Source: Pseudooceanicola algae (GTDB lineage Bacteria > Pseudomonadota > Alphaproteobacteria > Rhodobacterales > Rhodobacteraceae). Taken from it: a stretch of DNA of 64,000 nt. The notes under the pieces were generated by a model that worked only from the letters and a program-made list of their open reading frames with translations, had not been told where the DNA came from and searched no databases. Of this stretch, positions 1-64,000 are shown in pieces. A program made the translations under genes and the position numbers. Every line of letters begins with the position of its first letter. The stretch's first letter is position 1. Location of the stretch: NCBI RefSeq assembly GCF_003590145.2, contig NZ_CP060436.1:1150001-1214000 (forward strand). The letters are read 5' to 3'.

Positions 1-1287
1 CGCCACAGGCAGCAGCTTGCGCGCCACCCGACCCAGTTTAGCGCGTTTCCAGGACAGCATCGCCCCAAAGGGCAGGATCACCCCCAACAGCACCATGAAG
101 GGCGTGAAGGCCATGTTGAAGAAAGGCGCCCCAACCGACAATTTGCGCCCGAACCCCATTTCCGCCACCAGCGGCCAGATCGTTCCGACGAAAACGACGA
201 AGGCCGCCACCGCCAGCAACACGTTGTTCAGGACCAGCGCGGTCTCGCGACTTTTCAACCCGAAGACCCCCTTGGAGGTCATCGTCTCTGCCCGCGCGGC
301 ATAAAGCACCAGCGCACCGCCCATGAAAAATCCCGTGATCGCCAGCAGGAACACCCCGCGCTCCGGATCATTGGCAAAGGCATGGACCGATGTGAGCACG
401 CCAGATCGGGTGATGAAGGCCCCGATCAGCGAGAAACCGAAGGCGATAATCGCCAGCAGCACGGTCCAGCTTTTCAGGCTTTCACGTTTCTCGACCACGA
501 TGGCCGAATGCAGCAGTGCCGCCGCGATCAGCCAGGGCATGAAAGAGGCATTCTCGACCGGATCCCAGAACCAGAACCCGCCCCAGCCAAGCTCGTAATA
601 AGCCCACCAGGAACCAAGCGCGATGCCCACGGTCAGGAACATCCAGGCCGCCAGCGTCCAGGGCCGCACCCACCGGCCCCAGGCCGCGTCGACACGGCCT
701 TCGATCAGGGCGGCGACAGCGAAGGAGAAGCTCATCGAAAGGCCGACGTAGCCCGCGTAAAGAAAAGGCGGATGGAAGGCGAGGCCCGGATCCTGCAGTA
801 GTGGATTCAGATCCTGCCCGTCAAAGGGCGGAAAGGCGATCCGCAGAAACGGGTTGGACGTGAAGATCAGGAACGCAAGAAAGGCCACCCCGATCGAGGC
901 CTGAACGCCGATGACCCGCGCACGCAGACTGGGCGGCAGGTTGCTCCCGAAGACCGCGGCAGCCGCCCCGAACAGGGCCAGGATCAGGATCCAAAGCAGC
1001 ATGGACCCTTCGTGGTTTCCCCAAACCCCGGTCACCTTGTAAAGCATCGGCTTGGCGGAATGGGAATTCGCCCAGACCAGCTCCAACGAGAAATCCGAGG
1101 TGATGAAGCCGTGCATCAGACAGCCGAATGACAGGGTGACCAGCAGGCATTGCGCGATGGCGGCAGGCTCGGCTGCGGCCATCCAGGCAGGCCAGCCGCG
1201 CCAGGCACCGATCAGGGGCACGAGCATCTGGAAAAGCGCCACCGCGAAGGCGAGGATCAGGGCGAAATGACCGAGTTCTGCATACAT
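1..1287 (-). CDS. ccmF: Cytochrome c-type biogenesis protein CcmF (3' end outside window)
   Basis: CcmF is the large inner-membrane subunit of the system I haem lyase, which attaches haem delivered by CcmE to apocytochromes c in the periplasm. The first 429 residues are present, from an ATG at 1287 (MYAELGHF); the family is usually about 650 residues, so the C-terminal third lies left of the window. The sequence is strongly hydrophobic with many membrane segments and contains the tryptophan-rich WWD-type haem-handling motif (WGGFWFWDPVENA) near residues 236-250. ccmE lies on the same strand about 1.4 kb upstream, separated from ccmF by a holin and an endolysin gene. The identification is secure. 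Confidence 0.95.
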   Translation of the reverse strand, partial: MYAELGHFALILAFAVALFQMLVPLIGAWRGWPAWMAAAEPAAIAQCLLVTLSFGCLMHGFITSDFSLELVWANSHSAKPMLYKVTGVWGNHEGSMLLWILILALFGAAAAVFGSNLPPSLRARVIGVQASIGVAFLAFLIFTSNPFLRIAFPPFDGQDLNPLLQDPGLAFHPPFLYAGYVGLSMSFSFAVAALIEGRVDAAWGRWVRPWTLAAWMFLTVGIALGSWWAYYELGWGGFWFWDPVENASFMPWLIAAALLHSAIVVEKRESLKSWTVLLAIIAFGFSLIGAFITRSGVLTSVHAFANDPERGVFLLAITGFFMGGALVLYAARAETMTSKGVFGLKSRETALVLNNVLLAVAAFVVFVGTIWPLVAEMGFGRKLSVGAPFFNMAFTPFMVLLGVILPFGAMLSWKRAKLGRVARKLLPVA

Positions 1288-1403
1288 GCCCTGCTTATAG
1301 GACGGCCTTGGACCGGGGGCCAATTCAAATACGCGTTGGGGGCGCGACAGATTTGTCGCGCCCCCTCTGGCTCAAGGTGAGATCCAGCGGTTTGAACTCC
1401 GGA

Positions 1404-1967
1404 CTAAGTCCGGGCGCGCCATGCCTCCAGCGCCGGATTGGGGTCAGCGGGGCCCTCGGAGATTGGGCCCACCGGCGTCTGATCAGCAGACAGTTCCGGC
1501 CCCTCGCGCAGGGCGTGAAGGTCGCGCATATTGCCCGCGACCTGCGGCGCCATGGTCAAATTGCGGGCCAGTTCCCGTTGAAATTGTTGACCTTTCACCT
1601 GATGGCGGGCGCCGAAATAGAAACTGACAACCGCCCCCAGCAACCACCACAAGGCCTCGGGCACCAGCGCCAGACCCTGCATTCGCGCGGCAAACCAGAT
1701 CGGGTCGCTCATCGCAGCAACCATGAGGCCGATGGCACCAAATGCCATGGCCGGGCGCGGCAATCGGTTCAGCGCGTCCATCACCCGGTCAAAGCCGCTG
1801 CGTTGATCGCGGAATTCAGCGCTGAATTGCTGCAACGCATTGGCAAGCATCTCGTGATCCCGCTGCGCGGCAGCCTCTGCATTGGGGCGGAAGACCTCTG
1901 CGGTGCTTCGGATCACGTTGCCGCCCTGGCCAAGCAGCGCGTTAAGCCCCGTGTCGATCATCCCCAT
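1404..1967 (-). CDS. Holin family protein (GTA-type, DUF3154-like)
   Basis: The 187-residue protein has an amphipathic, alanine-rich N-terminal half (residues 1-70), two strongly hydrophobic stretches near 71-88 and 102-120, and a soluble C-terminal tail ending EAWRART. This matches my recollection of the 'holin of three TMs, for gene-transfer release' family of Rhodobacterales. Holins form lesions in the inner membrane that let an endolysin reach the murein. The start overlaps the 3' end of the endolysin gene by 10 bp, so the two are translationally coupled as a lysis cassette. No capsid, terminase or tail genes are nearby, which fits the pattern in Rhodobacter capsulatus where GTA lysis genes lie apart from the structural cluster. 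The GTA role is inferred. Confidence 0.75.
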   Translation of the reverse strand: MGMIDTGLNALLGQGGNVIRSTAEVFRPNAEAAAQRDHEMLANALQQFSAEFRDQRSGFDRVMDALNRLPRPAMAFGAIGLMVAAMSDPIWFAARMQGLALVPEALWWLLGAVVSFYFGARHQVKGQQFQRELARNLTMAPQVAGNMRDLHALREGPELSADQTPVGPISEGPADPNPALEAWRART

Positions 1968-2572
1968 GCTGCGGTCCTCGCGGTAAATTCCGCCGCAGAC
2001 AGATGGAATGCCGGAGAGATAAATTCCTCGGCCCGGCGAATCCAGCCACCCTTTCCGCCTGCGCGGGTTCGGGCGTATTTGCGGCTGGCCGGTCGCCGAT
2101 CCGCAAGGCTCAGGTAATAATTGCGCCGCGCGATCCCATAGGCATCCACGATATGATCCGGGGCTTCGAAACAGGCAGCCGCACAGGCGTGGAGCGTCTG
2201 CGGGCCAATCATCCCATCGACATCCACGGCCTGCCCCATGTCCCGCAAAAGCTGTTGCAGGATGCGCACGGCGTTGGTGCCCGCATTCACGTACATGTCG
2301 AAAACCGAGGCGCGCAGGGAATCGGGCAAGTCACCGATCCGGGGACGATGGTAATAGTCCCGCATGAAGATCTCGATTGCCTGATCGCGGTCCAGGGCGC
2401 GGACATCATGTTCATCGACCCGACCGTCGCCCGTCAGATCAAGGCCGAGGCCGCGCAGGGTGTGGATCGTCACCCCGTGATTGGTCGCCCCACCCGGATC
2501 GTCCGGGTCGTTTACATAGCCCCCCTCCCGGGCGACGATCTCTTCTGCAATCTTGCGTACCGCGATGCTCAT
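1958..2572 (-). CDS. Glycoside hydrolase family 108 endolysin (N-acetylmuramidase)
   Basis: This is a 204-residue murein-cleaving enzyme. Near the N-terminus it has the GH108 signature EGGYVNDPDDPGGATNHGVT (residues 17-36), in which the Glu of EGGY is the expected catalytic acid. The C-terminal half carries a peptidoglycan-binding-like segment (VDGMIGPQTLHAC). The start at 2572 was chosen over an upstream ATG at 2593 because an AGGAGG ribosome site lies 6-7 nt before it. There is no signal peptide, so export would need the overlapping downstream holin. A DGDGRVDEHD-like stretch around residue 47 (LTGDGRVDEHD) resembles a calcium-loop insertion. It lies between ccmE and ccmF. Confidence 0.88.
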   Translation of the reverse strand: MSIAVRKIAEEIVAREGGYVNDPDDPGGATNHGVTIHTLRGLGLDLTGDGRVDEHDVRALDRDQAIEIFMRDYYHRPRIGDLPDSLRASVFDMYVNAGTNAVRILQQLLRDMGQAVDVDGMIGPQTLHACAAACFEAPDHIVDAYGIARRNYYLSLADRRPASRKYARTRAGGKGGWIRRAEEFISPAFHLSAAEFTARTAAWG

Positions 2573-2679
2573 CTCGGGCCTCCTGCTGATCACCTTGCAG
2601 GGCCGAGGCTAAGCCTATTTTGGTTAATTCCGCCTATCCGGACCGGTCTCTGCCGGGTGGCGGCCTGTCGACCCGGTCC

Positions 2680-3126
2680 TCAACTGCCCTCCGGAGCTTC
2701 GTAGACGCCTTGCTCCTTCAACGCATCGATGACCTCTTTCGGCATATAGGTCTCATCGTGTTTTGCCAAAATTTCAGAGGCTTCGAAGGTGCCGTTGATG
2801 TATACGCCGGTGCCTACCATGCCCTGTCCCTCGTCAAAGAGATCCGGCAAGATACCGCTATAGACCACTGGCACGGACACGGCCGTGTCGGTCACGACAA
2901 ATCGCACGACTTCTCCTTCGCCGCGGATCAGGGACCCTGCCTCGACCAACCCGCCAAGGCGGAACACCTCGCCCGGTGCGGGCGGATCGGACATCACCTG
3001 ACTTGGGCTACGGAAGAAGTTGATCCCGTCGCGCAGCGCATATCCGGTCAGCCCGCTGGCAAACGCCAGGGCGACGAAGGCCAGCAGGATGACCTGTATA
3101 CGGCGTTTCTTCTTCAGACCTTTCAT
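2680..3126 (-). CDS. ccmE: Cytochrome c maturation haem chaperone CcmE
   Basis: CcmE covalently binds haem in the periplasm and passes it to CcmF/CcmH. The 148-residue protein has a short positively charged N-terminus, one membrane anchor (about residues 9-30), an OB-fold periplasmic domain, and the haem-binding motif with His123 and Tyr127 in KHDETYMP. The length is normal for the family. argC ends 7 bp upstream on the same strand, so the two are probably co-transcribed. The endolysin gene begins 107 bp downstream. Confidence 0.96.
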   Translation of the reverse strand: MKGLKKKRRIQVILLAFVALAFASGLTGYALRDGINFFRSPSQVMSDPPAPGEVFRLGGLVEAGSLIRGEGEVVRFVVTDTAVSVPVVYSGILPDLFDEGQGMVGTGVYINGTFEASEILAKHDETYMPKEVIDALKEQGVYEAPEGS

Positions 3127-3133
3127 AGCGACC

Positions 3134-4162
3134 TCACGGGAAAAGAGGGACGCCCATCAGCCCCTCCGTCTCGGGCAGGCCGAGCATCAGGTTGGCGTTC
3201 TGGATCGCCTGCCCGCTGGAGCCCTTGCACAGGTTGTCGAGTGCTGTCACCACAATGGCCCGCCCCGGAATCCGGTCACCCGCCACCCCGATATGTACGA
3301 AGTTAGAGCCCCGCACATGATGGGTGCTGGGCGTTTCTCCAAACGGCAGAACCGAAATGAAAGGTTCATCCGCATAAGCCATTTCATAAGCTTTCTGAAT
3401 GGCTTGCGCGCCACCCTTGACGTAAGACGTGCACAGGATACCCCGGTTCACCGGCAGCAGATGCGGGGTGAACTGAACCTGCACGGGCCGCCCGGCCAGC
3501 TTCGAGAACTCCTGATCGAATTCGCCGAGGTGCCGGTGGGTCCCCCCGACGGCATAGGCGTTGTAGCCCTCGCTCAACTCGGCATGCAGAAGGTTTTCCT
3601 TCAGGCTGCGTCCGGCCCCGGAGACCGCGCATTTCATGTCGAGGATAATCTCGTCCAGGTCGATCACCCCGGCCTCGATCAGCGGACGGATGGTAAACTG
3701 CCCGGTCGCGGCATTGCACCCCGTCCCGGCAACTAGACGCGCAGCCGTGATGTCGTCCCGATAGAATTCGGTCAGCCCATAAACGGCCTCGGCCTGCATC
3801 TTGATCGCCGAATGAGGATTACCATACCACTTTTCGTACTCATCCGCATCGCGCAGCCGGAAGTCTGCCGAAAGGTCGACGATCTTCAAGGTCTTGGGAA
3901 GGTCACGGATGACCTCCTGGCTGGTCTTGTGCGGCAGCGCGCAGAACGCGAGGTCTATCTGGCCGAAATCGATCTGGTCCACGGTCACCAGATCGGGCAG
4001 CCCGAGGTGGCGCAGATGCGGATAAACCTGCGCCATGCTCTGCCCCGCCTTGGAATTGGCGGCCAGCGCGGCGATCTCCATGCCCGGATGGGTGGCGATC
4101 AGCCGGATCAATTCGGCTCCGGTATAACCGGAGGCGCCGATGATTGCGATTTGCTTTGCCAT
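3134..4162 (-). CDS. argC: N-acetyl-gamma-glutamyl-phosphate reductase
   Basis: ArgC catalyses the NADPH-dependent reduction of N-acetylglutamyl phosphate to the semialdehyde, the third step of arginine synthesis in the cytoplasm. The 342-residue protein shows the Rossmann motif GASGYTG (residues 9-15), the catalytic cysteine Cys149 in GTGCNAATG, and a conserved His in [10 protein letters not shown]. It heads a run of minus-strand genes continuing into ccmE 7 bp away. A small ATATC-TG-GATAT dyad lies upstream near 4212-4223, of unknown meaning. Confidence 0.96.
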
Positions 4163-4255
4163 GTCAGCCCTTTCAGCGCGGCCCTTGGGCCCGCTTTTAC
4201 ATCTTCTTGCATATATCTGGATATGTCCGAGATCAAAACCCGGCGATCTGCGCGG

Positions 4256-5068
4256 TCACGCCGCGTGAAAATCGATTCTTCGTCGCAGGAATTGCGTCGC
4301 GTGGGTCGATACGCGGGCGGGATCACCTGTGGTCAGGAACATCGCCACCTGCCCCGGCCCGCGCATCTGCGGCCGTCTTTCAAGGTAGTCGGCCAGCGAT
4401 TCCGCCACCAGGTTGGCCTGGCTGTAGACCGAGACATCCCCGCCGAGGGCCTGCTGGAAGATCTCCTGCATCAGCGGGTAATGGGTGCAGCCCAGGATCG
4501 CGGCCTGAGGATGCGGCATCTTGCGCTTCAGCGCCTCGACATGGCTTCGCACAAGGGCTTCGGCGAGAATCATGTCACCTTCCTCGATCGCATCGACAAC
4601 ACCGCCGCAGGCCTGCGCCTCGACATCCACACCGATGGCACGGAACGCCAATTCGCGCTGAAAGGCCCGGCTGGCGACGGTCGCGGGGGTGGCGAAGAGC
4701 GCGACATGTTCGACGCCGACGGCACGCGGCGGGGAATTGTCCCCCCATTGCCGTTCCGTCAGCGCCTCGATCAACGGAACGAAGACGCCAAGCACGCGCC
4801 TGTCGGGGGCCAGCCAGCCTTCTTGCATGCGACGCAGGGCCGCGGCAGAGGCCGTGTTGCACGCCAGGATCACCAGATCGCAGCCCGCGTCGAACAGACG
4901 CTGTACACCAGCCTTGGTCAGGTCATAGATATCGTCGGCGGCCCGCACGCCATAGGGTGCATGGGCATTGTCGCCCAGATAGACGAAGGGCACATCCGGC
5001 AGCCGCCGCGTGCAGGCGTCCAGCACGGTCAGACCGCCCAGACCGGAATCGAAAATACCAACTGCCAT
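4256..5068 (-). CDS. murI: Glutamate racemase
   Basis: MurI interconverts L- and D-glutamate to supply D-Glu for peptidoglycan. The 270-residue protein begins with the typical [11 protein letters not shown] motif and [11 protein letters not shown]. It has both catalytic cysteines, Cys70 in ACNTASA and Cys194 in GCTHYPL. The acyltransferase gene ends 3 bp upstream on the same strand, so the two form a tight operon of envelope functions. Confidence 0.96.
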
Positions 5069-5071
5069 GGA

Positions 5072-5995
5072 TCAGGTCCGATGCTTTTCTTCAAATTCAA
5101 ACCCGTAATCGTAGGATTTCAAGGGCTTCGGTGAAAGCTCATATGTCGCCTTGCGCAGGAAATCCATCATGGCCTTGCTGTCCCCGGCCCGCGCCTGCAG
5201 CGCCTCGGGCTTGATCGGCTTGCCGATGACGATATCGACAGGGCCATCGACGCGGGCGCGGAATTCCCGCAGCAGCAGCCCCATGCGCAGGGTGGCATGC
5301 AGGTGGCTGGCGATCTGGAAGCTGCGCGAGGTCGTGCCGTCAAAGAAAACCGGGACGACGGTCGCCCCGCTGCGCGCAATCATCCGCGCGGTAAAGCCGC
5401 GCCAGCCTGGGTCCATCGGGTGGGAAAACGGCCCCTGGGCGGTGCTGACCGTACCGCCGGGGAATACGCCGATCGCACCTCCTTCGGCCAGATAGCGCAG
5501 CGCCTCCTTGCGGGTTTCAAGGTTGGTCGCGATACCTTCGCGCGTTTCATCGAAGGAGACCGGCAGGATGATCCGGTTCAGATCCTCGGCGCGCCGGAAA
5601 ACCCGGTGCGCCAGCAGACGGAAATCGCCTCGCCGTGCCTGCAACATGTGCCCCATCACCAGCCCGTCCAGGATGCCGTAGGGGTGGTTGGCAATCAGGA
5701 TCAGCGGGCCCGTTTCGGGAATGTTGTGAAGGCTGCCACCGATGACGTTCAGCGTCAGACCGTAGCGCTGCATCATAACCGACCAGAAATCCCGGCCCGC
5801 TGCGACCTCTTCGCCATAACCATCCGCGCGCCGGATCAGCGCCGGGCGGCCAAGCGTGTTTTCCATCAGCCGGATGATCGTCCGTCCACTGCGCGTTGCG
5901 GCGCTGCTTGCATAGGATATATCGCGCGCGGCCTGATGCGCCGATGCGACCGGACAAGGTCCAGGCAGCTTGCCAGGTAGGATCTCTGCGCTCAT
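5072..5995 (-). CDS. Lysophospholipid acyltransferase family protein
   Basis: This is a PlsC-type acyltransferase that probably acylates a lysolipid at the inner membrane. It has the family's motif I as NHPYGILDG (residues 103-111; spacing H-x5-D rather than the textbook H-x4-D) and motif III as FPGGT (178-182) in place of FPEG. The ATG at 5995 was chosen because a GAGGG sequence lies 5-9 nt upstream; a longer reading frame reaches 6091 but lacks a ribosome site and runs into the terminator of the preceding gene. The protein is 307 residues. murI follows 3 bp downstream. The exact acyl acceptor cannot be told from the sequence. Confidence 0.85.
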   Translation of the reverse strand: MSAEILPGKLPGPCPVASAHQAARDISYASSAATRSGRTIIRLMENTLGRPALIRRADGYGEEVAAGRDFWSVMMQRYGLTLNVIGGSLHNIPETGPLILIANHPYGILDGLVMGHMLQARRGDFRLLAHRVFRRAEDLNRIILPVSFDETREGIATNLETRKEALRYLAEGGAIGVFPGGTVSTAQGPFSHPMDPGWRGFTARMIARSGATVVPVFFDGTTSRSFQIASHLHATLRMGLLLREFRARVDGPVDIVIGKPIKPEALQARAGDSKAMMDFLRKATYELSPKPLKSYDYGFEFEEKHRT

Positions 5996-6030
5996 CACCG
6001 GGCCCTCGTGATCGCGAAAAGGGTGTCGCC

Positions 6031-6076
6031 TTGAAAAACAGACGCCAGAACCACGGGAATCGCGGTCCTGGCGTCT
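6031..6076 (-). terminator. Intrinsic terminator of iorAB
   Basis: On the minus strand a 12-bp stem with one mismatch (arms 6064-6075 and 6041-6052, GACGCCAG core) is followed by a T-rich run (TGTTTTTC). It lies about 50 bp after the iorAB stop codon and ahead of the acyltransferase start. Confidence 0.75.
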
Positions 6077-6126
6077 ATTTAGGCAGATCACGCGTTACGA
6101 TCCAGTTGTGCGAGGCCCCGGCGCCA

Positions 6127-9100
6127 CTATTCGGCGGCTTCTGGTATCCCTGCAACGCGGGTTTCCGCCGGCCCGGGCGCAAGCTCTGCGATCAGGGCTT
6201 CGCGGGTCTTGGCCGCGCGCGCCTGGTTCGCCGCCTTGACCGGACCGAAGCCCCGGATCTCCAGCGGCAGTTCGGCCAGCGCGCATGCGACGCCCATCCG
6301 ACCCGGCGCGATGCCTGCCAGCAGGCGTTCAAGGTCGCCTTCGTATTGGGCAATCAGATCGCGCTCCAGCCGGCGTTCCTCGGCCCGCCCGAAGGGATCA
6401 AGCCGGGTGCCGCGCAGGAATTTTCCGCGCGCCAGAACGCTCAAGGGCAACTTGAACCACGGCCCGAAGGTCCTTTTCGCCGGGCGGCCATCCTTGCCCT
6501 CGGTGCCCAGGGTCGGCGGAGCCAGGTGATAGGACATGCGAAAATCGCCAGAAAAGTCCTTCTCTGCCTTCTTGCGGGTCTGGATCAACAGGCGGGCGAC
6601 CTCGTATTCGTCCTTGTAGGTCAGCAGCTTGTGATAGCCCTTCGCGACGGCTTCCTGCAGGGCGGGATCGTCAAACCGGGCCACCATCGCGCGGTATCGC
6701 CTGGCCAGCCCGCGACCCTGGTAGGCCCGCAGATGATCGGCCCGGAAGGCGATCTTTTCTTCCAGTGTCTTTTCCGCCGGCGGACCCGCCGGGGCGATCA
6801 TCGCTGCCGCCTGATCGGGATGCAGCGAAGCCCAACGTCCGATTTCAAAGGCACGCAGGTTGGCTTCGACCGCAGCCCCGTTCAGGCCGATCGCTTCCCG
6901 GATCGCTGCGTGCCCGATCGGCACCAGCCCGCGTTGCCAGGCCGCCCCGCACAGCAGCATATTGGCAAAGATACTGTCGCCCATGGTCGCCCGCGCCAGT
7001 TCGCTGGCATCGAACAGGCTGACCTTGTCGCCCAACCGTGCCTCCAACTGCAGGGCAAGCCGGTCGGAGGGCAGCGCGAATTCGGTGTCCCGCGTGAAAT
7101 CACCGGTGATGATCTCGTGGCTGTTGACCACCGCACCGGTATGCCCCGTACGCGTCAGCCCAAGGGTCTTTGACCCCGCACTGACAACAAGATCGCCGCC
7201 GATCACTGCGTCTGCCTCGCCATTTGCGACACGGATGGCGGTGATGTCGCCGGGGGTTTCCGCGATGCGCAGATGGATATGCACCGCGCCGCCCTTCTGG
7301 GCGAGACCGGCCATTTCCATCATGCCCGCTCCCTTGCCATCGATCTGGGCCGCCTGCGCCAGGACCGCGCCGATGGTCACCACGCCGGTGCCGCCAACGC
7401 CAGTGATGATGACGTTATGGGTGCCTTCGATCGGCGCGAATTGCGGCTCGGCCATCTCGGGCAGGTCCAGCGCCTGAGTTTCGGCGGCATCCTTTCGGAT
7501 CCTGGCCCCTTCCAGCGTCACGAAGCTGGGGCAAAAACCCTGAATACAGCTGAAATCCTTGTTGCAGCTCGACTGGTCGATGGCGCGTTTGCGGCCCAGG
7601 TCCGTCTCGACCGGCACGATGGAAACGCAATTGGATTGCACGCCGCAATCCCCGCAGCCTTCGCAGACGTCGGTATTGATGAAGACCCGCTTGTCGGGGT
7701 CCGGGAAAGTGCCGCGCTTGCGCCGGCGACGTTTCTCGGCAGCACAGGTCTGGATATAGAGAAGTGCCGAGACGCCTTCCTGCCGGGCGAGGTCCTCTTG
7801 CACCTGCATTACATCGGCGCGTTCGCGGGTCTCGACCTCCCTGGGGAACAGGGTCAGGTCGACCTCTTCCTTGGCGTCATAGACAGCCACGACGCGGGGC
7901 ACACCCATGGCGACCAGTTCGCGCGCTATCTGATAGGCATCAAGGCCCCCTTCGTTTGCCTGCCCGCCGGTCATCGCAACGGCATCATTATAGAGGATCT
8001 TGTAGGTCATGGTGACGCCGGACATCACCGCCGCCCGGATCGCCTGAATGCCGGAGTGGTTATAGGTCCCGTCTCCGATGTTCTGGAAGACATGCCCGCG
8101 CTTGGAAAACGGCGCCTCGCCGATCCAGTTCGCGCCCTCGGCCCCCATATGGGTGACCCCGAGCGTGTCACGGTCCATCCATTGCACCATGTAGTGACAG
8201 CCGATCCCGGCGTAGGCGCGACTGCCTTCGGGCACCTTGGTCGATGAATTATGCGGGCAGCCCGAGCAGAAATAGGGCAACCGCGCGGCCAGATCCGTTG
8301 CGGTATCGTTGCGCCGCACATCGGCCAATGCGGTCATCCCGTCGCTGATAGCCTCGCTGCCATGGCCTTCGTCGATAAGGACCTGCCCCAAGGCTTCGGC
8401 GATCATCACCGGATCAAGCTGCATCTTCGAGGTGAACAGCACCTTGTCGCCGTTCTTCGCCCCGATGACCCTTGGCCGGTCGGGCACGTCGAACAGGGTT
8501 TCCTTGATCTGCGTTTCCAGGATCTTGCGCTTTTCCTCGACCACCACGATCAGGTCCAGTCCGCCGGCCCATTCGGCAAAGCTGGTCCGATCCAGCGGCC
8601 AGACCTGCGCGATCTTGTAGCTGGTCAGGCCAAGCCGCTCGGCCCCCTCTCCGTCCAGCCCCAGCAGGCTGAAGGCATGTTGCAGGTCGAGCCAGTTCTT
8701 TCCGGCCGCGACGAACCCGATCCGGGCGCCGGGCTTGCCCCAGCCGCGCTTGTCGATCCGGTTGGCGCGGGCATAGGCTTCGGCCGCGCGGACCTTGTAG
8801 TCCAGCAGGCGGGCTTCCTGTTCGACAGGCGTATCGACCAGCCGGATGTTCAGGCCACCTTCGGGCAGCGCATCCGGTGGCGAGAAAAGGGTCACGCGGT
8901 CATGGTTGCCTTCGACAACGGCCGTTGCCTCGACCGTGTCCTTCATCAGTTTCAGCGCGACCCAGAGGCCGGCGTAGCGGCTCAGACCATAGCCGTAATG
9001 GCCAAGATCCAGGATCTCCTGCACGCCGGCGGGGCTGAGGACCGGCATCTGCGCATCCATCGCTGCCCATTCGCTGGCATGCAGCACGGTCGAGCTTTCG

Positions 9101-9549
9101 CCGGTATGGTCATCCCCCATGGCAACCAGAACACCGCCATTGGGATCGGTGCCGGCCATATTTGCATGGCGGAATACATCGCCTGACCGGTCCACGCCCG
9201 GCCCCTTGCCGTACCAAAGGCCGAAGACGCCGTCGAAACGCCCCTCGCCCCGTAGCCCGGCCTGCTGCGCGCCCCAAAGGGCGGTCGCGGCGAGGTCTTC
9301 GTTCAGACCTTCCTTGAAAAGCACATCTGCGCCTTCGAGCAGCTTTCCTGCCCGGCGCATCTGCATATCCACCGCCCCAAGCGGTGATCCGCGGTATCCC
9401 GTGACATATCCAGCTGTGTTGAGCCCTGCATCGGCGTCGCGCGCCTTCTGGGCCAGCATGAGCCTGACCAGCGCCTGTGTGCCGTTCAGCAACACCGTCT
9501 TGCGCGTCAGGTCGAATTTGTCATTCAGGCTGATCCGAGGTTGGGTCAC
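6127..9549 (-). CDS. Indolepyruvate ferredoxin oxidoreductase, fused alpha-beta type
   Basis: The 1140-residue protein joins the thiamine-diphosphate alpha subunit and the gamma-type beta subunit of indolepyruvate:ferredoxin oxidoreductase in one chain. This class oxidatively decarboxylates aryl-pyruvates from aromatic amino acid breakdown to aryl-acetyl-CoA, passing electrons to ferredoxin. Evidence: the N-terminal YRGSPLGAVD motif, a CSGCPHNSS segment near residue 428, a ferredoxin-type CEGCGDCG cluster near 628, and the GVGGTGVVTIGAVLAQA pyrophosphate-binding region of the beta part. The start is a GTG at 9549 with GAGGAGG upstream. The gene is divergent from a LysR regulator 177 bp away. 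The precise 2-oxoacid is not proven. Confidence 0.9.
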   Translation of the reverse strand: MTQPRISLNDKFDLTRKTVLLNGTQALVRLMLAQKARDADAGLNTAGYVTGYRGSPLGAVDMQMRRAGKLLEGADVLFKEGLNEDLAATALWGAQQAGLRGEGRFDGVFGLWYGKGPGVDRSGDVFRHANMAGTDPNGGVLVAMGDDHTGESSTVLHASEWAAMDAQMPVLSPAGVQEILDLGHYGYGLSRYAGLWVALKLMKDTVEATAVVEGNHDRVTLFSPPDALPEGGLNIRLVDTPVEQEARLLDYKVRAAEAYARANRIDKRGWGKPGARIGFVAAGKNWLDLQHAFSLLGLDGEGAERLGLTSYKIAQVWPLDRTSFAEWAGGLDLIVVVEEKRKILETQIKETLFDVPDRPRVIGAKNGDKVLFTSKMQLDPVMIAEALGQVLIDEGHGSEAISDGMTALADVRRNDTATDLAARLPYFCSGCPHNSSTKVPEGSRAYAGIGCHYMVQWMDRDTLGVTHMGAEGANWIGEAPFSKRGHVFQNIGDGTYNHSGIQAIRAAVMSGVTMTYKILYNDAVAMTGGQANEGGLDAYQIARELVAMGVPRVVAVYDAKEEVDLTLFPREVETRERADVMQVQEDLARQEGVSALLYIQTCAAEKRRRRKRGTFPDPDKRVFINTDVCEGCGDCGVQSNCVSIVPVETDLGRKRAIDQSSCNKDFSCIQGFCPSFVTLEGARIRKDAAETQALDLPEMAEPQFAPIEGTHNVIITGVGGTGVVTIGAVLAQAAQIDGKGAGMMEMAGLAQKGGAVHIHLRIAETPGDITAIRVANGEADAVIGGDLVVSAGSKTLGLTRTGHTGAVVNSHEIITGDFTRDTEFALPSDRLALQLEARLGDKVSLFDASELARATMGDSIFANMLLCGAAWQRGLVPIGHAAIREAIGLNGAAVEANLRAFEIGRWASLHPDQAAAMIAPAGPPAEKTLEEKIAFRADHLRAYQGRGLARRYRAMVARFDDPALQEAVAKGYHKLLTYKDEYEVARLLIQTRKKAEKDFSGDFRMSYHLAPPTLGTEGKDGRPAKRTFGPWFKLPLSVLARGKFLRGTRLDPFGRAEERRLERDLIAQYEGDLERLLAGIAPGRMGVACALAELPLEIRGFGPVKAANQARAAKTREALIAELAPGPAETRVAGIPEAAE

Positions 9550-9568
9550 CTAAGTTGCCTCCTCTGCC

Positions 9569-9582
9569 TTCATATGGATCAA
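9569..9582 (-). promoter_or_regulatory. FNR-type box upstream of iorAB (weak)
   Basis: The sequence TTCATATGGATCAA matches the FNR/FnrL dyad TTGAT-N4-ATCAA at all but one position. It lies 20 bp before the GTG start of iorAB, whose product has oxygen-sensitive Fe-S clusters. The position so near the start would fit repression or a close promoter better than classical activation. Confidence 0.3.
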
Positions 9583-9726
9583 GCCTAGGCCACCGCCCGG
9601 CAGGTTTGAAGGGATTCACGAAAAATAACCTATGCTTCCGGTATGGTCGCCGCTAAGAGAGGCGCCAAGAGCCGATGGCAGGAAACTGTTGCGCTAAACA
9701 CCGAACTCACATCAGATTGAGTTGTT

Positions 9727-10644
9727 ATGGACTGGGACAAGCTCAGAATATTCCACGCTGTCGCCGATGCCGGCAGTCTGACCCATGCGGGAGATGCGCT
9801 GCATCTGTCGCAATCCGCCGTGTCGCGTCAGATCCGCGGGCTCGAGGATTCGCTGAACACCACCCTGTTCCACCGACATGCGCGCGGGCTTATCTTGACC
9901 GAACAGGGCGAATTGCTGTTTGACGCGACCCGCGCCATGGCCAAGCGGCTGGATACGGCAACGGCCCGGATCCGTGACAGCGAAGAAGAAGTCTTTGGCG
10001 AATTGCGCGTCACCACGGCTGTCGGTTTCGGCACGCTCTGGCTGGCCCCGCGCCTGACTAAGCTCTACGACCGCTATCCCGATCTCAAGATCGACCTGAT
10101 GCTGGAAGAACGCGTTCTGGACCTGCCGATGCGCGAAGCCGACGTGGCCGTGCGCATGAAGGAGCCGAGCCAGGCCGACCTGATCCGCAAGAAGCTGATG
10201 TCGATTCGGATGCGCTGCTATGCCTCCAAGACCTACCTGGAAAAGCGCGGGCATCCCGAAACGCTGGACCAGTTGTCCAGCCACCGCATCATCTGCCAGG
10301 CGCCATCGGCACCGCAGGTGGCCGGTGGGGCATCCCTTATTCACAAGCTGCTTGCCAATGACGTCGGCTCTACCCTGACGGTGAACAATTACTTCGGCGT
10401 GCTCCAGGCGGTGATCCACGATCTCGGGATCGGCGTGCTGCCGGATTACCTGATCGAGGAGTTCCCCAACCTCGAGCGCGTCTTCCCCGACATCGAAAGC
10501 AGCGAAGTCCCCGTCTTCCTCGCTTTCCCGGAAGAACTGCGCCATTCCAAGAGAGTCGCCGCCTTCCGCGATTTCGTTCAGGAAGAGATCATGGCGCACC
10601 GTCGATCTATCCGGGAACTGCGCGAACGGGACGAAGACATCTGA
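9727..10644 (+). CDS. LysR-family transcriptional regulator
   Basis: The 305-residue protein has an N-terminal winged helix-turn-helix (residues 1-60, AGSLTHAGDALHLSQSAVSRQI) and a LysR substrate-binding domain (about 90-290). The effector is unknown. It is transcribed away from iorAB, and by the usual LysR arrangement it may control that gene. The ribosome site is poor (no clear purine run before the ATG at 9727). A strong stem-loop follows its stop codon directly. Confidence 0.92.
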   Translation: MDWDKLRIFHAVADAGSLTHAGDALHLSQSAVSRQIRGLEDSLNTTLFHRHARGLILTEQGELLFDATRAMAKRLDTATARIRDSEEEVFGELRVTTAVGFGTLWLAPRLTKLYDRYPDLKIDLMLEERVLDLPMREADVAVRMKEPSQADLIRKKLMSIRMRCYASKTYLEKRGHPETLDQLSSHRIICQAPSAPQVAGGASLIHKLLANDVGSTLTVNNYFGVLQAVIHDLGIGVLPDYLIEEFPNLERVFPDIESSEVPVFLAFPEELRHSKRVAAFRDFVQEEIMAHRRSIRELRERDEDI

Positions 10645-10648
10645 CACA

Positions 10649-10686
10649 ATCCGGCCGCGAAAAGACTCGGTCGGCCGGATATTTTC
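10649..10686 (+). terminator. Terminator of the LysR gene
   Basis: A perfect 9-bp stem (ATCCGGCCG / CGGCCGGAT, arms 10649-10657 and 10672-10680) is followed by ATTTTCT, starting 4 bp after the stop codon. Confidence 0.8.
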
Positions 10687-10776
10687 TGTCGAATTTGGGG
10701 GGCTTTGCGCCCTTGGCCCGATTGGGCGAAGCTTGTTAAGCTTTGCACCCGTCTCTCGCCCCCGCCTCACAGAAGT

Positions 10777-10788
10777 GTTAGCGCCAAA
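10777..10788 (+). promoter_or_regulatory. GTTAGCGC element (degenerate) upstream of candidate sRNA
   Basis: The sequence GTTAGCGCCAAA shares its left half with the dyads at gap1, gap2 and fba but has a poor right half. An inverted CTAAC half-site follows at 10798-10802. Its function is uncertain. Confidence 0.3.
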
Positions 10789-10817
10789 ACAAATACCCTA
10801 ACGCACTAATTTCGCTG

Positions 10818-10873
10818 GATATTTCTAATATCGAGCGGACTTGCATTTTTCGCATAGCCGCAATGCGAAAAAT
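10818..10873. promoter_or_regulatory. Two perfect inverted repeats upstream of the sRNA promoter
   Basis: GATATT-TCT-AATATC occupies 10818-10832. A perfect 11-bp inverted repeat, ATTTTTCGCAT with a 7-nt spacer, occupies 10845-10873. The second ends 15 bp before the -35-like TTGATC. They may be operators; no factor can be named. The second could alternatively act as an AT-rich terminator. Confidence 0.45.
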
Positions 10874-10888
10874 TGTCCGACAAAAGAC

Positions 10889-10916
10889 TTGATCGTTTAC
10901 ACTCCGACGAATATTT
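10889..10916 (+). promoter_or_regulatory. Candidate promoter of the sRNA
   Basis: TTGATC (10889-10894), a 16-nt spacer and ATATTT (10911-10916) resemble a sigma-70 promoter, predicting a start near 10922. Confidence 0.4.
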
Positions 10917-10921
10917 CAGCA

Positions 10922-11006
10922 CTCGACGGTGATGCTGCCTAGCGGCGCGTCACCTTCATACCTCCCTGTTGGACTTGGCCGGACCTTGTGTCCGGCCTTT
11001 TTTTTT
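10922..11006 (+). ncRNA. Candidate small RNA with CCTCCC anti-Shine-Dalgarno motif
   Basis: About 85 nt. It has a 5' hairpin (GGTGA/TCACC closing GCTGC/GCGGC, about 10928-10953), an unpaired stretch containing CCTCCC (10961-10966), and a perfect 8-bp terminator stem (GGCCGGAC/GTCCGGCC) followed by nine T residues (10998-11006). No ORF of useful size lies between the promoter-like element and the terminator. The architecture is that of Hfq-type sRNAs with a C-rich seed; CcsR-type sRNAs of Rhodobacter have CCUCC motifs too, but I cannot assign it to that family. Confidence 0.5.
10977..11006 (+). terminator. Strong intrinsic terminator of the candidate sRNA
   Basis: A perfect 8-bp GC-rich stem with a 5-nt loop is followed by nine T residues. 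No coding gene ends immediately upstream, which is the main reason to suspect a non-coding transcript. Confidence 0.85.
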
Positions 11007-11680
11007 GCGCTTCTCCCGCGCATCGGACATGGGCTGAAATGCGCGTCCGGAACCCCGTCATGATTCTGTCATGTGCCAGGCGCGCTCACGCAGGGATCAT
11101 ACCTTTTCCAATACGCGCATTCCGCCCCGCCCGGCTCCGTGTCAGCTTACGACTAGCGGAACTGCGCGACCGGCCAAGGTTCCTTGGCGAGACAGGCCCC
11201 ATGGCTCGTTCGGAGCCCCAGCCGACGCCATTCCCTGAATTTGCCGCCTGCACGCACCCCGGCCGGCCGGTAAGGCCCGGGGGCAGAGAGCCCGCCCATC
11301 CGATAGCTCATTGGCGCTTCAAGACAGCCCGTGCCGCGGCTTCCTGCGCCTGTCGCCATTCACGCCCTTGCTCAAACAAACGTCAGTAATCGCCGCGAGG
11401 CATGAAATGCGGGGCAAGTTCCCTAACGGAAAGACATTTTTTCGAAGCGGTCCCGAGTATAAACCTTGGGTCACGCCCCGGCCCCAAGGCGAACTGAACG
11501 GTTCGGTCTAGACACGACAACCAAGGTTTCAAGGTTTTCCGTCGGAAATGTGTGTGCGCCAATACACAGCGCACCAGCAGTTTCCGCCAGTTTCGTGCGG
11601 GACAGAACGCTCCTAAATCATCCTCATCGCTGACAGACACAACGCCGGTCAGCCAGAAGATAACATAAAGGAGCTCAGCC
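11007..11680. other. Intergenic stretch without a recognisable gene
   Basis: I see no ORF with coding character on either strand. Short frames here have no plausible ribosome sites and no family resemblance. The last part must hold the leader and promoter of the exported repeat protein at 11681; a run of short dyads (around 11517-11550, AACCAAGGTT type) is visible but not interpretable. Confidence 0.5.
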
Positions 11681-12031
11681 ATGACTGGTTTTGCAAAATT
11701 CGTTTCCGTCGCCGTTCTCGCAGCAATCGCCCCCTTCGCCGCCACCGCTGAAAGCGTTGACGTCCTCAACCCCTACACCCGGGATGCAGGCGCCTATGTG
11801 ACCGGGGATACCTTCGGCCATGATGTCGACGGTGTGCAAGAGTCCGACGTCGACGTCACCAACCCCTATATCCGTGACGCTGGCCCGCGGGTCACTTCTT
11901 CGACCTACTCCAACCAGACCGGTGAAGCCGATGCCAGCAACGTCGACGTGCTGACCCCCTACCGCAACGACTCCGGTCGCATCGTCACCGAAACCCATTC
12001 CGACTCGCCTGCCGTGTCTCAGAACTTCTGA
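11681..12031 (+). CDS. Exported protein with three 31-residue repeats, function unknown
   Basis: The 116-residue protein has a signal peptide (about residues 1-23, cleaved after ATA) and then three tandem units starting at residues 26, 57 and 88. Each carries the core VDV-x-x-PY-x-x-D-[AS]-G-x-x-VT. The period is exactly 31 residues. There are no cysteines and the mature protein is acidic. The ATG has an AGGAG ribosome site 8 nt upstream. It stands alone between the candidate sRNA and another exported protein, with its own terminator. I recognise no domain. The Asp/Asn-rich turns could suggest metal binding, but that is a guess. Confidence 0.85.
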   Translation: MTGFAKFVSVAVLAAIAPFAATAESVDVLNPYTRDAGAYVTGDTFGHDVDGVQESDVDVTNPYIRDAGPRVTSSTYSNQTGEADASNVDVLTPYRNDSGRIVTETHSDSPAVSQNF

Positions 12032-12128
12032 TCAAGGCAGTCAGGACGGCGGCTGGCGGTCTTTCGCGACCGTCAGCCTTTCGGATCCGGCCCATGTGAC
12101 ATCCCCTGCTTATGAAGCCGGGACCCAG

Positions 12129-12158
12129 AAAAGGATGCAGGGAAACCTGCATCCTTTT
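12129..12158 (+). terminator. Terminator of the repeat-protein gene
   Basis: A perfect 13-bp stem (AAAAGGATGCAGG, loop GAAA) has a right arm ending in TTTT, about 100 bp after the stop codon. Confidence 0.85.
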
Positions 12159-12405
12159 AGCTTTGCAGATAGGCCGGGAACGCCCCATCCACGTGGTCAA
12201 TGGAACGCGCGGGCATGATGCCAGGATCCTCTCTGGACTCTCCTCACTCCCCAAACCCCCAAACTTGGACAGCCGACGTCAGATCCCTGTTTCCCGGCGG
12301 ACCATCAGATCCAGAAGACGGTTTTTCAAAATTTATTCGGAACCAATCACCCCACCCCGGACTTGTACCTTCAATGCCACTGAGGCAAACATGTAGGAGT
12401 AAGTT
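12159..12405. other. Leader region of the acidic exported protein
   Basis: No gene is seen. The segment 12310-12350 is locally AT-rich (TTTTTCAAAATTTATTC) and may hold a promoter. GGAG stands 8 nt before the next ATG. Confidence 0.4.
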
Positions 12406-12978
12406 ATGAATACCTTTAGCAAAATTCTCACCGGTGTTTCCGTTGCCGCCCTGCTGCCGCTGACCGCGATGGCCCAGTCCACCGACAACGGCGTGCCCGC
12501 GGAAGTTGACCAAGCATTTGGCGAGGCCACAGCGCCGAACGCTGAAGGTGGTATGAGTTCCGAAGGCGATCTTGAAGTGATCGCCGGCACCGACGACGAA
12601 GAAGGCACTGTCGACCCCTCCGGTCTTGATGCCCCGATGGCAACGGGCGAAGAATACGCCCCCGACCAGATCGAAATCGCTGAAATGGACTTTGATGCCG
12701 TTCTTGCCGATGCGACCCTGGTTGACGGCATCCTCGAAGACAGCCTTGTCGTTTCCAGCGACCGCAAGATGGTCGGTAACGTAAACGCCGTCTATGAAAA
12801 GCCCAATGGCCAGATGCTGGCAGATGTCACCCTGTCCAGCGAATTGGATACGGATGAAGCCCGCGCTCTGGTGCCGGTTTCGGAAGTTGCCGACAATGGC
12901 AACATCGTGATGAAGGACGATTTCACGACCATTCGTGACACCTTCATCCAAACCGAAGGTTCCAAGACGATGGAATGA
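12406..12978 (+). CDS. Acidic exported protein, possible PRC-barrel-like domain
   Basis: The 190-residue protein has a clear signal peptide (about residues 1-23, ending AMA before QSTDNG), a very acidic linker (residues 25-85, rich in Asp, Glu and Gly) and a C-terminal half with alternating hydrophobic strands (DSLVVSSDRKMVGNVNAVY, then LVPVSEV). That half recalls a PRC-barrel, but the resemblance is weak. The ribosome site is TAGGAG. No function can be given. It is monocistronic, with its own terminator. Confidence 0.85.
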   Translation: MNTFSKILTGVSVAALLPLTAMAQSTDNGVPAEVDQAFGEATAPNAEGGMSSEGDLEVIAGTDDEEGTVDPSGLDAPMATGEEYAPDQIEIAEMDFDAVLADATLVDGILEDSLVVSSDRKMVGNVNAVYEKPNGQMLADVTLSSELDTDEARALVPVSEVADNGNIVMKDDFTTIRDTFIQTEGSKTME

Positions 12979-13023
12979 TATACCGTGACCGGCGGGCCTG
13001 CGGGCCTGCCCATCACCGGGATC

Positions 13024-13056
13024 AAGGGGATATGGCGATGCCATGTCCCCTTTTTT
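13024..13056 (+). terminator. Terminator after the acidic exported protein
   Basis: A 13-bp stem with one mismatch (AAGGGGATATGGC against GCCATGTCCCCTT, loop GAT) is followed by T6. Confidence 0.85.
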
Positions 13057-13260
13057 ATGGGTTGAAGCGTTGAAAACGCCGGGTCCAGCCCTGCCAAATG
13101 CGTCAGAACGCTCGGGCTTGCCCCTCCCAGCGGTCCTTTTCACCCTCAGCGAGCCGCTTTCGTGGGTCTTTCCGGCCCCTTTTGCCTCTCAGCCCTTTTC
13201 CATCCCGTCGCAGTGGCGTAAATCGGGCGCCAAGCAAGGGGCAGCAATCTGGGGGATAAG

Positions 13261-15441
13261 ATGCAGGAACCGGCCATCACGGAAGAACTGATCGCAAGCC
13301 ACGGGATCAACCCGGAGGAATACGCCGAGATTCTGTCGATCCTCGGCCGGGCGCCCAGTTTCACCGAACTTGGCATCTTTTCGGCGATGTGGAACGAACA
13401 TTGTTCTTACAAATCGTCGAAAAAATGGCTCCGCACCCTGCCGACCACCGGCCCCCAGGTGATCTGCGGCCCCGGTGAAAATGCCGGTGTGGTTGATATC
13501 GGCGACGGGCCGGATGGCAAGAAGATGGCCGTCATCTTCAAAATGGAAAGCCATAACCACCCCTCCTACATCGAACCCTATCAAGGGGCCGCCACGGGTG
13601 TTGGCGGCATCCTGCGTGATGTCTTCACCATGGGCGCACGGCCCGTCGCGGCGATGAATTCGCTGTCCTTCGGCGCGCCGGACCACCACAAGACCCGCCA
13701 ATTGGTGCATGGTGTCGTCGAAGGCGTCGGGGGCTATGGCAATTGTTTCGGTGTCCCCACCGTCGGCGGAGAGGTCCGTTTCGACCCCGCCTATAACGGT
13801 AACTGCCTTGTGAACGCCTTTGCGGCCGGTTTGGCCGATGCGGATGCGATCTTTTATTCGGCGGCTTCCGGCGTCGGCATGCCCGTGGTCTATCTGGGCG
13901 CCAAAACCGGGCGCGACGGCGTTGGCGGTGCCACCATGGCCAGCGCCGAATTCGACGATACGATCGAGGAAAAGCGCCCCACCGTCCAGGTTGGCGATCC
14001 CTTCACCGAGAAACGCCTGATGGAAGCGACGCTGGAGCTGATGCAAACCGGCGCCGTGATCTCGATCCAGGACATGGGCGCTGCCGGCCTGACTTGTTCG
14101 GCGGTCGAAATGGGTGACAAGGGCGGCCTCGGCATCCGGCTCGACCTGGATTCGGTGCCGCAACGCGAACCCAACATGACCGCCTACGAGATGATGCTGT
14201 CGGAAAGCCAGGAGCGGATGCTCATGGTGCTGAAACCCGAAAAAGAGGCCGAAGCCCGCGCCGTTTTCCAGAAATGGGATCTGGATTTCGCCATCGTCGG
14301 GGAAACCATCGCCGAGGACCGTTTTCTGATCGAAATGGGCGGCAAGGTCTTTGCCGATATGCCTCTGTCGAAACTGGCCTCCTCCGCCCCGGAATACGAC
14401 CGCCCCTGGGTCGAAACCGAAGCGCCCGAGGCGCTGACCGATGCGGATATCCCCTCGGTCGATCCGATCGATGGGCTGAAGGCGCTGATTGGCTGCCCGA
14501 ACTATTGTTCGCGCCAGTGGGTCTATGAACAATACGACAGCATGGTCATGGCCGATACGGCACGCGGTCCCGGCGTCGGGTCAGGTATCCTGCGGGTTCA
14601 TGGCACGCAAAAGGCGCTCGCCTTCACATCGGACGTGACGCCGCGCTATGTCAAGGCAAACCCTGTCGAAGGTGGCAAGCAAGCGGTCGCCGAAGCCTTC
14701 CGAAATCTGATAGCAACGGGCGCCAAGCCCTTGGCAACAACAGATAACCTTAACTTCGGCAACCCGGAAAAGCCTGAAATCATGGGCCAGTTCGTTGGCG
14801 CCATCAAGGGCATCGCAGAGGCCGTTGCAGCGCTCGACATGCCGATCGTTTCGGGCAATGTCTCGCTTTACAACGAAACCGACGGGACCGCGATCCTGCC
14901 TACTCCTACCATCGGCGCGGTCGGTCTGATCGAAGACATCGACAAGGCAATCATCAGCCCCGTGCGCGAAGGCCACGTGGCGCTGGTGCTGGGCGGTCTC
15001 GGCACGCATCTGGGCCAATCTGCCCTGCTGGCCGAGGTCTTCAACCGAACCGACGGCGACGCCCCCCATGTCGATCTGGACGCCGAGGCCCGCAACGGGG
15101 CCTTCATCCTCGACAACATCGACTGGATCCGCACCTGCACCGATATTTCGGACGGCGGGCTGGCGCTCGCGGCCTTCGAACTGGCCGAAGCGGCGGGGGT
15201 TGGCGTCACGCTCGACAGCCATTCGCAGGTCGAATTGTTCGGTGAAGATCAGGGACGCTACCTGATCGGTTGCAGCTTCGATTCTGCCGAGGCCCTGATG
15301 GTCGCCGCCGGCAAGGCGGGCGTCGAGGTGCTGAGCGTCGGAAAGTTCGGCGGCGAGATGGTCAACTTCGGCGGCTTTGCGGCCCCGCTCGACGAACTCT
15401 CGACGATCTTCCGTGGTACCTTTGGTGAGGTCTTCGGCTAG
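13261..15441 (+). CDS. purL: Phosphoribosylformylglycinamidine synthase subunit PurL
   Basis: PurL is the ATP-dependent synthetase subunit of the small three-subunit FGAM synthase (with PurQ and PurS) in purine synthesis. At 726 residues it is the small type, not the fused 1300-residue enzyme. Motifs visible: the N-terminal [12 protein letters not shown], the ATP/Mg region [21 protein letters not shown], and the second-half [18 protein letters not shown] precedes the ATG. bolA and grxD follow on the same strand, the usual Rhodobacteraceae order. Confidence 0.97.
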
Positions 15442-15580
15442 GGTCACGCCTTCGCCTCCGAGCCGAGCATCAATGACGGCCCCGCGCCGCTTGGCGCGCC
15501 GATATCCCGCGGCGCGCCGCCCACTTGCGGCCAAGCCCTGCAGGGCATACATTTCACTCGAAGACAAACCGGAGTTCTCC

Positions 15581-15814
15581 ATGACCATTCAGGCCTCGGA
15601 TATCGAAGCGATGATCCGCGACAGCTTTCCCAATGCCAAGATCGATGTCCAGGGGGACGACGGTCAGCACTTCTCGGCGATGGTCGAGGACGACAGCTTT
15701 CGGGGCATGAACCGCGTGCAGCAGCAACGTGCCGTCTATGCCGCCCTGAAAGGCAAGATGGATGGACCAGCTGGTGAGCTTCACGCCCTTGCGCTGACCA
15801 CGCGGGCGCCCTGA
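15581..15814 (+). CDS. bolA: BolA family protein
   Basis: The 77-residue protein has the BolA/IbaG fold signature: helix IEAMIRDSFPNAKIDV, strand HFSAMVEDDSF, then RVQQQRAVYAALKGKM. BolA proteins bind CGFS monothiol glutaredoxins through a shared [2Fe-2S] cluster and act in iron sensing or Fe-S trafficking. The gene for just such a glutaredoxin lies 106 bp downstream. The start at 15581 follows GGAG by 7 nt. Confidence 0.93.
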   Translation: MTIQASDIEAMIRDSFPNAKIDVQGDDGQHFSAMVEDDSFRGMNRVQQQRAVYAALKGKMDGPAGELHALALTTRAP

Positions 15815-15920
15815 ACAGGATCAAGTATGCGCTTCAACCTCCTGAAGCCGCATGAAAATGACAAGCCGCAAGGTGGCGGGAACACCCGGACACCGTGACG
15901 CGAGACAAAGGAACAGCCAA

Positions 15921-16283
15921 ATGAGCGACGCCAAGACCCTCATCACCGAAACCGTGAAAGCCCATGATGTCGTGCTCTACATGAAGGGCACCAAGTCGAT
16001 GCCGCAATGTGGTTTTTCCTCTCGCGTGGCGGGCGTTCTGAACTACATGGGTGTGGATTACACGGATGTGAACGTGCTTTCGGATGCCGACCTGCGCCAG
16101 GGCATCAAGGATTATTCCGACTGGCCCACCATCCCGCAGCTGTACGTCAAAGGAGAGTTCGTGGGCGGCTGCGACATCATCACCGAGATGACCCTTTCGG
16201 GCGAACTCGACACCCTGTTCGAAGAAAGCGGCGTGACCTACGACAAGGAAGCCGCGGACAAGATCCGCGCTGCAAACGGCTGA
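15921..16283 (+). CDS. grxD: CGFS-type monothiol glutaredoxin
   Basis: The 120-residue Grx4-type protein has the active-site CGFS in KGTKSMPQCGFSSRV (residues 22-36), the TIPQLYVKGEFVGGCDI glutathione-binding region, and a normal single-domain length. It carries a glutathione-ligated [2Fe-2S] cluster and partners with BolA, encoded just upstream. The transcript ends in a hairpin located inside the opposing mliC gene. Confidence 0.95.
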   Translation: MSDAKTLITETVKAHDVVLYMKGTKSMPQCGFSSRVAGVLNYMGVDYTDVNVLSDADLRQGIKDYSDWPTIPQLYVKGEFVGGCDIITEMTLSGELDTLFEESGVTYDKEAADKIRAANG

Positions 16284-16292
16284 TTTCCCGGC

Positions 16293-16622
16293 CTATTCCT
16301 GAACGGTACAAGAGGCGAAAAGGGTGACCTTTTCGCCTTTTTCGCTGTCGGTGAACTCAAGGCGGCCGGTGTCGCCCTTGCTCCACCAGACGTAGCTGGC
16401 GCCACCGTCAGCATAGCGCGCACCTGACCCCGATTCCACCTGCGGCAAGAGGATCAGCCTGTCATCCGCCCAAAGCGCGACATGCGGTTCATCCCCGTTC
16501 ACATACGTCACCGGGACGACCACATCGCGTTCGCAAATATACCGCGCTTCGATCATCTCCAGGGCCGCAGCCCCGTTGCACAAACCCAACACCGCGACGG
16601 TCGCTAAAAAGAAAATCCTCAT
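16293..16622 (-). CDS. MliC-family lysozyme inhibitor
   Basis: The 109-residue exported protein has a signal peptide (residues 1-20), and a mature part with YICERDVVVPVTY, QVESGSGARYADG and YVWWSKGDTGRL. These match the MliC/PliC fold with its inhibitory S-G-x-R-Y loop. MliC proteins block C-type lysozymes at the envelope. There is no lipobox cysteine at the cleavage site, so it appears to be the soluble periplasmic form. It is convergent with grxD, 9 bp apart. Confidence 0.85.
   Translation of the reverse strand: MRIFFLATVAVLGLCNGAAALEMIEARYICERDVVVPVTYVNGDEPHVALWADDRLILLPQVESGSGARYADGGASYVWWSKGDTGRLEFTDSEKGEKVTLFASCTVQE
16313..16342 (+). terminator. Terminator of bolA-grxD, inside mliC coding sequence
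   Basis: A perfect 10-bp stem (GGCGAAAAGG, loop GTGA) is followed by TTTTT. It falls wholly within the last codons of the opposing mliC gene, so one stretch serves as protein code on one strand and terminator on the other. Confidence 0.8.
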
Positions 16623-16666
16623 CTTGTCAGCCCCTTACGGCATTGCCTTCAACAAGTATCAGCGTC

Positions 16667-17056
16667 TTACTCTGCACCGACATTGTCTTCCAGGCGCTGC
16701 GCCATCGCCTCGGCCCTTGCGGCCAGCTCCGCCATGCTCTGCGTCACGCTATCGGGAATGAAAGGCACGCGGATTTCCTGCGGCGGCGTATCCTGAAGCG
16801 CCTGGATCTGGCCTTTCAGGTCCTCGATCTCCTGCTGCATTGCGTCGATCTGTGACTCCGACCCAACCGTCCTGTCGGCCAGCATCAGCCCCGCCATCAG
16901 CAGCATCTTGGCTTCGGTCAACCGCCCCGTCTGGCCCACCAGCACCTGGGCTTCGCGGTCAAGCATCCCGGCGGCGCCATGCAGGAAATCTTCTTCGCCC
17001 GGCTGGCAGGCGACATCGAATTTGCGCCCACCGATTGAAATGGTCACGTCAGGCAT
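16667..17056 (-). CDS. zapA: Cell division protein ZapA
   Basis: The 129-residue ZapA has an N-terminal globular part starting VTISIGGRKFDVAC and a C-terminal coiled coil (about residues 62-105, IDAMQQEIEDLKGQIQALQD). ZapA crosslinks FtsZ filaments at the Z ring. Its ATG overlaps the TGA of the upstream coiled-coil gene by 1 nt, so the two are translationally coupled. Confidence 0.9.
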   Translation of the reverse strand: MPDVTISIGGRKFDVACQPGEEDFLHGAAGMLDREAQVLVGQTGRLTEAKMLLMAGLMLADRTVGSESQIDAMQQEIEDLKGQIQALQDTPPQEIRVPFIPDSVTQSMAELAARAEAMAQRLEDNVGAE

Positions 17057-17643
17057 CAGAAAGTCTCCGTCTTCGGGGCGGCGTCGCTTGCGGTCTCATC
17101 CGTCACCAGCGGGCCGAGGGCGGCCATGATCGCATCGGCTTGCGCTTTCGAGGCGGATTGTTCCGCCCGCAGCGCCTCCAATTCGGCCATCGCCGCCGGA
17201 TCGACCAGATCGGCACCGGCAGGCGCGCCTTCGGCGACCGCTTCGCGAAGGGCACGGTTGTTGCTTCTCAGAACCTCGTTCGCCGCGCGCAAGCGCGACA
17301 TCTCGGTTTCCAACCCCGCCACGGCGCCCAGCATGGTCTGACCTGAGGTCGATGCGGCATCGGTCGCAGCCTTCGCCTCGGCCAGCGCGGCTTCCAGTTC
17401 CGGGATGCGGTCGATCTGGGATGCCATGTCCGACAACTGCCCCTGCAAGGCGGCTTCACGATCCTTCGCAATCCCCAGGTCGCCCTCCAGACGGGCGAGA
17501 TCCTGCCGTGCAACGGCCAACTCGGCCTTCAGGACATCAGCTTCGCTTTCCCCGGCGGGGGCTTCCTCGCCGCGTTCGATGCCTGCCTGGATCCGGTCCA
17601 TGGCCAGGGCAATCCGACCCTGCAATTCCTCAAACGTACTCAT
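17056..17643 (-). CDS. Coiled-coil protein co-encoded with ZapA
   Basis: The 195-residue protein is soluble and almost entirely helical. It is rich in Ala, Glu, Leu and Arg with heptad patterns from about residue 30 to 135, and a short C-terminal part. No catalytic motif is seen. Coupling to zapA suggests a role at the division site, perhaps analogous to ZapB, but that is inference from position only. Confidence 0.8.
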   Translation of the reverse strand: MSTFEELQGRIALAMDRIQAGIERGEEAPAGESEADVLKAELAVARQDLARLEGDLGIAKDREAALQGQLSDMASQIDRIPELEAALAEAKAATDAASTSGQTMLGAVAGLETEMSRLRAANEVLRSNNRALREAVAEGAPAGADLVDPAAMAELEALRAEQSASKAQADAIMAALGPLVTDETASDAAPKTETF

Positions 17644-17927
17644 CTGCCCTCATCATATCGCCGCCCTATGACCCCATATGTCCCGATTTTGCTTCCCCTC
17701 AAGGGGTCGGCACGGTGCCCTGCCCCCGGATCTGACCGGGCCGCAGCGAATCATGGGCGGTCTCCACTGTTCGGGGGAGTTTACCGGAAGCGGAGAAGTT
17801 TCCAAATCACCCCGCTGGAGGGCGAAAATCGGCCCCTTCGCTTGCCTTTCCGCCCCCGGCTGGTAAGAGCGCGACAAAGACGTGCCATCCTGTCTGGCCA
17901 GCAATTCTTGGGAAGAGGAAGACCAAA

Positions 17928-19943
17928 GTGGAAATCGACGCTCTGCGCACCGCGCATCCCGAACATTGGGCCAAGGCAAGTGCCATCCGCGCCCTGACCC
18001 TCGACGCCGTCCGGGCCGCCAATTCCGGCCATAGCGGCATGCCCATGGGCATGGCCGATGTCGCGACCGTCCTGTTCGAAAAGCACATGAAGTTCGACGC
18101 CGCGACCCCGGATTGGGCCGACCGCGACCGGTTCATCCTGTCGGCTGGCCATGGCTCGATGCTGGTCTACGCGTTGCTGCATCTGACCGGCGACGTACAA
18201 TTCCCGATCGAGGAAATCCGCAACTTCCGCCAATGGGGGGCCCGCACCGCCGGCCACCCCGAGAACTTCCTGGCCGATGCGATCGAGACCACCACCGGCC
18301 CGTTGGGTCAGGGCATCGCCAATTCCGTCGGCTTCGCCATGGCCGAGGAAATGCTGCGCGCCCAGTTCGGCAAAAAAGTCGTGGACCACCACACCTATGT
18401 CATCGCCGGCGACGGCTGCCTGATGGAAGGCGTCAGCCAGGAGGCGATCACCCTTGCCGGCCGCCACCAGCTGAGCAAGCTGGTCGTCTTCTGGGACAAC
18501 AACGGCATCACCATCGACGGCAATGTCGAACTGTCGGACAACACCGACCAGGTCATGCGCTTCAAATCGGCTGGCTGGCACGTCCAGGAAATCGACGGCC
18601 ATGACCCCGAGGCCATCGATGCCGCCATCACCGCTGCCAAGCGCGCCGGCAAGCCGTCGATGATCGCCTGCAAGACCCACATCGCGCTCGGCCACGCCGC
18701 CCAGGATACCTCCAAGGGCCACGGCGCGCTGACCGATGCGGATCAGCTGGCGGCAGCCAAGGCCGCTTATGGCTGGAAATTCGGCCCCTTCGAGATCCCC
18801 GCAGACGTGAAATCCGCCTGGGAGGCCATCGGCAGCCGGGGCGCTGCGGACCGCGCCGAATGGCTGGATCGCTTTGGCGAACTGTCTGAACGCAAGCAGG
18901 CCGAGTTCACCCGCCGCATGGCCGGTGAGGTCCCCAACAAGCTGGCCTCGACCGTGCGCGCGCTGAAAAAGCAGCTCTCCGAAGTCCAGCCCAAGGTTGC
19001 CACCCGCAAGGCCTCGGAAATGGCGCTCGAAGTCATCAATCCGCATCTGCCCGAAACCATCGGCGGCTCGGCGGATCTGACCGGCTCGAACAACACGCGC
19101 ACCCATGATCTCGGGATCTTCGACATCGACAACCGCAAGGGGCGCTTCGTCCATTGGGGTATCCGCGAACACGGCATGGCCTCGGCGATGAACGGCATGG
19201 CGTTGCACGGCGGGATCAAGCCCTACTCGGGCACCTTCATGTGCTTCACCGATTACGCCCGCCCCGCGATGCGTCTGTCGGCATTGATGAAGGTCGCCCC
19301 GGTCTACGTGATGACCCATGATTCCATCGGCCTCGGCGAAGACGGTCCGACCCACCAGCCGGTCGAACACCTCGCCATGCTGCGCGCCACGCCCAACATG
19401 TTCGTCTTCCGCCCCGCGGATGCCGTGGAAACCGCCGAAAGCTGGGAACTTGCGCTCAGCCAGACCTCGACGCCCTCGGTCCTGTCGCTGACCCGTCAGA
19501 ACCTGCCGACCGTGCGGACCGAACACAAGACGCGCAACCTCTCGGCCCAGGGCGCCTACGTGCTCGCCGATGCCACGACGAAACGTCAGGCCATCCTGCT
19601 CGCCACCGGCTCCGAAGTCGAAATCGCGCTCGCCGCCCGCGCCCTGCTGGAAAAGGACGGGATCGGCACCCGCGTGGTCTCGATGCCCTGCTTTGAACTG
19701 TTCGAAGCCCAGGACGCCACCTATCGCCGCAAGGTCCTTCCCGCCGGCGCCGTCCGCGTCGCGATCGAGGCCGGAATCCGCCAGGGCTGGGACCAATGGC
19801 TACTCGGCGAACGCGGCCGCGACACAAAGGCCGGCTTCATCGGCATGACCGGCTTCGGCGCCTCCGCCCCCGCCGAAACCCTCTACGAAAAATTCGGCAT
19901 CACCGCCGAAGCCGTGGTCGAAAAGGTCAAATCCCTTCTCTGA
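17928..19943 (+). CDS. tkt: Transketolase
   Basis: The 671-residue thiamine-diphosphate enzyme transfers two-carbon units in the pentose phosphate and Calvin pathways. Motifs: [13 protein letters not shown] (residues about 70-82), the ThDP motif [13 protein letters not shown] (near 158) ending in NN, and the transketolase signature [20 protein letters not shown] near 470. The start is GTG at 17928, with GGAAGAGGAA 8 nt upstream. There is no GTTAGCGC dyad here, unlike gap1, gap2 and fba. A composite intergenic repeat follows. Confidence 0.97.
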
Positions 19944-20002
19944 CCCCACCGATACGTCCAGACGACCAGAAGCCAGGCTGCACCACGCGCCCGGCTTCTT
20001 TC

Positions 20003-20070
20003 GTTTCCCTGTTAGAAATATCCTGGGGGAGGCGCCGCCCGGCGCCGGGGGCAAAGCCCCCGTCCTCCGG
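20003..20070 (-). repeat. Composite intergenic repeat, copy 1 (inverted)
   Basis: Read on the minus strand it has a GGGGGC-TTT-GCCCCC hairpin, then a GC-rich stem, then the core GGCGCC-TCCCCC-A-GGATATTTCTAACAGGGAAAC. The same layout and core recur at 51680-51747 and 63335-63418. It lies 60 bp after tkt. Confidence 0.7.
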
Positions 20071-20124
20071 TGATTCCCCCTGCCACAGGGCAGACCAGAA
20101 ACCCGTCTCGCACTTGCAGCATAT

Positions 20125-20136
20125 GTTAGCGCGAAC
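20125..20136 (+). promoter_or_regulatory. GTTAGCGC dyad, gap1 site 1
   Basis: GTTAGCGCGAAC is a near-perfect dyad of the LacI-family type (perfect form would be GTTAGCGCTAAC). It is the first of three in this leader. Confidence 0.6.
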
Positions 20137-20147
20137 CTTCCAAAAGG

Positions 20148-20159
20148 GTTAGCGCAACC
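20148..20159 (+). promoter_or_regulatory. GTTAGCGC dyad, gap1 site 2
   Basis: GTTAGCGCAACC is centred 23 bp after site 1. The identical 12-mer occurs upstream of fba at 61791. Confidence 0.6.
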
Positions 20160-20176
20160 ATGGGCAACAGCGCAAT

Positions 20177-20188
20177 GTTTCCGCTAAC
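20177..20188 (-). promoter_or_regulatory. GTTAGCGC dyad, gap1 site 3 (inverted)
   Basis: On the minus strand it reads GTTAGCGGAAAC. It is centred 29 bp after site 2 and about 90 bp before the gap1 start. Confidence 0.5.
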
Positions 20189-20276
20189 ACTTTGTCCTGC
20201 AATGGATTTTTAGCTTACTCCCCTTAGAGAGGACCGGTATAGACAAAGGCATATCGGGTTTGCAGGAGATATTGAA

Positions 20277-21281
20277 ATGACCGTCACCCTTGCCATCAAT
20301 GGTTTCGGCCGCATCGGGCGCTGCACGCTGGCGCATATCGCCGAAGCCGCCCGCAACGATGTCCAGGTCGTCAAGATCAACGCGACCGGCCCGATCGAAA
20401 CCAATGCCCATCTGCTGAAATATGACTCCGTCCATGGCCGCTTCGGCAATGACGTGAAGGTCGCCGGCAACACCATGGATATCGGTCGCGGCCCGATGGA
20501 GGTCTTCTCGACCTACAACCCCGAAGACCTCGACTGGGACGGCGTCGATGTCGTCCTGGAATGCACGGGCAAGTTCAACGACGGCGAAAAGGCAAAGATC
20601 CACAAGGAACGCGGCGCCAAGTCGGTCCTGATCTCCGCCCCGGCCAGGAACGTCGAAAAGACCATCGTCTTCGGCGTCAACCACCGCGACATGGTGGAAG
20701 GCGACAGCATGATCTCCAACGGGTCCTGCACCACCAATTGCCTCGCCCCGCTGGCCAAGGTGCTGAACGATGCCATCGGCATCGAGTCCGGCATCATGAC
20801 CACGATCCACAGCTATACCGGCGACCAGCCGACGCTCGACCGCCGCCACGGCGATCTCTACCGCGCCCGCGCCGCCGCGATGAGCCAGATCCCCACCTCG
20901 ACCGGGGCTGCCAAGGCCATCGGTCTGGTGCTGCCGGAACTGAAGGGCAAGCTTGACGGCTCCTCGATCAGGGTCCCGACGCCGAATGTCTCTGCCGTCG
21001 ACCTGACCTTCATCGCCTCCAAGGACGTGACCGTTGATGACGTGAACGAGATCGTGCGCGAAGCGGCCGCCGGCCACATGGGCCATGTGCTGGGCTATGA
21101 TCCCGAACCCAAGGTCTCGATCGATTTCAGCCATACCGAACAAAGCTCGATCTTCGCTCCGGACCAGACCAAGGTCATCGGCGGCCGGCTCGTCCGGGTG
21201 CTGGCCTGGTACGACAACGAATGGGCCTTTTCCTGCCGCATGGCGGATGTGGCCGCTGCATTGGGCCGCCTGCAACACTAA
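20277..21281 (+). CDS. gap: Glyceraldehyde-3-phosphate dehydrogenase, probable NADP-preferring form
   Basis: The 334-residue GAPDH has the Rossmann motif INGFGRIGR and the catalytic Cys in SNGSCTTNCLAP, with the partner His in HSYTGDQPT. At the position where NAD-specific enzymes carry Asp (VND, as in the second copy at residue 36) this copy has Ala36 (INATGPIETNAH). Near the adenosine site it has DRRH rather than DRGH. Loss of that Asp usually permits NADP(H), so a gluconeogenic or Calvin role is likely but unproven. Three GTTAGCGC dyads lie upstream and a hairpin terminator follows; gap2 starts 185 bp later. Confidence 0.93.
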   Translation: MTVTLAINGFGRIGRCTLAHIAEAARNDVQVVKINATGPIETNAHLLKYDSVHGRFGNDVKVAGNTMDIGRGPMEVFSTYNPEDLDWDGVDVVLECTGKFNDGEKAKIHKERGAKSVLISAPARNVEKTIVFGVNHRDMVEGDSMISNGSCTTNCLAPLAKVLNDAIGIESGIMTTIHSYTGDQPTLDRRHGDLYRARAAAMSQIPTSTGAAKAIGLVLPELKGKLDGSSIRVPTPNVSAVDLTFIASKDVTVDDVNEIVREAAAGHMGHVLGYDPEPKVSIDFSHTEQSSIFAPDQTKVIGGRLVRVLAWYDNEWAFSCRMADVAAALGRLQH

Positions 21282-21305
21282 GCCCGCCGCCCGGTACCGC
21301 CTGAC

Positions 21306-21336
21306 AGGCCTCGAAGCACCGCTTCGGGGCCTTTTT
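21306..21336 (+). terminator. Terminator after gap1
   Basis: A stem AGGCC-T-CGAAGC / GCTTCG-G-GGCCT with loop ACC is followed by TTTTT. It separates the transcription of the two gap genes. Confidence 0.85.
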
Positions 21337-21369
21337 CTTGCCGATGGCGCCAGCAGTCGCGACGCCCCC

Positions 21370-21398
21370 TTGACCTTGCCCCCCGCAATGTGGATTGC
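21370..21398 (+). promoter_or_regulatory. Candidate gap2 promoter
   Basis: TTGACC, a 17-nt spacer and GATTGC. The -35 is good and the -10 weak. The GTTAGCGC dyad at 21411 would sit at or just after the transcription start, a repressor position. Confidence 0.4.
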
Positions 21399-21410
21399 TG
21401 AAAGCAAGTT

Positions 21411-21422
21411 GTTAGCGCAAAC
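21411..21422 (+). promoter_or_regulatory. GTTAGCGC dyad upstream of gap2
   Basis: GTTAGCGCAAAC, one mismatch from a perfect dyad, 45 bp before the gap2 start. Confidence 0.6.
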
Positions 21423-21466
21423 AGCCCCCTCCGGCTGCGCGCGAGGATCTGCGGAAAGGAAAGTCC

Positions 21467-22471
21467 ATGGCGATCACAGTCGCAATCAACGGGTTTGGCC
21501 GTATCGGGCGCAATGTCCTGAGGGCCATTGCCGAAACCGGCCGCACGGATATCGAAGTCGTGGCGGTCAACGATCTGACCCCGGTCGACACCAATGCACA
21601 CCTCTTCCGTTACGACAGCGTCCACGGGCGCTTCGGCGGCGAGGTCACCACCGGCGACGACTGGATGGATGTTGGCACGGGCCGCATCAAGGTCACCTCG
21701 CTGCGCAACCCCGAAGAACTGCCCTGGAAGGATGTGGACATTGCCCTGGAATGTACCGGGCTGTTCACCAAGCGGGACACGGCGGCGCGCCACCTTGAAA
21801 ACGGCGCGCAGCGCGTGCTGGTCTCGGCGCCCTGTTCGGGGGCCGACATCACTTCGGTCTTCGGGGTGAACCACCTGGCGATCAAACCCGATCACATGGT
21901 GGTTTCCAACGCCTCCTGCACCACCAACTGCCTGGCGCCGGTGGCCAAGGTGCTGAACGACACCGTCGGCATCACCAATGGCTTCATGACCACCATCCAC
22001 AGCTATACCGGCGACCAGCCGACGCTGGACCGGGGGCATTCGGACCTTTACCGGGCCCGCGCGGCCGCCATGTCGATGATCCCGACCTCGACCGGCGCGG
22101 CCAAGGCCGTCGGTCTGGTTCTGCCCGAACTGGCGGGCAAGCTTGACGGTGTGGCGATCCGGGTCCCCACGCCCAATGTCTCGGCCGTCGACCTGACCTT
22201 CAACGCCGGTCGCGCGACCAGCGCCGAAGAGATCAACGAAGCCCTGATGAAAGCCGCTGAAAGCGGCGCGCTGAAGGGCATCCTGGCCTGCACCGGGGAC
22301 AAGCTGGTGTCGGTTGACCTGAACCACGACCCGGCTTCCTCGACCGTGGCGCTGGATCAGACCAAGGTGCTGGACGGTACGCTGGTGCGCATCCTGTCCT
22401 GGTATGACAATGAATGGGGCTTCTCCTGCCGGATGGCCGACATGGCCGCCCATATGGGGACGCTTCTGTAA
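21467..22471 (+). CDS. gap: Glyceraldehyde-3-phosphate dehydrogenase, NAD-type
   Basis: This second 334-residue GAPDH has the usual NAD-specificity Asp (VNDL, Asp36), the catalytic Cys in SNASCTTNCLAP, and the same substrate-site motifs as gap1. The two copies are clearly paralogous across their full length. A GGAAAGGAAAG sequence precedes the ATG. It is probably followed in the same transcript region by a small membrane protein, though a 14-bp perfect hairpin intervenes. Confidence 0.95.
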   Translation: MAITVAINGFGRIGRNVLRAIAETGRTDIEVVAVNDLTPVDTNAHLFRYDSVHGRFGGEVTTGDDWMDVGTGRIKVTSLRNPEELPWKDVDIALECTGLFTKRDTAARHLENGAQRVLVSAPCSGADITSVFGVNHLAIKPDHMVVSNASCTTNCLAPVAKVLNDTVGITNGFMTTIHSYTGDQPTLDRGHSDLYRARAAAMSMIPTSTGAAKAVGLVLPELAGKLDGVAIRVPTPNVSAVDLTFNAGRATSAEEINEALMKAAESGALKGILACTGDKLVSVDLNHDPASSTVALDQTKVLDGTLVRILSWYDNEWGFSCRMADMAAHMGTLL

Positions 22472-22473
22472 GA

Positions 22474-22519
22474 TCTTCGGGCCTGCCGTGATCCAGTCGG
22501 CAGGCCCGAAGACGCTTTC
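22474..22519 (+). terminator. Perfect 14-bp hairpin after gap2
   Basis: Arms at 22474-22487 and 22499-22512 (TCTTCGGGCCTGCC and its complement), loop 11 nt, with only a weak T-rich tail (CGCTTTCC). Confidence 0.65.
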
Positions 22520-22655
22520 CACCGTGCAGCCTGAACCCCGGCGGCGCGGTGGCCAAAACCTACTTGCCCGAAGCCCCCTTGATCGGGCATAGGCGCTGCG
22601 GCATAGCTGGGCATACCCTGCCGAAGGCCCACGCCCACAGGATGACACATCGCGC

Positions 22656-22799
22656 ATGAACACCCGGATCACCCTGATCATTGCCTTGCTGGTGTTCGGC
22701 TTCCTGTTTTACGACAATGTCCTCGGAACCGGGGAAACCTCCCTGTTCCTGGCTCGGAAATTCGTGGATCTTGTCGACTGGATCGCCTTCTGGCGATAG
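22656..22799 (+). CDS. Small membrane protein (47 residues)
   Basis: The reading frame encodes MNTRITLIIALLVFGFLFYD and ends LVDWIAFWR. It has one hydrophobic membrane segment (residues 5-19) and a soluble tail with Trp and Phe. It is too short for many gene finders. The frame is clean and lies between gap2 and an alpha/beta hydrolase on the same strand. The ribosome site is weak (GGATG). I recall similar short proteins after gap genes in roseobacters, but have no function for it. Confidence 0.65.
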   Translation: MNTRITLIIALLVFGFLFYDNVLGTGETSLFLARKFVDLVDWIAFWR

Positions 22800-22836
22800 C
22801 CTTGGCTTCAGATCCAACCGTCGAAAGGCCTGCCCC

Positions 22837-23805
22837 ATGAGCACGACCCTGCTTCTTGCCGCGCTCACGATCCTCCTGCTGGTTCTGGGGGGGCTGGTCC
22901 TGAACAGCTTCCTGTGGAAACACCGGGTCGAAGCACTGGTGCCGCCGCGTGGTGTCTTTACCCGCATCTCGACAGGGCGGCTGCACTACGTCGTCAAGGG
23001 CCCTGCCGAGGCGCCCCAGGTGCTGCTGATCCACGGGCTGGGCGGCCAATTGGGCAATTTCGACTGCGGCCTGATCGACGATCTGGCACGGGATCACCGC
23101 GTGATCGCCCCGGACCGCCCCGGCATGGGCTATTCGGACCGCCGCAGCAGCGCCGGATCGACGCCCGCCGATCACGCCCGCTACATGCTGGAACTGATCG
23201 AGGATCTCGGCCTGAAGCGCCCCCTCGTCATCGGTCATTCCCTTGGCGGCGCCATCGCGCAGGAAATCGCCCTGCAAGCCCCAAAGCGGATCTGCGGCCT
23301 TGCGCTGATCTCGCCGCTCACACAACCGGGCCAACCGCCCAGCCCCGCCTTTTCCAACCTTGCCCTGCATTCCGATATCGGCCGCTGGATTGTCGGCTGG
23401 ACCCTTGCGGTGCCGACCTCCCTGCGCCGTACGCCACAGATCCTTGATGCGGTCTACGGACCCGAGGCCATGCCCGAGAACGCCCCGATTCAGGGTGGCG
23501 CCATGCTGGGCCTGCGCCCTGCGCATTTCGTCTTTACCAGCAAGGATTTCAGCGCCTCCACCAAGGGGCTTTCGGGCCGTGCCGGGCGTCTTGCGGAGCT
23601 TGCCCTGCCGCAGCACGTGTTGTTCGGCAGGGATGACCGCATTCTGGACCCGTCGTTGCATGGCCACCAGTTGGCGACGCAGTTGCCCGATCTGCACCTG
23701 CGCCTTGTGCCGGGCGGGCATATGCTGCCCGTCACCCAACCGCAGCTTTGCGCTGATTTCATCCGCGAAGCCCTGGCCCGGATGAACGGCCCGGTCGCGG
23801 ACTAA
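22837..23805 (+). CDS. Alpha/beta hydrolase, membrane-anchored
   Basis: The 322-residue protein has an N-terminal membrane anchor (residues 3-25), the oxyanion-region motif LLIHGLGGQ, the nucleophile elbow GHSLGG with Ser135, and a late His in GGHMLP. The Asp is likely in FGRDDRILDP. The substrate is unknown; the anchor and cap domain suggest a lipid or hydrophobic ester. It converges on coaD, the two stop codons overlapping by 4 bp. Confidence 0.88.
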   Translation: MSTTLLLAALTILLLVLGGLVLNSFLWKHRVEALVPPRGVFTRISTGRLHYVVKGPAEAPQVLLIHGLGGQLGNFDCGLIDDLARDHRVIAPDRPGMGYSDRRSSAGSTPADHARYMLELIEDLGLKRPLVIGHSLGGAIAQEIALQAPKRICGLALISPLTQPGQPPSPAFSNLALHSDIGRWIVGWTLAVPTSLRRTPQILDAVYGPEAMPENAPIQGGAMLGLRPAHFVFTSKDFSASTKGLSGRAGRLAELALPQHVLFGRDDRILDPSLHGHQLATQLPDLHLRLVPGGHMLPVTQPQLCADFIREALARMNGPVAD

Positions 23806-24296
23806 ACGCGCAGCTTGGCCTTCAGCCGTTCATTGACGGCGGGGGGCACGAATTTCGAAACGTCCCCGTCCAGCCGACAGATTTCCTTCACCAGCTTGGA
23901 AGCGATCGCCTGATGCTGGGCATCGGCCATCAGAAAGACCGTCTCGACCCCGGAATCCAGCGCCCGGTTCATGCCCACCATCTGATATTCATATTCGAAA
24001 TCCGCCACAGCCCGCAGGCCGCGCAGGATCACCCCGGCGCCGACATCGCGGGCGCAATGGATCAGCAGGTTTTCGAAGGGATGAACCAGGATCTCGGTCC
24101 CGGTTTCCCGAGACAGGCTGCGGCACTCTGCCTCGATCATCTCGACCCGTTCCTCGAGCGAGAACAGCGGGCCCTTGTCGCGGTTGATCGCGACGCCGAT
24201 CACCAGCCGGTCCACGAGGGCCGCAGCCCGCCGGATGATGTCGATGTGCCCAAGGGTAACGGGGTCGAATGTGCCGGGATACAGGCCGATGCGCAT
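23802..24296 (-). CDS. coaD: Phosphopantetheine adenylyltransferase
   Basis: CoaD makes dephospho-CoA from 4'-phosphopantetheine and ATP. The 164-residue protein starts MRIGLYPGTFDPVTLGHIDI with the nucleotidyltransferase T/H-x-G-H motif as LGHI, and has RGLRAVADFEYEYQM and the C-terminal SKLVKEI region. The ATG at 24296 was preferred to an upstream one at 24332 because the protein then begins at the conserved family start and GGAG precedes it. Confidence 0.96.
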   Translation of the reverse strand: MRIGLYPGTFDPVTLGHIDIIRRAAALVDRLVIGVAINRDKGPLFSLEERVEMIEAECRSLSRETGTEILVHPFENLLIHCARDVGAGVILRGLRAVADFEYEYQMVGMNRALDSGVETVFLMADAQHQAIASKLVKEICRLDGDVSKFVPPAVNERLKAKLRV

Positions 24297-24402
24297 GGGG
24301 CTCTCCGGGTTGGCGTTCTGCGCACGCAACAATATTGCGCAATAGATTGCAAGAGTAGAACCCGACTTTTACCGATTGCACGGCCCGCGTTGCCCGAGGG
24401 CC

Positions 24403-24426
24403 GCCGTCGCCCCCGGGGGCGACGGC
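24403..24426. repeat. Perfect 24-bp palindrome between the CBS gene and coaD
   Basis: GCCGTCGCCCCC is followed directly by its own reverse complement with no spacer. It lies 10 bp after the stop codon of the CBS-domain gene and probably acts as its transcript end, though no T-run follows. Confidence 0.6.
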
Positions 24427-24435
24427 CGCGCGGGG

Positions 24436-24870
24436 TCAGTGCCCCATGATCATGCCTTCCAGCGCGTCCTTTTCGGCGGCAAGCTGGCTGAGGCGGGCTT
24501 TTACGACATCGCCGATGGTGACGATTCCCACAAGCTTGCCATCGCGGGTCACCGGCATATGGCGGAACCGGCCTTCGGTCATCTTTTCCAGGACCTGATC
24601 GGCGCTCATGTCCATGGTGGCGCAGACCGGGTTGGCGGTCATCAGCGCCGAGGTTTCCAGATCAAGACAGCTTGGTCCCCGCAAGGCCAGCGCCCGCACG
24701 ATATCGCGTTCCGACAGGATGCCATCCGCCGTGTCGCCATCCCGACTGACCACCACCCCGCCGATGCGCTTTTCTGTTAGCAGATGTGTCACGGCATGGA
24801 CCGCCAAATCCGGCGTCACGGTAAAGACACCTTCGGTGCCCTTGGATTTCAGGATTTGCTGAACCAGCAT
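24436..24870 (-). CDS. CBS-domain pair protein
   Basis: The 144-residue protein consists of two CBS motifs (about residues 8-60 and 75-130) with the typical DGILSERDIVRAL and DGKLVGIVTIGDVVKARL segments. Stand-alone CBS pairs sense adenine nucleotides and act on unknown partners. It is monocistronic. Confidence 0.9.
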   Translation of the reverse strand: MLVQQILKSKGTEGVFTVTPDLAVHAVTHLLTEKRIGGVVVSRDGDTADGILSERDIVRALALRGPSCLDLETSALMTANPVCATMDMSADQVLEKMTEGRFRHMPVTRDGKLVGIVTIGDVVKARLSQLAAEKDALEGMIMGH

Positions 24871-24932
24871 GTGTTTCCTCCCTGGATTGCATCCGTCCCT
24901 TTCAGCAAGCCTCAGCCACCGTCATTGAACTG

Positions 24933-25826
24933 TCAAGAGATCGCTTCCCGCCGGGCGATTTCGGCCTTCAGATGCTCTGCCAAAAGAGTTGCGAAGCGGT
25001 TATTGCGCTCCAGCCGCACGTCGTCGGCATGGCGCACCAGATAAAGACCACGGTTCAGCGACAGGTGGTCGGGCAGGACGCGGGCCAGCTGCGGCGCATG
25101 GGGCATGGCGAAATCGTGGATGATCCCAAGGCCGAAGCCCTGCGCGATCCATTGGAACTGCACCGAGACGGAGTTCGAGGCGAGCGGCACGCGCTCTGCC
25201 CCGATCTCGTTCAGGTAATCCAACTCCTTGTCGAAGATCATGTCGGGGATATAGCCGACGATCCGGTGCCCACGCAGATCACCAAGGTCGCGGATCGGTC
25301 GATGGCGCGAAAGGTAGGCGCGGCTGGCGGCCAGATGCAGATGATAATCGCTGATCTTCTGCACCGTCAGACGACCCGCCGTGGGGGCGCTGACGGTGAT
25401 GGCCATGTCGGCTTCGCGCTGTGACAGGTTGAACAGGCGCGGCAGGGCGACGATCTGGATATCGAGATCGGGGTTCGTCTCCGCGATGGCGGCGCAGACC
25501 TGGGGCAGCAGGAAATTCGCCACCCCGTCCGGCGCACCAAGGCGGATCTGCCCCGACAACCCGGCGGCACCCTGCCCCGCGATTTCGCTCATCCCCGCAT
25601 CCAGCGAGGCTTCGGCGCGGCCCGCGTGATCCATCAGCCGCTGCCCCGCATCGGTCAGCGCATAGCCCTGCGGACTGCGCGCGAACAACGCCACCCCCAG
25701 CCCTTCTTCCAGCCGCGCGATGCGCCGCCCCACCGTGGCCGGGTCGATCCGCAGCCGACGCGCCGCTGCCGTCAGGCTTTCCGCCCGACCGACCGCCAGA
25801 AAGAAACGCAGGTCATCCCAGTTCAT
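24933..25826 (-). CDS. LysR-family regulator, divergent from mmsA
   Basis: The 297-residue protein has an N-terminal winged helix (MNWDDLRFFLAVGRAESLTAAARRLRIDPATVGRRIARLE) and a LysR effector domain. The ATG at 25826 was chosen over one at 25853 because it matches the family start. Its position divergent from mmsA, with a long inverted repeat between, suggests it controls valine/propionate catabolism or itself; the ligand is not known. Confidence 0.92.
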   Translation of the reverse strand: MNWDDLRFFLAVGRAESLTAAARRLRIDPATVGRRIARLEEGLGVALFARSPQGYALTDAGQRLMDHAGRAEASLDAGMSEIAGQGAAGLSGQIRLGAPDGVANFLLPQVCAAIAETNPDLDIQIVALPRLFNLSQREADMAITVSAPTAGRLTVQKISDYHLHLAASRAYLSRHRPIRDLGDLRGHRIVGYIPDMIFDKELDYLNEIGAERVPLASNSVSVQFQWIAQGFGLGIIHDFAMPHAPQLARVLPDHLSLNRGLYLVRHADDVRLERNNRFATLLAEHLKAEIARREAIS

Positions 25827-25876
25827 GGCACCACCGTACCCGCATTTGTGCAAAACGTCTTTGAATTTTTTCCCCT

Positions 25877-25913
25877 GTTGCCCACAGAAATGCAGGTCTA
25901 TCCTGTGAGCAAC
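25877..25913. promoter_or_regulatory. Long inverted repeat between LysR gene and mmsA
   Basis: Arms GTTGCCCACAG (25877-25887) and CTGTGAGCAAC (25903-25913) match at 10 of 11 positions, separated by 15 nt. It is a candidate LysR operator. It could instead be an mRNA hairpin, since it ends 16 bp before the mmsA start codon. Confidence 0.5.
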
Positions 25914-25929
25914 TGAACAGGAGGATCCG

Positions 25930-27429
25930 ATGACGGAACTGAGCCATTATATCGACGGTGCCCATGTGGCAGGGGCCTCCGGGCGTTTTGCAGATGTCTT
26001 CAACCCCGCCACGGGCGAAGTGCAGGCCCAGGTGCCGCTTGCCAGCGCAGCCGAGATCGACAAGGCCGTGCAGATCGCCATGGCCGCCCAGGTCGAATGG
26101 GCCGCGACCAACCCGCAGCGCCGCGCCCGGGTGATGATGAAATTCGTCGACCTGCTGAACCGCGACATGGACAAGCTGGCCGAAGCGATCAGCCGCGAGC
26201 ATGGCAAGACCCTGCCGGATGCCGCAGGTGACGTGCAGCGCGGTCTGGAAGTCGTCGAATTCTGCATCGGTGCGCCGCATCTGCTCAAGGGTGAATACAG
26301 CGACAGCGCGGGCCGTGGCATCGACATGTACTCCATGCGCCAGCCCCTGGGTGTCTGCGCCGGGATAACCCCGTTCAACTTCCCTGCCATGATCCCGATG
26401 TGGATGTTCGCCCCGGCCATCGCCTGCGGCAATGCCTTCATCCTGAAACCGTCCGAGCGCGCGCCCTCCTGCCCGATGATGCTGGCCGAACTGCTGGTCG
26501 AAGCCGGTCTGCCCAAGGGCATCCTGCAAATCGTCAATGGCGACAAGGAAGCCGTCGATGCGCTGCTCGATCACCCGGTCGTGCAATCCATCGGCTTCGT
26601 CGGCTCGACCCCGATCGCCGAATACATCTATGGCCGCGGCTGTTCCAACGGCAAGCGCGTGCAATGCTTCGGTGGTGCCAAGAACCACATGATCGTCATG
26701 CCCGATGCGGACATGGATCTGGCCGCCGACGCTCTGATCGGCGCAGGCTACGGCGCGGCGGGCGAACGCTGCATGGCGATCTCGGTCGCGGTGCCGGTGG
26801 GCGATGAGACCGCCGACCGCCTGATCGAAAAGCTGGTGCCGCGGATCGAAAAGCTGAAGGTCGGCCCCTATACGGCTGGCAATGAGGTCGATTACGGTCC
26901 CGTGGTCACCGCAGCCGCCAAGGAAAAGATCCTCGGACTGGTGCAGACCGGAATTGATCAGGGTGCCGAGCTGGTCGTGGACGGCCGCGACTTTTCCCTG
27001 CAGGGCTATGAGGACGGCTATTTCGTCGGCCCGCATCTGTTCGACCGGGTCACCCCGGACATGGACATCTATACGCAGGAAATCTTCGGCCCGGTCCTCG
27101 CCACCGTGCGCGCGGCCAGCTACGAAGAGGCGCTTGGCCTTGCCATGGACCACGAGATGGGCAACGGCACCGCGATCTTCACCCGTGACGGCGACGCGGC
27201 CCGCGATTTTGCCAACCGCGTGAACATCGGTATGGTCGGCATCAACGTGCCCATCCCGGTGCCGCTGGCCTACCACAGCTTCGGTGGCTGGAAGAAATCT
27301 GCCTTTGGGGACCTGAACCAGCACGGCACCGACAGCTTCAAGTTCTACACCCGCACAAAGACGGTCACGGCGCGTTGGCCCTCGGGGATCAAGGAAGGCG
27401 GAGAGTTCAACTTCAAGGCCATCGACTGA
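25930..27429 (+). CDS. mmsA: CoA-acylating methylmalonate-semialdehyde dehydrogenase
   Basis: The enzyme oxidises methylmalonate (and malonate) semialdehyde to propionyl-CoA (acetyl-CoA) in valine, inositol and related breakdown. The 499-residue protein has the aldehyde dehydrogenase fold with PFNFPAMIPMWMFAPA and the catalytic Cys281 in AAGERCMAIS. It lacks the general-base Glu in the GG-x-N-H segment (GGAKNHMIV), as usual for the CoA-dependent members. GGAGG lies 6 nt before the ATG. Confidence 0.95.
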   Translation: MTELSHYIDGAHVAGASGRFADVFNPATGEVQAQVPLASAAEIDKAVQIAMAAQVEWAATNPQRRARVMMKFVDLLNRDMDKLAEAISREHGKTLPDAAGDVQRGLEVVEFCIGAPHLLKGEYSDSAGRGIDMYSMRQPLGVCAGITPFNFPAMIPMWMFAPAIACGNAFILKPSERAPSCPMMLAELLVEAGLPKGILQIVNGDKEAVDALLDHPVVQSIGFVGSTPIAEYIYGRGCSNGKRVQCFGGAKNHMIVMPDADMDLAADALIGAGYGAAGERCMAISVAVPVGDETADRLIEKLVPRIEKLKVGPYTAGNEVDYGPVVTAAAKEKILGLVQTGIDQGAELVVDGRDFSLQGYEDGYFVGPHLFDRVTPDMDIYTQEIFGPVLATVRAASYEEALGLAMDHEMGNGTAIFTRDGDAARDFANRVNIGMVGINVPIPVPLAYHSFGGWKKSAFGDLNQHGTDSFKFYTRTKTVTARWPSGIKEGGEFNFKAID

Positions 27430-27452
27430 TCCGACGGTCCGATCGAGATGGG

Positions 27453-27476
27453 AAAGGGGCGCGAAAGCGCCCTTTT
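27453..27476 (+). terminator. Terminator of mmsA
   Basis: AAAGGGGCGC, loop GAAA, GCGCCCTTTT; 24 bp after the stop codon. Confidence 0.85.
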
Positions 27477-27683
27477 CGCGTCTGCGCCCGGGCCCTGTCC
27501 AGGCGCAGACGCCGCGTGCAAACCATTCCACTCACAACGGATTTCCGCCGACCCGACCAAGCACCGACCCCGACCCGGTCGGAACCTTTCCCAGCCTCCC
27601 GGTGTTCCCTTTCCAGAACCTGGCCTGTCCGATGACGGGCCCAGATCGGGGCTTTCGCCCCGGATCGGAAAAGGAGAGGTCCC

Positions 27684-28058
27684 ATGCGACACGCCCTTCT
27701 CACCCTGCCCCTGCTGGGCCTGACGGCCCTGTCGGGCATCACCATACAACCGGCCCCCGCTCGGGCCCTGGCCCCGGCAGATGTCATCGCGGCGGCCGAT
27801 GAAAGTAGCTGCACCGAGGCCAGAACCTGTTCGGCGCTGTTGACGGCCAGCGACTACGATGCCCCCGCACCGAACCTTGCGGTTGGTGACCGGGTTGCGG
27901 CCACCGACGATCGCACCCAGCTGGTACGCGACCCGGGGCGCTATCGGCTGGACCCCTATGGCACCTTTTACCAGATCGACAACAAGGTGGTCGAAGTGAA
28001 TCGCATCACGATGAAAATCATCCGTCTGCTTGGCCCGGCAGCGGATGTGTTGAAGTAA
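27684..28058 (+). CDS. Small exported protein, unknown function
   Basis: The 124-residue protein has a signal peptide (about residues 1-28, ending ARA), two cysteines in SSCTEARTCSALL that may form a disulfide, and a C-terminal YRLDPYGTFYQIDNKVVEVNRITMKII segment (about 88-115) that recalls short RcnB-like periplasmic domains. The ribosome site is AGGAGAGG. A hairpin with a GGGGC/GCCCC stem stands just upstream. It is alone in its transcript. Confidence 0.85.
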   Translation: MRHALLTLPLLGLTALSGITIQPAPARALAPADVIAAADESSCTEARTCSALLTASDYDAPAPNLAVGDRVAATDDRTQLVRDPGRYRLDPYGTFYQIDNKVVEVNRITMKIIRLLGPAADVLK

Positions 28059-28067
28059 GCCCGCAAA

Positions 28068-28096
28068 GGGTGGCGGCTGTTATTCCGCCGCCACCC
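28068..28096. terminator. Shared hairpin between the exported-protein gene and uvrA
   Basis: A perfect 10-bp stem GGGTGGCGGC / GCCGCCACCC with a 9-nt loop. It is A-rich on the left and T-rich on the right, so it can work on both strands. The right arm lies inside the last codons of uvrA. Confidence 0.7.
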
Positions 28097-30938
28097 GTTT
28101 GCTACCCAGCATGTCCTTGAGATAGCGGCCAGTGTGGCTGCGCTCGACCTTGGCAACGTCTTCCGGGGTCCCCACGGCAACGATCTCTCCGCCGCCATCA
28201 CCGCCCTCGGGGCCGATATCGATGATCCAGTCGGCGGTCTTCACCACGTCGAGATTATGCTCGATCACCACGACGGAATTGCCCTGCTCGACCAGTTCAT
28301 GCAGCACTTCCAACAATTTTCGCACATCTTCGAAATGCAGACCCGTGGTCGGTTCGTCCAGGATATACAGCGTGCGCCCCGTGGCCCGCCGCGCCAGCTC
28401 CTTTGACAGCTTGACGCGCTGCGCCTCGCCGCCAGACAGGGTCGTCGCCTGCTGACCGACCTTGATGTAGCCAAGCCCCACATGACAAAGCGCAACCATC
28501 TTGTCGCGGATCGAGGGCACGGCCTGAAAGAAGGTCTGTGCATCTTCGACCGTCATGTCGAGCACATCGGCAATCGACTTGCCCTTGAACTTGATCTCCA
28601 GCGTTTCGCGGTTGTAACGCGCGCCGCCACAGGTTTCGCAGGTGACATAGACATCAGCAAGGAAGTGCATCTCGATCTTGATGACGCCGTCGCCCTGACA
28701 GGCCTCGCAGCGGCCCCCCTTGATGTTGAAGCTGAAGCGCCCCGGTTTATAACCCCGCGCCTTTGATTCCGGCAGGCCCGCGAACCAGTCGCGGATCGGC
28801 GTGAAGGCCCCGGTATAGGTCGCCGGGTTGGATCGCGGCGTGCGACCGATGGGGCGCTGGTCGATGTCGATGACCTTGTCGAGGTGCTCCAGCCCCTTGA
28901 TGGTTTCGCAAGGCGCAGGCGTCTGACGGGCGCCGTTCAGCCGCATCGAGGCGGTCTTGAACAGCGTCTCGATGGTCAGCGTGGATTTCCCGCCGCCCGA
29001 GACCCCGGTCACGCAGACGAATTTGCCAAGCGGGAATTGCGCCGTCACATCCTTCAGGTTGTTGCCGGTCGCCTTGACGACTTCCAGCGCCTTGCCACTG
29101 CCTTCGCGGCGGGTAGCGGGCACCGGGATCTCGCGCTGGCCGGACAGGTATTGCCCGGTCAGGCTGGCGGGATCGGCGGCAATTTCATCGGGCGTGCCCT
29201 GAGCGACGACCTGGCCGCCGTGGATCCCCGCGCCGGGACCGATGTCAAAGACGTAGTCGGCCTCGCGAATGGCTTCCTCGTCATGTTCGACAACCAGAAC
29301 GGAGTTCCCCTGATCGCGCAGGTTCTTCAGCGTTTCCAGCAACTTGCCATTGTCGCGCTGATGCAAGCCGATGGAAGGTTCATCAAGGACATACAGCACC
29401 CCCGTCAGACCCGACCCGATCTGGCTGGCCAGCCGGATGCGCTGGCTTTCCCCGCCCGACAGCGTGCCCGAGGACCGCGCCAGCGTCAGGTAATCAAGGC
29501 CGACGTTGTTCAGGAACCCGAGCCGTTCGCGGATCTCCTTCAGGATCGGCACCGCGATTTCGCCTTTTTGCTTCGACAGGGTTTCGGGCACCGTCTGAAT
29601 CCAGTCCAGTGCCTCGCGGATCGACATCTGCACCACTTCGCCGACATGAGTCATGGCGATCTTGACAGCCAGGGCCTCGGGCTTCAGGCGGTAGCCGTGG
29701 CAATGACCGCAGGACCGGTTGTTCTGATAGCGCTCGAATTCCTCGCGCACCCAGTTGCTGTCGGTCTCGCGGTAGCGGCGTTCCATGTTCGGCACCACGC
29801 CTTCGAAGGCGCGGGTGACGTTGTAGACCCGGCCACCTTCGTCGTAGCGGAACTGGATTTCCTCGTCGCCGGAGCCGTACAGGAAGACCTTCTGAACCGC
29901 TTCGGGCAGGTCCTTCCAGCGGGCGTTCTTCTTGAAACCGTAATGCTTGGCGATGGCTTCGATGGTCTGCAGGAAATAGGGGCTCTTGCCCTTGCGCCAG
30001 GGGGCGATGGCCCCATCGGCGATCTTCAACTGCGCATCGGGCACCACGAGGCGTTCGTCAAAGAACAGCTCGACCCCAAGGCCGTCGCAATGCGGGCAGG
30101 CCCCGTCCGGCGCGTTGAAGGAAAACAGCCGTGGTTCAATGGACGGGATCGAGAAGCCACTGACCGGGCAGGCGAATTTCTCGGAAAAGGTGGCGCGTTC
30201 GGAATCGCCTTCCTTTGGCGCGGTTTCCAGGACGGCGATGCCATCGGCCAGATCAAGCGCGGTGCGGAAGCTGTCCGCCAGCCGGGTTTCCATGCCTTCG
30301 CGGACCACGATCCGGTCGACCACCACATCGATGTCATGGCGGTATTTCTTGTCCAGCGTCGGCGGCTCATCAAGCTCGTGGAATTCGCCATCGACCTTGA
30401 CGCGCTGAAAGCCCTGCTTGCGCAGTTCGAGGAATTCCTTGCGGTATTCGCCCTTCCGGTCGCGCACCAGCGGGGCGAGCAGATAGCCGCGCGTGCCCTC
30501 CTCCATGCCCATGACCCGGTCGACCATGTCCTGCACCTGTTGCGCCTCGATCGGCAGGCCGGTCGCAGGGCTGTATGGGGTCCCCGAGCGCGCATAAAGC
30601 AGTCGCAGGTAATCGTAGATCTCGGTCACCGTGCCGACGGTCGAGCGCGGGTTCTTGGACGTGGTCTTCTGTTCGATGGAAATCGCCGGGCTGAGGCCCG
30701 CGATGTGATCCACGTCCGGTTTTTCCATCATGTCGAGGAACTGGCGCGCATAGGCGCTGAGGCTTTCGACATAGCGACGCTGGCCTTCGGCATAGATCGT
30801 GTCGAAGGCGAGGCTGGATTTGCCCGACCCGGACAGACCGGTGATCACCACGAGCCGATCGCGCGGAATATCCACGTCGATCCCCTTGAGGTTATGTTCG
30901 CGCGCGCCGCGGACTTCGATATTCTTAAGATCTGGCAT
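28080..30938 (-). CDS. uvrA: Excinuclease ABC subunit UvrA
   Basis: UvrA is the damage-recognition ATPase of nucleotide excision repair. The 952-residue protein has Walker A motifs GLSGSGKSS (near residue 33) and GVSGGGKST (near residue 650), zinc-finger cysteines ([16 protein letters not shown] with CETCGG), and two ABC signature segments (LSGGESQRI and LSGGEAQRV). The start at 30938 ([16 protein letters not shown]) is the conserved one; an in-frame ATG 72 nt upstream is not. A LexA box lies 67 bp upstream. Confidence 0.97.
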
Positions 30939-31004
30939 GTCGGACCCCACCGGTGATTGTGGCAAATCTAGTGGGACTTGGGCCGGGTTCCAAGGGAAAT
31001 TGAA

Positions 31005-31019
31005 GAACAATTAACGAAC
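31005..31019 (-). promoter_or_regulatory. LexA (SOS) box of uvrA
   Basis: On the minus strand it is GTTC-GTTAATT-GTTC, an exact match to the alphaproteobacterial SOS box GTTC-N7-GTTC. The rest of the 30939-31260 gap shows no gene; its right end is the leader of the DUF6152-like gene. Confidence 0.8.
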
Positions 31020-31260
31020 ACGCCAGATTTCGCTGCAATGCGGAAGGCACAGGGGGCAAAGCGCGCTTTGCCGGCCCGGATCACTGGGGATCGCGCAGGC
31101 CCCAAGGGCGGGAAATCGCGGAAACCGCCTGTTGACGATAATATGAGGTGACCCGCTCCCGGCGCCGCTGACAGGCTGTGTCGTGAACCCCACCCCATTG
31201 CGCGCGGCCCGATACCGGCACCGCACCAAGGGGAGCAACGGATAGGAAAGGAGCGATGCG

Positions 31261-31623
31261 ATGCTGATCAGCAGACAAGGCCTGCTCGCCCTGCTACCGG
31301 CGATGTCGGCCAGTCCCGCCCTCGCCCATCATGGCTGGCGCTGGACGGAAGACGAGGAATTCGAACTGACCGGGATCATCACCGAGGCACCCGAAGGCCC
31401 CGGCGGGATCCTGTGGCTGAACGTCGAAGGGCAGATCTGGCAGGCGAGGATCGGCCCGCTGCTGCATGACGCGGATTCCCTGCCGAACGCAGAGATGCTG
31501 GTGCCGGGGACCGAGATCACCCTGCGCGGTCAATTCGACCCGGCCCCCAACCGCCAGGGGATCAAGGTTCGAAAGGTCCTGCTGAACGGACGAAGTTACG
31601 TCCTGCGCGGCGAACCGGCCTGA
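31261..31623 (+). CDS. DUF6152-like exported protein
   Basis: The 120-residue protein has a signal peptide (residues 1-22, ending ALA) followed directly by HHGWRW, then an OB-like all-beta part (FELTGIITEAPEG, VPGTEITLRGQF). This matches the DUF6152 pattern as I recall it. The mature N-terminus with adjacent histidines could bind metal (copper is a plausible guess). The ribosome site is GGAAAGGAG. It converges on lpdA across a bidirectional terminator. Confidence 0.8.
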   Translation: MLISRQGLLALLPAMSASPALAHHGWRWTEDEEFELTGIITEAPEGPGGILWLNVEGQIWQARIGPLLHDADSLPNAEMLVPGTEITLRGQFDPAPNRQGIKVRKVLLNGRSYVLRGEPA

Positions 31624-31643
31624 AGCCCCCCACCCGGAAAACG

Positions 31644-31671
31644 AAAAAGGGCGCCCCTCAAGGCGCCCTTT
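31644..31671. terminator. Bidirectional terminator between the DUF6152-like gene and lpdA
   Basis: AAAGGGCGCC, 6-nt loop, GGCGCCCTTT, preceded by A5 so it has a T-run on both strands. Confidence 0.85.
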
Positions 31672-31696
31672 GACGTTGCGACCGGGGCAGGCCCGA

Positions 31697-33091
31697 TCAG
31701 ATGTGGATCGCGCGGCCATAGGCGGCCAGCGTGGATTCATGCATCATTTCCGACAGGGTCGGATGCGGGAAGACCGTGTTCATGAGGTCTTCCTCCGTGG
31801 TCTCAAGCTGACGGCCCACGACATAGCCCTGAATCAGTTCCGTCACTTCGGCACCGACCATATGCGCGCCCAGAAGCTCGCCCGTCCTGGCGTCGAAGAC
31901 TGTCTTGATCAGACCTTCGTGTTCACCAAGCGCCACGGCCTTGCCATTGCCGATGAAGGGGAACTTGCCGACCTTGATGTCAAAGCCCGCCTCCTTGGCC
32001 TTGGCTTCGGTCATCCCGACCGAGGCGACCTGCGGATGGCAATAGGTGCAGCCCGCGATCGAGCCGGGCTTGATCGGGTGGGGATGCTTGCCCGCGATCA
32101 ACTCGGCCACCATGACGCCTTCGTGACTGGCCTTGTGCGCCAGCCAGGGCGCGCCCGCAATGTCACCGATGGCAAACAGGCCCTCGACCCCGGTGCGGCA
32201 GAATTCGTCTGTCACCACATGGGTTCGGTCGATCTTGACCCCCATGTCCTCAAGCCCGAGGCCCTCGACATTGCCGACGATCCCGACGGCCGAGATCACG
32301 GTGTCGAACTCCATCTTCTCGACCTTGCCGCCGGTCTCGATATGAGCAGTAACCTTGCCCTTGCCGCGATCCAGCTGCTTGACCGCGGATTTCTCCATGA
32401 TCTTCATGCCTTGCTTGACGAACTGCTTCTTGGCGAAGGCGCTGATGTCGGCGTCCTCGATCGGAAGGACACGGTCCATGACCTCGACCACGGTCGTGTC
32501 GGCGCCAAGGGTATTGTAGAAGCTGGCAAATTCGATCCCGATGGCACCGGAGCCGATCACCAGCAGTTTCTTGGGCATGCGCGGTGGATTCAGCGCGTGG
32601 CGGTAGGTCCAGACCAGGTCGCCGTCGGCCTCGAGGCCGGGCAATTCGCGGGCCCGCGCACCGGTGGCGACGATGATGTTCTTCGCCGTCAGATCTTCGC
32701 TGCCCTTCTCGGTCTTGACCGCGACCTTGCCCTTGCCGGTCAACCGGGCCTCGCCCATGATCGTGGTGACCTTGTTCTTTTTCAGAAGGCCCCGCACGCC
32801 GCCTTCCATCTGCTTGGCCACGCCGCGCGACCGGGTCACGACCGCGTCGAGATCATAACCGATCTTGTCGGCGGACAGGCCGAATTCCTTGGCCCGCTCC
32901 ATCAGGTGAAAGACTTCGGATGACCGCAGCAGCGCCTTGGTCGGGATGCAGCCCCAGTTCAGGCAGATACCGCCAAGGTGTTCGCGTTCGACCACCGCCA
33001 CGTTCAGCCCCAGCTGGGCCGCCCGGATGGCAGAGACATATCCGCCGGGACCTGCTCCGATCACGATGACGTCGAAAGATTTGGCAGCCAT
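31697..33091 (-). CDS. lpdA: Dihydrolipoyl dehydrogenase
   Basis: This is the E3 component that reoxidises lipoamide in 2-oxoacid dehydrogenase complexes. The 464-residue flavoprotein has the FAD motif VIGAGPGGYVSAIRAAQLG, the redox-active disulfide Cys43/Cys48 in GGICLNWGCIPTK, an NAD motif GSGAIGIEFASF, and the C-terminal HPTLSEMMHE catalytic His-Glu pair. The ribosome site is GGAGGGG. A 20-bp palindrome nearly identical to the one before pdhA lies 20-39 nt upstream of the start, pointing to joint control with pyruvate dehydrogenase. Confidence 0.97.
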   Translation of the reverse strand: MAAKSFDVIVIGAGPGGYVSAIRAAQLGLNVAVVEREHLGGICLNWGCIPTKALLRSSEVFHLMERAKEFGLSADKIGYDLDAVVTRSRGVAKQMEGGVRGLLKKNKVTTIMGEARLTGKGKVAVKTEKGSEDLTAKNIIVATGARARELPGLEADGDLVWTYRHALNPPRMPKKLLVIGSGAIGIEFASFYNTLGADTTVVEVMDRVLPIEDADISAFAKKQFVKQGMKIMEKSAVKQLDRGKGKVTAHIETGGKVEKMEFDTVISAVGIVGNVEGLGLEDMGVKIDRTHVVTDEFCRTGVEGLFAIGDIAGAPWLAHKASHEGVMVAELIAGKHPHPIKPGSIAGCTYCHPQVASVGMTEAKAKEAGFDIKVGKFPFIGNGKAVALGEHEGLIKTVFDARTGELLGAHMVGAEVTELIQGYVVGRQLETTEEDLMNTVFPHPTLSEMMHESTLAAYGRAIHI

Positions 33092-33110
33092 GCGCCCCTC
33101 CGTTTATCAG

Positions 33111-33130
33111 ATAGTTTGACGTTAAACTAT
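33111..33130. promoter_or_regulatory. 20-bp palindromic operator candidate at lpdA
   Basis: ATAGTTTGACGTTAAACTAT is a palindrome with one mismatched pair. The pdhA copy at 63591 differs only in the middle six bases, and both are followed by TTC-Y-R-G. The outer ATAGTTT/AAACTAT arms are identical. Confidence 0.7.
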
Positions 33131-33199
33131 TCTGGGAACCGCTTCAATTGTCGAAACGCCCCGCATGGCTGCTGCCCGGTTTAGCCGGGTCCGTGATGC

Positions 33200-33218
33200 C
33201 GGAACGGGCCGTTCCGGG
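33200..33218. repeat. Short perfect hairpin in the DUF924-lpdA gap
   Basis: CCGGAACGG-G-CCGTTCCGG lies upstream of lpdA. It is of no assigned function; the surrounding sequence to 33330 shows nothing else. Confidence 0.4.
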
Positions 33219-33329
33219 GCCGAGCCTACACGCTTGGGGCCGAATGTCAGCCGCCAAGCGCGAAAGTTTTTCGCCCCATCAGCGGCCGGTTGCTGGCGCA
33301 AGGCGCGGGATGATGGGGCCGGAAACGGG

Positions 33330-33360
33330 AAAACCGGCCGTCCAAGGGACGACCGGTTTC
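33330..33360 (-). terminator. Terminator of the DUF924 gene
   Basis: A 13-bp stem with one G-T pair (AAACCGGTCGTCC on the minus strand), loop CTT, right arm ending TTTT, 22 bp after the stop codon. Confidence 0.85.
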
Positions 33361-33381
33361 GAATTGGCCGGGATCCTGCCG

Positions 33382-33960
33382 TCAGGCTTCGGCCCTGATC
33401 TCGGAAACAGTCCGGGCATAGGCGCCGGCGTTCAGATAATCCATCTCGGCCGAAGTGCCCCGGCGTTCAAGCGCATCGTTGCGATAGGGAAAGCGGCCGA
33501 ACATGCGGATCACTTCACGATGCGCGCGGGCATGCAGCAGGTTGGGCGCCCCGGTTTCCGGCATCCGTTCCACCAGAAGACGGACACAACGGTCCTGATC
33601 GCAGAGGTTCTCGGAATGCATCATCGGCAGGTAGAAGAACTGACGCGCCGGTTCGTCGATGCGCAGATCCCAGCCGTTGCTGATTGCGACCTTCGCCGCC
33701 GCCAGCGCCACGCGGTCGCTGTCAAAAGCCTTGCCCTTGCCGCGGAACATGTTGCGCGGCAGCTGATCCATCAGGATGATATAGGCAAGCGCACCACTGG
33801 GGTAAGTCAGCCAAAGCCCATAGGCGCCGGCGCAGGCATTTTCCCAGGCCGCGCCGAACCTGTCGCGGATCTGCTGGTCCAGATCTTCTGACGGCTGATA
33901 CCAGCCGGAGGGTCCCACGTCATCCAGCCAGAACTTCAGCAGCTCATCGGGGGCAATCAT
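33382..33960 (-). CDS. DUF924 family protein
   Basis: The 192-residue alpha-helical protein has the family features LLKFWLDDVGPSGWY at the N-terminus, LIILMDQLPRNMFRGKGKAFDSD in the middle (written here AYIILMDQLPRNMFRG) and FFYLPMMHSE. The family is TPR-like and cytoplasmic, and its function is unknown. It lies between an MFS gene and lpdA with its own terminator. Confidence 0.9.
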   Translation of the reverse strand: MIAPDELLKFWLDDVGPSGWYQPSEDLDQQIRDRFGAAWENACAGAYGLWLTYPSGALAYIILMDQLPRNMFRGKGKAFDSDRVALAAAKVAISNGWDLRIDEPARQFFYLPMMHSENLCDQDRCVRLLVERMPETGAPNLLHARAHREVIRMFGRFPYRNDALERRGTSAEMDYLNAGAYARTVSEIRAEA

Positions 33961-34064
33961 GGCGGTCTCCTCTCGTGTTGACCATTGCGCTTATGTGACA
34001 GCATTGCAAAGGAACTACGCAATTGAAATGGGGGAATCTCTTACCTTTGGCGTTAACAGGCGGC

Positions 34065-35330
34065 TCAGCTCCCGCTTTCTTCGGCGGCGGCTTCGTCCGC
34101 GGCCTCCTGTGCCCATTCCTGCGCCGCTTCCACCGCGACAGAGGTCGAGGACATCATGACCGGTGCATAGGCCCCCGTCTCGTCCGGTGCGGAACCGGGA
34201 CGGCGCAGCATGCGATAGGCGCCATAGACCGAGGTCGCCACCAGCAGCGCAGCGATGAACAAGAAGAAACCGCCCGGCCCGACAAGGGTCATGACATAGC
34301 CGGTCAGCACCGGGCCGCCGATGGCGCCCAGCCCGTTGACGAACATCATGCCCGCGCTGCCCGCCGCCATCTGGTCGGTTTCCAGGTAGTCGTTCAGATA
34401 AGCCAGCAGCAACGAGTAAAGCGGATTGGTCATCGCCCCGATGATCGCCGCCGCCACCAGCATGGCGATATAGCTGTCCCCGAAGACGAAACCGATGATC
34501 GCGCCAACCCCGCCGACGATCGCCTCGCAGGCGATCAAAAGCCGCCGGTCCACCCGATCCGACAGCCAGCCAAGCGGGTAAAGCGCCAGCAACGCCCCGA
34601 TATAGAACGTCGAAATGAACAGCGAGATCTGTGGCAGGCTCAGCCCGGCCTGGGCGCCAAAGACCGCTGCCATGCCGAATTGCGCCGAAAAGGACCCGCC
34701 GACCAGAAAGACCCCCACCAGGCTCAGCGGAGAGGTCTTGTATAGTTCCACCAGGGACATCGGCTTGGTGCTTTCAAAGGCCGGGGTCGGGGAAATCGAC
34801 AGAAGGATGGGTGCGAAGGAAATCGAAACCAGAACCGATGGCACGATGAACAGGATGAACCCAGCCGGATCCCCCAGCAGCAGGATGCCCTGCGCGGCCA
34901 TGATCCCCAGCACCTGCACCAGCATGTAAAGCGACAGGCTCTGACCGCGGGTCTCGTTCGTGGCGGCGTTGTTCAGCCAGCTTTCCGCCGTCACGTAGAC
35001 GCCCGAGAAACAGAAGCCGATCAACATCCGCTCCACGGTCCAGGCCCAGGGGTTGGCATAGGCCGGATAGAGGATCAGCACGGCCGAGATAAAGGACCCC
35101 AGGGCGGCGAAGACCCGCACGTGGCCGACCCGGCGGATCATCTCGGGGGCAAGGCGCGACCCGCCGAGGAAACCGGCGAAATAAGCCGACATGACAATCG
35201 ACATGTGGAAGGTGGAAAAGCCCTCGATCTCGCCGCGCACACCAAGCAGTGTGCCCTGCAAGCCGTTGCCAAGCATCAAAAGAAGAAGGCCGAGCAAGAG
35301 CGCCCAGGAGGTTCCGAGAACCTGAATCAT
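34065..35330 (-). CDS. MFS transporter (YcaD-like) with acidic C-terminal tail
   Basis: The 421-residue protein has twelve predicted membrane segments and the MFS loop motif GWLSDRVDRR between TM8 and TM9 (near residue 258). The C-terminal 35 residues are soluble and very rich in Ala and Glu (AAQEWAQEAADEAAAEE). It resembles the YcaD group of small MFS carriers; the substrate is unknown. queA ends 62 bp upstream on the same strand. Confidence 0.88.
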   Translation of the reverse strand: MIQVLGTSWALLLGLLLLMLGNGLQGTLLGVRGEIEGFSTFHMSIVMSAYFAGFLGGSRLAPEMIRRVGHVRVFAALGSFISAVLILYPAYANPWAWTVERMLIGFCFSGVYVTAESWLNNAATNETRGQSLSLYMLVQVLGIMAAQGILLLGDPAGFILFIVPSVLVSISFAPILLSISPTPAFESTKPMSLVELYKTSPLSLVGVFLVGGSFSAQFGMAAVFGAQAGLSLPQISLFISTFYIGALLALYPLGWLSDRVDRRLLIACEAIVGGVGAIIGFVFGDSYIAMLVAAAIIGAMTNPLYSLLLAYLNDYLETDQMAAGSAGMMFVNGLGAIGGPVLTGYVMTLVGPGGFFLFIAALLVATSVYGAYRMLRRPGSAPDETGAYAPVMMSSTSVAVEAAQEWAQEAADEAAAEESGS

Positions 35331-35392
35331 CTGGAAAACTCCTTTTGGATTGACGCCGGGCTGGCGCGAGTCACCTGCCCCTGACTTCCACG

Positions 35393-36448
35393 TCAGGCAT
35401 CGGGGATCAACAGAGAGGCATCACCGTAGGAGAAGAATCTGTATTTTCCCTTGATCGCATGGGCATAGATCTGCCGGACGCGATCCTGCCCCACCAGCGC
35501 CGAAACCAGCATCATCAGCGTGCTTTTCGGCAGGTGGAAATTGGTCATCAGCGCATCGGTCACGCGGAATTCGAAACCCGGATAGATGAAGATATCCGTT
35601 TCCCCGCGCCAGGGCGCAATGGCCCCGCTGTCACGCGCCGCACTTTCGATCAGCCGCAGCGCCGTGGTGCCGACCGGGATCACCCGCCCCCCGGCAGCGC
35701 GGGTGGCCGCGATTTCCGCAGCGGCGGTTTCAGTGACCTCGCCCCATTCGGCATGCATGCGGTGGGTGGTCACGTCCTCGACCTTCACCGGCAGAAAGGT
35801 ACCGGCGCCCACATGAAGGGTCACATGGGTTCGGGTCACGCCCATGGTGTCGAGCCGGGCCAGAAGCGCCTCGTCGAAATGCAGCGACGCGGTCGGCGCG
35901 GCCACGGCGCCGCTGTTGCGCGCCCAGACCGTCTGATAGTCGTCCTTGTCCTGGGCATCCGGCGCGCGCAGGGCGGCAATATAGGGCGGCAGCGGCATCG
36001 CCCCGGCCTCGGCCAGGGCCGCGTCGAAATCTGCCCCGGTCTGATCGAAGCGCAACAGGCCCTGCCCGGATTCGCGGCTTTCCAGCACCGCCGACAAGCG
36101 GTCGGAAAAGATCACCCTTTCGCCGTCGCGGATCTTTTTCAGCGGCTTCAACAGCGCCGACCAGGTGCCATCGGCGCGCGGCTCCAACAGCGTGACCTCT
36201 ATGCGCGCTGCGGTTTCACCCTGTTCGGAACTGCGGTGACGCAGGCCGCTCAGCCGCGCGGGGATCACCTTGGTGTCGTTCAGCACCAGACGATCGCCGG
36301 GGCGCAGGTAATCGCCAAGGTCGCGCACCACCGCATCGGTGATGCTGTCACCCTGCGCGACCAACAGCCGCGCCGAGGATCGCGGCCGGGCTGGCCGGGT
36401 GGCGATCAGGTCTTCGGGCAGGGCGAAATCGAAATCTGAAAGATGCAT
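35393..36448 (-). CDS. queA: tRNA preQ1(34) S-adenosylmethionine ribosyltransferase-isomerase
   Basis: QueA transfers and rearranges the ribosyl group of SAM to make epoxyqueuosine at tRNA position 34. The 351-residue protein has the family N-terminus ([25 protein letters not shown]), the [15 protein letters not shown] segment and [16 protein letters not shown]. It is full length. The frameshifted AsmA-like gene ends 73 bp upstream on the same strand. Confidence 0.97.
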
Positions 36449-36521
36449 GGCGGCAGCGCCTATACCTGAGTGCAGGCTGACGCAATGGGCCGCGCAGGGA
36501 CCACAGGCGGGCTCCGGCGAC

Positions 36522-39500
36522 TCATTGCCCGGCCTGCGGCGGACGGCTGCGGAAGATCTCGCGCAGCGGTCCGGGGGCCAGCAGGGTCAGCGGGTTGACC
36601 GACACGCTTGGTGCCGCGGTTGTGCCCTTGACGGTAAAGGTCATGCCGAACAGCCCTTCGCCCTTGCGGGTCAGGATCTGGCCCACGGCATTGATGATGT
36701 AAAGCGGCGAAAACACCCCCTGCATGTTCAACTGCTGCGAAGAGAGCGCATAATATCCGCCCAGAGATAGCCCCATGGAGGCCCCGACAGCACTTGAAGA
36801 TCGCAGCACAAGCTGTTCCGGGTCAAGACGAAAATCGGCATCCACCTCGGCGAACTTGATGCCTTCGCCCGCCATTTGTTCAAGCATGCCGACGATGCTG
36901 AGACCGGACAGGATTTCGGCCATGACCGGGGCCTGGTAAACCGAGATGTCTGAAATCGCCAACCGCCCGTCATAGGTGCCCGCTGCGCCTGTGGGTTGCA
37001 GGTCGATCTGCAACACGCCACCGCTGGCACTGGGCAGGATCCCGACCGATTTCACCGCCGCCCCGGCATCCGCCGAGGTGATCTGGATCGCCGGCCCCTG
37101 AGGCGATGGCGTCACCCGGCCCGACACCGTCGCGCCGCCATTGATGCGGCCAGAAAAGCTGCCCTGCCGGACCTTGCCGCCCTCGAAGCTGCCGCGCATG
37201 TCCTGCAACCACAGCTTTTCGCCGATTGTGAAACGGTCCAGCGCCAGGGTGACGGGGCCGGACTCGCTGTTGGCGTTGCCCTTCGGCAGGTTGCGCAGAT
37301 CGACCATGCCCCCAGCAGTTCCACCCCCGGCGGGTTCCCCGCCCCGCGCCCCGCAGGACCACCGGCGCATCAAGCCAGCTGCCCACCCGCACCCGGTCCG
37401 GGTTCAGCGTATCGAGACTGCCGTCAGGCTTCATGCTGACCGATCCGACGGCGCTGAAACCCGGCGCTTCCAGCCTCAGCAGATCGAAATGCGCCGGTTC
37501 GGCCAGGCTGCCGGTGATTTCAAGCTGACCGGTCGACGCGCGTGGCAGCGTCCAGTTCAGCGCGTCGATCCGCAGGCCCAGTCCCGTCAGATCCGAGGTC
37601 AGGCGCAGCCGGGGCGGCACCCCCTTGACCAGCTTGATCGACAGGTCAGCCGTGCCGCTTCCGGTGATCGCCTCGGGTGGCAGGCCAAGCTTGAAGGTCT
37701 CGACGAAATTGCGATCGAGCCTGATCTGCGCCGTGACCTGCGATCCTTCTGCCGAGGCAGGTCCAAGGTTGCTGTGCCACTGTCCGGTCAGCGCCACACC
37801 GTCCAGCGCGGCATTGCCCGAAATCGTCAGCGCCTCTTCCGTGCCCGTCAGGGTCAGGCGGTCGGCCGTCAGCCGGTGCCCCTTGGCCAGCACATCGCTT
37901 TGCACCCTGGTCAGCACGCCATCCAGTTTCAGTTTCAATTCACCCGGCTCCAGCTTTCCCTTGCGCAGGGGAAAGGCCAGATCGGCAGTGACTTCGGCCC
38001 GACCATCGGCCAGGTCGACCGGCTGACCCGCCTTGGTCAGCAATTCGAACCGCGGCTGGTCCAGCAGGGCAAGGGCGTCGGGAATGGCAGTGCGGGCCTG
38101 CAGGCGGGCCTCGGCGGGGCCTTGCTTGATACGGACATCCGGGATGATGAAGGCGCTGCCGGCCATGTCCACAGCCCCGCGACCGGGCGCGGCAAGCTGG
38201 CCGGTTTCGGCCTGGATCGCAAAGCGGTTGCGCAACAGCGATGCCTGGCCGCTGACCCCAGTCGCCACTGGCAGCCCTTTCAGGATGCGGGTGGAAAGGT
38301 TGTCGAACTCAAAACCCAGGTAAAGGTCCGGGGTCGCCCCGCCTTCGGCCTTCAGGCCAAGCTGGATATCGTGCAACCGCGCCTCTTCGACGTTCTCGGC
38401 CACCCAGGTGCGTGCGCCCGCCGCGACGCCTTCGGGCCAATGCGCCAGCAGGGCCCGGTTGCCGATCTCGTCCACATGCCCGTCCATCGACATCGACCAG
38501 CCCGCGGCATCGGCCAGCATGTGACCGCGCGCCGCCAGTGTCAGATCCCCGGCGCTGACCCGGGCCGAGCCAAGGTCGAGCCGGAAGGGATCGACCTGCA
38601 GCTTCAGATCCAGCTGGCCACCCGTCAGGTTGAGCCCGCCCAGATCCGGCGCCCCGGCCCCAAGCGCACCCGGTCCAAGCGAGACCCGGCTGAGGTTCAG
38701 CTGACCGACAAGCTGCGGCCCCCCGTCGCCGGTCGAGACCAGGCGCAGCGCCCCGTCGGCCATCGCCTTCAGCCGCTCACTGTCCACCGACAGCTCAGAG
38801 AACCGCAGCGTCTCGGACTCCGGGTCAAAGGTGAAATAGGTTCGCGCCAGGGAGAACGGCAGCGGCTCCACATCCGGGGTCGGTTGCAGCACGCCCTGCC
38901 CGATCTGCAGCGTCGCATTGACCGGGCCCGCCGGACCACCGCCATCCAGCGGCATCCGCAAGGCCCCCGAGATCGGCGCATCCAGCACCCCCAGCCAGGC
39001 CAGAGCCGGGGATTGGCTGGCCAGATCCGCCGCCGCCATGTCCTGAATCGACAGCGAGAATTGCCCCAGACTGTCACCAAGCCGGGTCTCATAGGTGGTG
39101 CGGATCACCGTGGCATAGGCATGACCGCCCAGAAGCGTGAAATCCCCGACGATGGACACCCCTTCGCCGCTGCGTGCCAGGTTGATCAACCCGCCATCCA
39201 CGGACCAGCTGCGCCCCGCGCGCAAATCCTCATAGGCGACGCTCAGCCCGTCACCGTGGATTTCCGTCAACCGCGACAGGTTGTCGAGCGACAGAAGGGT
39301 CTTGAATTCATCGACCGCGGCCTGCAGGTCACGCCCCGCTGCGGCGGCCGTGTTGGCCGAGGGCTCGCCCGCCGTGGAAAAGATGTTGAACCGGCCATCG
39401 GCGCCGCGACGCAGCAGGAATTGCAGCCCCGAGACCGACAGGGACTCCGGCTGGATACGGCCCCGAAGCAACGGCGCTGCGGCCAGATCCCCCGAGATCT

Positions 39501-39912
39501 CGGCAACAGACAGGTTGGTGCTGCCGTTGCTCATCGCCAGATCGACGTTTTCAAGACGGATGCGCATGCGGCCGCCCTCGGCAAAGACCAGGCCAAGATC
39601 ATCGAAGCGCACCTGCAAGCCGGGGAACTGCGTTTCCAGCCGTTCCTCGATCCGGGCGCGCAGCCAGTCCGGCGCGGCAAGCCGTTCCTGGCGCACGACG
39701 ATGGCGGTCAGCAGGATCGAGGCGCTAAGGAGGATCGAGATCACCACCGCCAGCAGGATGACCACGCAGCGCCAAAGGTGACGCCGCCGGCTGATGTCCG
39801 GTACGGGCACGGGGTCGTCCGGCCGCAGCGGCACGACATTGGTCGGCGCAGCGCCGCCGGTCTGCCCTGGCTGGTCGCGACCGGGATCCTCCGGCCGCAG
39901 CACCTTGGTCAT
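36522..39912 (-). pseudogene. AsmA/YhdP-like (DUF3971) envelope protein, frameshifted
   Basis: The gene would encode about 1130 residues: a cytoplasmic Arg-rich start (MTKVLRPEDPGRDQ), one membrane segment near residues 50-75, then a long beta-rich periplasmic part and an AsmA-like C-terminal region (LQIDLQPTGAAGTYDGRLAI, GLSIVGMLEQMAGEGIKF). Such proteins bridge the periplasm for phospholipid transport. The frame breaks near 37325-37365 in a G-rich run: codons up to SWLDAPVVLRG are in one frame and MVDLRNLPKGN onward in another. A short stretch NPPGVELLG reads well in the third frame, so two missing G bases, one in each homopolymer, would repair it. Sequencing error, mutation or slippage cannot be told apart. 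Start at 39912 was taken where the conserved part begins. Confidence 0.8.
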
Positions 39913-40110
39913 CTGCTGGTTCCCACCCTTCGTCTTCTGTGTGCCACCCCCGGCACCTTGCCCTGCCGGCCATCCCATCTGCCGTCGCCCCAGGCAAGCC
40001 GCGCGCGTCCAGCACGCCAGAAATTCCCGAACCTCTTGCCGCCATGGCTTTATTCTCGTCCCGCTCGGCTTAATATGGAAGCGAAGTTTCATCCATCGAA
40101 AGGCATCCCC

Positions 40111-40572
40111 ATGCTCAGCATCGGCGATACGGCACCTGATTTCACGCTTCCCGCGACCTCCGGCGGGACCGTCACCCTGTCGGATTTGCGCCCGGCACCC
40201 GTCGTGGTCTTTTTCTACCCGCGCGACGATACGCCGGGCTGCACCACGGAAAACAAGGATTTCAGCGCCTTGTCGGATGACTTTAAAGCCGCCGGTGCGT
40301 CTGTCCTCGGGATTTCCAAGGACAGTATCGCCAAGCACGGCAAGTTCCGTGACAAGCATGAACTGACCGTCGACCTGCTGTCGGATGAAGACGGCGACAC
40401 TTGCGAATCCTGGGGCGTATGGAAGGAAAAGTCGATGTACGGCAAGACTTTCCTCGGCATTCAGCGCGCGACCTTCATCGTCGATGGCGAAGGCCGGATC
40501 GCCGCCGCCTGGACCAAGGTCAAGGTCGCAGACCATGCCCGGCAGGTCCTGGAGGCCTTGCGCGCCCTGTGA
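40111..40572 (+). CDS. bcp: Thioredoxin-dependent thiol peroxidase (Bcp/PrxQ)
   Basis: The 153-residue peroxiredoxin reduces hydroperoxides. The peroxidatic Cys44 is in FFYPRDDTPGCTTENKDF. The position five residues later, where many Bcp proteins have the resolving Cys, is Lys49. A second Cys98 (DTCESWGVW) aligns with the third cysteine of the E. coli protein, so resolution may use it or an external thiol. The start at 40111 follows AAAGG. It is divergent from the AsmA-like gene. Confidence 0.94.
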   Translation: MLSIGDTAPDFTLPATSGGTVTLSDLRPAPVVVFFYPRDDTPGCTTENKDFSALSDDFKAAGASVLGISKDSIAKHGKFRDKHELTVDLLSDEDGDTCESWGVWKEKSMYGKTFLGIQRATFIVDGEGRIAAAWTKVKVADHARQVLEALRAL

Positions 40573-40615
40573 CCCGCCCCCACAAGGGCGCGAAACGAAC
40601 AGACAGGAAGACCCC

Positions 40616-41443
40616 ATGACGCAGACCCTGACCCAGATGGCCGTCGAGGTCCTGACCACGGCGGACGGGCGGGAAAAGACCGCGCTGTCGCATCGCCATG
40701 CCGCAAGCTGGCGCGCATCCCGCGAGGCGGGCGCGCCGATCCCGATCGGAGAGGCCAGCCCGCCGCTGCGTCCCGCGCGCCCCGACCAGCCAGAGCTGCG
40801 CAACCCCCGCGAAGTGCCGCGCCGCCGCCCCGGCACCCCCGAGGGGCGCATCGCGTTGCTGCATGCAGTCGCCCACATCGAACTGAACGCGGTCGACCTG
40901 CACTGGGACCTGATCGCACGGTTTGGCCATGTGCCGATGCCGCTCGGTTTTCACGATGACTGGGTGCAGGCGGCGGATGAAGAATCCAAGCATTTCAACT
41001 TGATGTGCGATTGTCTTGAAGCACTCGGCAGCCACTACGGCGCGCTTCCCGCCCATGCGGGCATGTGGCGCGCGGCCGAAGACACCGTCGATGACCTTTT
41101 CGGGCGTCTGGCCGTGGTACCCATGGTGCTGGAGGCGCGGGGCCTTGACGTCACCCCCGGCATGATCGAGATCTTCCGCAAGGCCGATGTTCCCCAGGCC
41201 ATCGCCGCGCTCGAGGTCATCTACGGTGAAGAAGTCGGCCATGTGGCCTATGGATCGAAATGGTTCCACTTCCTGTGCGGCCGCGAGGGGCGCGACCCCA
41301 AGCCCTTGTTCCATGACCTCGTCCGACAGTACTTCCACGGGGTGCTGAAACCGCCCTTCAACGAGGAAAAGCGCGCCGAAGCGGGCATTCCGCCGGATTT
41401 CTACTGGCCCCTGACCGAAAGGCTGGAAGAAGACGCGCCCTAG
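40616..41443 (+). CDS. DUF455 ferritin-like protein
   Basis: The 275-residue helical protein has ferritin-type carboxylate/histidine motifs (HIELNAVDLHWD, ADEESKHF, VLEARGLDVTP, YGEEVGHVAYG) that would hold a di-iron centre. The family is related to tRNA hydroxylase MiaE in fold, with no established reaction. Start ATG at 40616 follows AGGAAG. It begins 43 bp after bcp on the same strand, so the pair may be co-transcribed in oxidative or iron defence. Confidence 0.88.
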   Translation: MTQTLTQMAVEVLTTADGREKTALSHRHAASWRASREAGAPIPIGEASPPLRPARPDQPELRNPREVPRRRPGTPEGRIALLHAVAHIELNAVDLHWDLIARFGHVPMPLGFHDDWVQAADEESKHFNLMCDCLEALGSHYGALPAHAGMWRAAEDTVDDLFGRLAVVPMVLEARGLDVTPGMIEIFRKADVPQAIAALEVIYGEEVGHVAYGSKWFHFLCGREGRDPKPLFHDLVRQYFHGVLKPPFNEEKRAEAGIPPDFYWPLTERLEEDAP

Positions 41444-41652
41444 GACTGCCGGACGACCACAGGGAGAGCCGAGGATGGCCCGGACCGGATTAACCGGGCC
41501 GCAAGCCCTCTCTGCGAACATGTGCGCAAAATCGACCCCGGCAACGCGAGAATTCGGCGAAATCCTGCCAAAAACGCACGAATCCGCCTGCCCGGGCCAG
41601 CGGTCCCTGCAAAACTGTTGCCCGGTGCTGGGGTGGCGGCTAACAGACCATA

Positions 41653-41688
41653 GGCGCCCGAGGTGGGGACCTGATGTATCAGGGCGCC
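41653..41688 (+). promoter_or_regulatory. Compact leader hairpin of the M23 peptidase operon
   Basis: GGCGCCC (41653-41659) pairs with GGGCGCC (41682-41688). The loop can form AGGT-GGGG-ACCT or CTGAT-GT-ATCAG, which share two bases and so exclude one another. A separate GGCCCGG/CCGGGCC stem lies at 41477-41500. The hairpin is 32 nt before the GTG start. Confidence 0.4.
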
Positions 41689-41719
41689 TGGGATTGGGAC
41701 GACTGAGGGACAGACCCCT

Positions 41720-43045
41720 GTGAGAACAAGATTGGCAATTCGCGTACACGCGATGCTTGAGCGGCATTTTCCGGAACGCCGGCTCTTTCTGAGATCAGAC
41801 ACGGACACGCGGTTCATTCGTCTGCGACCGGCCACGCAACTGGTGGCCTTCGCTGGCAGTGCCGCTCTGGTCGCCTGGACGATCATTGCCACCGCTATCC
41901 TGCTGATGGACACAATCGGGGCCGGAAACTACCGCAGCCAGGCGCTGCGCGATCAGGAAACCTATCAGGAAAGCCTGAACGCCATGGCCGCCGAACGCGA
42001 CCTGCGCGCCGAAGAGGCGCTGGCCGCCCAGGACCGCTTCAACGCCGCGCTGGTACGGGTTTCCGACATGCAGACCGAATTGCTGCAATCCGATACCCGG
42101 CGCCGCGAACTCGAGACCGGCATCGACGTGATTCAGGTCACGCTGCGCCGAACGATCCGCGAACGCGACGAGGCCCGCACCAATCTGGCCGCGCTCGAGG
42201 CACCGGCTGCCGATGCGCCGGTGACGGCCCTGCCCGCCGCGGCGGAAGACACCGTCAACTTCCTCAGCGCTGCGCTTGCCGATACGGCCGCCGAGCGCGA
42301 CCAGGTCGAGTCGAATGCCCAGGACGCGCTGCTCCAGGCCGACGAAATGGCACAGCGCATCGCCCTGATGGAGGATCAGAACGACGCGATCTTCCGCCAG
42401 CTGGAAGACGCCATGGAAATCTCGGTCGAGCCGCTGGACAAGATGTTCCGCGCTGCCGGCATGAACCCCAACAGCCTTCTGGACCAGGTCCGGTCCGGCT
42501 ATTCCGGCCAGGGCGGACCGCTGACGCCGATCTCCTTCTCGACAATGGGCGAAATGCCGAACCCGGATGCCGACCGCGCCAATGCCATCCTCGGCGAGCT
42601 GGACGAATTGAACCTTTACCGGATCGCCGCCGACAAGGCGCCTTTTGCCATTCCGGTGCAGGCCTCGTTCCGCTTCACCTCCGGCTACGGTCGGCGGCGT
42701 GATCCCAAAACGGGCGGTATCCGCAGCCACATGGGCGTCGACCTCGCCGCCCCGGTCGGCACACCGCTGTATTCCACCGCGGATGGCACCGTTATTTTCG
42801 CCGGATGGTCAACGGGTTACGGTCGTCTCGTCAAGATCCAGCACGCCTTCGGCATTGAAACCCGCTATGCGCACATGTCCCGGGTCGGGGTTCGCGTGGG
42901 ACAAAAGGTCTCGCGCGGGGAACGTATCGGTGATATGGGAGCATCCGGACGTGTGACTGGACCGCATGTGCATTACGAGGTGCGCGTGAACGGTAATCCC
43001 GTTAATCCGATGACATATATCAAGGCTGCACAAGATGTTTTCTAA
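41720..43045 (+). CDS. M23 family metallopeptidase with DUF5930-like N-terminus
   Basis: The 441-residue envelope protein has a cytoplasmic N-terminus, a membrane segment (about residues 43-65), a long coiled coil (about 75-225) and a C-terminal LytM/M23 domain with zinc motifs H-x-x-x-D (RSHMGVDLAAP, near 335-345) and HVHYE (near 415). The catalytic set is intact, so it probably cuts peptidoglycan cross-links. The start is GTG at 41720 with GAGGG upstream. Its last 11 bp overlap the bactofilin gene. Confidence 0.93.
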   Translation: MRTRLAIRVHAMLERHFPERRLFLRSDTDTRFIRLRPATQLVAFAGSAALVAWTIIATAILLMDTIGAGNYRSQALRDQETYQESLNAMAAERDLRAEEALAAQDRFNAALVRVSDMQTELLQSDTRRRELETGIDVIQVTLRRTIRERDEARTNLAALEAPAADAPVTALPAAAEDTVNFLSAALADTAAERDQVESNAQDALLQADEMAQRIALMEDQNDAIFRQLEDAMEISVEPLDKMFRAAGMNPNSLLDQVRSGYSGQGGPLTPISFSTMGEMPNPDADRANAILGELDELNLYRIAADKAPFAIPVQASFRFTSGYGRRRDPKTGGIRSHMGVDLAAPVGTPLYSTADGTVIFAGWSTGYGRLVKIQHAFGIETRYAHMSRVGVRVGQKVSRGERIGDMGASGRVTGPHVHYEVRVNGNPVNPMTYIKAAQDVF

Positions 43046-43547
43046 GAGCAAGATCAACGAACCCGGTTCGAAAACTTCCGAGAGCCCGAGCGCCGACAGC
43101 GCCGCGCCGAAACCTGCGGCCCCGGCATCTGCCTCCAAGGACATGAAACCGGCGACGCCGCCGAAGGCCAAGCCGCCGGCCTCGGTTCTGTCCTCGGATC
43201 TGCACATCTCGGGCAACCTCAAGACCACCGGCGACATCCAGGTCGAAGGCACCATCGAAGGCGACATCCGCGCCCATCTGCTGACCATCGGCGAAGGCGC
43301 CACCGTGCGCGGCGAAGTCACCGCCGACGACGTGGTCATCAACGGCCGCATCGTTGGTCGTGTGCGTGGCCTGAAGGTGCGCCTGACCTCGACCGCACGC
43401 GTCGAAGGCGACATCATTCACAAGACCATCGCCATCGAAAGCGGTGCGCATTTCGAAGGCTCCGTACAGCGCCAGGATGATCCGCTCTCCTCCGGCCCCA
43501 AGACCACCGCGCCGGTCACCAGCGCGAGCTTCGAGAAAAAGGCCTGA
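43035..43547 (+). CDS. Bactofilin
   Basis: The 170-residue polymer-forming cytoskeletal protein has a Pro/Ala/Lys-rich disordered N-terminus (residues 1-50), a central right-handed beta-helix of short repeats (LHISGNLKTTGDIQVEGTIEGDI and on, about 55-145), and a short tail. Bactofilins scaffold cell-wall enzymes at the membrane. It overlaps the M23 peptidase gene by 11 bp, so the wall hydrolase and its likely scaffold are made together. Confidence 0.93.
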   Translation: MFSKSKINEPGSKTSESPSADSAAPKPAAPASASKDMKPATPPKAKPPASVLSSDLHISGNLKTTGDIQVEGTIEGDIRAHLLTIGEGATVRGEVTADDVVINGRIVGRVRGLKVRLTSTARVEGDIIHKTIAIESGAHFEGSVQRQDDPLSSGPKTTAPVTSASFEKKA

Positions 43548-43581
43548 GGCCGCCTCTCCCCAGCAATGGGCAGGAGAATGC

Positions 43582-43609
43582 AAAACCCCGCCGACAGGCG
43601 GGGTTTTTT
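43582..43609 (+). terminator. Terminator of the M23-bactofilin operon
   Basis: AAAACCCCGCC, loop GACA, GGCGGGGTTTTTT, 35 bp after the stop codon. Confidence 0.9.
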
Positions 43610-43663
43610 CATGTCTGGAGTTCAAGCATCGGGCCCCAAGGTCGCCCGACCTGACAGAATGGA

Positions 43664-44248
43664 TCAGGCTTCCAGTTCGGCGTCCCAATACAGGAAATCT
43701 ACCCAGCTGTCGTGCAGGTGATTGGGCGGAAAACGCCGGCCCATGTTGCGCAATTCCTCGGCCGCGGGGGGGCGCGGCGGTTTGCGCAGGTGCATCCCCG
43801 CCCGGCGCAGCGACTTCGATCCCTTGCGCAGGTTGCAGGGCGAACAGGCCGCCACGACATTTTCCCAGCTGGTGATCCCACCGCTGGCCCGCGGCACCAC
43901 GTGGTCAAAGGTCAGATCCCCCCTGGCCCCGCAATACTGGCAGCAGAATTCGTCCCGCAGAAAAAGATTGAAGCGCGTGAATGCCACGCGCTTCTGAGGT
44001 TTCACATAATCTTTCAGGACCACCACCGAAGGGATGCGTATCTGCATCGACGGGCTTCGGACAAAATGGTCGTATTCGGCCACGATATCGACCCGGTTGA
44101 GCCAGGCCGCCTTTACCGCCTCCTGCCAGGGCCAGAGGCTGAGGGGATAATAGGAAAGCGGCCGGTAATCCGCGTTCAGGACCAGCGCCGGATGCTGCTT
44201 CAGCGCGGCGGGCTCCCTCACGAATTCGGTTCTGAAATCTCCGTCCAT
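43664..44248 (-). CDS. HNH endonuclease family protein
   Basis: The 194-residue protein has an N-terminal region (residues 12-90) found in the chromosomal RACNFP-type HNH proteins (VLNADYRPLSYYPLSLWPWQEAVK) and an HNH domain with zinc cysteines CQYCG and CSPCN around the catalytic TFDHVVPRASGG (near 120-132). It is a housekeeping-type gene with no toxin or phage context. The ATG at 44248 was chosen for its GGAG site and conserved start. Confidence 0.9.
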   Translation of the reverse strand: MDGDFRTEFVREPAALKQHPALVLNADYRPLSYYPLSLWPWQEAVKAAWLNRVDIVAEYDHFVRSPSMQIRIPSVVVLKDYVKPQKRVAFTRFNLFLRDEFCCQYCGARGDLTFDHVVPRASGGITSWENVVAACSPCNLRKGSKSLRRAGMHLRKPPRPPAAEELRNMGRRFPPNHLHDSWVDFLYWDAELEA

Positions 44249-44516
44249 TCTGCGACTCCGTTTCCGCCTCGTCTGCCCTGTCGGGCACCAAGGCGGGGAA
44301 CCCCGCCCCGGCAATGCTTTGACTATATATCGCGTTGCCCTTCAGGCAAGCCCCATGATCTATAGTTCACCTGGCAAAGGCCTACGCGCCAAGCGTAACG
44401 CCCAAATGACAATCGCAGAGGTTATACACAGGCCGGATCCGCGCGGTGTGCCGCCCAACGGTGGGGTGCGCGCCGGGACGGATGACAGCGCGCCTGCATG
44501 TGCTATTCTTTGCCCC

Positions 44517-44945
44517 ATGAAACTGCATCACCCTGCCCCCGCCGGCGTGCTGGAAGCCGCGCTTTACGCCGAAGACCTCGACGCGGCCGAGGCGTTCTAC
44601 GGAACCATCCTTGGCCTTGAAAAACTTACCCGGGTCGCGGACCGGCATGTGTTCTTTCGGGTCGGCCAGACCGTGCTGCTGATCTTCAACCCCGAACGCA
44701 CCGCAGAGCCCGGCGGCAACCCGGATATGCCGGTCCCGCCCCATGGCGCGACGGGGCCGGGCCACCTGTGCCTTGCCGCCTCCGCAACCGAAATCCAAGC
44801 CTGGATTGACATCCTGACCCTCAGCAACATTCCGATCGAGGCCGATTTTCATTGGCCCAACGGCGCGCGGTCGGTCTATTTTCGCGACCCGGCCGGTAAT
44901 TCTGTGGAATTTGCCGAACCCCGTCTGTGGTTCGCCGAAAGCTAG
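44517..44945 (+). CDS. VOC family (glyoxalase-like) protein
   Basis: The 142-residue protein has paired beta-alpha-beta modules: VLEAALYAEDLDAAEAFYGTILGLE at the N-terminus and a C-terminal FRDPAGNSVEFAEP. Metal-ligand candidates are Glu13 or His residues of the GPGHLCLA strand and the Glu in VEFAEP. Members include glyoxalases, dioxygenases and antibiotic-binding proteins; the substrate cannot be inferred. Longer upstream frames lack a ribosome site. Confidence 0.85.
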   Translation: MKLHHPAPAGVLEAALYAEDLDAAEAFYGTILGLEKLTRVADRHVFFRVGQTVLLIFNPERTAEPGGNPDMPVPPHGATGPGHLCLAASATEIQAWIDILTLSNIPIEADFHWPNGARSVYFRDPAGNSVEFAEPRLWFAES

Positions 44946-44984
44946 GCCGCGCCGGTTGCGCGGCCCGAACCTGTCAGCAGGCGA

Positions 44985-45650
44985 TCAAAATCCGCATTTG
45001 TCGCGCAGGAAGGCCAGCGCCACGGACAGCCCATCGGGCGCGATGCCATGGGCGGTGCCCTTCATGACATGGGCGAAGATTTCCTTGAACCCGGCCTCTT
45101 GCAGGGCTTCGGCGGCTTCAGGCAGGGATTGCGGCGGCACCACGTCGTCCTCGTCCCCATGTATCAGCAGGATCGGCATTCGGCTTTCAACCTCGTCGAC
45201 AAGCAGATCGGGGCGCATCAGGCGGCCCGAGAATCCGACGATTCCCGACACCGGGTCTTCGCGGCGCGGGGCCACATGCAGCGCCATCATGGTGCCCTGG
45301 GAAAAGCCCAGAAGCGCCACCTGTTCGGGCAGCAGGTCTTCGTCCACCATCAGCGCATCAAGGAAGGCATCCAGATCCTGGGCAGCCGACAGCAGGCCGC
45401 GTTCGGCCTCCTCCTGAGACGATCCGTCGATCCAGGGGATCGGGAACCACTGATAGCCCATGGGCGCGCCTTCGACGCTTTCGGGCGCATCGGGGGCTAC
45501 GAACATCGTGTCGGGCAGGTGTTCGCCAAGCGGGTCCGCCAGGCTCAGCAGGTCGGCACCATTGGCCCCATAGCCATGCAGAAAGACCACAACAGAGCGG
45601 GTCGAACCGGAAACCGGGTTTCTTTTCTCGGCGTTCAGAACACGTGTCAC
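44985..45650 (-). CDS. Phospholipase/carboxylesterase-type alpha/beta hydrolase
   Basis: The 221-residue hydrolase has the oxyanion motif FLHGYGANG, the nucleophile elbow GFSQG (near residue 120), the Asp in HGDEDDVVP and the His in TAHGIAPDG. It is of the YpfH/carboxylesterase 2 type. The start is GTG at 45650, which overlaps the TGA of the upstream alkA gene in a GTGA arrangement. It is thus the last gene of a four-gene overlapping unit. Confidence 0.88.
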   Translation of the reverse strand: MTRVLNAEKRNPVSGSTRSVVVFLHGYGANGADLLSLADPLGEHLPDTMFVAPDAPESVEGAPMGYQWFPIPWIDGSSQEEAERGLLSAAQDLDAFLDALMVDEDLLPEQVALLGFSQGTMMALHVAPRREDPVSGIVGFSGRLMRPDLLVDEVESRMPILLIHGDEDDVVPPQSLPEAAEALQEAGFKEIFAHVMKGTAHGIAPDGLSVALAFLRDKCGF

Positions 45651-46288
45651 AGCATCGCTTCCCTTCGTTTTTCGGCCCCATACCAGGCCCAGAGCATCCG
45701 GGCCGCGACGCCGCGCCAGGGCGACCAGGCGGTGCCTCGGGCGCGCAGGGCGGCTTCGGCAGGGCGGTCCTGCAAGCCGTAAAGGAGGCGCGTGGCCTCC
45801 TGCAAGGCCAGATCGCCGGCGGGCAGGATATCGGCGCGACCAAGCGCGGTGGTGGCATAGATCTCGGCCGTCCAACGCCCGATGCCGGGCAGCGCGGTCA
45901 GGCGGGCAAGGACGCTATCGTCGGGCAGCGCGGCAAGGGCGGGGAAATCCATCTCCGCTTCGGCCAGCGCCAGGGCATAGCGGATCTTGGGACGGCTGAA
46001 GCCGATGGCGCGCAGCCCCTCTTCGCCCGCCGTCATGACCGCTTGTGGCGTGGTCAGCCCTGCCTGTTCCACCCGCCCCCAGATCGCCGCCGCCGAAGCG
46101 GTCGAGACCTGCTGGCCGGTGATCGCCTGCAACAGCGTGGCAAAGCCTTCGGCGCGGCGGCGCAGGGGCGGCGGCGGCAGGGTCGCGGCGATCCGGGCCA
46201 TGCCTGCGTCGCGCGCGGCCAGCCAGGTCATGCCCTCGGCCAGAACGGCCTCATCCGTCAGGATGCGGCCTATAGGGTCCGAAGCCAT
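45647..46288 (-). CDS. DNA-3-methyladenine glycosylase II (AlkA-like)
   Basis: This 213-residue base-excision glycosylase removes alkylated purines. It has the helix-hairpin-helix LTALPGIGRWTAEIYATTALG and the catalytic Asp in LPAGDLALQ. The N-terminal AlkA subdomain is absent, which is common in the shorter alphaproteobacterial enzymes. Its start lies 19 bp inside the end of the cobK gene, so it is read with the cobalamin genes. Confidence 0.9.
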   Translation of the reverse strand: MASDPIGRILTDEAVLAEGMTWLAARDAGMARIAATLPPPPLRRRAEGFATLLQAITGQQVSTASAAAIWGRVEQAGLTTPQAVMTAGEEGLRAIGFSRPKIRYALALAEAEMDFPALAALPDDSVLARLTALPGIGRWTAEIYATTALGRADILPAGDLALQEATRLLYGLQDRPAEAALRARGTAWSPWRGVAARMLWAWYGAEKRREAML

Positions 46289-46998
46289 GCCTCCGCCTCC
46301 TCTACAGTGGAAAGAACCCGGCAGGCCGGCAATGGCGGGCGGGCCAGCATCAGAACCGGCAGGCCAAGGTTGCGCGCCGCCAGTAGCTTCGGCCGCCCAC
46401 CGGCCCCCCCGGCGTTCTTGGCAACCAGCCAGTCGATCCTGCGGTCGCGCAGCAAGGCTTCTTCCTGCGTCAGGTCGAAGGGCGGGCGACCGACAAGATA
46501 GGCGCCCTCGTAGGGAAACGGCTCCTGCGGCGGATCGACCACGCGCAGGAAAAGCTGCCGCCCCGGCGCAAGGGAGGCGAAATCCGCCAGGGTGCTGCGC
46601 CCGGTCGCCAGAAAGACCCGCGCGCCGGTTGGAATATGTCCGCTGCCCTCTTGCGCCCCGGCGACCGTGGTCCAGCGATCCCCCGGTTCCGCCTGCCAGC
46701 CCGGGCGGTTCAGCAGGGCATGGGGCAGGCCGAGATCTGCACAGACCCGCGCGCTGCGCGCCGAGATCCGGGCGGCAAAGGGATGCGTCGCGTCCAGCAC
46801 AGCCGAGATACCCGCCTGTTCGAGATAGCTTCGAAAGCCTCCTTCGCCGCCAAAGCCCCCGATGCGCAACGGCAGCGGCTGGGGCGCGGGGCGCCGCAGC
46901 GCCCCGGCAAGCGAGACGACGGCGGGCCTGCCCGCCCGAGCGAGCTTGCCCGCGATCTGACGCGCTTCGCCCGTGCCACCAAGGACCAGCACCGTCAT
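46270..46998 (-). CDS. cobK: Precorrin-6A reductase
   Basis: The 242-residue CobK/CbiJ enzyme reduces the precorrin-6A (or cobalt-precorrin-6A) macrocycle with NADPH. The N-terminal VLVLGGTGEARQIA, DATHPFAARIS and C-terminal DWLVAKNAGGAGGRPKLLAARNLG are characteristic. It overlaps cbiD by 4 bp upstream and alkA by 19 bp downstream. Confidence 0.94.
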   Translation of the reverse strand: MTVLVLGGTGEARQIAGKLARAGRPAVVSLAGALRRPAPQPLPLRIGGFGGEGGFRSYLEQAGISAVLDATHPFAARISARSARVCADLGLPHALLNRPGWQAEPGDRWTTVAGAQEGSGHIPTGARVFLATGRSTLADFASLAPGRQLFLRVVDPPQEPFPYEGAYLVGRPPFDLTQEEALLRDRRIDWLVAKNAGGAGGRPKLLAARNLGLPVLMLARPPLPACRVLSTVEEAEAWLRTL

Positions 46999-48065
46999 GC
47001 CCGCCCCACGATCTGCCCGGCGCGGTCGATGACCACTACGTCGACGCCTTGACCGGCAGGCAGACGGCGGCGCGCTTCAGCGAGGGCGGCGCCGGCTACG
47101 TGATCGCCAAAGACCGGGCCAAGGTGGTCCAGCACCGCCAGCGCGGTCTGCATTTCCGCGATCTCTGGTCGCCCGAAGACGTCGGCAAGGGTCGCGAAAT
47201 CGACCTGGCTGCGCCCGGAATGCAGATCGCCCGCGCCCTGGCCAAGCTTGGTCAGCTTGCCGATTCCACCGGCAATGGTCACATGCTCGACCGGATGGGC
47301 CGAAAGGTATTTCAGCAACCCACCGGCGAAATCCCCCATGTCCAGCATGGCGTGGTCGGGCAGATCGTACAGCTCTTGCACGACCCTTTCAGAGGTCGCC
47401 CCGTCGCCCCGCCACATGGCGCTGCCCCCGGCCCGCGCCACATCCACCCCGCGGTGGATCGAGGCGATCCAGGCCGAACAGGAAAACGGCCGCACCACCC
47501 CCGTGGTCCCGAGGATAGACAGACCGCCGAGAATGCCCAGTCTCGGGTTCCAGGTCTGCGCGGCAAGCGCCTCTCCGTCCCGAACGGAGACGGTGATTTC
47601 CGCGTCGAGGTCCCGCCCGTGCAGGGCGGCCATATCGCGCAGGACCTCCTCCATCATCTGGCGCGGGACCGGGTTGATGGCCGCCGCGCCGACGGGCAGC
47701 GGCAGGCCGGGGCGGGTCACGGTGCCGACACCCGGCCCGGCGACAAAACGGATGCCCTGCCCGCCCGGTGCGACGCGGCAGCGGACCAGGGCGCCATGGG
47801 TCACGTCCGGGTCATCGCCCGCGTCCTTGATGATCGCGGCCTCCGCCCAATCGTCACCGACAACAAGATCCTCGATGGTGAAAACAGGTGTCTCACCACG
47901 CGGCAGGCGCAGGCCGACGCTGTCCGGCCGGGTCCCGGACCATAGCGCCAGCAGGGCCGTCTTCAGCGCCGCCGTTGCACAGGCCCCGGTTGTCCAGCCA
48001 CGCCGCAGGGTCGGGTCCGCGCCCCGGCCCCTGGAATTGCTTGATCCTGTCCCCTCTCGGCTCAT
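46995..48065 (-). CDS. cbiD: Cobalt-precorrin-5B C1-methyltransferase
   Basis: CbiD methylates C1 of the corrin ring using SAM. The 356-residue protein shows LRRGWTTGACATAALKTAL near the N-terminus, VTRPGLPLPVGAAAINPVPR and VTIAGGIGKLTKLGQGAGDLHS. CbiD is classed with the cobalt-early route, while its neighbour CobB and the aerobic lifestyle of relatives suggest a late-cobalt route, so the pathway may be mixed. The start at 48065 is 104 bp from the divergent cobA. I see no cobalamin riboswitch in that gap. Confidence 0.93.
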   Translation of the reverse strand: MSREGTGSSNSRGRGADPTLRRGWTTGACATAALKTALLALWSGTRPDSVGLRLPRGETPVFTIEDLVVGDDWAEAAIIKDAGDDPDVTHGALVRCRVAPGGQGIRFVAGPGVGTVTRPGLPLPVGAAAINPVPRQMMEEVLRDMAALHGRDLDAEITVSVRDGEALAAQTWNPRLGILGGLSILGTTGVVRPFSCSAWIASIHRGVDVARAGGSAMWRGDGATSERVVQELYDLPDHAMLDMGDFAGGLLKYLSAHPVEHVTIAGGIGKLTKLGQGAGDLHSGRSQVDFATLADVFGRPEIAEMQTALAVLDHLGPVFGDHVAGAALAEARRRLPAGQGVDVVVIDRAGQIVGRA

Positions 48066-48168
48066 CTGCCTGCCTCGGTCCTTCTGAATGCCCTGCCGCC
48101 CCGGCGCCGGTTCCCGAAGCCACTTCAACCTGTTGCGCCCCGGCGGGGCAAGCGGGCATATTGCGGCG

Positions 48169-49017
48169 ATGAACGACTCGAACCTTCCTGCGGGCAATTG
48201 GCCCGAGATGCTGCCCGGATGGGTCTGGCTGTGCGGTGCCGGTCCCGGCGATCCCGGCCTGATGACCCTGCATGGGCTGAACGCCCTGCGCCAGGCCGAC
48301 GTGGTGATCTATGACGCGCTGGTTGCGAAGGAGATCCTCGACTGGGCGCCGGGGGCCGAGCATCTTTACGCGGGCAAGCGCGGTGGCAAGCCTTCGGCAA
48401 AGCAGCGCGACATCTCGTTGCAGCTGGTGGACCTGGCGCGGGCCGGCAAGCGGGTGCTGCGGCTGAAAGGCGGCGACCCCTTCGTCTTCGGGCGCGGCGG
48501 AGAAGAGGCGCAGACCCTGATCCAGCATGGCGTGCCCTTCCGCATCCTGCCCGGCATCAGCGCCGGGATCGGCGGGCTGGCCTATGCGGGCATCCCCGTG
48601 ACCCACCGCGACGTGAACCAGTCGGTCACCTTCGTTACCGGCCATGACCAGACCGGAGAGGCCCCCGGATCGCTGAACTGGCGCGCCATTGCCGAAGGCG
48701 CCCAGGTTCTGGTCATCTACATGGGCATGAAACACGCCCGCCGCATCGCCGACAACCTGATCGAAGCGGGGCGATCCCCCGATGAACCCGCCGCCGTTGT
48801 CACCAATGCGACCACGGCCGCGCAACAGGTGCTGGAAACCACGCTGGGGCGGATGGCCGACGATATCGCGGCCTCGGATCTGGCACCGCCGGCGATCCTT
48901 TGCATCGGGCGGTCGGTGCTGATGCGTCAGGTGCTCGACTGGCAGGCGCTGGCGCAGGGCATGGCGCCGCGTGATCTCGACCCGCTCGGGCGGGGGCGCC
49001 CGGCCGAAATCTCGTGA
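48169..49017 (+). CDS. cobA: Uroporphyrinogen-III C-methyltransferase
   Basis: This SUMT enzyme adds two methyl groups to uroporphyrinogen III to make precorrin-2. The 282-residue protein has VWLCGAGPGDPGLMTLHGL, the VLRLKGGDPFVFGRGGEE signature and GISAGIGGLAYAGIPVTHR. There is no CysG-type fusion. The next gene, cobB, begins 4 bp before its stop. Confidence 0.96.
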   Translation: MNDSNLPAGNWPEMLPGWVWLCGAGPGDPGLMTLHGLNALRQADVVIYDALVAKEILDWAPGAEHLYAGKRGGKPSAKQRDISLQLVDLARAGKRVLRLKGGDPFVFGRGGEEAQTLIQHGVPFRILPGISAGIGGLAYAGIPVTHRDVNQSVTFVTGHDQTGEAPGSLNWRAIAEGAQVLVIYMGMKHARRIADNLIEAGRSPDEPAAVVTNATTAAQQVLETTLGRMADDIAASDLAPPAILCIGRSVLMRQVLDWQALAQGMAPRDLDPLGRGRPAEIS

Positions 49018-50297
49018 AAGGGCTGATCCTTGCCGCGCCCGGATCCGGTGCGGGCAAGACGACGGTGACCCTGGCGCTGTTGCGCCTGCTCAGCCGTCAG
49101 GGGATCGCGCTGCGCGGTGCAAAGTCCGGACCCGATTACATCGACCCCCGGTTTCACGAGGCCGCCTGCGGCGCACCGAGCCTGAACCTTGATGCCTGGG
49201 CGATGACGCCGGACAGGCTGCTGACCCTGGCGCATCGCGGCACGGCGGATCTGCTGGTGATCGAAGGTGCCATGGGCCTGTTCGACGGCGCCCCCCCCGA
49301 GGGCCGCGGCGCGGTGGCGGATCTGGCGCGGGGACTGGGCCTTCCGGTCGTCCTGGTGGTCGATTGCGCGAAAATGGCGCAAAGCATCGCGCCGCTGGTC
49401 GCGGGTTTTGCAGGTTTTGACCCGCAGGTGCGCCTGGCCGGGGTGATCCTGAACCGCGTCGGCTCGCCCCGCCACGAAGGGATGCTGCGCCGCGCCCTCG
49501 CCCCGCTTGGCCTGCCGGTGCTGGGCTGCCTGCCGCGCCGCGCCGACCTTGGCCTGCCCGAACGCCATCTGGGCCTTGTCCAGGCGGGCGAGACCCCGGG
49601 GCTTGGGGACTTTCTGGAGCGCGCTGCCGATGCCCTGACCGACGGCATCACGGAAGCGTTCGACAGTGCCGCGCTGCTTGATCTCGCGACGCCTCTGCCC
49701 CGGGCCGGGCCTGAGAGCTGCCCGCCGCCGCCCGCACAACGGATCGCCGTGGCGCAGGATGCCGCATTTGCCTTTGCCTATCCGCATCTGCTGGGGGATT
49801 GGCGGCTGGCCGGGGCCGAGGTGCAGATGTTTTCGCCCCTGGCCGATGATCCGGTGCCGGAGGCCGAGCTGATTTATCTGCCCGGTGGCTATCCGGAACT
49901 GCACGCCGGTCGCCTGGCTGCCAACCACCGCTTTCTGGAAAGCCTTAGGTGTGCGTCGGAAAATACTGATATTTATGGGGAATGTGGTGGTTACATGACG
50001 CTGGGGGATGGGCTGGTCGACGCACATGGCACGCGCCACGCCATGGCCGGTCTGCTGCGGCTCGAAACCAGCTTTGCCAGCCGTCGCCTGCACCTGGGCT
50101 ATCGCAGCCTCGACGCGGCAAAGGGACCTTTCGCCGGCCGCTGGCGCGGGCATGAGTTTCACTATGCGACCACTCTTAGCGCGAAAGGGGAACCGCTGTT
50201 TGCCGCCCGGGACTCCGAAGGCGGCGCCCTGTCTGCCATGGGTCTGCGTGCAGGACGGGTCTGCGGCAGCTTCGCCCATCTGATAGCGCCGATCTGA
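49014..50297 (+). CDS. cobB: Cobyrinate/hydrogenobyrinate a,c-diamide synthase
   Basis: The 427-residue amidotransferase uses glutamine and ATP to amidate the a and c side chains of the corrin ring. It has the ATP motif APGSGAGKTTVTLAL (residues 8-22) and a class-I glutaminase domain with the nucleophile Cys in YGECGGYMTLGDG (near residue 325). The start is GTG at 49014, in a GTGA overlap with cobA. Codons around the glutaminase nucleophile (49945-50000) are unusually AT-rich for this gene. Confidence 0.95.
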   Translation: MKGLILAAPGSGAGKTTVTLALLRLLSRQGIALRGAKSGPDYIDPRFHEAACGAPSLNLDAWAMTPDRLLTLAHRGTADLLVIEGAMGLFDGAPPEGRGAVADLARGLGLPVVLVVDCAKMAQSIAPLVAGFAGFDPQVRLAGVILNRVGSPRHEGMLRRALAPLGLPVLGCLPRRADLGLPERHLGLVQAGETPGLGDFLERAADALTDGITEAFDSAALLDLATPLPRAGPESCPPPPAQRIAVAQDAAFAFAYPHLLGDWRLAGAEVQMFSPLADDPVPEAELIYLPGGYPELHAGRLAANHRFLESLRCASENTDIYGECGGYMTLGDGLVDAHGTRHAMAGLLRLETSFASRRLHLGYRSLDAAKGPFAGRWRGHEFHYATTLSAKGEPLFAARDSEGGALSAMGLRAGRVCGSFAHLIAPI

Positions 50298-50435
50298 TCC
50301 AAGCCGTCCGATCCCAACAACTGGTCCTGTGCCCAAGGATGTCGCCCCTGAAACCGGGCAAAGCGCGGGCCGAGTGCCCGGATGTGCGTTTTCGCGCTCT
50401 TGCCGGTTTGGCCGGGCGCGCTTACGGAGATCGCC

Positions 50436-51668
50436 ATGACAGAGACCAGCCAGATCCCCGACGATTCCCGCGCCCGCCGCAACGTGGTGGTGTTAGTGCT
50501 TGCCCAGGCGATCCTGGGCGCGCAAATGCCGATGATGTTCACCATCGCGGGTCTGGCGGGGCAGAGCCTTGCGCCCAATCCCTGCCTCGCGACCCTGCCG
50601 ATCTCGCTGATCGTGCTCGGCTCGATGCTGGCGGCAACACCGATGTCGGCGCTGATGCAGCGGTTCGGCCGCCGGACGGGGTTTGTCACCGGCACGATGT
50701 TCGGCGCGCTTGGCACCGTGACCGCGGCCTATGGGCTGTATCAGGCGAGCTTTGGCCTGTTCCTGGCGGGCTCGATGCTGACCGGGGTCTATATGTCCGC
50801 CCAGGGGTTCTACCGCTTCGCCGCGACCGATACCGCATCCGATGCCTTCCGGCCCAAGGCGATTTCGCTGGTCATGGCCGGCGGTCTGGCCGCCGCGGTC
50901 ATCGGGCCACAGTTGATCAAGGTCACGGCCGAAGCCATGGTGGTGCCCTTCCTTGGCGCTTACGTGACCATGGTGGCGCTGAACCTTGGCGGGGCCTTCC
51001 TGTTTGCCTTCCTTGATATTCCACGCCCGCCGCGCCCGGAAAAGGATGCTCCGAAGGGGCGCAGCCGGCGCGAGCTGATCAAAACGCCGCGCATCGCCGT
51101 GGCGGTGATCTGCGCCACGGTCAGCTACATGCTGATGAACCTGGTGATGACCTCGACCCCGCTGGCGGTGGTGGGCTGCGGCTATACCGCCGGGACGGCG
51201 GCGGACGTGGTGACCAGCCATGTTCTGGCGATGTATATCCCGAGCTTCTTCACCGGCCATCTGATCGCCCGGTTCGGGGTCGAACGGATCATGGGCATTG
51301 GCCTGGCGATCCTTGCCGGGGCCGGGCTGGTCGGCTTGCAGGGAGTCGAGCTGGGCAATTTCTTTGGCGCGCTGGTGCTGCTGGGGATCGGGTGGAACTT
51401 CGGCTTCATCGGGGCCACGACCATGCTGGCCGGCGCGCACCGTCCCGAGGAACGAGGCCGGATGCAGGGTCTGAACGACCTGATCGTCTTTGGCGGCGTG
51501 ACCCTGGCCTCGCTGGCCTCGGGCGGGTTGATGAATTGTTCGGGCGGCACGCCGCAGGCTGGATGGTCGGCCGTGAACCTGGCCATGGCGCCGCTGCTGG
51601 CACTGGCGGGGGGCGCGTTGATCTGGCTGGTGCTGCGGCCACGGGACGGCGAAGACACCGCTGGCTGA
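50436..51668 (+). CDS. MFS transporter
   Basis: The 410-residue carrier has twelve predicted membrane segments, an MFS loop motif variant (LMQRFGRRTGF) between TM2 and TM3, and a Cys-containing TM region (VVGCGYTAGTAADVVTSH). The start at 50436 follows GGAG. It begins 138 bp after cobB on the same strand, but nothing ties it to corrinoids. The substrate is unknown. Confidence 0.88.
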   Translation: MTETSQIPDDSRARRNVVVLVLAQAILGAQMPMMFTIAGLAGQSLAPNPCLATLPISLIVLGSMLAATPMSALMQRFGRRTGFVTGTMFGALGTVTAAYGLYQASFGLFLAGSMLTGVYMSAQGFYRFAATDTASDAFRPKAISLVMAGGLAAAVIGPQLIKVTAEAMVVPFLGAYVTMVALNLGGAFLFAFLDIPRPPRPEKDAPKGRSRRELIKTPRIAVAVICATVSYMLMNLVMTSTPLAVVGCGYTAGTAADVVTSHVLAMYIPSFFTGHLIARFGVERIMGIGLAILAGAGLVGLQGVELGNFFGALVLLGIGWNFGFIGATTMLAGAHRPEERGRMQGLNDLIVFGGVTLASLASGGLMNCSGGTPQAGWSAVNLAMAPLLALAGGALIWLVLRPRDGEDTAG

Positions 51669-51679
51669 GCCGGTTGAAG

Positions 51680-51747
51680 CTGGCAGAGGGGCTCTGCCCC
51701 AGGCCGCGCGGGCGCGGCCTTCCCCGGGATATTTGTAACAGGGAAAC
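51680..51747 (+). repeat. Composite intergenic repeat, copy 2
   Basis: A GGGGC-TCT-GCCCC hairpin, a second GC stem, then the core CCCCGGGATATTTGTAACAG plus GGAAAC. It starts 12 bp after the MFS stop codon and ends 10 bp before the stop of the converging next gene, so it is probably a two-way transcript end. Confidence 0.7.
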
Positions 51748-51756
51748 CTTGAGGGT

Positions 51757-52566
51757 TTACCAGCGGCCGAGGAGGGCTGCCCGGGTGAGGTCGAAGCGCG
51801 CGCGCAGGGGGGTTGGCGCGAGGGTGCCGGATTTCACCGCTGCGGGATTTCGCGCGGCGCGGGTGAGCAGGGTCGCGGATTCGGGCAGGCCGAAGAACAG
51901 GGCCGCCTGGGTTGACGCAATCTGCGTTCGGCGGGTGCGGGCACGGGTGATGGCCTCAAGCCCTTCACGCGCGAGGTTGGCCACGGTTTCGGGGCGGCCA
52001 TCGGGCAACGGCTGACGCCCGGAGGCTTCGAGTTCGGGGATGGCGGCGAACCAATTGGCGAGGCCGATCGCAAAGCCCGCATCCGAAGCGAGGCTTTCTT
52101 CCAGCGGATCGCCCAGCATCAGCGCCCCGGCCCGCAGCAGGTGGCCCGAGGTCGCGTCGAGATAGGCGCGGAAATGGGCCTCATCGGCAAAGGGTTCCTT
52201 CCAGATGTCCCAGCGGCGCGCATCGATCAGCGCATCGAGCCAGGGGGTCGCATGGGTCGGAAGGCTGAGCGCCAGGGGGGTGACGACCTCATGCCGGCGG
52301 ATGGCAGTGCCATCGCGGCCTTCGCGGGCGATTTCATCCAGCGCGTCGCGCCACCATTGCAGGCGCATTTCCGCGATCATCGGTTCCTGGGTGACCCAGG
52401 GGGCGCGCGCGACCTCTATGTTGAACGCATAGAGCGGAAAGAGTGCATGACGCACCGCAAGCGGCGCGGCCATGGCCTGACGGAACCGGTCGGGATCGGC
52501 CCGTTCGACGATGCCGGCGCAGGCCGTCAGGTCTTCGGTCCAGTCAGGGAGGGGCGTTTCGGCCAA
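51757..52566 (-). CDS. Squalene/phytoene synthase family protein (NDUFAF6-like)
   Basis: The 269-residue protein has the all-helical prenyl-synthase fold signatures (LYAFNIEVARAPWV, MRLQWWRDALDEI, and YLDATSGHLLRAGALM). The first Asp-rich motif is reduced and the second canonical D-x-x-x-D is not evident. It is therefore closer to the mitochondrial complex I assembly factor NDUFAF6 and its alphaproteobacterial relatives than to a carotenoid enzyme. No carotenoid genes are nearby. cimA lies 47 bp upstream. Confidence 0.82.
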   Translation of the reverse strand: MAETPLPDWTEDLTACAGIVERADPDRFRQAMAAPLAVRHALFPLYAFNIEVARAPWVTQEPMIAEMRLQWWRDALDEIAREGRDGTAIRRHEVVTPLALSLPTHATPWLDALIDARRWDIWKEPFADEAHFRAYLDATSGHLLRAGALMLGDPLEESLASDAGFAIGLANWFAAIPELEASGRQPLPDGRPETVANLAREGLEAITRARTRRTQIASTQAALFFGLPESATLLTRAARNPAAVKSGTLAPTPLRARFDLTRAALLGRW

Positions 52567-52613
52567 GGGGCTATCCTTCGGGTTCGGCCTGAGGTGAGGC
52601 CTCGCGTGGTTGG

Positions 52614-54251
52614 TCAGTCGGCGGCGGGCGCATCCAGCAGCGCGGCATGGGCGTGCAGCAGTTTCCAGGAGAGCGCATCCAGCAGCGCCTCGAAAGAGGC
52701 GTCGATTATGTTGGCGGAGACACCGACCGTCGACCAGCGCTGCCCCTGCCCGTCTTCGCTGTCGATGATGACACGCGTGACCGCGCCGGTGCCGCCATGG
52801 GTGATGCGGACCTTGAAGTCGACCAGCCGGACCTCGGCGATCAGGTCCTGGTACTTGCCCAGATCCTTGGCCAGCGCGCGGGACAGCGCATCGACCGGGC
52901 CGCTGTCCTGTTCGGATGTTTCCAGGCTTTCAGCGACCGAAAGACGCTTTTCCCCATCCACATCGACCACCACCACCGCTTCGGAATAGGAGCGCACGGT
53001 GCCGGTTTCATCCTTGCGGCGCTCGACGGTGACGCGGTAGCGCTCGACCTCGAAAAAGCGGGGCATCTGGCCGAGGGCCCGACGGGCGAGCAGTTCGAAA
53101 CTGGCCTGGGCGCTGTCGTAGGTATAGCCCTGATCCTCGCGGCGCTTGACCTCGTTCAGGATCGCCGACAGGGCCGGATCGCCCTTTTCCACTTCCAGGC
53201 CCGCGTCCGCAAGGCGGCGGCGCAGGTTGGACTGGCCGGCCTGGTTGGACATCGGGATGACCCGTTCATTGCCGACCAGCGAGGGGTCGACATGTTCATA
53301 GGTCGTCGGGTCCTTCAGGATCGCCGAGGCATGCAGCCCCGCCTTGTGGGCAAAGGCCGAGGCGCCGACAAAGGGCGCCTGCTTGGTCGGCACGCGGTTC
53401 AGGATGTCGTCCAGCTGACGCGAGACGGTGACCAGCCCCTTCAGCGCCTCTTTCGCGACGCCGGTCTCATAGGCCGAGGCATAGGGTTCCTTCAGCAGCA
53501 GGATCGGCAACAGGGTGACGAGGTTGGCATTGCCGCAGCGCTCCCCGAGGCCGTTCAGCGTGCCCTGGATCTGGCGCGCCCCGGCATCGACGGCCGCCAG
53601 CGATCCGGCGACCGCGTTCGCGGTGTCGTTATGGGTATGGATGCCGAGCCTGTCGCCAGGAATGCCGGCGGAAATGACCTCGGCCACGATATCGTGGATC
53701 TCGACCGGCAGGGTGCCGCCGTTGGTGTCGCAGAGCACGATCCAGCGCGCCCCGGCGGTCAGGGCCGCCTGAAGGCATGACAGGGCATAGGCGCGGTTGG
53801 CCTTCCAGCCGTCAAAGAAATGCTCGGCGTCGAACAGGGCTTCGCGGCCCTGCGCCACCAGATGCGCGACCGAGCGCGAGATGTTGTCGACGTTATCGTC
53901 CAGAGAGATCCCGAGCGCCGTTGTGACGTGGAAATCATGGGTCTTGCCGACAAGGCAGACGGCGGGCGTGCCCGCATTGGTGACGGCGGCCAGCACATCG
54001 TCGTTTTCGGCGGAAACCCCGGCCCGCTTGGTCATGCCGAAGGCCGTGAGCGTGGCGCGGGTGGCCGGAGCTGCGTCGAAAAAGGCGCTGTCGGTGGGGT
54101 TGGCCCCGGGCCAGCCGCCTTCGATGTAATCCATGCCGAGGCGGTCGAGCATGCCGGCGATACGGATCTTTTCGGGGGTCGAGAACTGGACGCCCTGGGT
54201 CTGCTGCCCGTCGCGCAGGGTGGTGTCGTAGAGGTAAAGACGCGCGGTCAT
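52614..54251 (-). CDS. cimA: Citramalate synthase
   Basis: The 545-residue enzyme condenses pyruvate and acetyl-CoA to (R)-citramalate, feeding isoleucine synthesis without threonine. It starts LYLYDTTLRDGQQTQGVQFS (HMGL-like TIM barrel, with metal ligands HTHNDTANAVA near 205) and has a LeuA-type C-terminal dimer/allosteric domain (about 390-530). The ATG at 54251 was chosen because the conserved barrel begins there and GAGG lies 7 nt upstream. cysS ends 133 bp upstream on the same strand. Confidence 0.93.
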   Translation of the reverse strand: MTARLYLYDTTLRDGQQTQGVQFSTPEKIRIAGMLDRLGMDYIEGGWPGANPTDSAFFDAAPATRATLTAFGMTKRAGVSAENDDVLAAVTNAGTPAVCLVGKTHDFHVTTALGISLDDNVDNISRSVAHLVAQGREALFDAEHFFDGWKANRAYALSCLQAALTAGARWIVLCDTNGGTLPVEIHDIVAEVISAGIPGDRLGIHTHNDTANAVAGSLAAVDAGARQIQGTLNGLGERCGNANLVTLLPILLLKEPYASAYETGVAKEALKGLVTVSRQLDDILNRVPTKQAPFVGASAFAHKAGLHASAILKDPTTYEHVDPSLVGNERVIPMSNQAGQSNLRRRLADAGLEVEKGDPALSAILNEVKRREDQGYTYDSAQASFELLARRALGQMPRFFEVERYRVTVERRKDETGTVRSYSEAVVVVDVDGEKRLSVAESLETSEQDSGPVDALSRALAKDLGKYQDLIAEVRLVDFKVRITHGGTGAVTRVIIDSEDGQGQRWSTVGVSANIIDASFEALLDALSWKLLHAHAALLDAPAAD

Positions 54252-54384
54252 CGCTGGCCTCTTGGGTTGGTGTCTTGGTGTTCCTTGCGGCGCAGGCAGA
54301 TAGTCCCGGACGGGTCGCGGAGCGGCCCGGACAGCCCCCGACCTCCCCCCAGGAGGGCGCTGCCCATTATTTCTACACGAGACA

Positions 54385-55818
<1,434 letters not shown>

Positions 55819-55825
55819 GTCTTTT

Positions 55826-55913
55826 GTCCTCGTCCTCGCGCGCCAAAGGCACTTCGCCCGCGGGCGGCTTACAGGATCCTTTGGCAGAGGAAAACGAGGA
55901 AGCGGCCCGCGAG
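55826..55913 (-). promoter_or_regulatory. Structured cysS leader with mutually exclusive stems
   Basis: An 8-bp stem pairs 55842-55849 with 55878-55885 (GCCAAAGG). Outside it, two pairings cross and exclude each other: 55835-55840 with 55908-55913 (CTCGCG), or 55827-55833 with 55894-55900 (TCCTCGT), the latter covering the cysS ribosome site. The first lies directly after the Cys leader ORF, as expected for ribosome-sensitive control. Confidence 0.5.
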
Positions 55914-55920
55914 AATGCTC

Positions 55921-55965
55921 TCAGCAGGGAATGATGCAGCCGGTAATGAGGCAACGCTTCGTCAT
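55921..55965 (-). CDS. Candidate cysteine leader peptide of cysS
   Basis: The ORF encodes MTKRCLITGCIIPC: 14 residues with three cysteines, the last codon before TGA being TGC. No ribosome site precedes it, but a promoter-like pair places the transcription start at or within 2 nt of the ATG, so it would be leaderless, as trpL of Sinorhizobium is known to be. An in-frame ATG 12 nt further up overlaps the -10. The role as a sensor of charged tRNA-Cys is inferred from content and place. Confidence 0.5.
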   Translation of the reverse strand: MTKRCLITGCIIPC

Positions 55966-55972
55966 GGCAAGC

Positions 55973-56001
55973 GGCATAGCGCGGCGACGGGTCTTTGCCA
56001 A
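55973..56001 (-). promoter_or_regulatory. Candidate promoter of the cysS leader
   Basis: On the minus strand: TTGGCA (55996-56001), 17-nt spacer, TATGCC (55973-55978). It predicts a start at about 55965-55967. Confidence 0.45.
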
Positions 56002-56079
56002 GTCCGGAATTGGCGGGGGAACGGCGGGCGGGACGCCGGCAGCCTTGCCTTTGCCACCCGTTGTGCCAGGCTGGATGGC

Positions 56080-56424
56080 ATGAACCGCCACCTTCTGCAC
56101 CAGATCTGCGCCCCCCTGCCCGGAGCCGAGGTTTCGGATCCCTGGGGCGGTCATGATGCCTGGAAGGTGGGCGGCAAGATGTTCGCCTCGGTCGGGGCGC
56201 GGGATCTGGGCGTTGCGGTCAAGACAGCCGATGCCGATTTCGCGCGGATGATGATCGAGGCCGGGGATGCAGAGCGCGCGCCCTATTTCCACGCCAGCTG
56301 GATCCTGCTGCGCTGGAGTGCGCCAGAGACTCTGATCCGCGACCGGGTGGTGATCTCCTACGATCTGATCCGGTCGAAGCTGACGAAAAAGGTCCCCGCC
56401 GGGATGGCGGAGCGCGCGCCGTGA
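56080..56424 (+). CDS. MmcQ/YjbR family protein
   Basis: The 114-residue protein has the CyaY-like fold pattern of the family: LLHQICAPLPGAEVSDPWGGHDAWKVGGKMFASV at the start and APYFHASWILLRW, then ISYDLIRSKL. Some members bind DNA; no specific role is known. It overlaps the next gene by 4 bp (GTGA). Confidence 0.87.
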   Translation: MNRHLLHQICAPLPGAEVSDPWGGHDAWKVGGKMFASVGARDLGVAVKTADADFARMMIEAGDAERAPYFHASWILLRWSAPETLIRDRVVISYDLIRSKLTKKVPAGMAERAP

Positions 56425-56798
56425 CGCTGTGGCAAGGGGCCTGCCATTGCCAGGCGGTCCGGTTCGAAGTCACGGCAGAAATCACCCATCTGCGGGTCTG
56501 CAATTGTTCGATATGTCACATGCGCGGGGCGCTGAACATCCGCGTTCCAAGGGCGGCGCTGCAGCTGCTGACCCCCTGGGAGGGGCTGAGCCCCTACCGC
56601 TGGGGCGGCGGCACGGCACGGGATTACTTCTGCCCCACCTGCGGGATCATGCCGTTCCGCAGGCCCTCGGACCCGACAGCCGCGGAACGCGCAGCCGGGG
56701 TGCCGCCCTTCGATGGCTGGGCTGTCAATGCCCGCTGCCTTGACGGCTTCGACATCGGCTCTGTCCCGCTGCGCGCCATCGACGGCGCGGCGATCTAG
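56421..56798 (+). CDS. GFA (glutathione-dependent formaldehyde-activating/CENP-V) family protein
   Basis: The 125-residue zinc protein has the family Cys sets: GACHCQAVRFEV, CNCSICHMRGAL and FCPTCGIMPF. The name derives from Gfa of Paracoccus, which binds glutathione, but most members have no proven reaction. It starts with GTG at 56421, overlapping the MmcQ/YjbR gene, and converges with the phosphoesterase gene with a 4-bp overlap at the 3' ends. Confidence 0.88.
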   Translation: MTLWQGACHCQAVRFEVTAEITHLRVCNCSICHMRGALNIRVPRAALQLLTPWEGLSPYRWGGGTARDYFCPTCGIMPFRRPSDPTAAERAAGVPPFDGWAVNARCLDGFDIGSVPLRAIDGAAI

Positions 56799-57568
56799 CC
56801 CCCGAGGGTGCCGGTCGTCACCGCATTTGCCCAGGCAGGTTCGCCATAGTTGCGCGCGGCCTGCGCCATGCGGGCGCTGTCATAGGGCACATACCGTTGG
56901 GTAAAGCGGAAACCCTCGCCCGCGCGATCGATGATCGCATAGGCGGCGGCGGGGCTGCGGGCCTCGACCTTGTGCGGGTATGGCGGGCGTTCGTCGTCAT
57001 AGGCCGGGCAGCCGACGGAGCCGGGGTTGAACAGGATCTGCCCTGTCGGCAGGCGCAAAAGCGCCGGGATATGGGTATGGGCGAACAGGACCAGCGGCGC
57101 CGTGACGCCAGCCGACCAGTCCGCGATCTGCGCCATGGGGCGGGGATGCAGGATGCCGCCCGGCCCGGGCTCATGGTTCCAGTAGGTGCCATCGCTCAGG
57201 GGGGTGGCATGGCAGGCCAGGACATCGCCGAAATCCAGCAGTTGCGGCAGATCGCGCAGCCAGTCGAAGGCCTGCGGCGACAGGGCCTCATGGGCGATCC
57301 GGTCGCTGCCCCACATGTCTTCTGGCGCTTTTTCAAGCAGATTGCGGTCGTGATTGCCCGCAAGGCTGTAGGCGTTCAGCGTCATGAGACGATCCGCCGT
57401 GCCCTGCGGATCGAGCGGGCCGGAAAAGTGATCGCCCAGCACCAGCAGGGCTTCGGGGGCGAAATCTGCCATGTCCGAAAGCACGGCAGACAGGGCATCG
57501 GCATTGCCGTGAATATCGGCGATGACGGCGAACCGGGCGGGCAAGCGGGGGCATTCGAGAGTGATCAT
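56795..57568 (-). CDS. Calcineurin-type metallophosphoesterase
   Basis: The 257-residue enzyme has the dinuclear-metal motifs in order: VIADIHGNADAL, VLGDHFSGP, AGNHDRNL, and FAHTHIPALL with NPGSVG. It resembles the YfcE/MJ0936 group of phosphodiesterases. The substrate is unknown. ATG at 57568 was chosen as the family start. Confidence 0.9.
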   Translation of the reverse strand: MITLECPRLPARFAVIADIHGNADALSAVLSDMADFAPEALLVLGDHFSGPLDPQGTADRLMTLNAYSLAGNHDRNLLEKAPEDMWGSDRIAHEALSPQAFDWLRDLPQLLDFGDVLACHATPLSDGTYWNHEPGPGGILHPRPMAQIADWSAGVTAPLVLFAHTHIPALLRLPTGQILFNPGSVGCPAYDDERPPYPHKVEARSPAAAYAIIDRAGEGFRFTQRYVPYDSARMAQAARNYGEPAWANAVTTGTLGG

Positions 57569-57672
57569 GGCAGGACCATGGCGGCATGAGCCCGCATGGA
57601 ACAAGCGAAAAACCCTTGCACCCCCCCGCCATCTGCAAGACCTTTCAAGACAACGACCCAGAGGAGGCAAAG

Positions 57673-58491
57673 ATGCAAGATTCCGGCGCCACGTTCCGCG
57701 CGTTACACCATGGTGAGAAACCCTTTGTCCTGGCCAATGCCTGGGATGCAGGCTCGGCCCGGATGCTGGCGGCGATGGGGGCAGAGGCCATCGGCACCTC
57801 CTCCGCCGCGCTGGCCTTCACCCTTGGCAAGACGGACGGCAATGTCACCCTAGACGAAGCGCTGGCCCATGCCGAGGCCATGGTGGCCGCGGTCGACCTG
57901 CCCGTTTCAGGCGATTTCGAGAGCGGCTATGCCGAGGCCCCCGAGGACGTCGCGCAGACCGTGCGCCTGGCCGCCGAGGCCGGTCTGGCCGGGATCACGA
58001 TCGAGGATCTGGTGGACGGCAAGGCCTATGACCGCGATCTGGCGATCGAACGCATCCGCGCCGCTGCCGATGCCGCCCGCGCCCTGCCCCGCGATTTCGT
58101 GCTGGTCGCGCGCGCCGATGGCGTGATGACCGGGCTTTACGACATGGATGAGGCAATGGCGCGGCTGGCCGGTTTCGAAGCCGCCGGGGCCGATTGCCTC
58201 TATGTGCCCGGCCCACCCGATTGGGAGGCGCTGGAACGCATCGTTGCCAGCACCGACCTGCCGGTCAACGCGCTGGCCGCCGGAACCCTGGCCAGTTACG
58301 CGCTGGAGGATTTCGCCCGGATCGGCGTCGCGCGGATTTCCCTTGGCTCCTCGCTGGCGCGGGTCACCCACAGGGTCATCATCGACGCGATGAGCGAGAT
58401 CTGGGAAGACGGCTCCTTCTCCCGGCTCAAGAAATCGGTGTCCGGCGAAGAGGTCGACCAGATGCTGATCGAGGGCGCGCGCAAGGCATGA
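57673..58491 (+). CDS. Isocitrate lyase/PEP mutase family protein
   Basis: The 272-residue alpha/beta barrel enzyme has the family segments LANAWDAGSARMLAAMG, SGDFESGYAEAPEDV (metal-binding DFESGY), GITIEDLVDGKAYD and ARADG. It lacks the KKCGH-type active-site loop of true isocitrate lyase, so it is more likely an oxaloacetate decarboxylase or a carboxy-PEP mutase relative. GAGGAGG lies 6 nt before the ATG. Confidence 0.87.
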   Translation: MQDSGATFRALHHGEKPFVLANAWDAGSARMLAAMGAEAIGTSSAALAFTLGKTDGNVTLDEALAHAEAMVAAVDLPVSGDFESGYAEAPEDVAQTVRLAAEAGLAGITIEDLVDGKAYDRDLAIERIRAAADAARALPRDFVLVARADGVMTGLYDMDEAMARLAGFEAAGADCLYVPGPPDWEALERIVASTDLPVNALAAGTLASYALEDFARIGVARISLGSSLARVTHRVIIDAMSEIWEDGSFSRLKKSVSGEEVDQMLIEGARKA

Positions 58492-58501
58492 GGCGGCTGG
58501 G

Positions 58502-59341
58502 ATGAGGCTGGGTGTCCGCCTGCGCGGGCTCCTTTGTGCCGCCATGCTCGCCCTGCCCGGCGCGCTGGCGGCCCAGACCCCGCTGCCCGCCCCACGCGAA
58601 GCCTATGTCAATGATTTCGCGAATATTCTGAGCCCGGCCGAAGAAGACCGGCTGCGCGAAATCCTGCAAGCCGCGCGTCAGGACCCCGGGGCCGAGATCA
58701 CCGTCGCGACCCTCGACGGCCTGAAGGGTCGCCGCCTTGAGGATCTTGCCGCTGCGCTGTTCGACCAATGGGGCATTGGTGATCCGGCACGCAACGACGG
58801 CGCGCTGCTGCTCCTGATGCCTGACGACGGGCAGACCCGCATCGAGCTTGGCGCGGGCTATGGCCGCGACTGGGATGCACAGGCCCGCCGGATCATGGAA
58901 GACACCATGATCCCTGCCTTTGCGACGGGCGCCTACGGCGAGGGCCTGGAATAGGGCGCGGCCCGTGTCATTGCCGAGATCCAGCGCCCCTTCCTGACCG
59001 ATCCGACACCGCCCGCATCGCAGGGCGGCGGCACGCCCTTCCTTTTCATCGGCGGCGGCATCCTTGCGCTGCTGTTCATCGCCACGCGCGGAAAGCGGCG
59101 CGGCAAGGGCCAGACCTGCCCGCGCTGCGGCAGCCCGAAACGGATCAGCCGTCAGCGCGAGGTCATCCGCCGCCCCACCCGCCAACAGCCGGGAGAGGCC
59201 AGGGACAGCCTGCGCTGTCGCACCTGTGGCCATGCCTGGACACGCCTTCTGACCCTGCCGGTCCTGACGGCGCGTGACAGCCGCAGCAGCGGTTTCGGCG
59301 GTGGCCGGTCGGGCGGCGGCGGGGCTTCGGGCCGGTTTTGA
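58502..59341 (+). pseudogene. TPM-domain (YgcG-like) protein interrupted by an in-frame TAG
   Basis: The first 150 codons give a signal peptide (residues 1-24) and a TPM domain (YVNDFANILSPAEEDRLREIL, GYGRDWDAQ). A TAG at 58952-58954 then stops the frame at GAYGEGLE. The same frame goes on without a break for another 128 codons: GAARVIAEIQRPFL (end of the TPM domain), a membrane segment (FLFIGGGILALLFIA), a zinc ribbon (CPRCG and CRTCG) and the glycine-rich end SGGGGASGRF, stopping at TGA 59341. A full family member would have just this layout. It is a single-base nonsense change, a read-through site or a sequence error; the protein is not functional as membrane-anchored form if the stop is real. 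Confidence 0.88.
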
Positions 59342-59343
59342 CG

Positions 59344-59379
59344 CAAAAGGCCCCCGATCCTGCGACCGGGGGCCCTTTT
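59344..59379. terminator. Bidirectional terminator between TPM gene and cyclophilin
   Basis: GGCCCCCG / CGGGGGCC stem with a 10-nt loop, preceded by AAAA and followed by CTTTT. Confidence 0.85.
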
Positions 59380-59413
59380 CAGATGTCCTGCGAAAAATCC
59401 GCGCGGGGCGGGA

Positions 59414-59965
59414 TCATTCGGTAACGGTCACCGTTTTCATCATGTCGGGCGCACCCACGACGCTGCCGTTGGCCCCGGTGCCGCGCTTGATCTGATCGAC
59501 CACTTCCATGCCCGATGTGACCTCTCCGACAACCGTGTACTGACCGTTCAGCTGCATCGAGGGGTCGAACATGATGAAGAACTGCGAATTTGCCGAATCC
59601 GGGTTCTGGCTGCGCGCCATGCCCACGACACCGCGCACGAAGGGCTTGTCGGAAAACTCCGCCGGCAGGTTGCCGAGCGAGGATCCGCCGCGACCGGCCA
59701 TGGCGAGATTGCCGCCGTCCTTGGCATATTCCACGTCGCCCGTCTGCGCCATGAAACCGTCGATCACCCGGTGAAAGTAGACGCCGTCATAAGCGCCCTC
59801 TTCCGCCAGGGTGGTCAGGCGCTCGGCATGCAGCGGGGCGATGTCGTCGAACAGCTCGACATGGACGACGCCATTGGCCTCGCCCGCGATCTCGATATCA
59901 AGGCCGGTGGCCAGCGCCGGGGCCGCCAGCGCGGTGAAGGCTGCGGAGAGAACGAGCTTACGCAT
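59414..59965 (-). CDS. Periplasmic cyclophilin-type peptidyl-prolyl isomerase
   Basis: The 183-residue protein has a signal peptide (residues 1-19, ending ALA) and a cyclophilin domain with YFHRVIDGFMAQTGD, SQFFIMF and GQYTVVGEV. It catalyses proline isomerisation during folding in the periplasm. It overlaps the cytoplasmic paralogue's gene by 8 bp. Confidence 0.94.
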   Translation of the reverse strand: MRKLVLSAAFTALAAPALATGLDIEIAGEANGVVHVELFDDIAPLHAERLTTLAEEGAYDGVYFHRVIDGFMAQTGDVEYAKDGGNLAMAGRGGSSLGNLPAEFSDKPFVRGVVGMARSQNPDSANSQFFIMFDPSMQLNGQYTVVGEVTSGMEVVDQIKRGTGANGSVVGAPDMMKTVTVTE

Positions 59966-60464
59966 CGGCGGCCACCTTCACAGACACCATCGTGTCGGGC
60001 TTCGCAGGCGGCTCGCCACGGGTGATGGCGTCGACATGCTCCATGCCTTCGATGACACGACCATAGACGGTGTATTGGCCGTTGAGGAAATGGTTGTCCT
60101 TGAAGTTGATGAAGAACTGCGAATTCGCCGAATCCGGGTTCTGGCTGCGCGCCGCGCCCAGGGTGCCCCGGTCATGCGGCAGACGCGAGAATTCGGCCGG
60201 GACGTTCGGCAGGTCCGATGCACCGGTTCCGGCGCGACGGATGTCGAAATCGCCGGTCGAATTGCCGTGCTGCACATCGCCGGTCTGTGCCATGAAGCCT
60301 TCGATCACGCGGTGGAACACCACGCCGTCATAAGCGCCGGAGCGGGCCAGTTCCTTCATCCGCTCGGAATGCTTGGGGGCGACATCGGGCATCAGCTCGA
60401 TGATGACGGTCCCACCGGTCAATTCCATCAGAATGGTGTTCTCGGGATCCTTGATTTCGGCCAT
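59958..60464 (-). CDS. Cytoplasmic cyclophilin-type peptidyl-prolyl isomerase
   Basis: The 168-residue cyclophilin has no signal peptide and has VFHRVIEGFMAQTGD, NSQFFINF and GQYTVYGRV. It and its overlapping downstream neighbour are tandem paralogues for the two compartments. The start at 60464 follows GGAGAGG; a longer frame to 60521 is not supported. Confidence 0.94.
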   Translation of the reverse strand: MAEIKDPENTILMELTGGTVIIELMPDVAPKHSERMKELARSGAYDGVVFHRVIEGFMAQTGDVQHGNSTGDFDIRRAGTGASDLPNVPAEFSRLPHDRGTLGAARSQNPDSANSQFFINFKDNHFLNGQYTVYGRVIEGMEHVDAITRGEPPAKPDTMVSVKVAADA

Positions 60465-60590
60465 TTGCCTCTCCTTCCACATGTTTGCGCCAGCATTAGG
60501 GACCGATGGGGCAAATGCCAAGGCCGGGCTGTTGACCCAACCGCTGGATAGCGCCAGAACTTCGCCAAGAGCTAATCAAGGAGAGGCACC

Positions 60591-61760
60591 ATGGGCTGGA
60601 AAACACTGGATGATATGGATCTTGCAGGCAAGATCGTGCTGACCCGCGTCGATATCAACGTGCCGCTCGAAGACGGCAAGGTCACGGATGCGACCCGGAT
60701 CGAGCGAATCGTGCCGACGGTGACGGATATCCTGGAAGCGGGCGGCAAGGTCGTGCTGATCGCGCATTTCGGCCGCCCCAAGGGCAAGGTCGATCCGGAA
60801 ATGTCGCTGCAGCTTCTGCTGCCCGCGCTGGAAGAGGCCTTTGGCCGCAAGGTCGCCTTTGCCGAGGATCTGGAAGCGGCCGAAGGGCTGGATGTGCCGA
60901 TCCTGCTGCTGGAAAACATCCGTTTCCTGCCCGGCGAGGAAAAGAACGACCCCGCATTGGCCAAGACCCTGGCCAAACTGGGCGACATCTATTGCAACGA
61001 TGCCTTTTCGGCCGCCCACCGGGCCCATGCTTCGACCGAGGCGCTGGCACGGGAACTGCCCGCCTGTGCCGGGCGCCTGATGCAGGCCGAATTGCAGGCG
61101 CTGGAGGCCGCGCTTGGCGCGCCCGAACGCCCCGTCGTGGCCGTGGTCGGCGGCGCCAAGGTGTCGACCAAGCTCGACCTGCTGGGCAATCTGGTCGAAA
61201 AGGTCGACCGGCTGGTGATCGGCGGCGGTATGGCCAATACCTTCCTTGCGGCGCAGGGCATCAACGTGGGCAAGTCGCTTTGCGAACACGAGATGACCGA
61301 GATCGCCAAGCAGATCATGCTGAAGGCACTGGACGTGGGCTGCGAGATCATCCTGCCCGCCGACATCGTCGTGGCGCGCGAATTCAAGGCCGGGGCCGAG
61401 AATGAAACGGTGCCGTCCACCCGGTGCCCCGACGACGCGATGATCCTGGATGCAGGTCCCGAAAGCGTGGAACGTGTCGGCTATGCCTTCGAACACGCCA
61501 GGACGCTGATCTGGAACGGCCCGCTTGGCGCCTTCGAGATCGCGCCCTTCAACGCCGCCACCGACGCCGCGGCGCTGAAGGCCGCTGAGCTGACCGAAGC
61601 GGGCAAACTGGTCTCGGTCGCCGGCGGTGGCGACACGGTAGCGGCGCTGAACGCCAGCGGCGCGGCCGAGAAGTTCACCTATATCTCGACCGCTGGCGGG
61701 GCCTTCCTCGAGTGGATGGAAGGCAAGACCCTGCCCGGCGTTGCTGCCTTGGAGGGCTGA
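60591..61760 (+). CDS. pgk: Phosphoglycerate kinase
   Basis: The enzyme transfers phosphate between 1,3-bisphosphoglycerate and ADP. The 389-residue protein has [19 protein letters not shown], the [10 protein letters not shown] nucleotide-binding segment and GGGDTVAAL near the C-terminus. AAGGAGAGG precedes the ATG. fba follows 140 bp downstream with a GTTAGCGC dyad between, so fba can be controlled apart from pgk. Confidence 0.97.
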
Positions 61761-61790
61761 TTACCGCCACCGCCCGTTGCGGTGGCCACC

Positions 61791-61802
61791 GTTAGCGCAA
61801 CC
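61791..61802 (+). promoter_or_regulatory. GTTAGCGC dyad upstream of fba
   Basis: GTTAGCGCAACC, the same 12-mer as gap1 site 2; 99 bp before the fba start. Confidence 0.6.
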
Positions 61803-61900
61803 TGCGTTGCCAGCCCCTGCCCCGTCGCCTAGAACTTTCCGGGACGGGGCGCGGAACCGCCGCGCTCTTTGAACAAAACTCACTTTTCAGGCGATTGATC

Positions 61901-62824
61901 ATGACTGAGACGACCCAGGCCGAGATGGTACGCGCGGATGCCGCACAGGCGGAGCAGATGCGCAGCGGAGATGGTTTCATTGCAGCCCTCGATCAGAGCG
62001 GCGGGTCCACGCCCAAGGCTTTGAAGCTCTACGGCATCGAGGAAGATGCCTATTCCGGCGATGCCGAGATGTTTTCCCTGATGCACCAGATGCGGGCGCG
62101 GATCATCAAGTCCCCCGCCTTCAACGGTGAAAAGGTGATCGGCGCGATCCTGTTCGAACGCACCATGGATGGCGAGATCGACGGCGTGCCGACGGCCGAA
62201 TATCTTTGGAAAGAAAAGCAGGTCGTGCCCTTCCTGAAGGTCGACAAGGGCCTTGCCGATCCGGAAGACGGTGTGAAGCTGATGAAGCCGATGCCCGAGC
62301 TTGACACGCTGTGTGCCCGTGCGGTCACCAAGGGGATCTTCGGGACCAAGATGCGTTCGGTTGTGGATGCGGCCGATCCGGTCGGCATCAAGAAGATCGT
62401 CGATCAGCAGTTCGAGGTCGGGATGCAGATCCTGGGCCATGGGCTGATGCCGATCCTGGAACCCGAGGTGACGATCACCATCGAGGACAAGGCCGCAGCC
62501 GAAGACCTTCTGCGGGACGAGATCCTGGCCCATCTGGACGCCCTGCCCGAGGGCATCGAAGTGATGCTGAAGCTGTCGATCCCCGAGGCGGTGAACCAGT
62601 ACAAGGCTCTGGTCGATCACCCCAAGGTCATGAAGGTCGTGGCCCTGTCCGGCGGCTATGCCCGCGAGGACGCCAATATGCGCCTGTCCAAACAGACCGG
62701 CATGATCGCCTCGTTCAGCCGGGCGCTGACCGAAGGTCTGTCGGCACAGCAACCGGATGCGGATTTCGACGCCGTGCTGGGCGAGACCATCGACGGGATC
62801 TACCAAGCCTCTGTCGCGGGCTGA
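61901..62824 (+). CDS. Fructose-bisphosphate aldolase class I
   Basis: The 307-residue Schiff-base aldolase cleaves or forms fructose 1,6-bisphosphate. It has [16 protein letters not shown] near the N-terminus, [12 protein letters not shown], and the probable Schiff-base Lys in [14 protein letters not shown] at 61901 is taken as the start; a TTG two codons earlier is possible. The ribosome site is weak. Confidence 0.94.
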
Positions 62825-62865
62825 GCCCCGGCGCCCTAGGCGCGCCGAGATATTTGCAAACGACC

Positions 62866-62889
62866 TTGGGCGCCTGCGGGCGCCCTTTT
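62866..62889 (+). terminator. Terminator of fba
   Basis: GGGCGC / GCGCCC stem followed by TTTT, 43 bp after the stop. The bases just before (GGCGCGCCGAGATATTTGCA) resemble a degraded core of the composite repeat. Confidence 0.7.
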
Positions 62890-63030
62890 CGTGGAGCGTT
62901 CAACCGCCGATTTGCGCGAAAAGTGATGCTTCGGGGGATTCCCTTTGCGAATCAGCTGTGTCATGATGATCGGACAGCGCCCAGAAGAGGCGCAAGGCAG
63001 ACCCTTGAGGTCGGGATCACGAGGCAAGGC

Positions 63031-63330
63031 ATGACTGGCGAGACGCGCCCGGCGTTCGGGTTGTTTCTATATTTCGGGCTGATTTTCCTGCTCGGCATGT
63101 ATTTCACCTTTGCCGCCGTGCAGGGCGAATACGGGCTGTTCCGTCGCGCCGTGGTCCAGAGCGACAACGTGCAATTGCGCCATCAGCTGGCCGAGCTGGA
63201 AGAGCGGATCGTCGTGATGGAAAACCGCACCCGGCGCCTGTCGGATGATTACCTCGACCTCGATCTGCTGGATCAACAGGCCCGCGATGTTCTGGGTCTG
63301 GTGCGCGGCGACGAATTCGTCCTGCGCTGA
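63031..63330 (+). CDS. Septum formation initiator family protein (FtsB/DivIC-like)
   Basis: The 99-residue bitopic protein has one membrane segment (about residues 8-28), a periplasmic coiled coil (LRHQLAELEERIVVMENRTRRLSDDY, about 51-76, given here in part) and the ARDVLGLVRGDEFV end typical of FtsB. It would link FtsL and FtsQ in the divisome. The order fba-ftsB-pdhA is usual in this family. Confidence 0.9.
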   Translation: MTGETRPAFGLFLYFGLIFLLGMYFTFAAVQGEYGLFRRAVVQSDNVQLRHQLAELEERIVVMENRTRRLSDDYLDLDLLDQQARDVLGLVRGDEFVLR

Positions 63331-63334
63331 TTTT

Positions 63335-63418
63335 GGGCCGGCTTGGGGGCGCTGCCCCCGCGCGCCCGGACGCTGCGCGTCCAGGCGCCCTCCCCCGGGA
63401 TATTTAGAACAGGGAAAC
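63335..63418 (+). repeat. Composite intergenic repeat, copy 3
   Basis: A GGGGGC-GCT-GCCCCC hairpin, a GGACGC-TGC-GCGTCC hairpin, then GGCGCCC and the core CCCCCGGGATATTTAGAACA with GGGAAAC. It starts just after the ftsB stop codon. Between here and the pdhA operator (63419-63590) I see no gene. Confidence 0.7.
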
Positions 63419-63590
63419 ATGGTGCAAGTCTGTCAGGCTATGCGCCTTTCCGGCATTGTCGGATGGCATCAAAGCTCTATTGTAAAGAAATGAAACGGCC
63501 CTGGCGGCCGCCTGCGGGTGGTCGGGCACGGGCCTGGGAAGGGGTTGCGGCAAATTCCCCCTCGCATCCGGCGGGGAAGTGTTGTAGTTG

Positions 63591-63610
63591 ATAGTTTAAT
63601 ACTAAACTAT
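63591..63610. promoter_or_regulatory. 20-bp palindromic operator candidate at pdhA
   Basis: ATAGTTTAATACTAAACTAT has one mismatched pair; 45 bp before the pdhA start. It is the partner of the lpdA site at 33111. Confidence 0.7.
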
Positions 63611-63654
63611 TCCAGTTTCCCACCTTTTGCGATGACACTCAGGGGAGGATACCC

Positions 63655-64000
63655 ATGGCGACCCGCAAGACCCCAGCCAAGCCGAATGTTTCGGCCGAAG
63701 AGCTGAAGACCTATTACCATGACATGCTGCTGATCCGCCGCTTCGAAGAGAAGGCCGGCCAGCTATACGGCATGGGCCTGATCGGCGGCTTCTGTCACCT
63801 CTACATCGGCCAGGAGGCCGTCGTGGTCGGGCTGGAAGCCGCGGCCGAGGAAGGCGACAAGCGCGTCACCTCTTACCGTGACCACGGGCATATGCTGGCC
63901 TGCGGCATGGATCCCAATGGTGTCATGGCCGAGCTGACAGGTCGCGAAGGCGGCTATTCGAAGGGCAAGGGCGGCTCGATGCACATGTTCTCGAAGGAGA
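63655..64000 (+). CDS. pdhA: Pyruvate dehydrogenase E1 alpha subunit (5' part)
   Basis: The first 115 codons of the ThDP-dependent E1 alpha are present: MATRKTPAKPNVSAEELKTY, then HDMLLIRRFEEKAGQLYGMGLIGGFCHLYIGQEA (residues about 22-56, typical of E1 alpha), the SYRDHGHMLACGMDP segment and KGKGGSMHMF. The enzyme decarboxylates pyruvate for acetyl-CoA formation. GGGGAGGA precedes the ATG. The 3' end is outside the window. Confidence 0.96.
   Translation, partial: MATRKTPAKPNVSAEELKTYYHDMLLIRRFEEKAGQLYGMGLIGGFCHLYIGQEAVVVGLEAAAEEGDKRVTSYRDHGHMLACGMDPNGVMAELTGREGGYSKGKGGSMHMFSKE

Follow-up and report, generated by a model that had tools for sequence, protein, structure and literature searches.

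A predicted leaderless reading frame with cysteine codons and two alternative RNA helices precedes cysS in Rhodobacterales and Hyphomicrobiales

In Pseudooceanicola algae, the gene for cysteinyl-tRNA synthetase (cysS) lies on the minus strand of the window, that is, the whole 64-kb stretch of DNA analysed here. Its product matches TIGR00435 with 421 bits (cutoff 340). A gap of 102 nt (coordinates computed by script) separates its ATG at 55818 from a short upstream open reading frame (uORF), whose codons, read directly from the sequence, are ATG ACG AAG CGT TGC CTC ATT ACC GGC TGC ATC ATT CCC TGC TGA. The original prediction had described a 14-residue ORF with three TGC codons, cysteinyl-tRNA synthetase as the next gene 102 bp on, and a promoter-like TTGGCA-N17-TATGCC ahead of the ATG. 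All three features are present as described (Table 1). A generic sigma-70 scan of the window found no promoter at the leader, because the scan accepts a −10 box only if its sixth base is T. Upstream, at 56080-56424 on the plus strand, lies a divergently oriented gene, which encodes a YjbR-domain protein (PF04237, 51.5 bits). About 115 nt separate its start from the leader ATG, and the two promoters share this gap. Elsewhere in the window, a SorX small RNA (RF02784) is found at 10918-11003 on the plus strand, with 56.1 bits against a gathering threshold of 46.6.

Table 1. Positions of the cysS leader elements in the window.
Feature	Position	Strand	Remarks
−35 box, TTGGCA	55996..56001	−	Located by script; spacing to ATG kept in both orders
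−10 box, TATGCC	55973..55978	−	17-nt spacer; 7 nt before uORF ATG
uORF (predicted leaderless), MTKRCLITGCIIPC*	55921..55965	−	Cys codons 5, 10 and 14; read directly
Strand A, CCTGCTGAGA	55919..55928	−	Last codons, stop codon and 2 nt; pairs with B in free RNA; A:B covaries
Strand B, TCTCGCGGGC	55905..55914	−	Pairs with either A or C
Pyrimidine tract Y, CTTCCTCGTTTTCCTC	55887..55902	−	Complementary to cysS Shine-Dalgarno
Strand C, AAGCCGCCCGC	55860..55870	−	Complementary to B; B:C covariation
cysS Shine-Dalgarno region, GAGGACGAGGAC	55826..55837	−	Paired with Y in minimum-energy fold
cysS, cysteinyl-tRNA synthetase, 477 aa	54385..55818	−	TIGR00435

By itself, the Cys-rich ORF of the window is only mildly unusual. 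When the 300 nt before cysS are dinucleotide-shuffled, 0.3% of the shuffles contain an ATG-initiated ORF of 8 to 22 aa with at least three Cys residues, and nine comparable Cys-rich short ORFs occur in the whole window, counting both strands. Composition is thus weak evidence, and the significance of the uORF comes from its conservation and from the spacing between promoter and ATG.

We collected cysS loci from 40 relatives, 80 named genome contigs, about 200 genomes of the order, the class, and the Hyphomicrobiales (the order containing Rhizobium), and read their upstream DNA for uORFs. This comparison had been proposed along with the ORF itself, and a Cys-codon ORF with its ATG and stop is present upstream of cysS across Rhodobacterales and Hyphomicrobiales. 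Rhodobacterales uORFs mostly encode 13 to 15 aa and lie about 80 to 140 nt before cysS (e.g., MTTKRCIIICCIITC, MKSNAIIICCIITC, and MNCICIIICCITC). A model built solely from the sequence of the Rhodobacterales leader matches 88 of 101 Rhodobacterales genomes, nearly always once in each, and the matches adjoin cysS wherever coordinates were compared. The P. algae genome contains one significant match to this model; all its other matches have E values of at least 0.14. The leader is absent before cysS at a few Rhodobacterales loci (e.g., L035, L039, L049, and L134). Short divergent leaders at L111, L112, and L126 (MDWICCLCRA, MTRLICICC) keep Cys and have lost the usual Ile pattern. A same-genus relative, G013, carries a second, more distant cysS-like match (C9:58584-59894; 52% identity).

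A second model, built for the Hyphomicrobiales leader, finds matches in 60 of 101 Hyphomicrobiales genomes. The leader reads MKTVICIICRKIIR in Rhizobium leguminosarum and Ensifer, MKTSFAICGICIIG in Mesorhizobium, MKTKCTIIACIITC in Devosia, and MTTATRNRISILIICS in Stappia. A class-wide search with this model returned, beyond the two orders, only a few convincing matches, comprising a small family (G314 and G366) and L246. At L246, from another alphaproteobacterial family, the reverse strand before cysS has an ORF, MARTPRNCRLIITG, followed by TAG, a possible Cys/Ile leader; inspection by eye found no Cys/Ile leader before cysS at L245 and L247.

The position of the promoter is conserved together with the uORF. 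We analysed the promoters of 138 relatives, with 64 regions from Rhodobacterales and 74 from Hyphomicrobiales. Of the ATGs that open short ORFs, the one of the leader receives the highest promoter score in 63 of the 64 Rhodobacterales and 63 of the 74 Hyphomicrobiales regions. In both orders, the −35 element (TTG) and the −10 element lie about 36 and 12 nt before this ATG, respectively, and the base at −1 is C in 57/64 and 54/74 regions. When the ATG is picked in any frame by promoter score alone, it shares its frame with the hairpin stop in 62/64 Rhodobacterales and 72/74 Hyphomicrobiales regions. Transcription is thus predicted, from promoter spacing, to start at or beside the A of the leader ATG, which would make the uORF leaderless. 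The original prediction of a leaderless ORF gains support from a promoter-to-ATG distance that is conserved in two orders.

Codon counts were made on 129 distinct leaders from relatives (61 Rhodobacterales and 68 Hyphomicrobiales). About one residue in five is Cys in Rhodobacterales leaders, whereas Cys accounts for 0.9% in cysS; the leaders were chosen partly by their Cys and Ile content, which inflates the counts of these two residues. The uORFs are 8 to 20 codons long and differ by whole codons, and Cys is kept although its position shifts, with both TGC and TGT in use. The 3′-most Cys, setting the final codon aside, lies four or five codons before the stop in 55 of the 61 Rhodobacterales leaders. 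In about half of the Hyphomicrobiales leaders, the Cys codon lies at least six codons before the stop. Tandem Cys codons are common in relatives; the window has Gly-Cys (GGC TGC) instead. The codon directly before the stop is NGC (TGC, CGC, GGC, or AGC) in nearly all leaders and pairs in A:B. All three TGC codons noted in the original prediction are present, but the third, which lies within hairpin strand A, is probably structural, serving RNA pairing rather than acting as a control codon.

One Ile is nearly invariant. It stands three codons before the stop in 54 of 61 Rhodobacterales and 67 of 68 Hyphomicrobiales leaders and is more constant than the Cys codons across the 129 relatives. In 107 of these 121 cases it is encoded by ATT, a codon that accounts for 20% and 12% of Ile codons in cysS of the respective orders. 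Although Ile entered the score by which leaders were picked, choosing the ATG by promoter alone gives nearly the same ORFs.

The leaders also share three RNA strands: A covers the end of the uORF and its stop, some 10 nt separate it from B, and C is placed close to the ribosome site of cysS. Because B takes part in both A:B and B:C, these helices exclude each other, in Rhodobacterales as in Hyphomicrobiales. The two mutually exclusive pairings that had been predicted, one of them over the cysS ribosome site, were found, with Y covering the Shine-Dalgarno. Compared with shuffled sequences, the A:B segment is more stable in Rhodobacterales (mean z −1.8; 59% with p ≤ 0.05) and in Hyphomicrobiales (−1.4; 35%), and B:C has mean z scores of −0.9 and −1.6, respectively. 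One leader, L022, has an extra stretch, GGTCGGGGCCCCCGACC, in the A:B loop between the uORF stop and B, which forms a GC hairpin of its own.

RNAalifold on MAFFT alignments gave no or few pairs, because the C side aligns poorly. In its place, we used cross-species pairing and anchored column counts. Strands pair better with their partners from the same species than with those of other species for A:B (z −2.9 in Rhodobacterales and −4.2 in Hyphomicrobiales) and for B:C (z −5.7 in Hyphomicrobiales and, weakly, −1.4 in Rhodobacterales), while the controls A:C and A:Shine-Dalgarno show no own-species preference. Column counts give 57 double-change cells for A:B in Hyphomicrobiales against 28 in shuffles, and 55 for B:C in Rhodobacterales against 34 (each reached in 0 of 500 shuffles, which ignore kinship among species). 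The Y:Shine-Dalgarno duplex has an energy of −17.5 kcal/mol in the window; across species, this pairing is not significantly better within a species than between species (z about −1.2). A C:D hairpin abutting the Shine-Dalgarno, attractive by eye, was dropped, as its fold z scores are near zero (means −0.2 and −0.5). The leader matches no known structured RNA in Rfam 15, the T-box model included.

We modelled the effect of a ribosome by partition-function folding, with the nucleotides under a 12-nt footprint held unpaired. In free RNA, the pairing probability is 0.67 for A:B and 0.27 for B:C in Rhodobacterales, and 0.70 and 0.26 in Hyphomicrobiales. With the A-site codon at −15, the Rhodobacterales values become 0.13 for A:B and 0.75 for B:C; with it at −12, A:B falls to 0.01 and B:C rises to 0.85 in Rhodobacterales (0.10 and 0.77 in Hyphomicrobiales). 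Across the family, masking A raises B:C to 0.75-0.88. Given where Cys lies in 55 of 61 Rhodobacterales leaders, stalling there would therefore flip the fold. The start region opens slightly on masking: accessibility of the Shine-Dalgarno changes from 0.33 to 0.41 in Rhodobacterales (p about 0.005), and that of the wider start region from 0.36 to 0.42 in Hyphomicrobiales (p 5e-5). Stalling is thus predicted to switch cysS on. The direction of control, which the original prediction had left open, is in this model that Cys stalling turns cysS on at the level of the family.

The computed switch is less general at the level of single leaders. In Hyphomicrobiales, Cys occupies a clearly flipping position in only about one third of leaders, and in about half, a ribosome with a 12-nt footprint would stand too far upstream at the Cys codon to cover A. 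A ribosome at the stop codon would mask A too, which we count against the stalling model. The window's own leader, unlike the family, shows no switch on masking at equilibrium: in its full-length RNA, Y stays paired with the Shine-Dalgarno in every state, and in RNA truncated at C, B:C is kept in every state. A kinetic argument, based on the order of synthesis, is therefore needed there.

Taken together, we consider it probable that this is a ribosome-mediated attenuator, in which the Cys codons of a leaderless leader peptide sense the charging of tRNA-Cys and control cysS. The suggestion that ribosome stalling at Cys codons could tune cysS draws support from the conserved uORF, the leaderless spacing, and the family-level folding. 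We infer that the uORF is translated and that control runs as follows. Transcription would start at or beside the leader ATG, where, judging from promoter spacing, a ribosome would load directly. When charged tRNA-Cys is plentiful, the ribosome would finish and leave, A would pair with B, and cysS would be off, its ribosome site paired (in this window, with Y). In some Rhodobacterales, where A:B is followed by a U-rich stretch, it may act as a transcription terminator as well. Under a shortage of charged tRNA-Cys, the ribosome would stall at the Cys codons and cover A, B:C would form, and cysS would be on. Terminator and ribosome-site masking fit the same sign. As the output step, we tentatively favour control of the ribosome site as the mechanism common to both orders.

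The window's leader is a member of a kind already described in Rhodobacterales. The uORFC-8-2 motif comprises 145 examples, exclusively from Rhodobacterales and directly upstream of cysS, with a conserved AUG uORF containing Cys codons; ribosome-mediated attenuation was proposed on computational grounds only (RNA Biol 2021, PMC8632094). Among the papers searched, no other uses this name. The window likewise has a conserved AUG uORF with Cys codons upstream of cysS, in a member of the Rhodobacterales. In the published motif, the Cys codons stand at peptide positions 14-15, inside the first stem, and a U-run after the second stem forms an intrinsic terminator; the two tandem Cys codons are called "highly conserved" rather than universal (PMC8632094). 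In contrast, Cys here usually precedes the stop by four to five codons (codons 9-10 in peptides of 13-14 aa), the window lacks tandem Cys, a leaderless start is predicted from promoter spacing, there is a second helix, B:C, and the leader extends to Hyphomicrobiales, without the U-run there. The T-tract after A:B in the window is weak. New here, then, are the occurrence in Hyphomicrobiales, a leaderless start predicted from the promoter, the alternative helix B:C, a predicted sign of control, and the Ile codon.

The best-surviving alternative is the one proposed for uORFC-8-2 (PMC8632094), that is, plain transcription attenuation, in which A:B is an intrinsic terminator and stalling leads to readthrough, with no masking of the ribosome site. 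In 59% of Rhodobacterales leaders, an 8-nt window starting 0 to 4 nt after A:B has at least five T. However, only 3% of Hyphomicrobiales leaders have such a stretch, and the tract after A:B in the window, CCGCTTCCTCGTTTTCC, has by eye at most four T per 8-nt window. Furthermore, B:C forms only once the polymerase has passed the terminator, so that its conservation would be left without explanation. We regard this alternative as possible, with perhaps a quarter of the weight.

An alternative that we consider unlikely is a dual sensor, in which the upstream Cys codons report tRNA-Cys and the Ile codon at −3 reports tRNA-Ile; the leader would then respond to a lack of Cys as well as to an excess. 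Excess Cys can starve cells of Ile through inhibition of threonine deaminase. The constancy of this Ile and its ATT bias relative to cysS fit this alternative, and in both orders a ribosome whose A site holds the −3 codon covers strand A. Yet the ATT bias also suggests a constraint at the RNA level, such as an unpaired AU spacer, and Ile content entered the rule by which leaders were chosen. There is only a slim chance that a leaderless peptide reading two amino acids, through mobile Cys codons and a fixed Ile, sets cysS translation in both orders without an intrinsic terminator. The nearly invariant Ile codon lies outside what current models explain.

It is very improbable that the conserved element is RNA structure only, for instance one to which a protein or small RNA binds, with an untranslated ORF. 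The three strands are conserved at the RNA level, and the last codon obeys the constraints of the hairpin, but an ATG set by promoter spacing reads in frame into the hairpin stop in 134 of 138 regions, length varies by whole codons between that ATG and an in-frame stop, Cys codons are kept at shifting positions in either spelling, and Rfam offers no known structured RNA. A chance Cys-rich ORF before cysS, for which the nine comparable ORFs in the window might speak, is refuted because the ORF and its distance from the promoter are conserved in two orders, and we give it almost no credence.

The favoured ribosome-mediated attenuator resembles several known systems. Like classical attenuators, it has a leader peptide with Cys codons and, across the family, exclusive helices (B:C being weaker in Rhodobacterales); the predicted stall position would mask the first strand in most Rhodobacterales leaders, but not in about half of those from Hyphomicrobiales. 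The trpL leader peptide of Sinorhizobium meliloti (peTrpL) is a leaderless 14-aa peptide of an alphaproteobacterium, as predicted for the uORF here, although it belongs to a tryptophan transcription attenuator, with another amino acid and another target gene. Mycobacterial polycysteine leaderless small ORFs are described as Cys-responsive attenuators (Canestrari et al. 2020, cited in PMC9094748); by that description they share Cys codons and the leaderless start predicted here, in another phylum and with other target genes. T-box riboswitches also sense tRNA charging upstream of aminoacyl-tRNA synthetase genes; the locus has no Rfam T-box match, and here we propose sensing by the translating ribosome.

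Our results widen a prediction once limited to one order; they add that the uORF is probably leaderless and predict in which direction cysS is regulated. They offer a testable model for the way in which rhizobia, the relatives of Rhodobacter, and the rest of a very large bacterial group may match cysteinyl-tRNA synthetase to charged tRNA-Cys.
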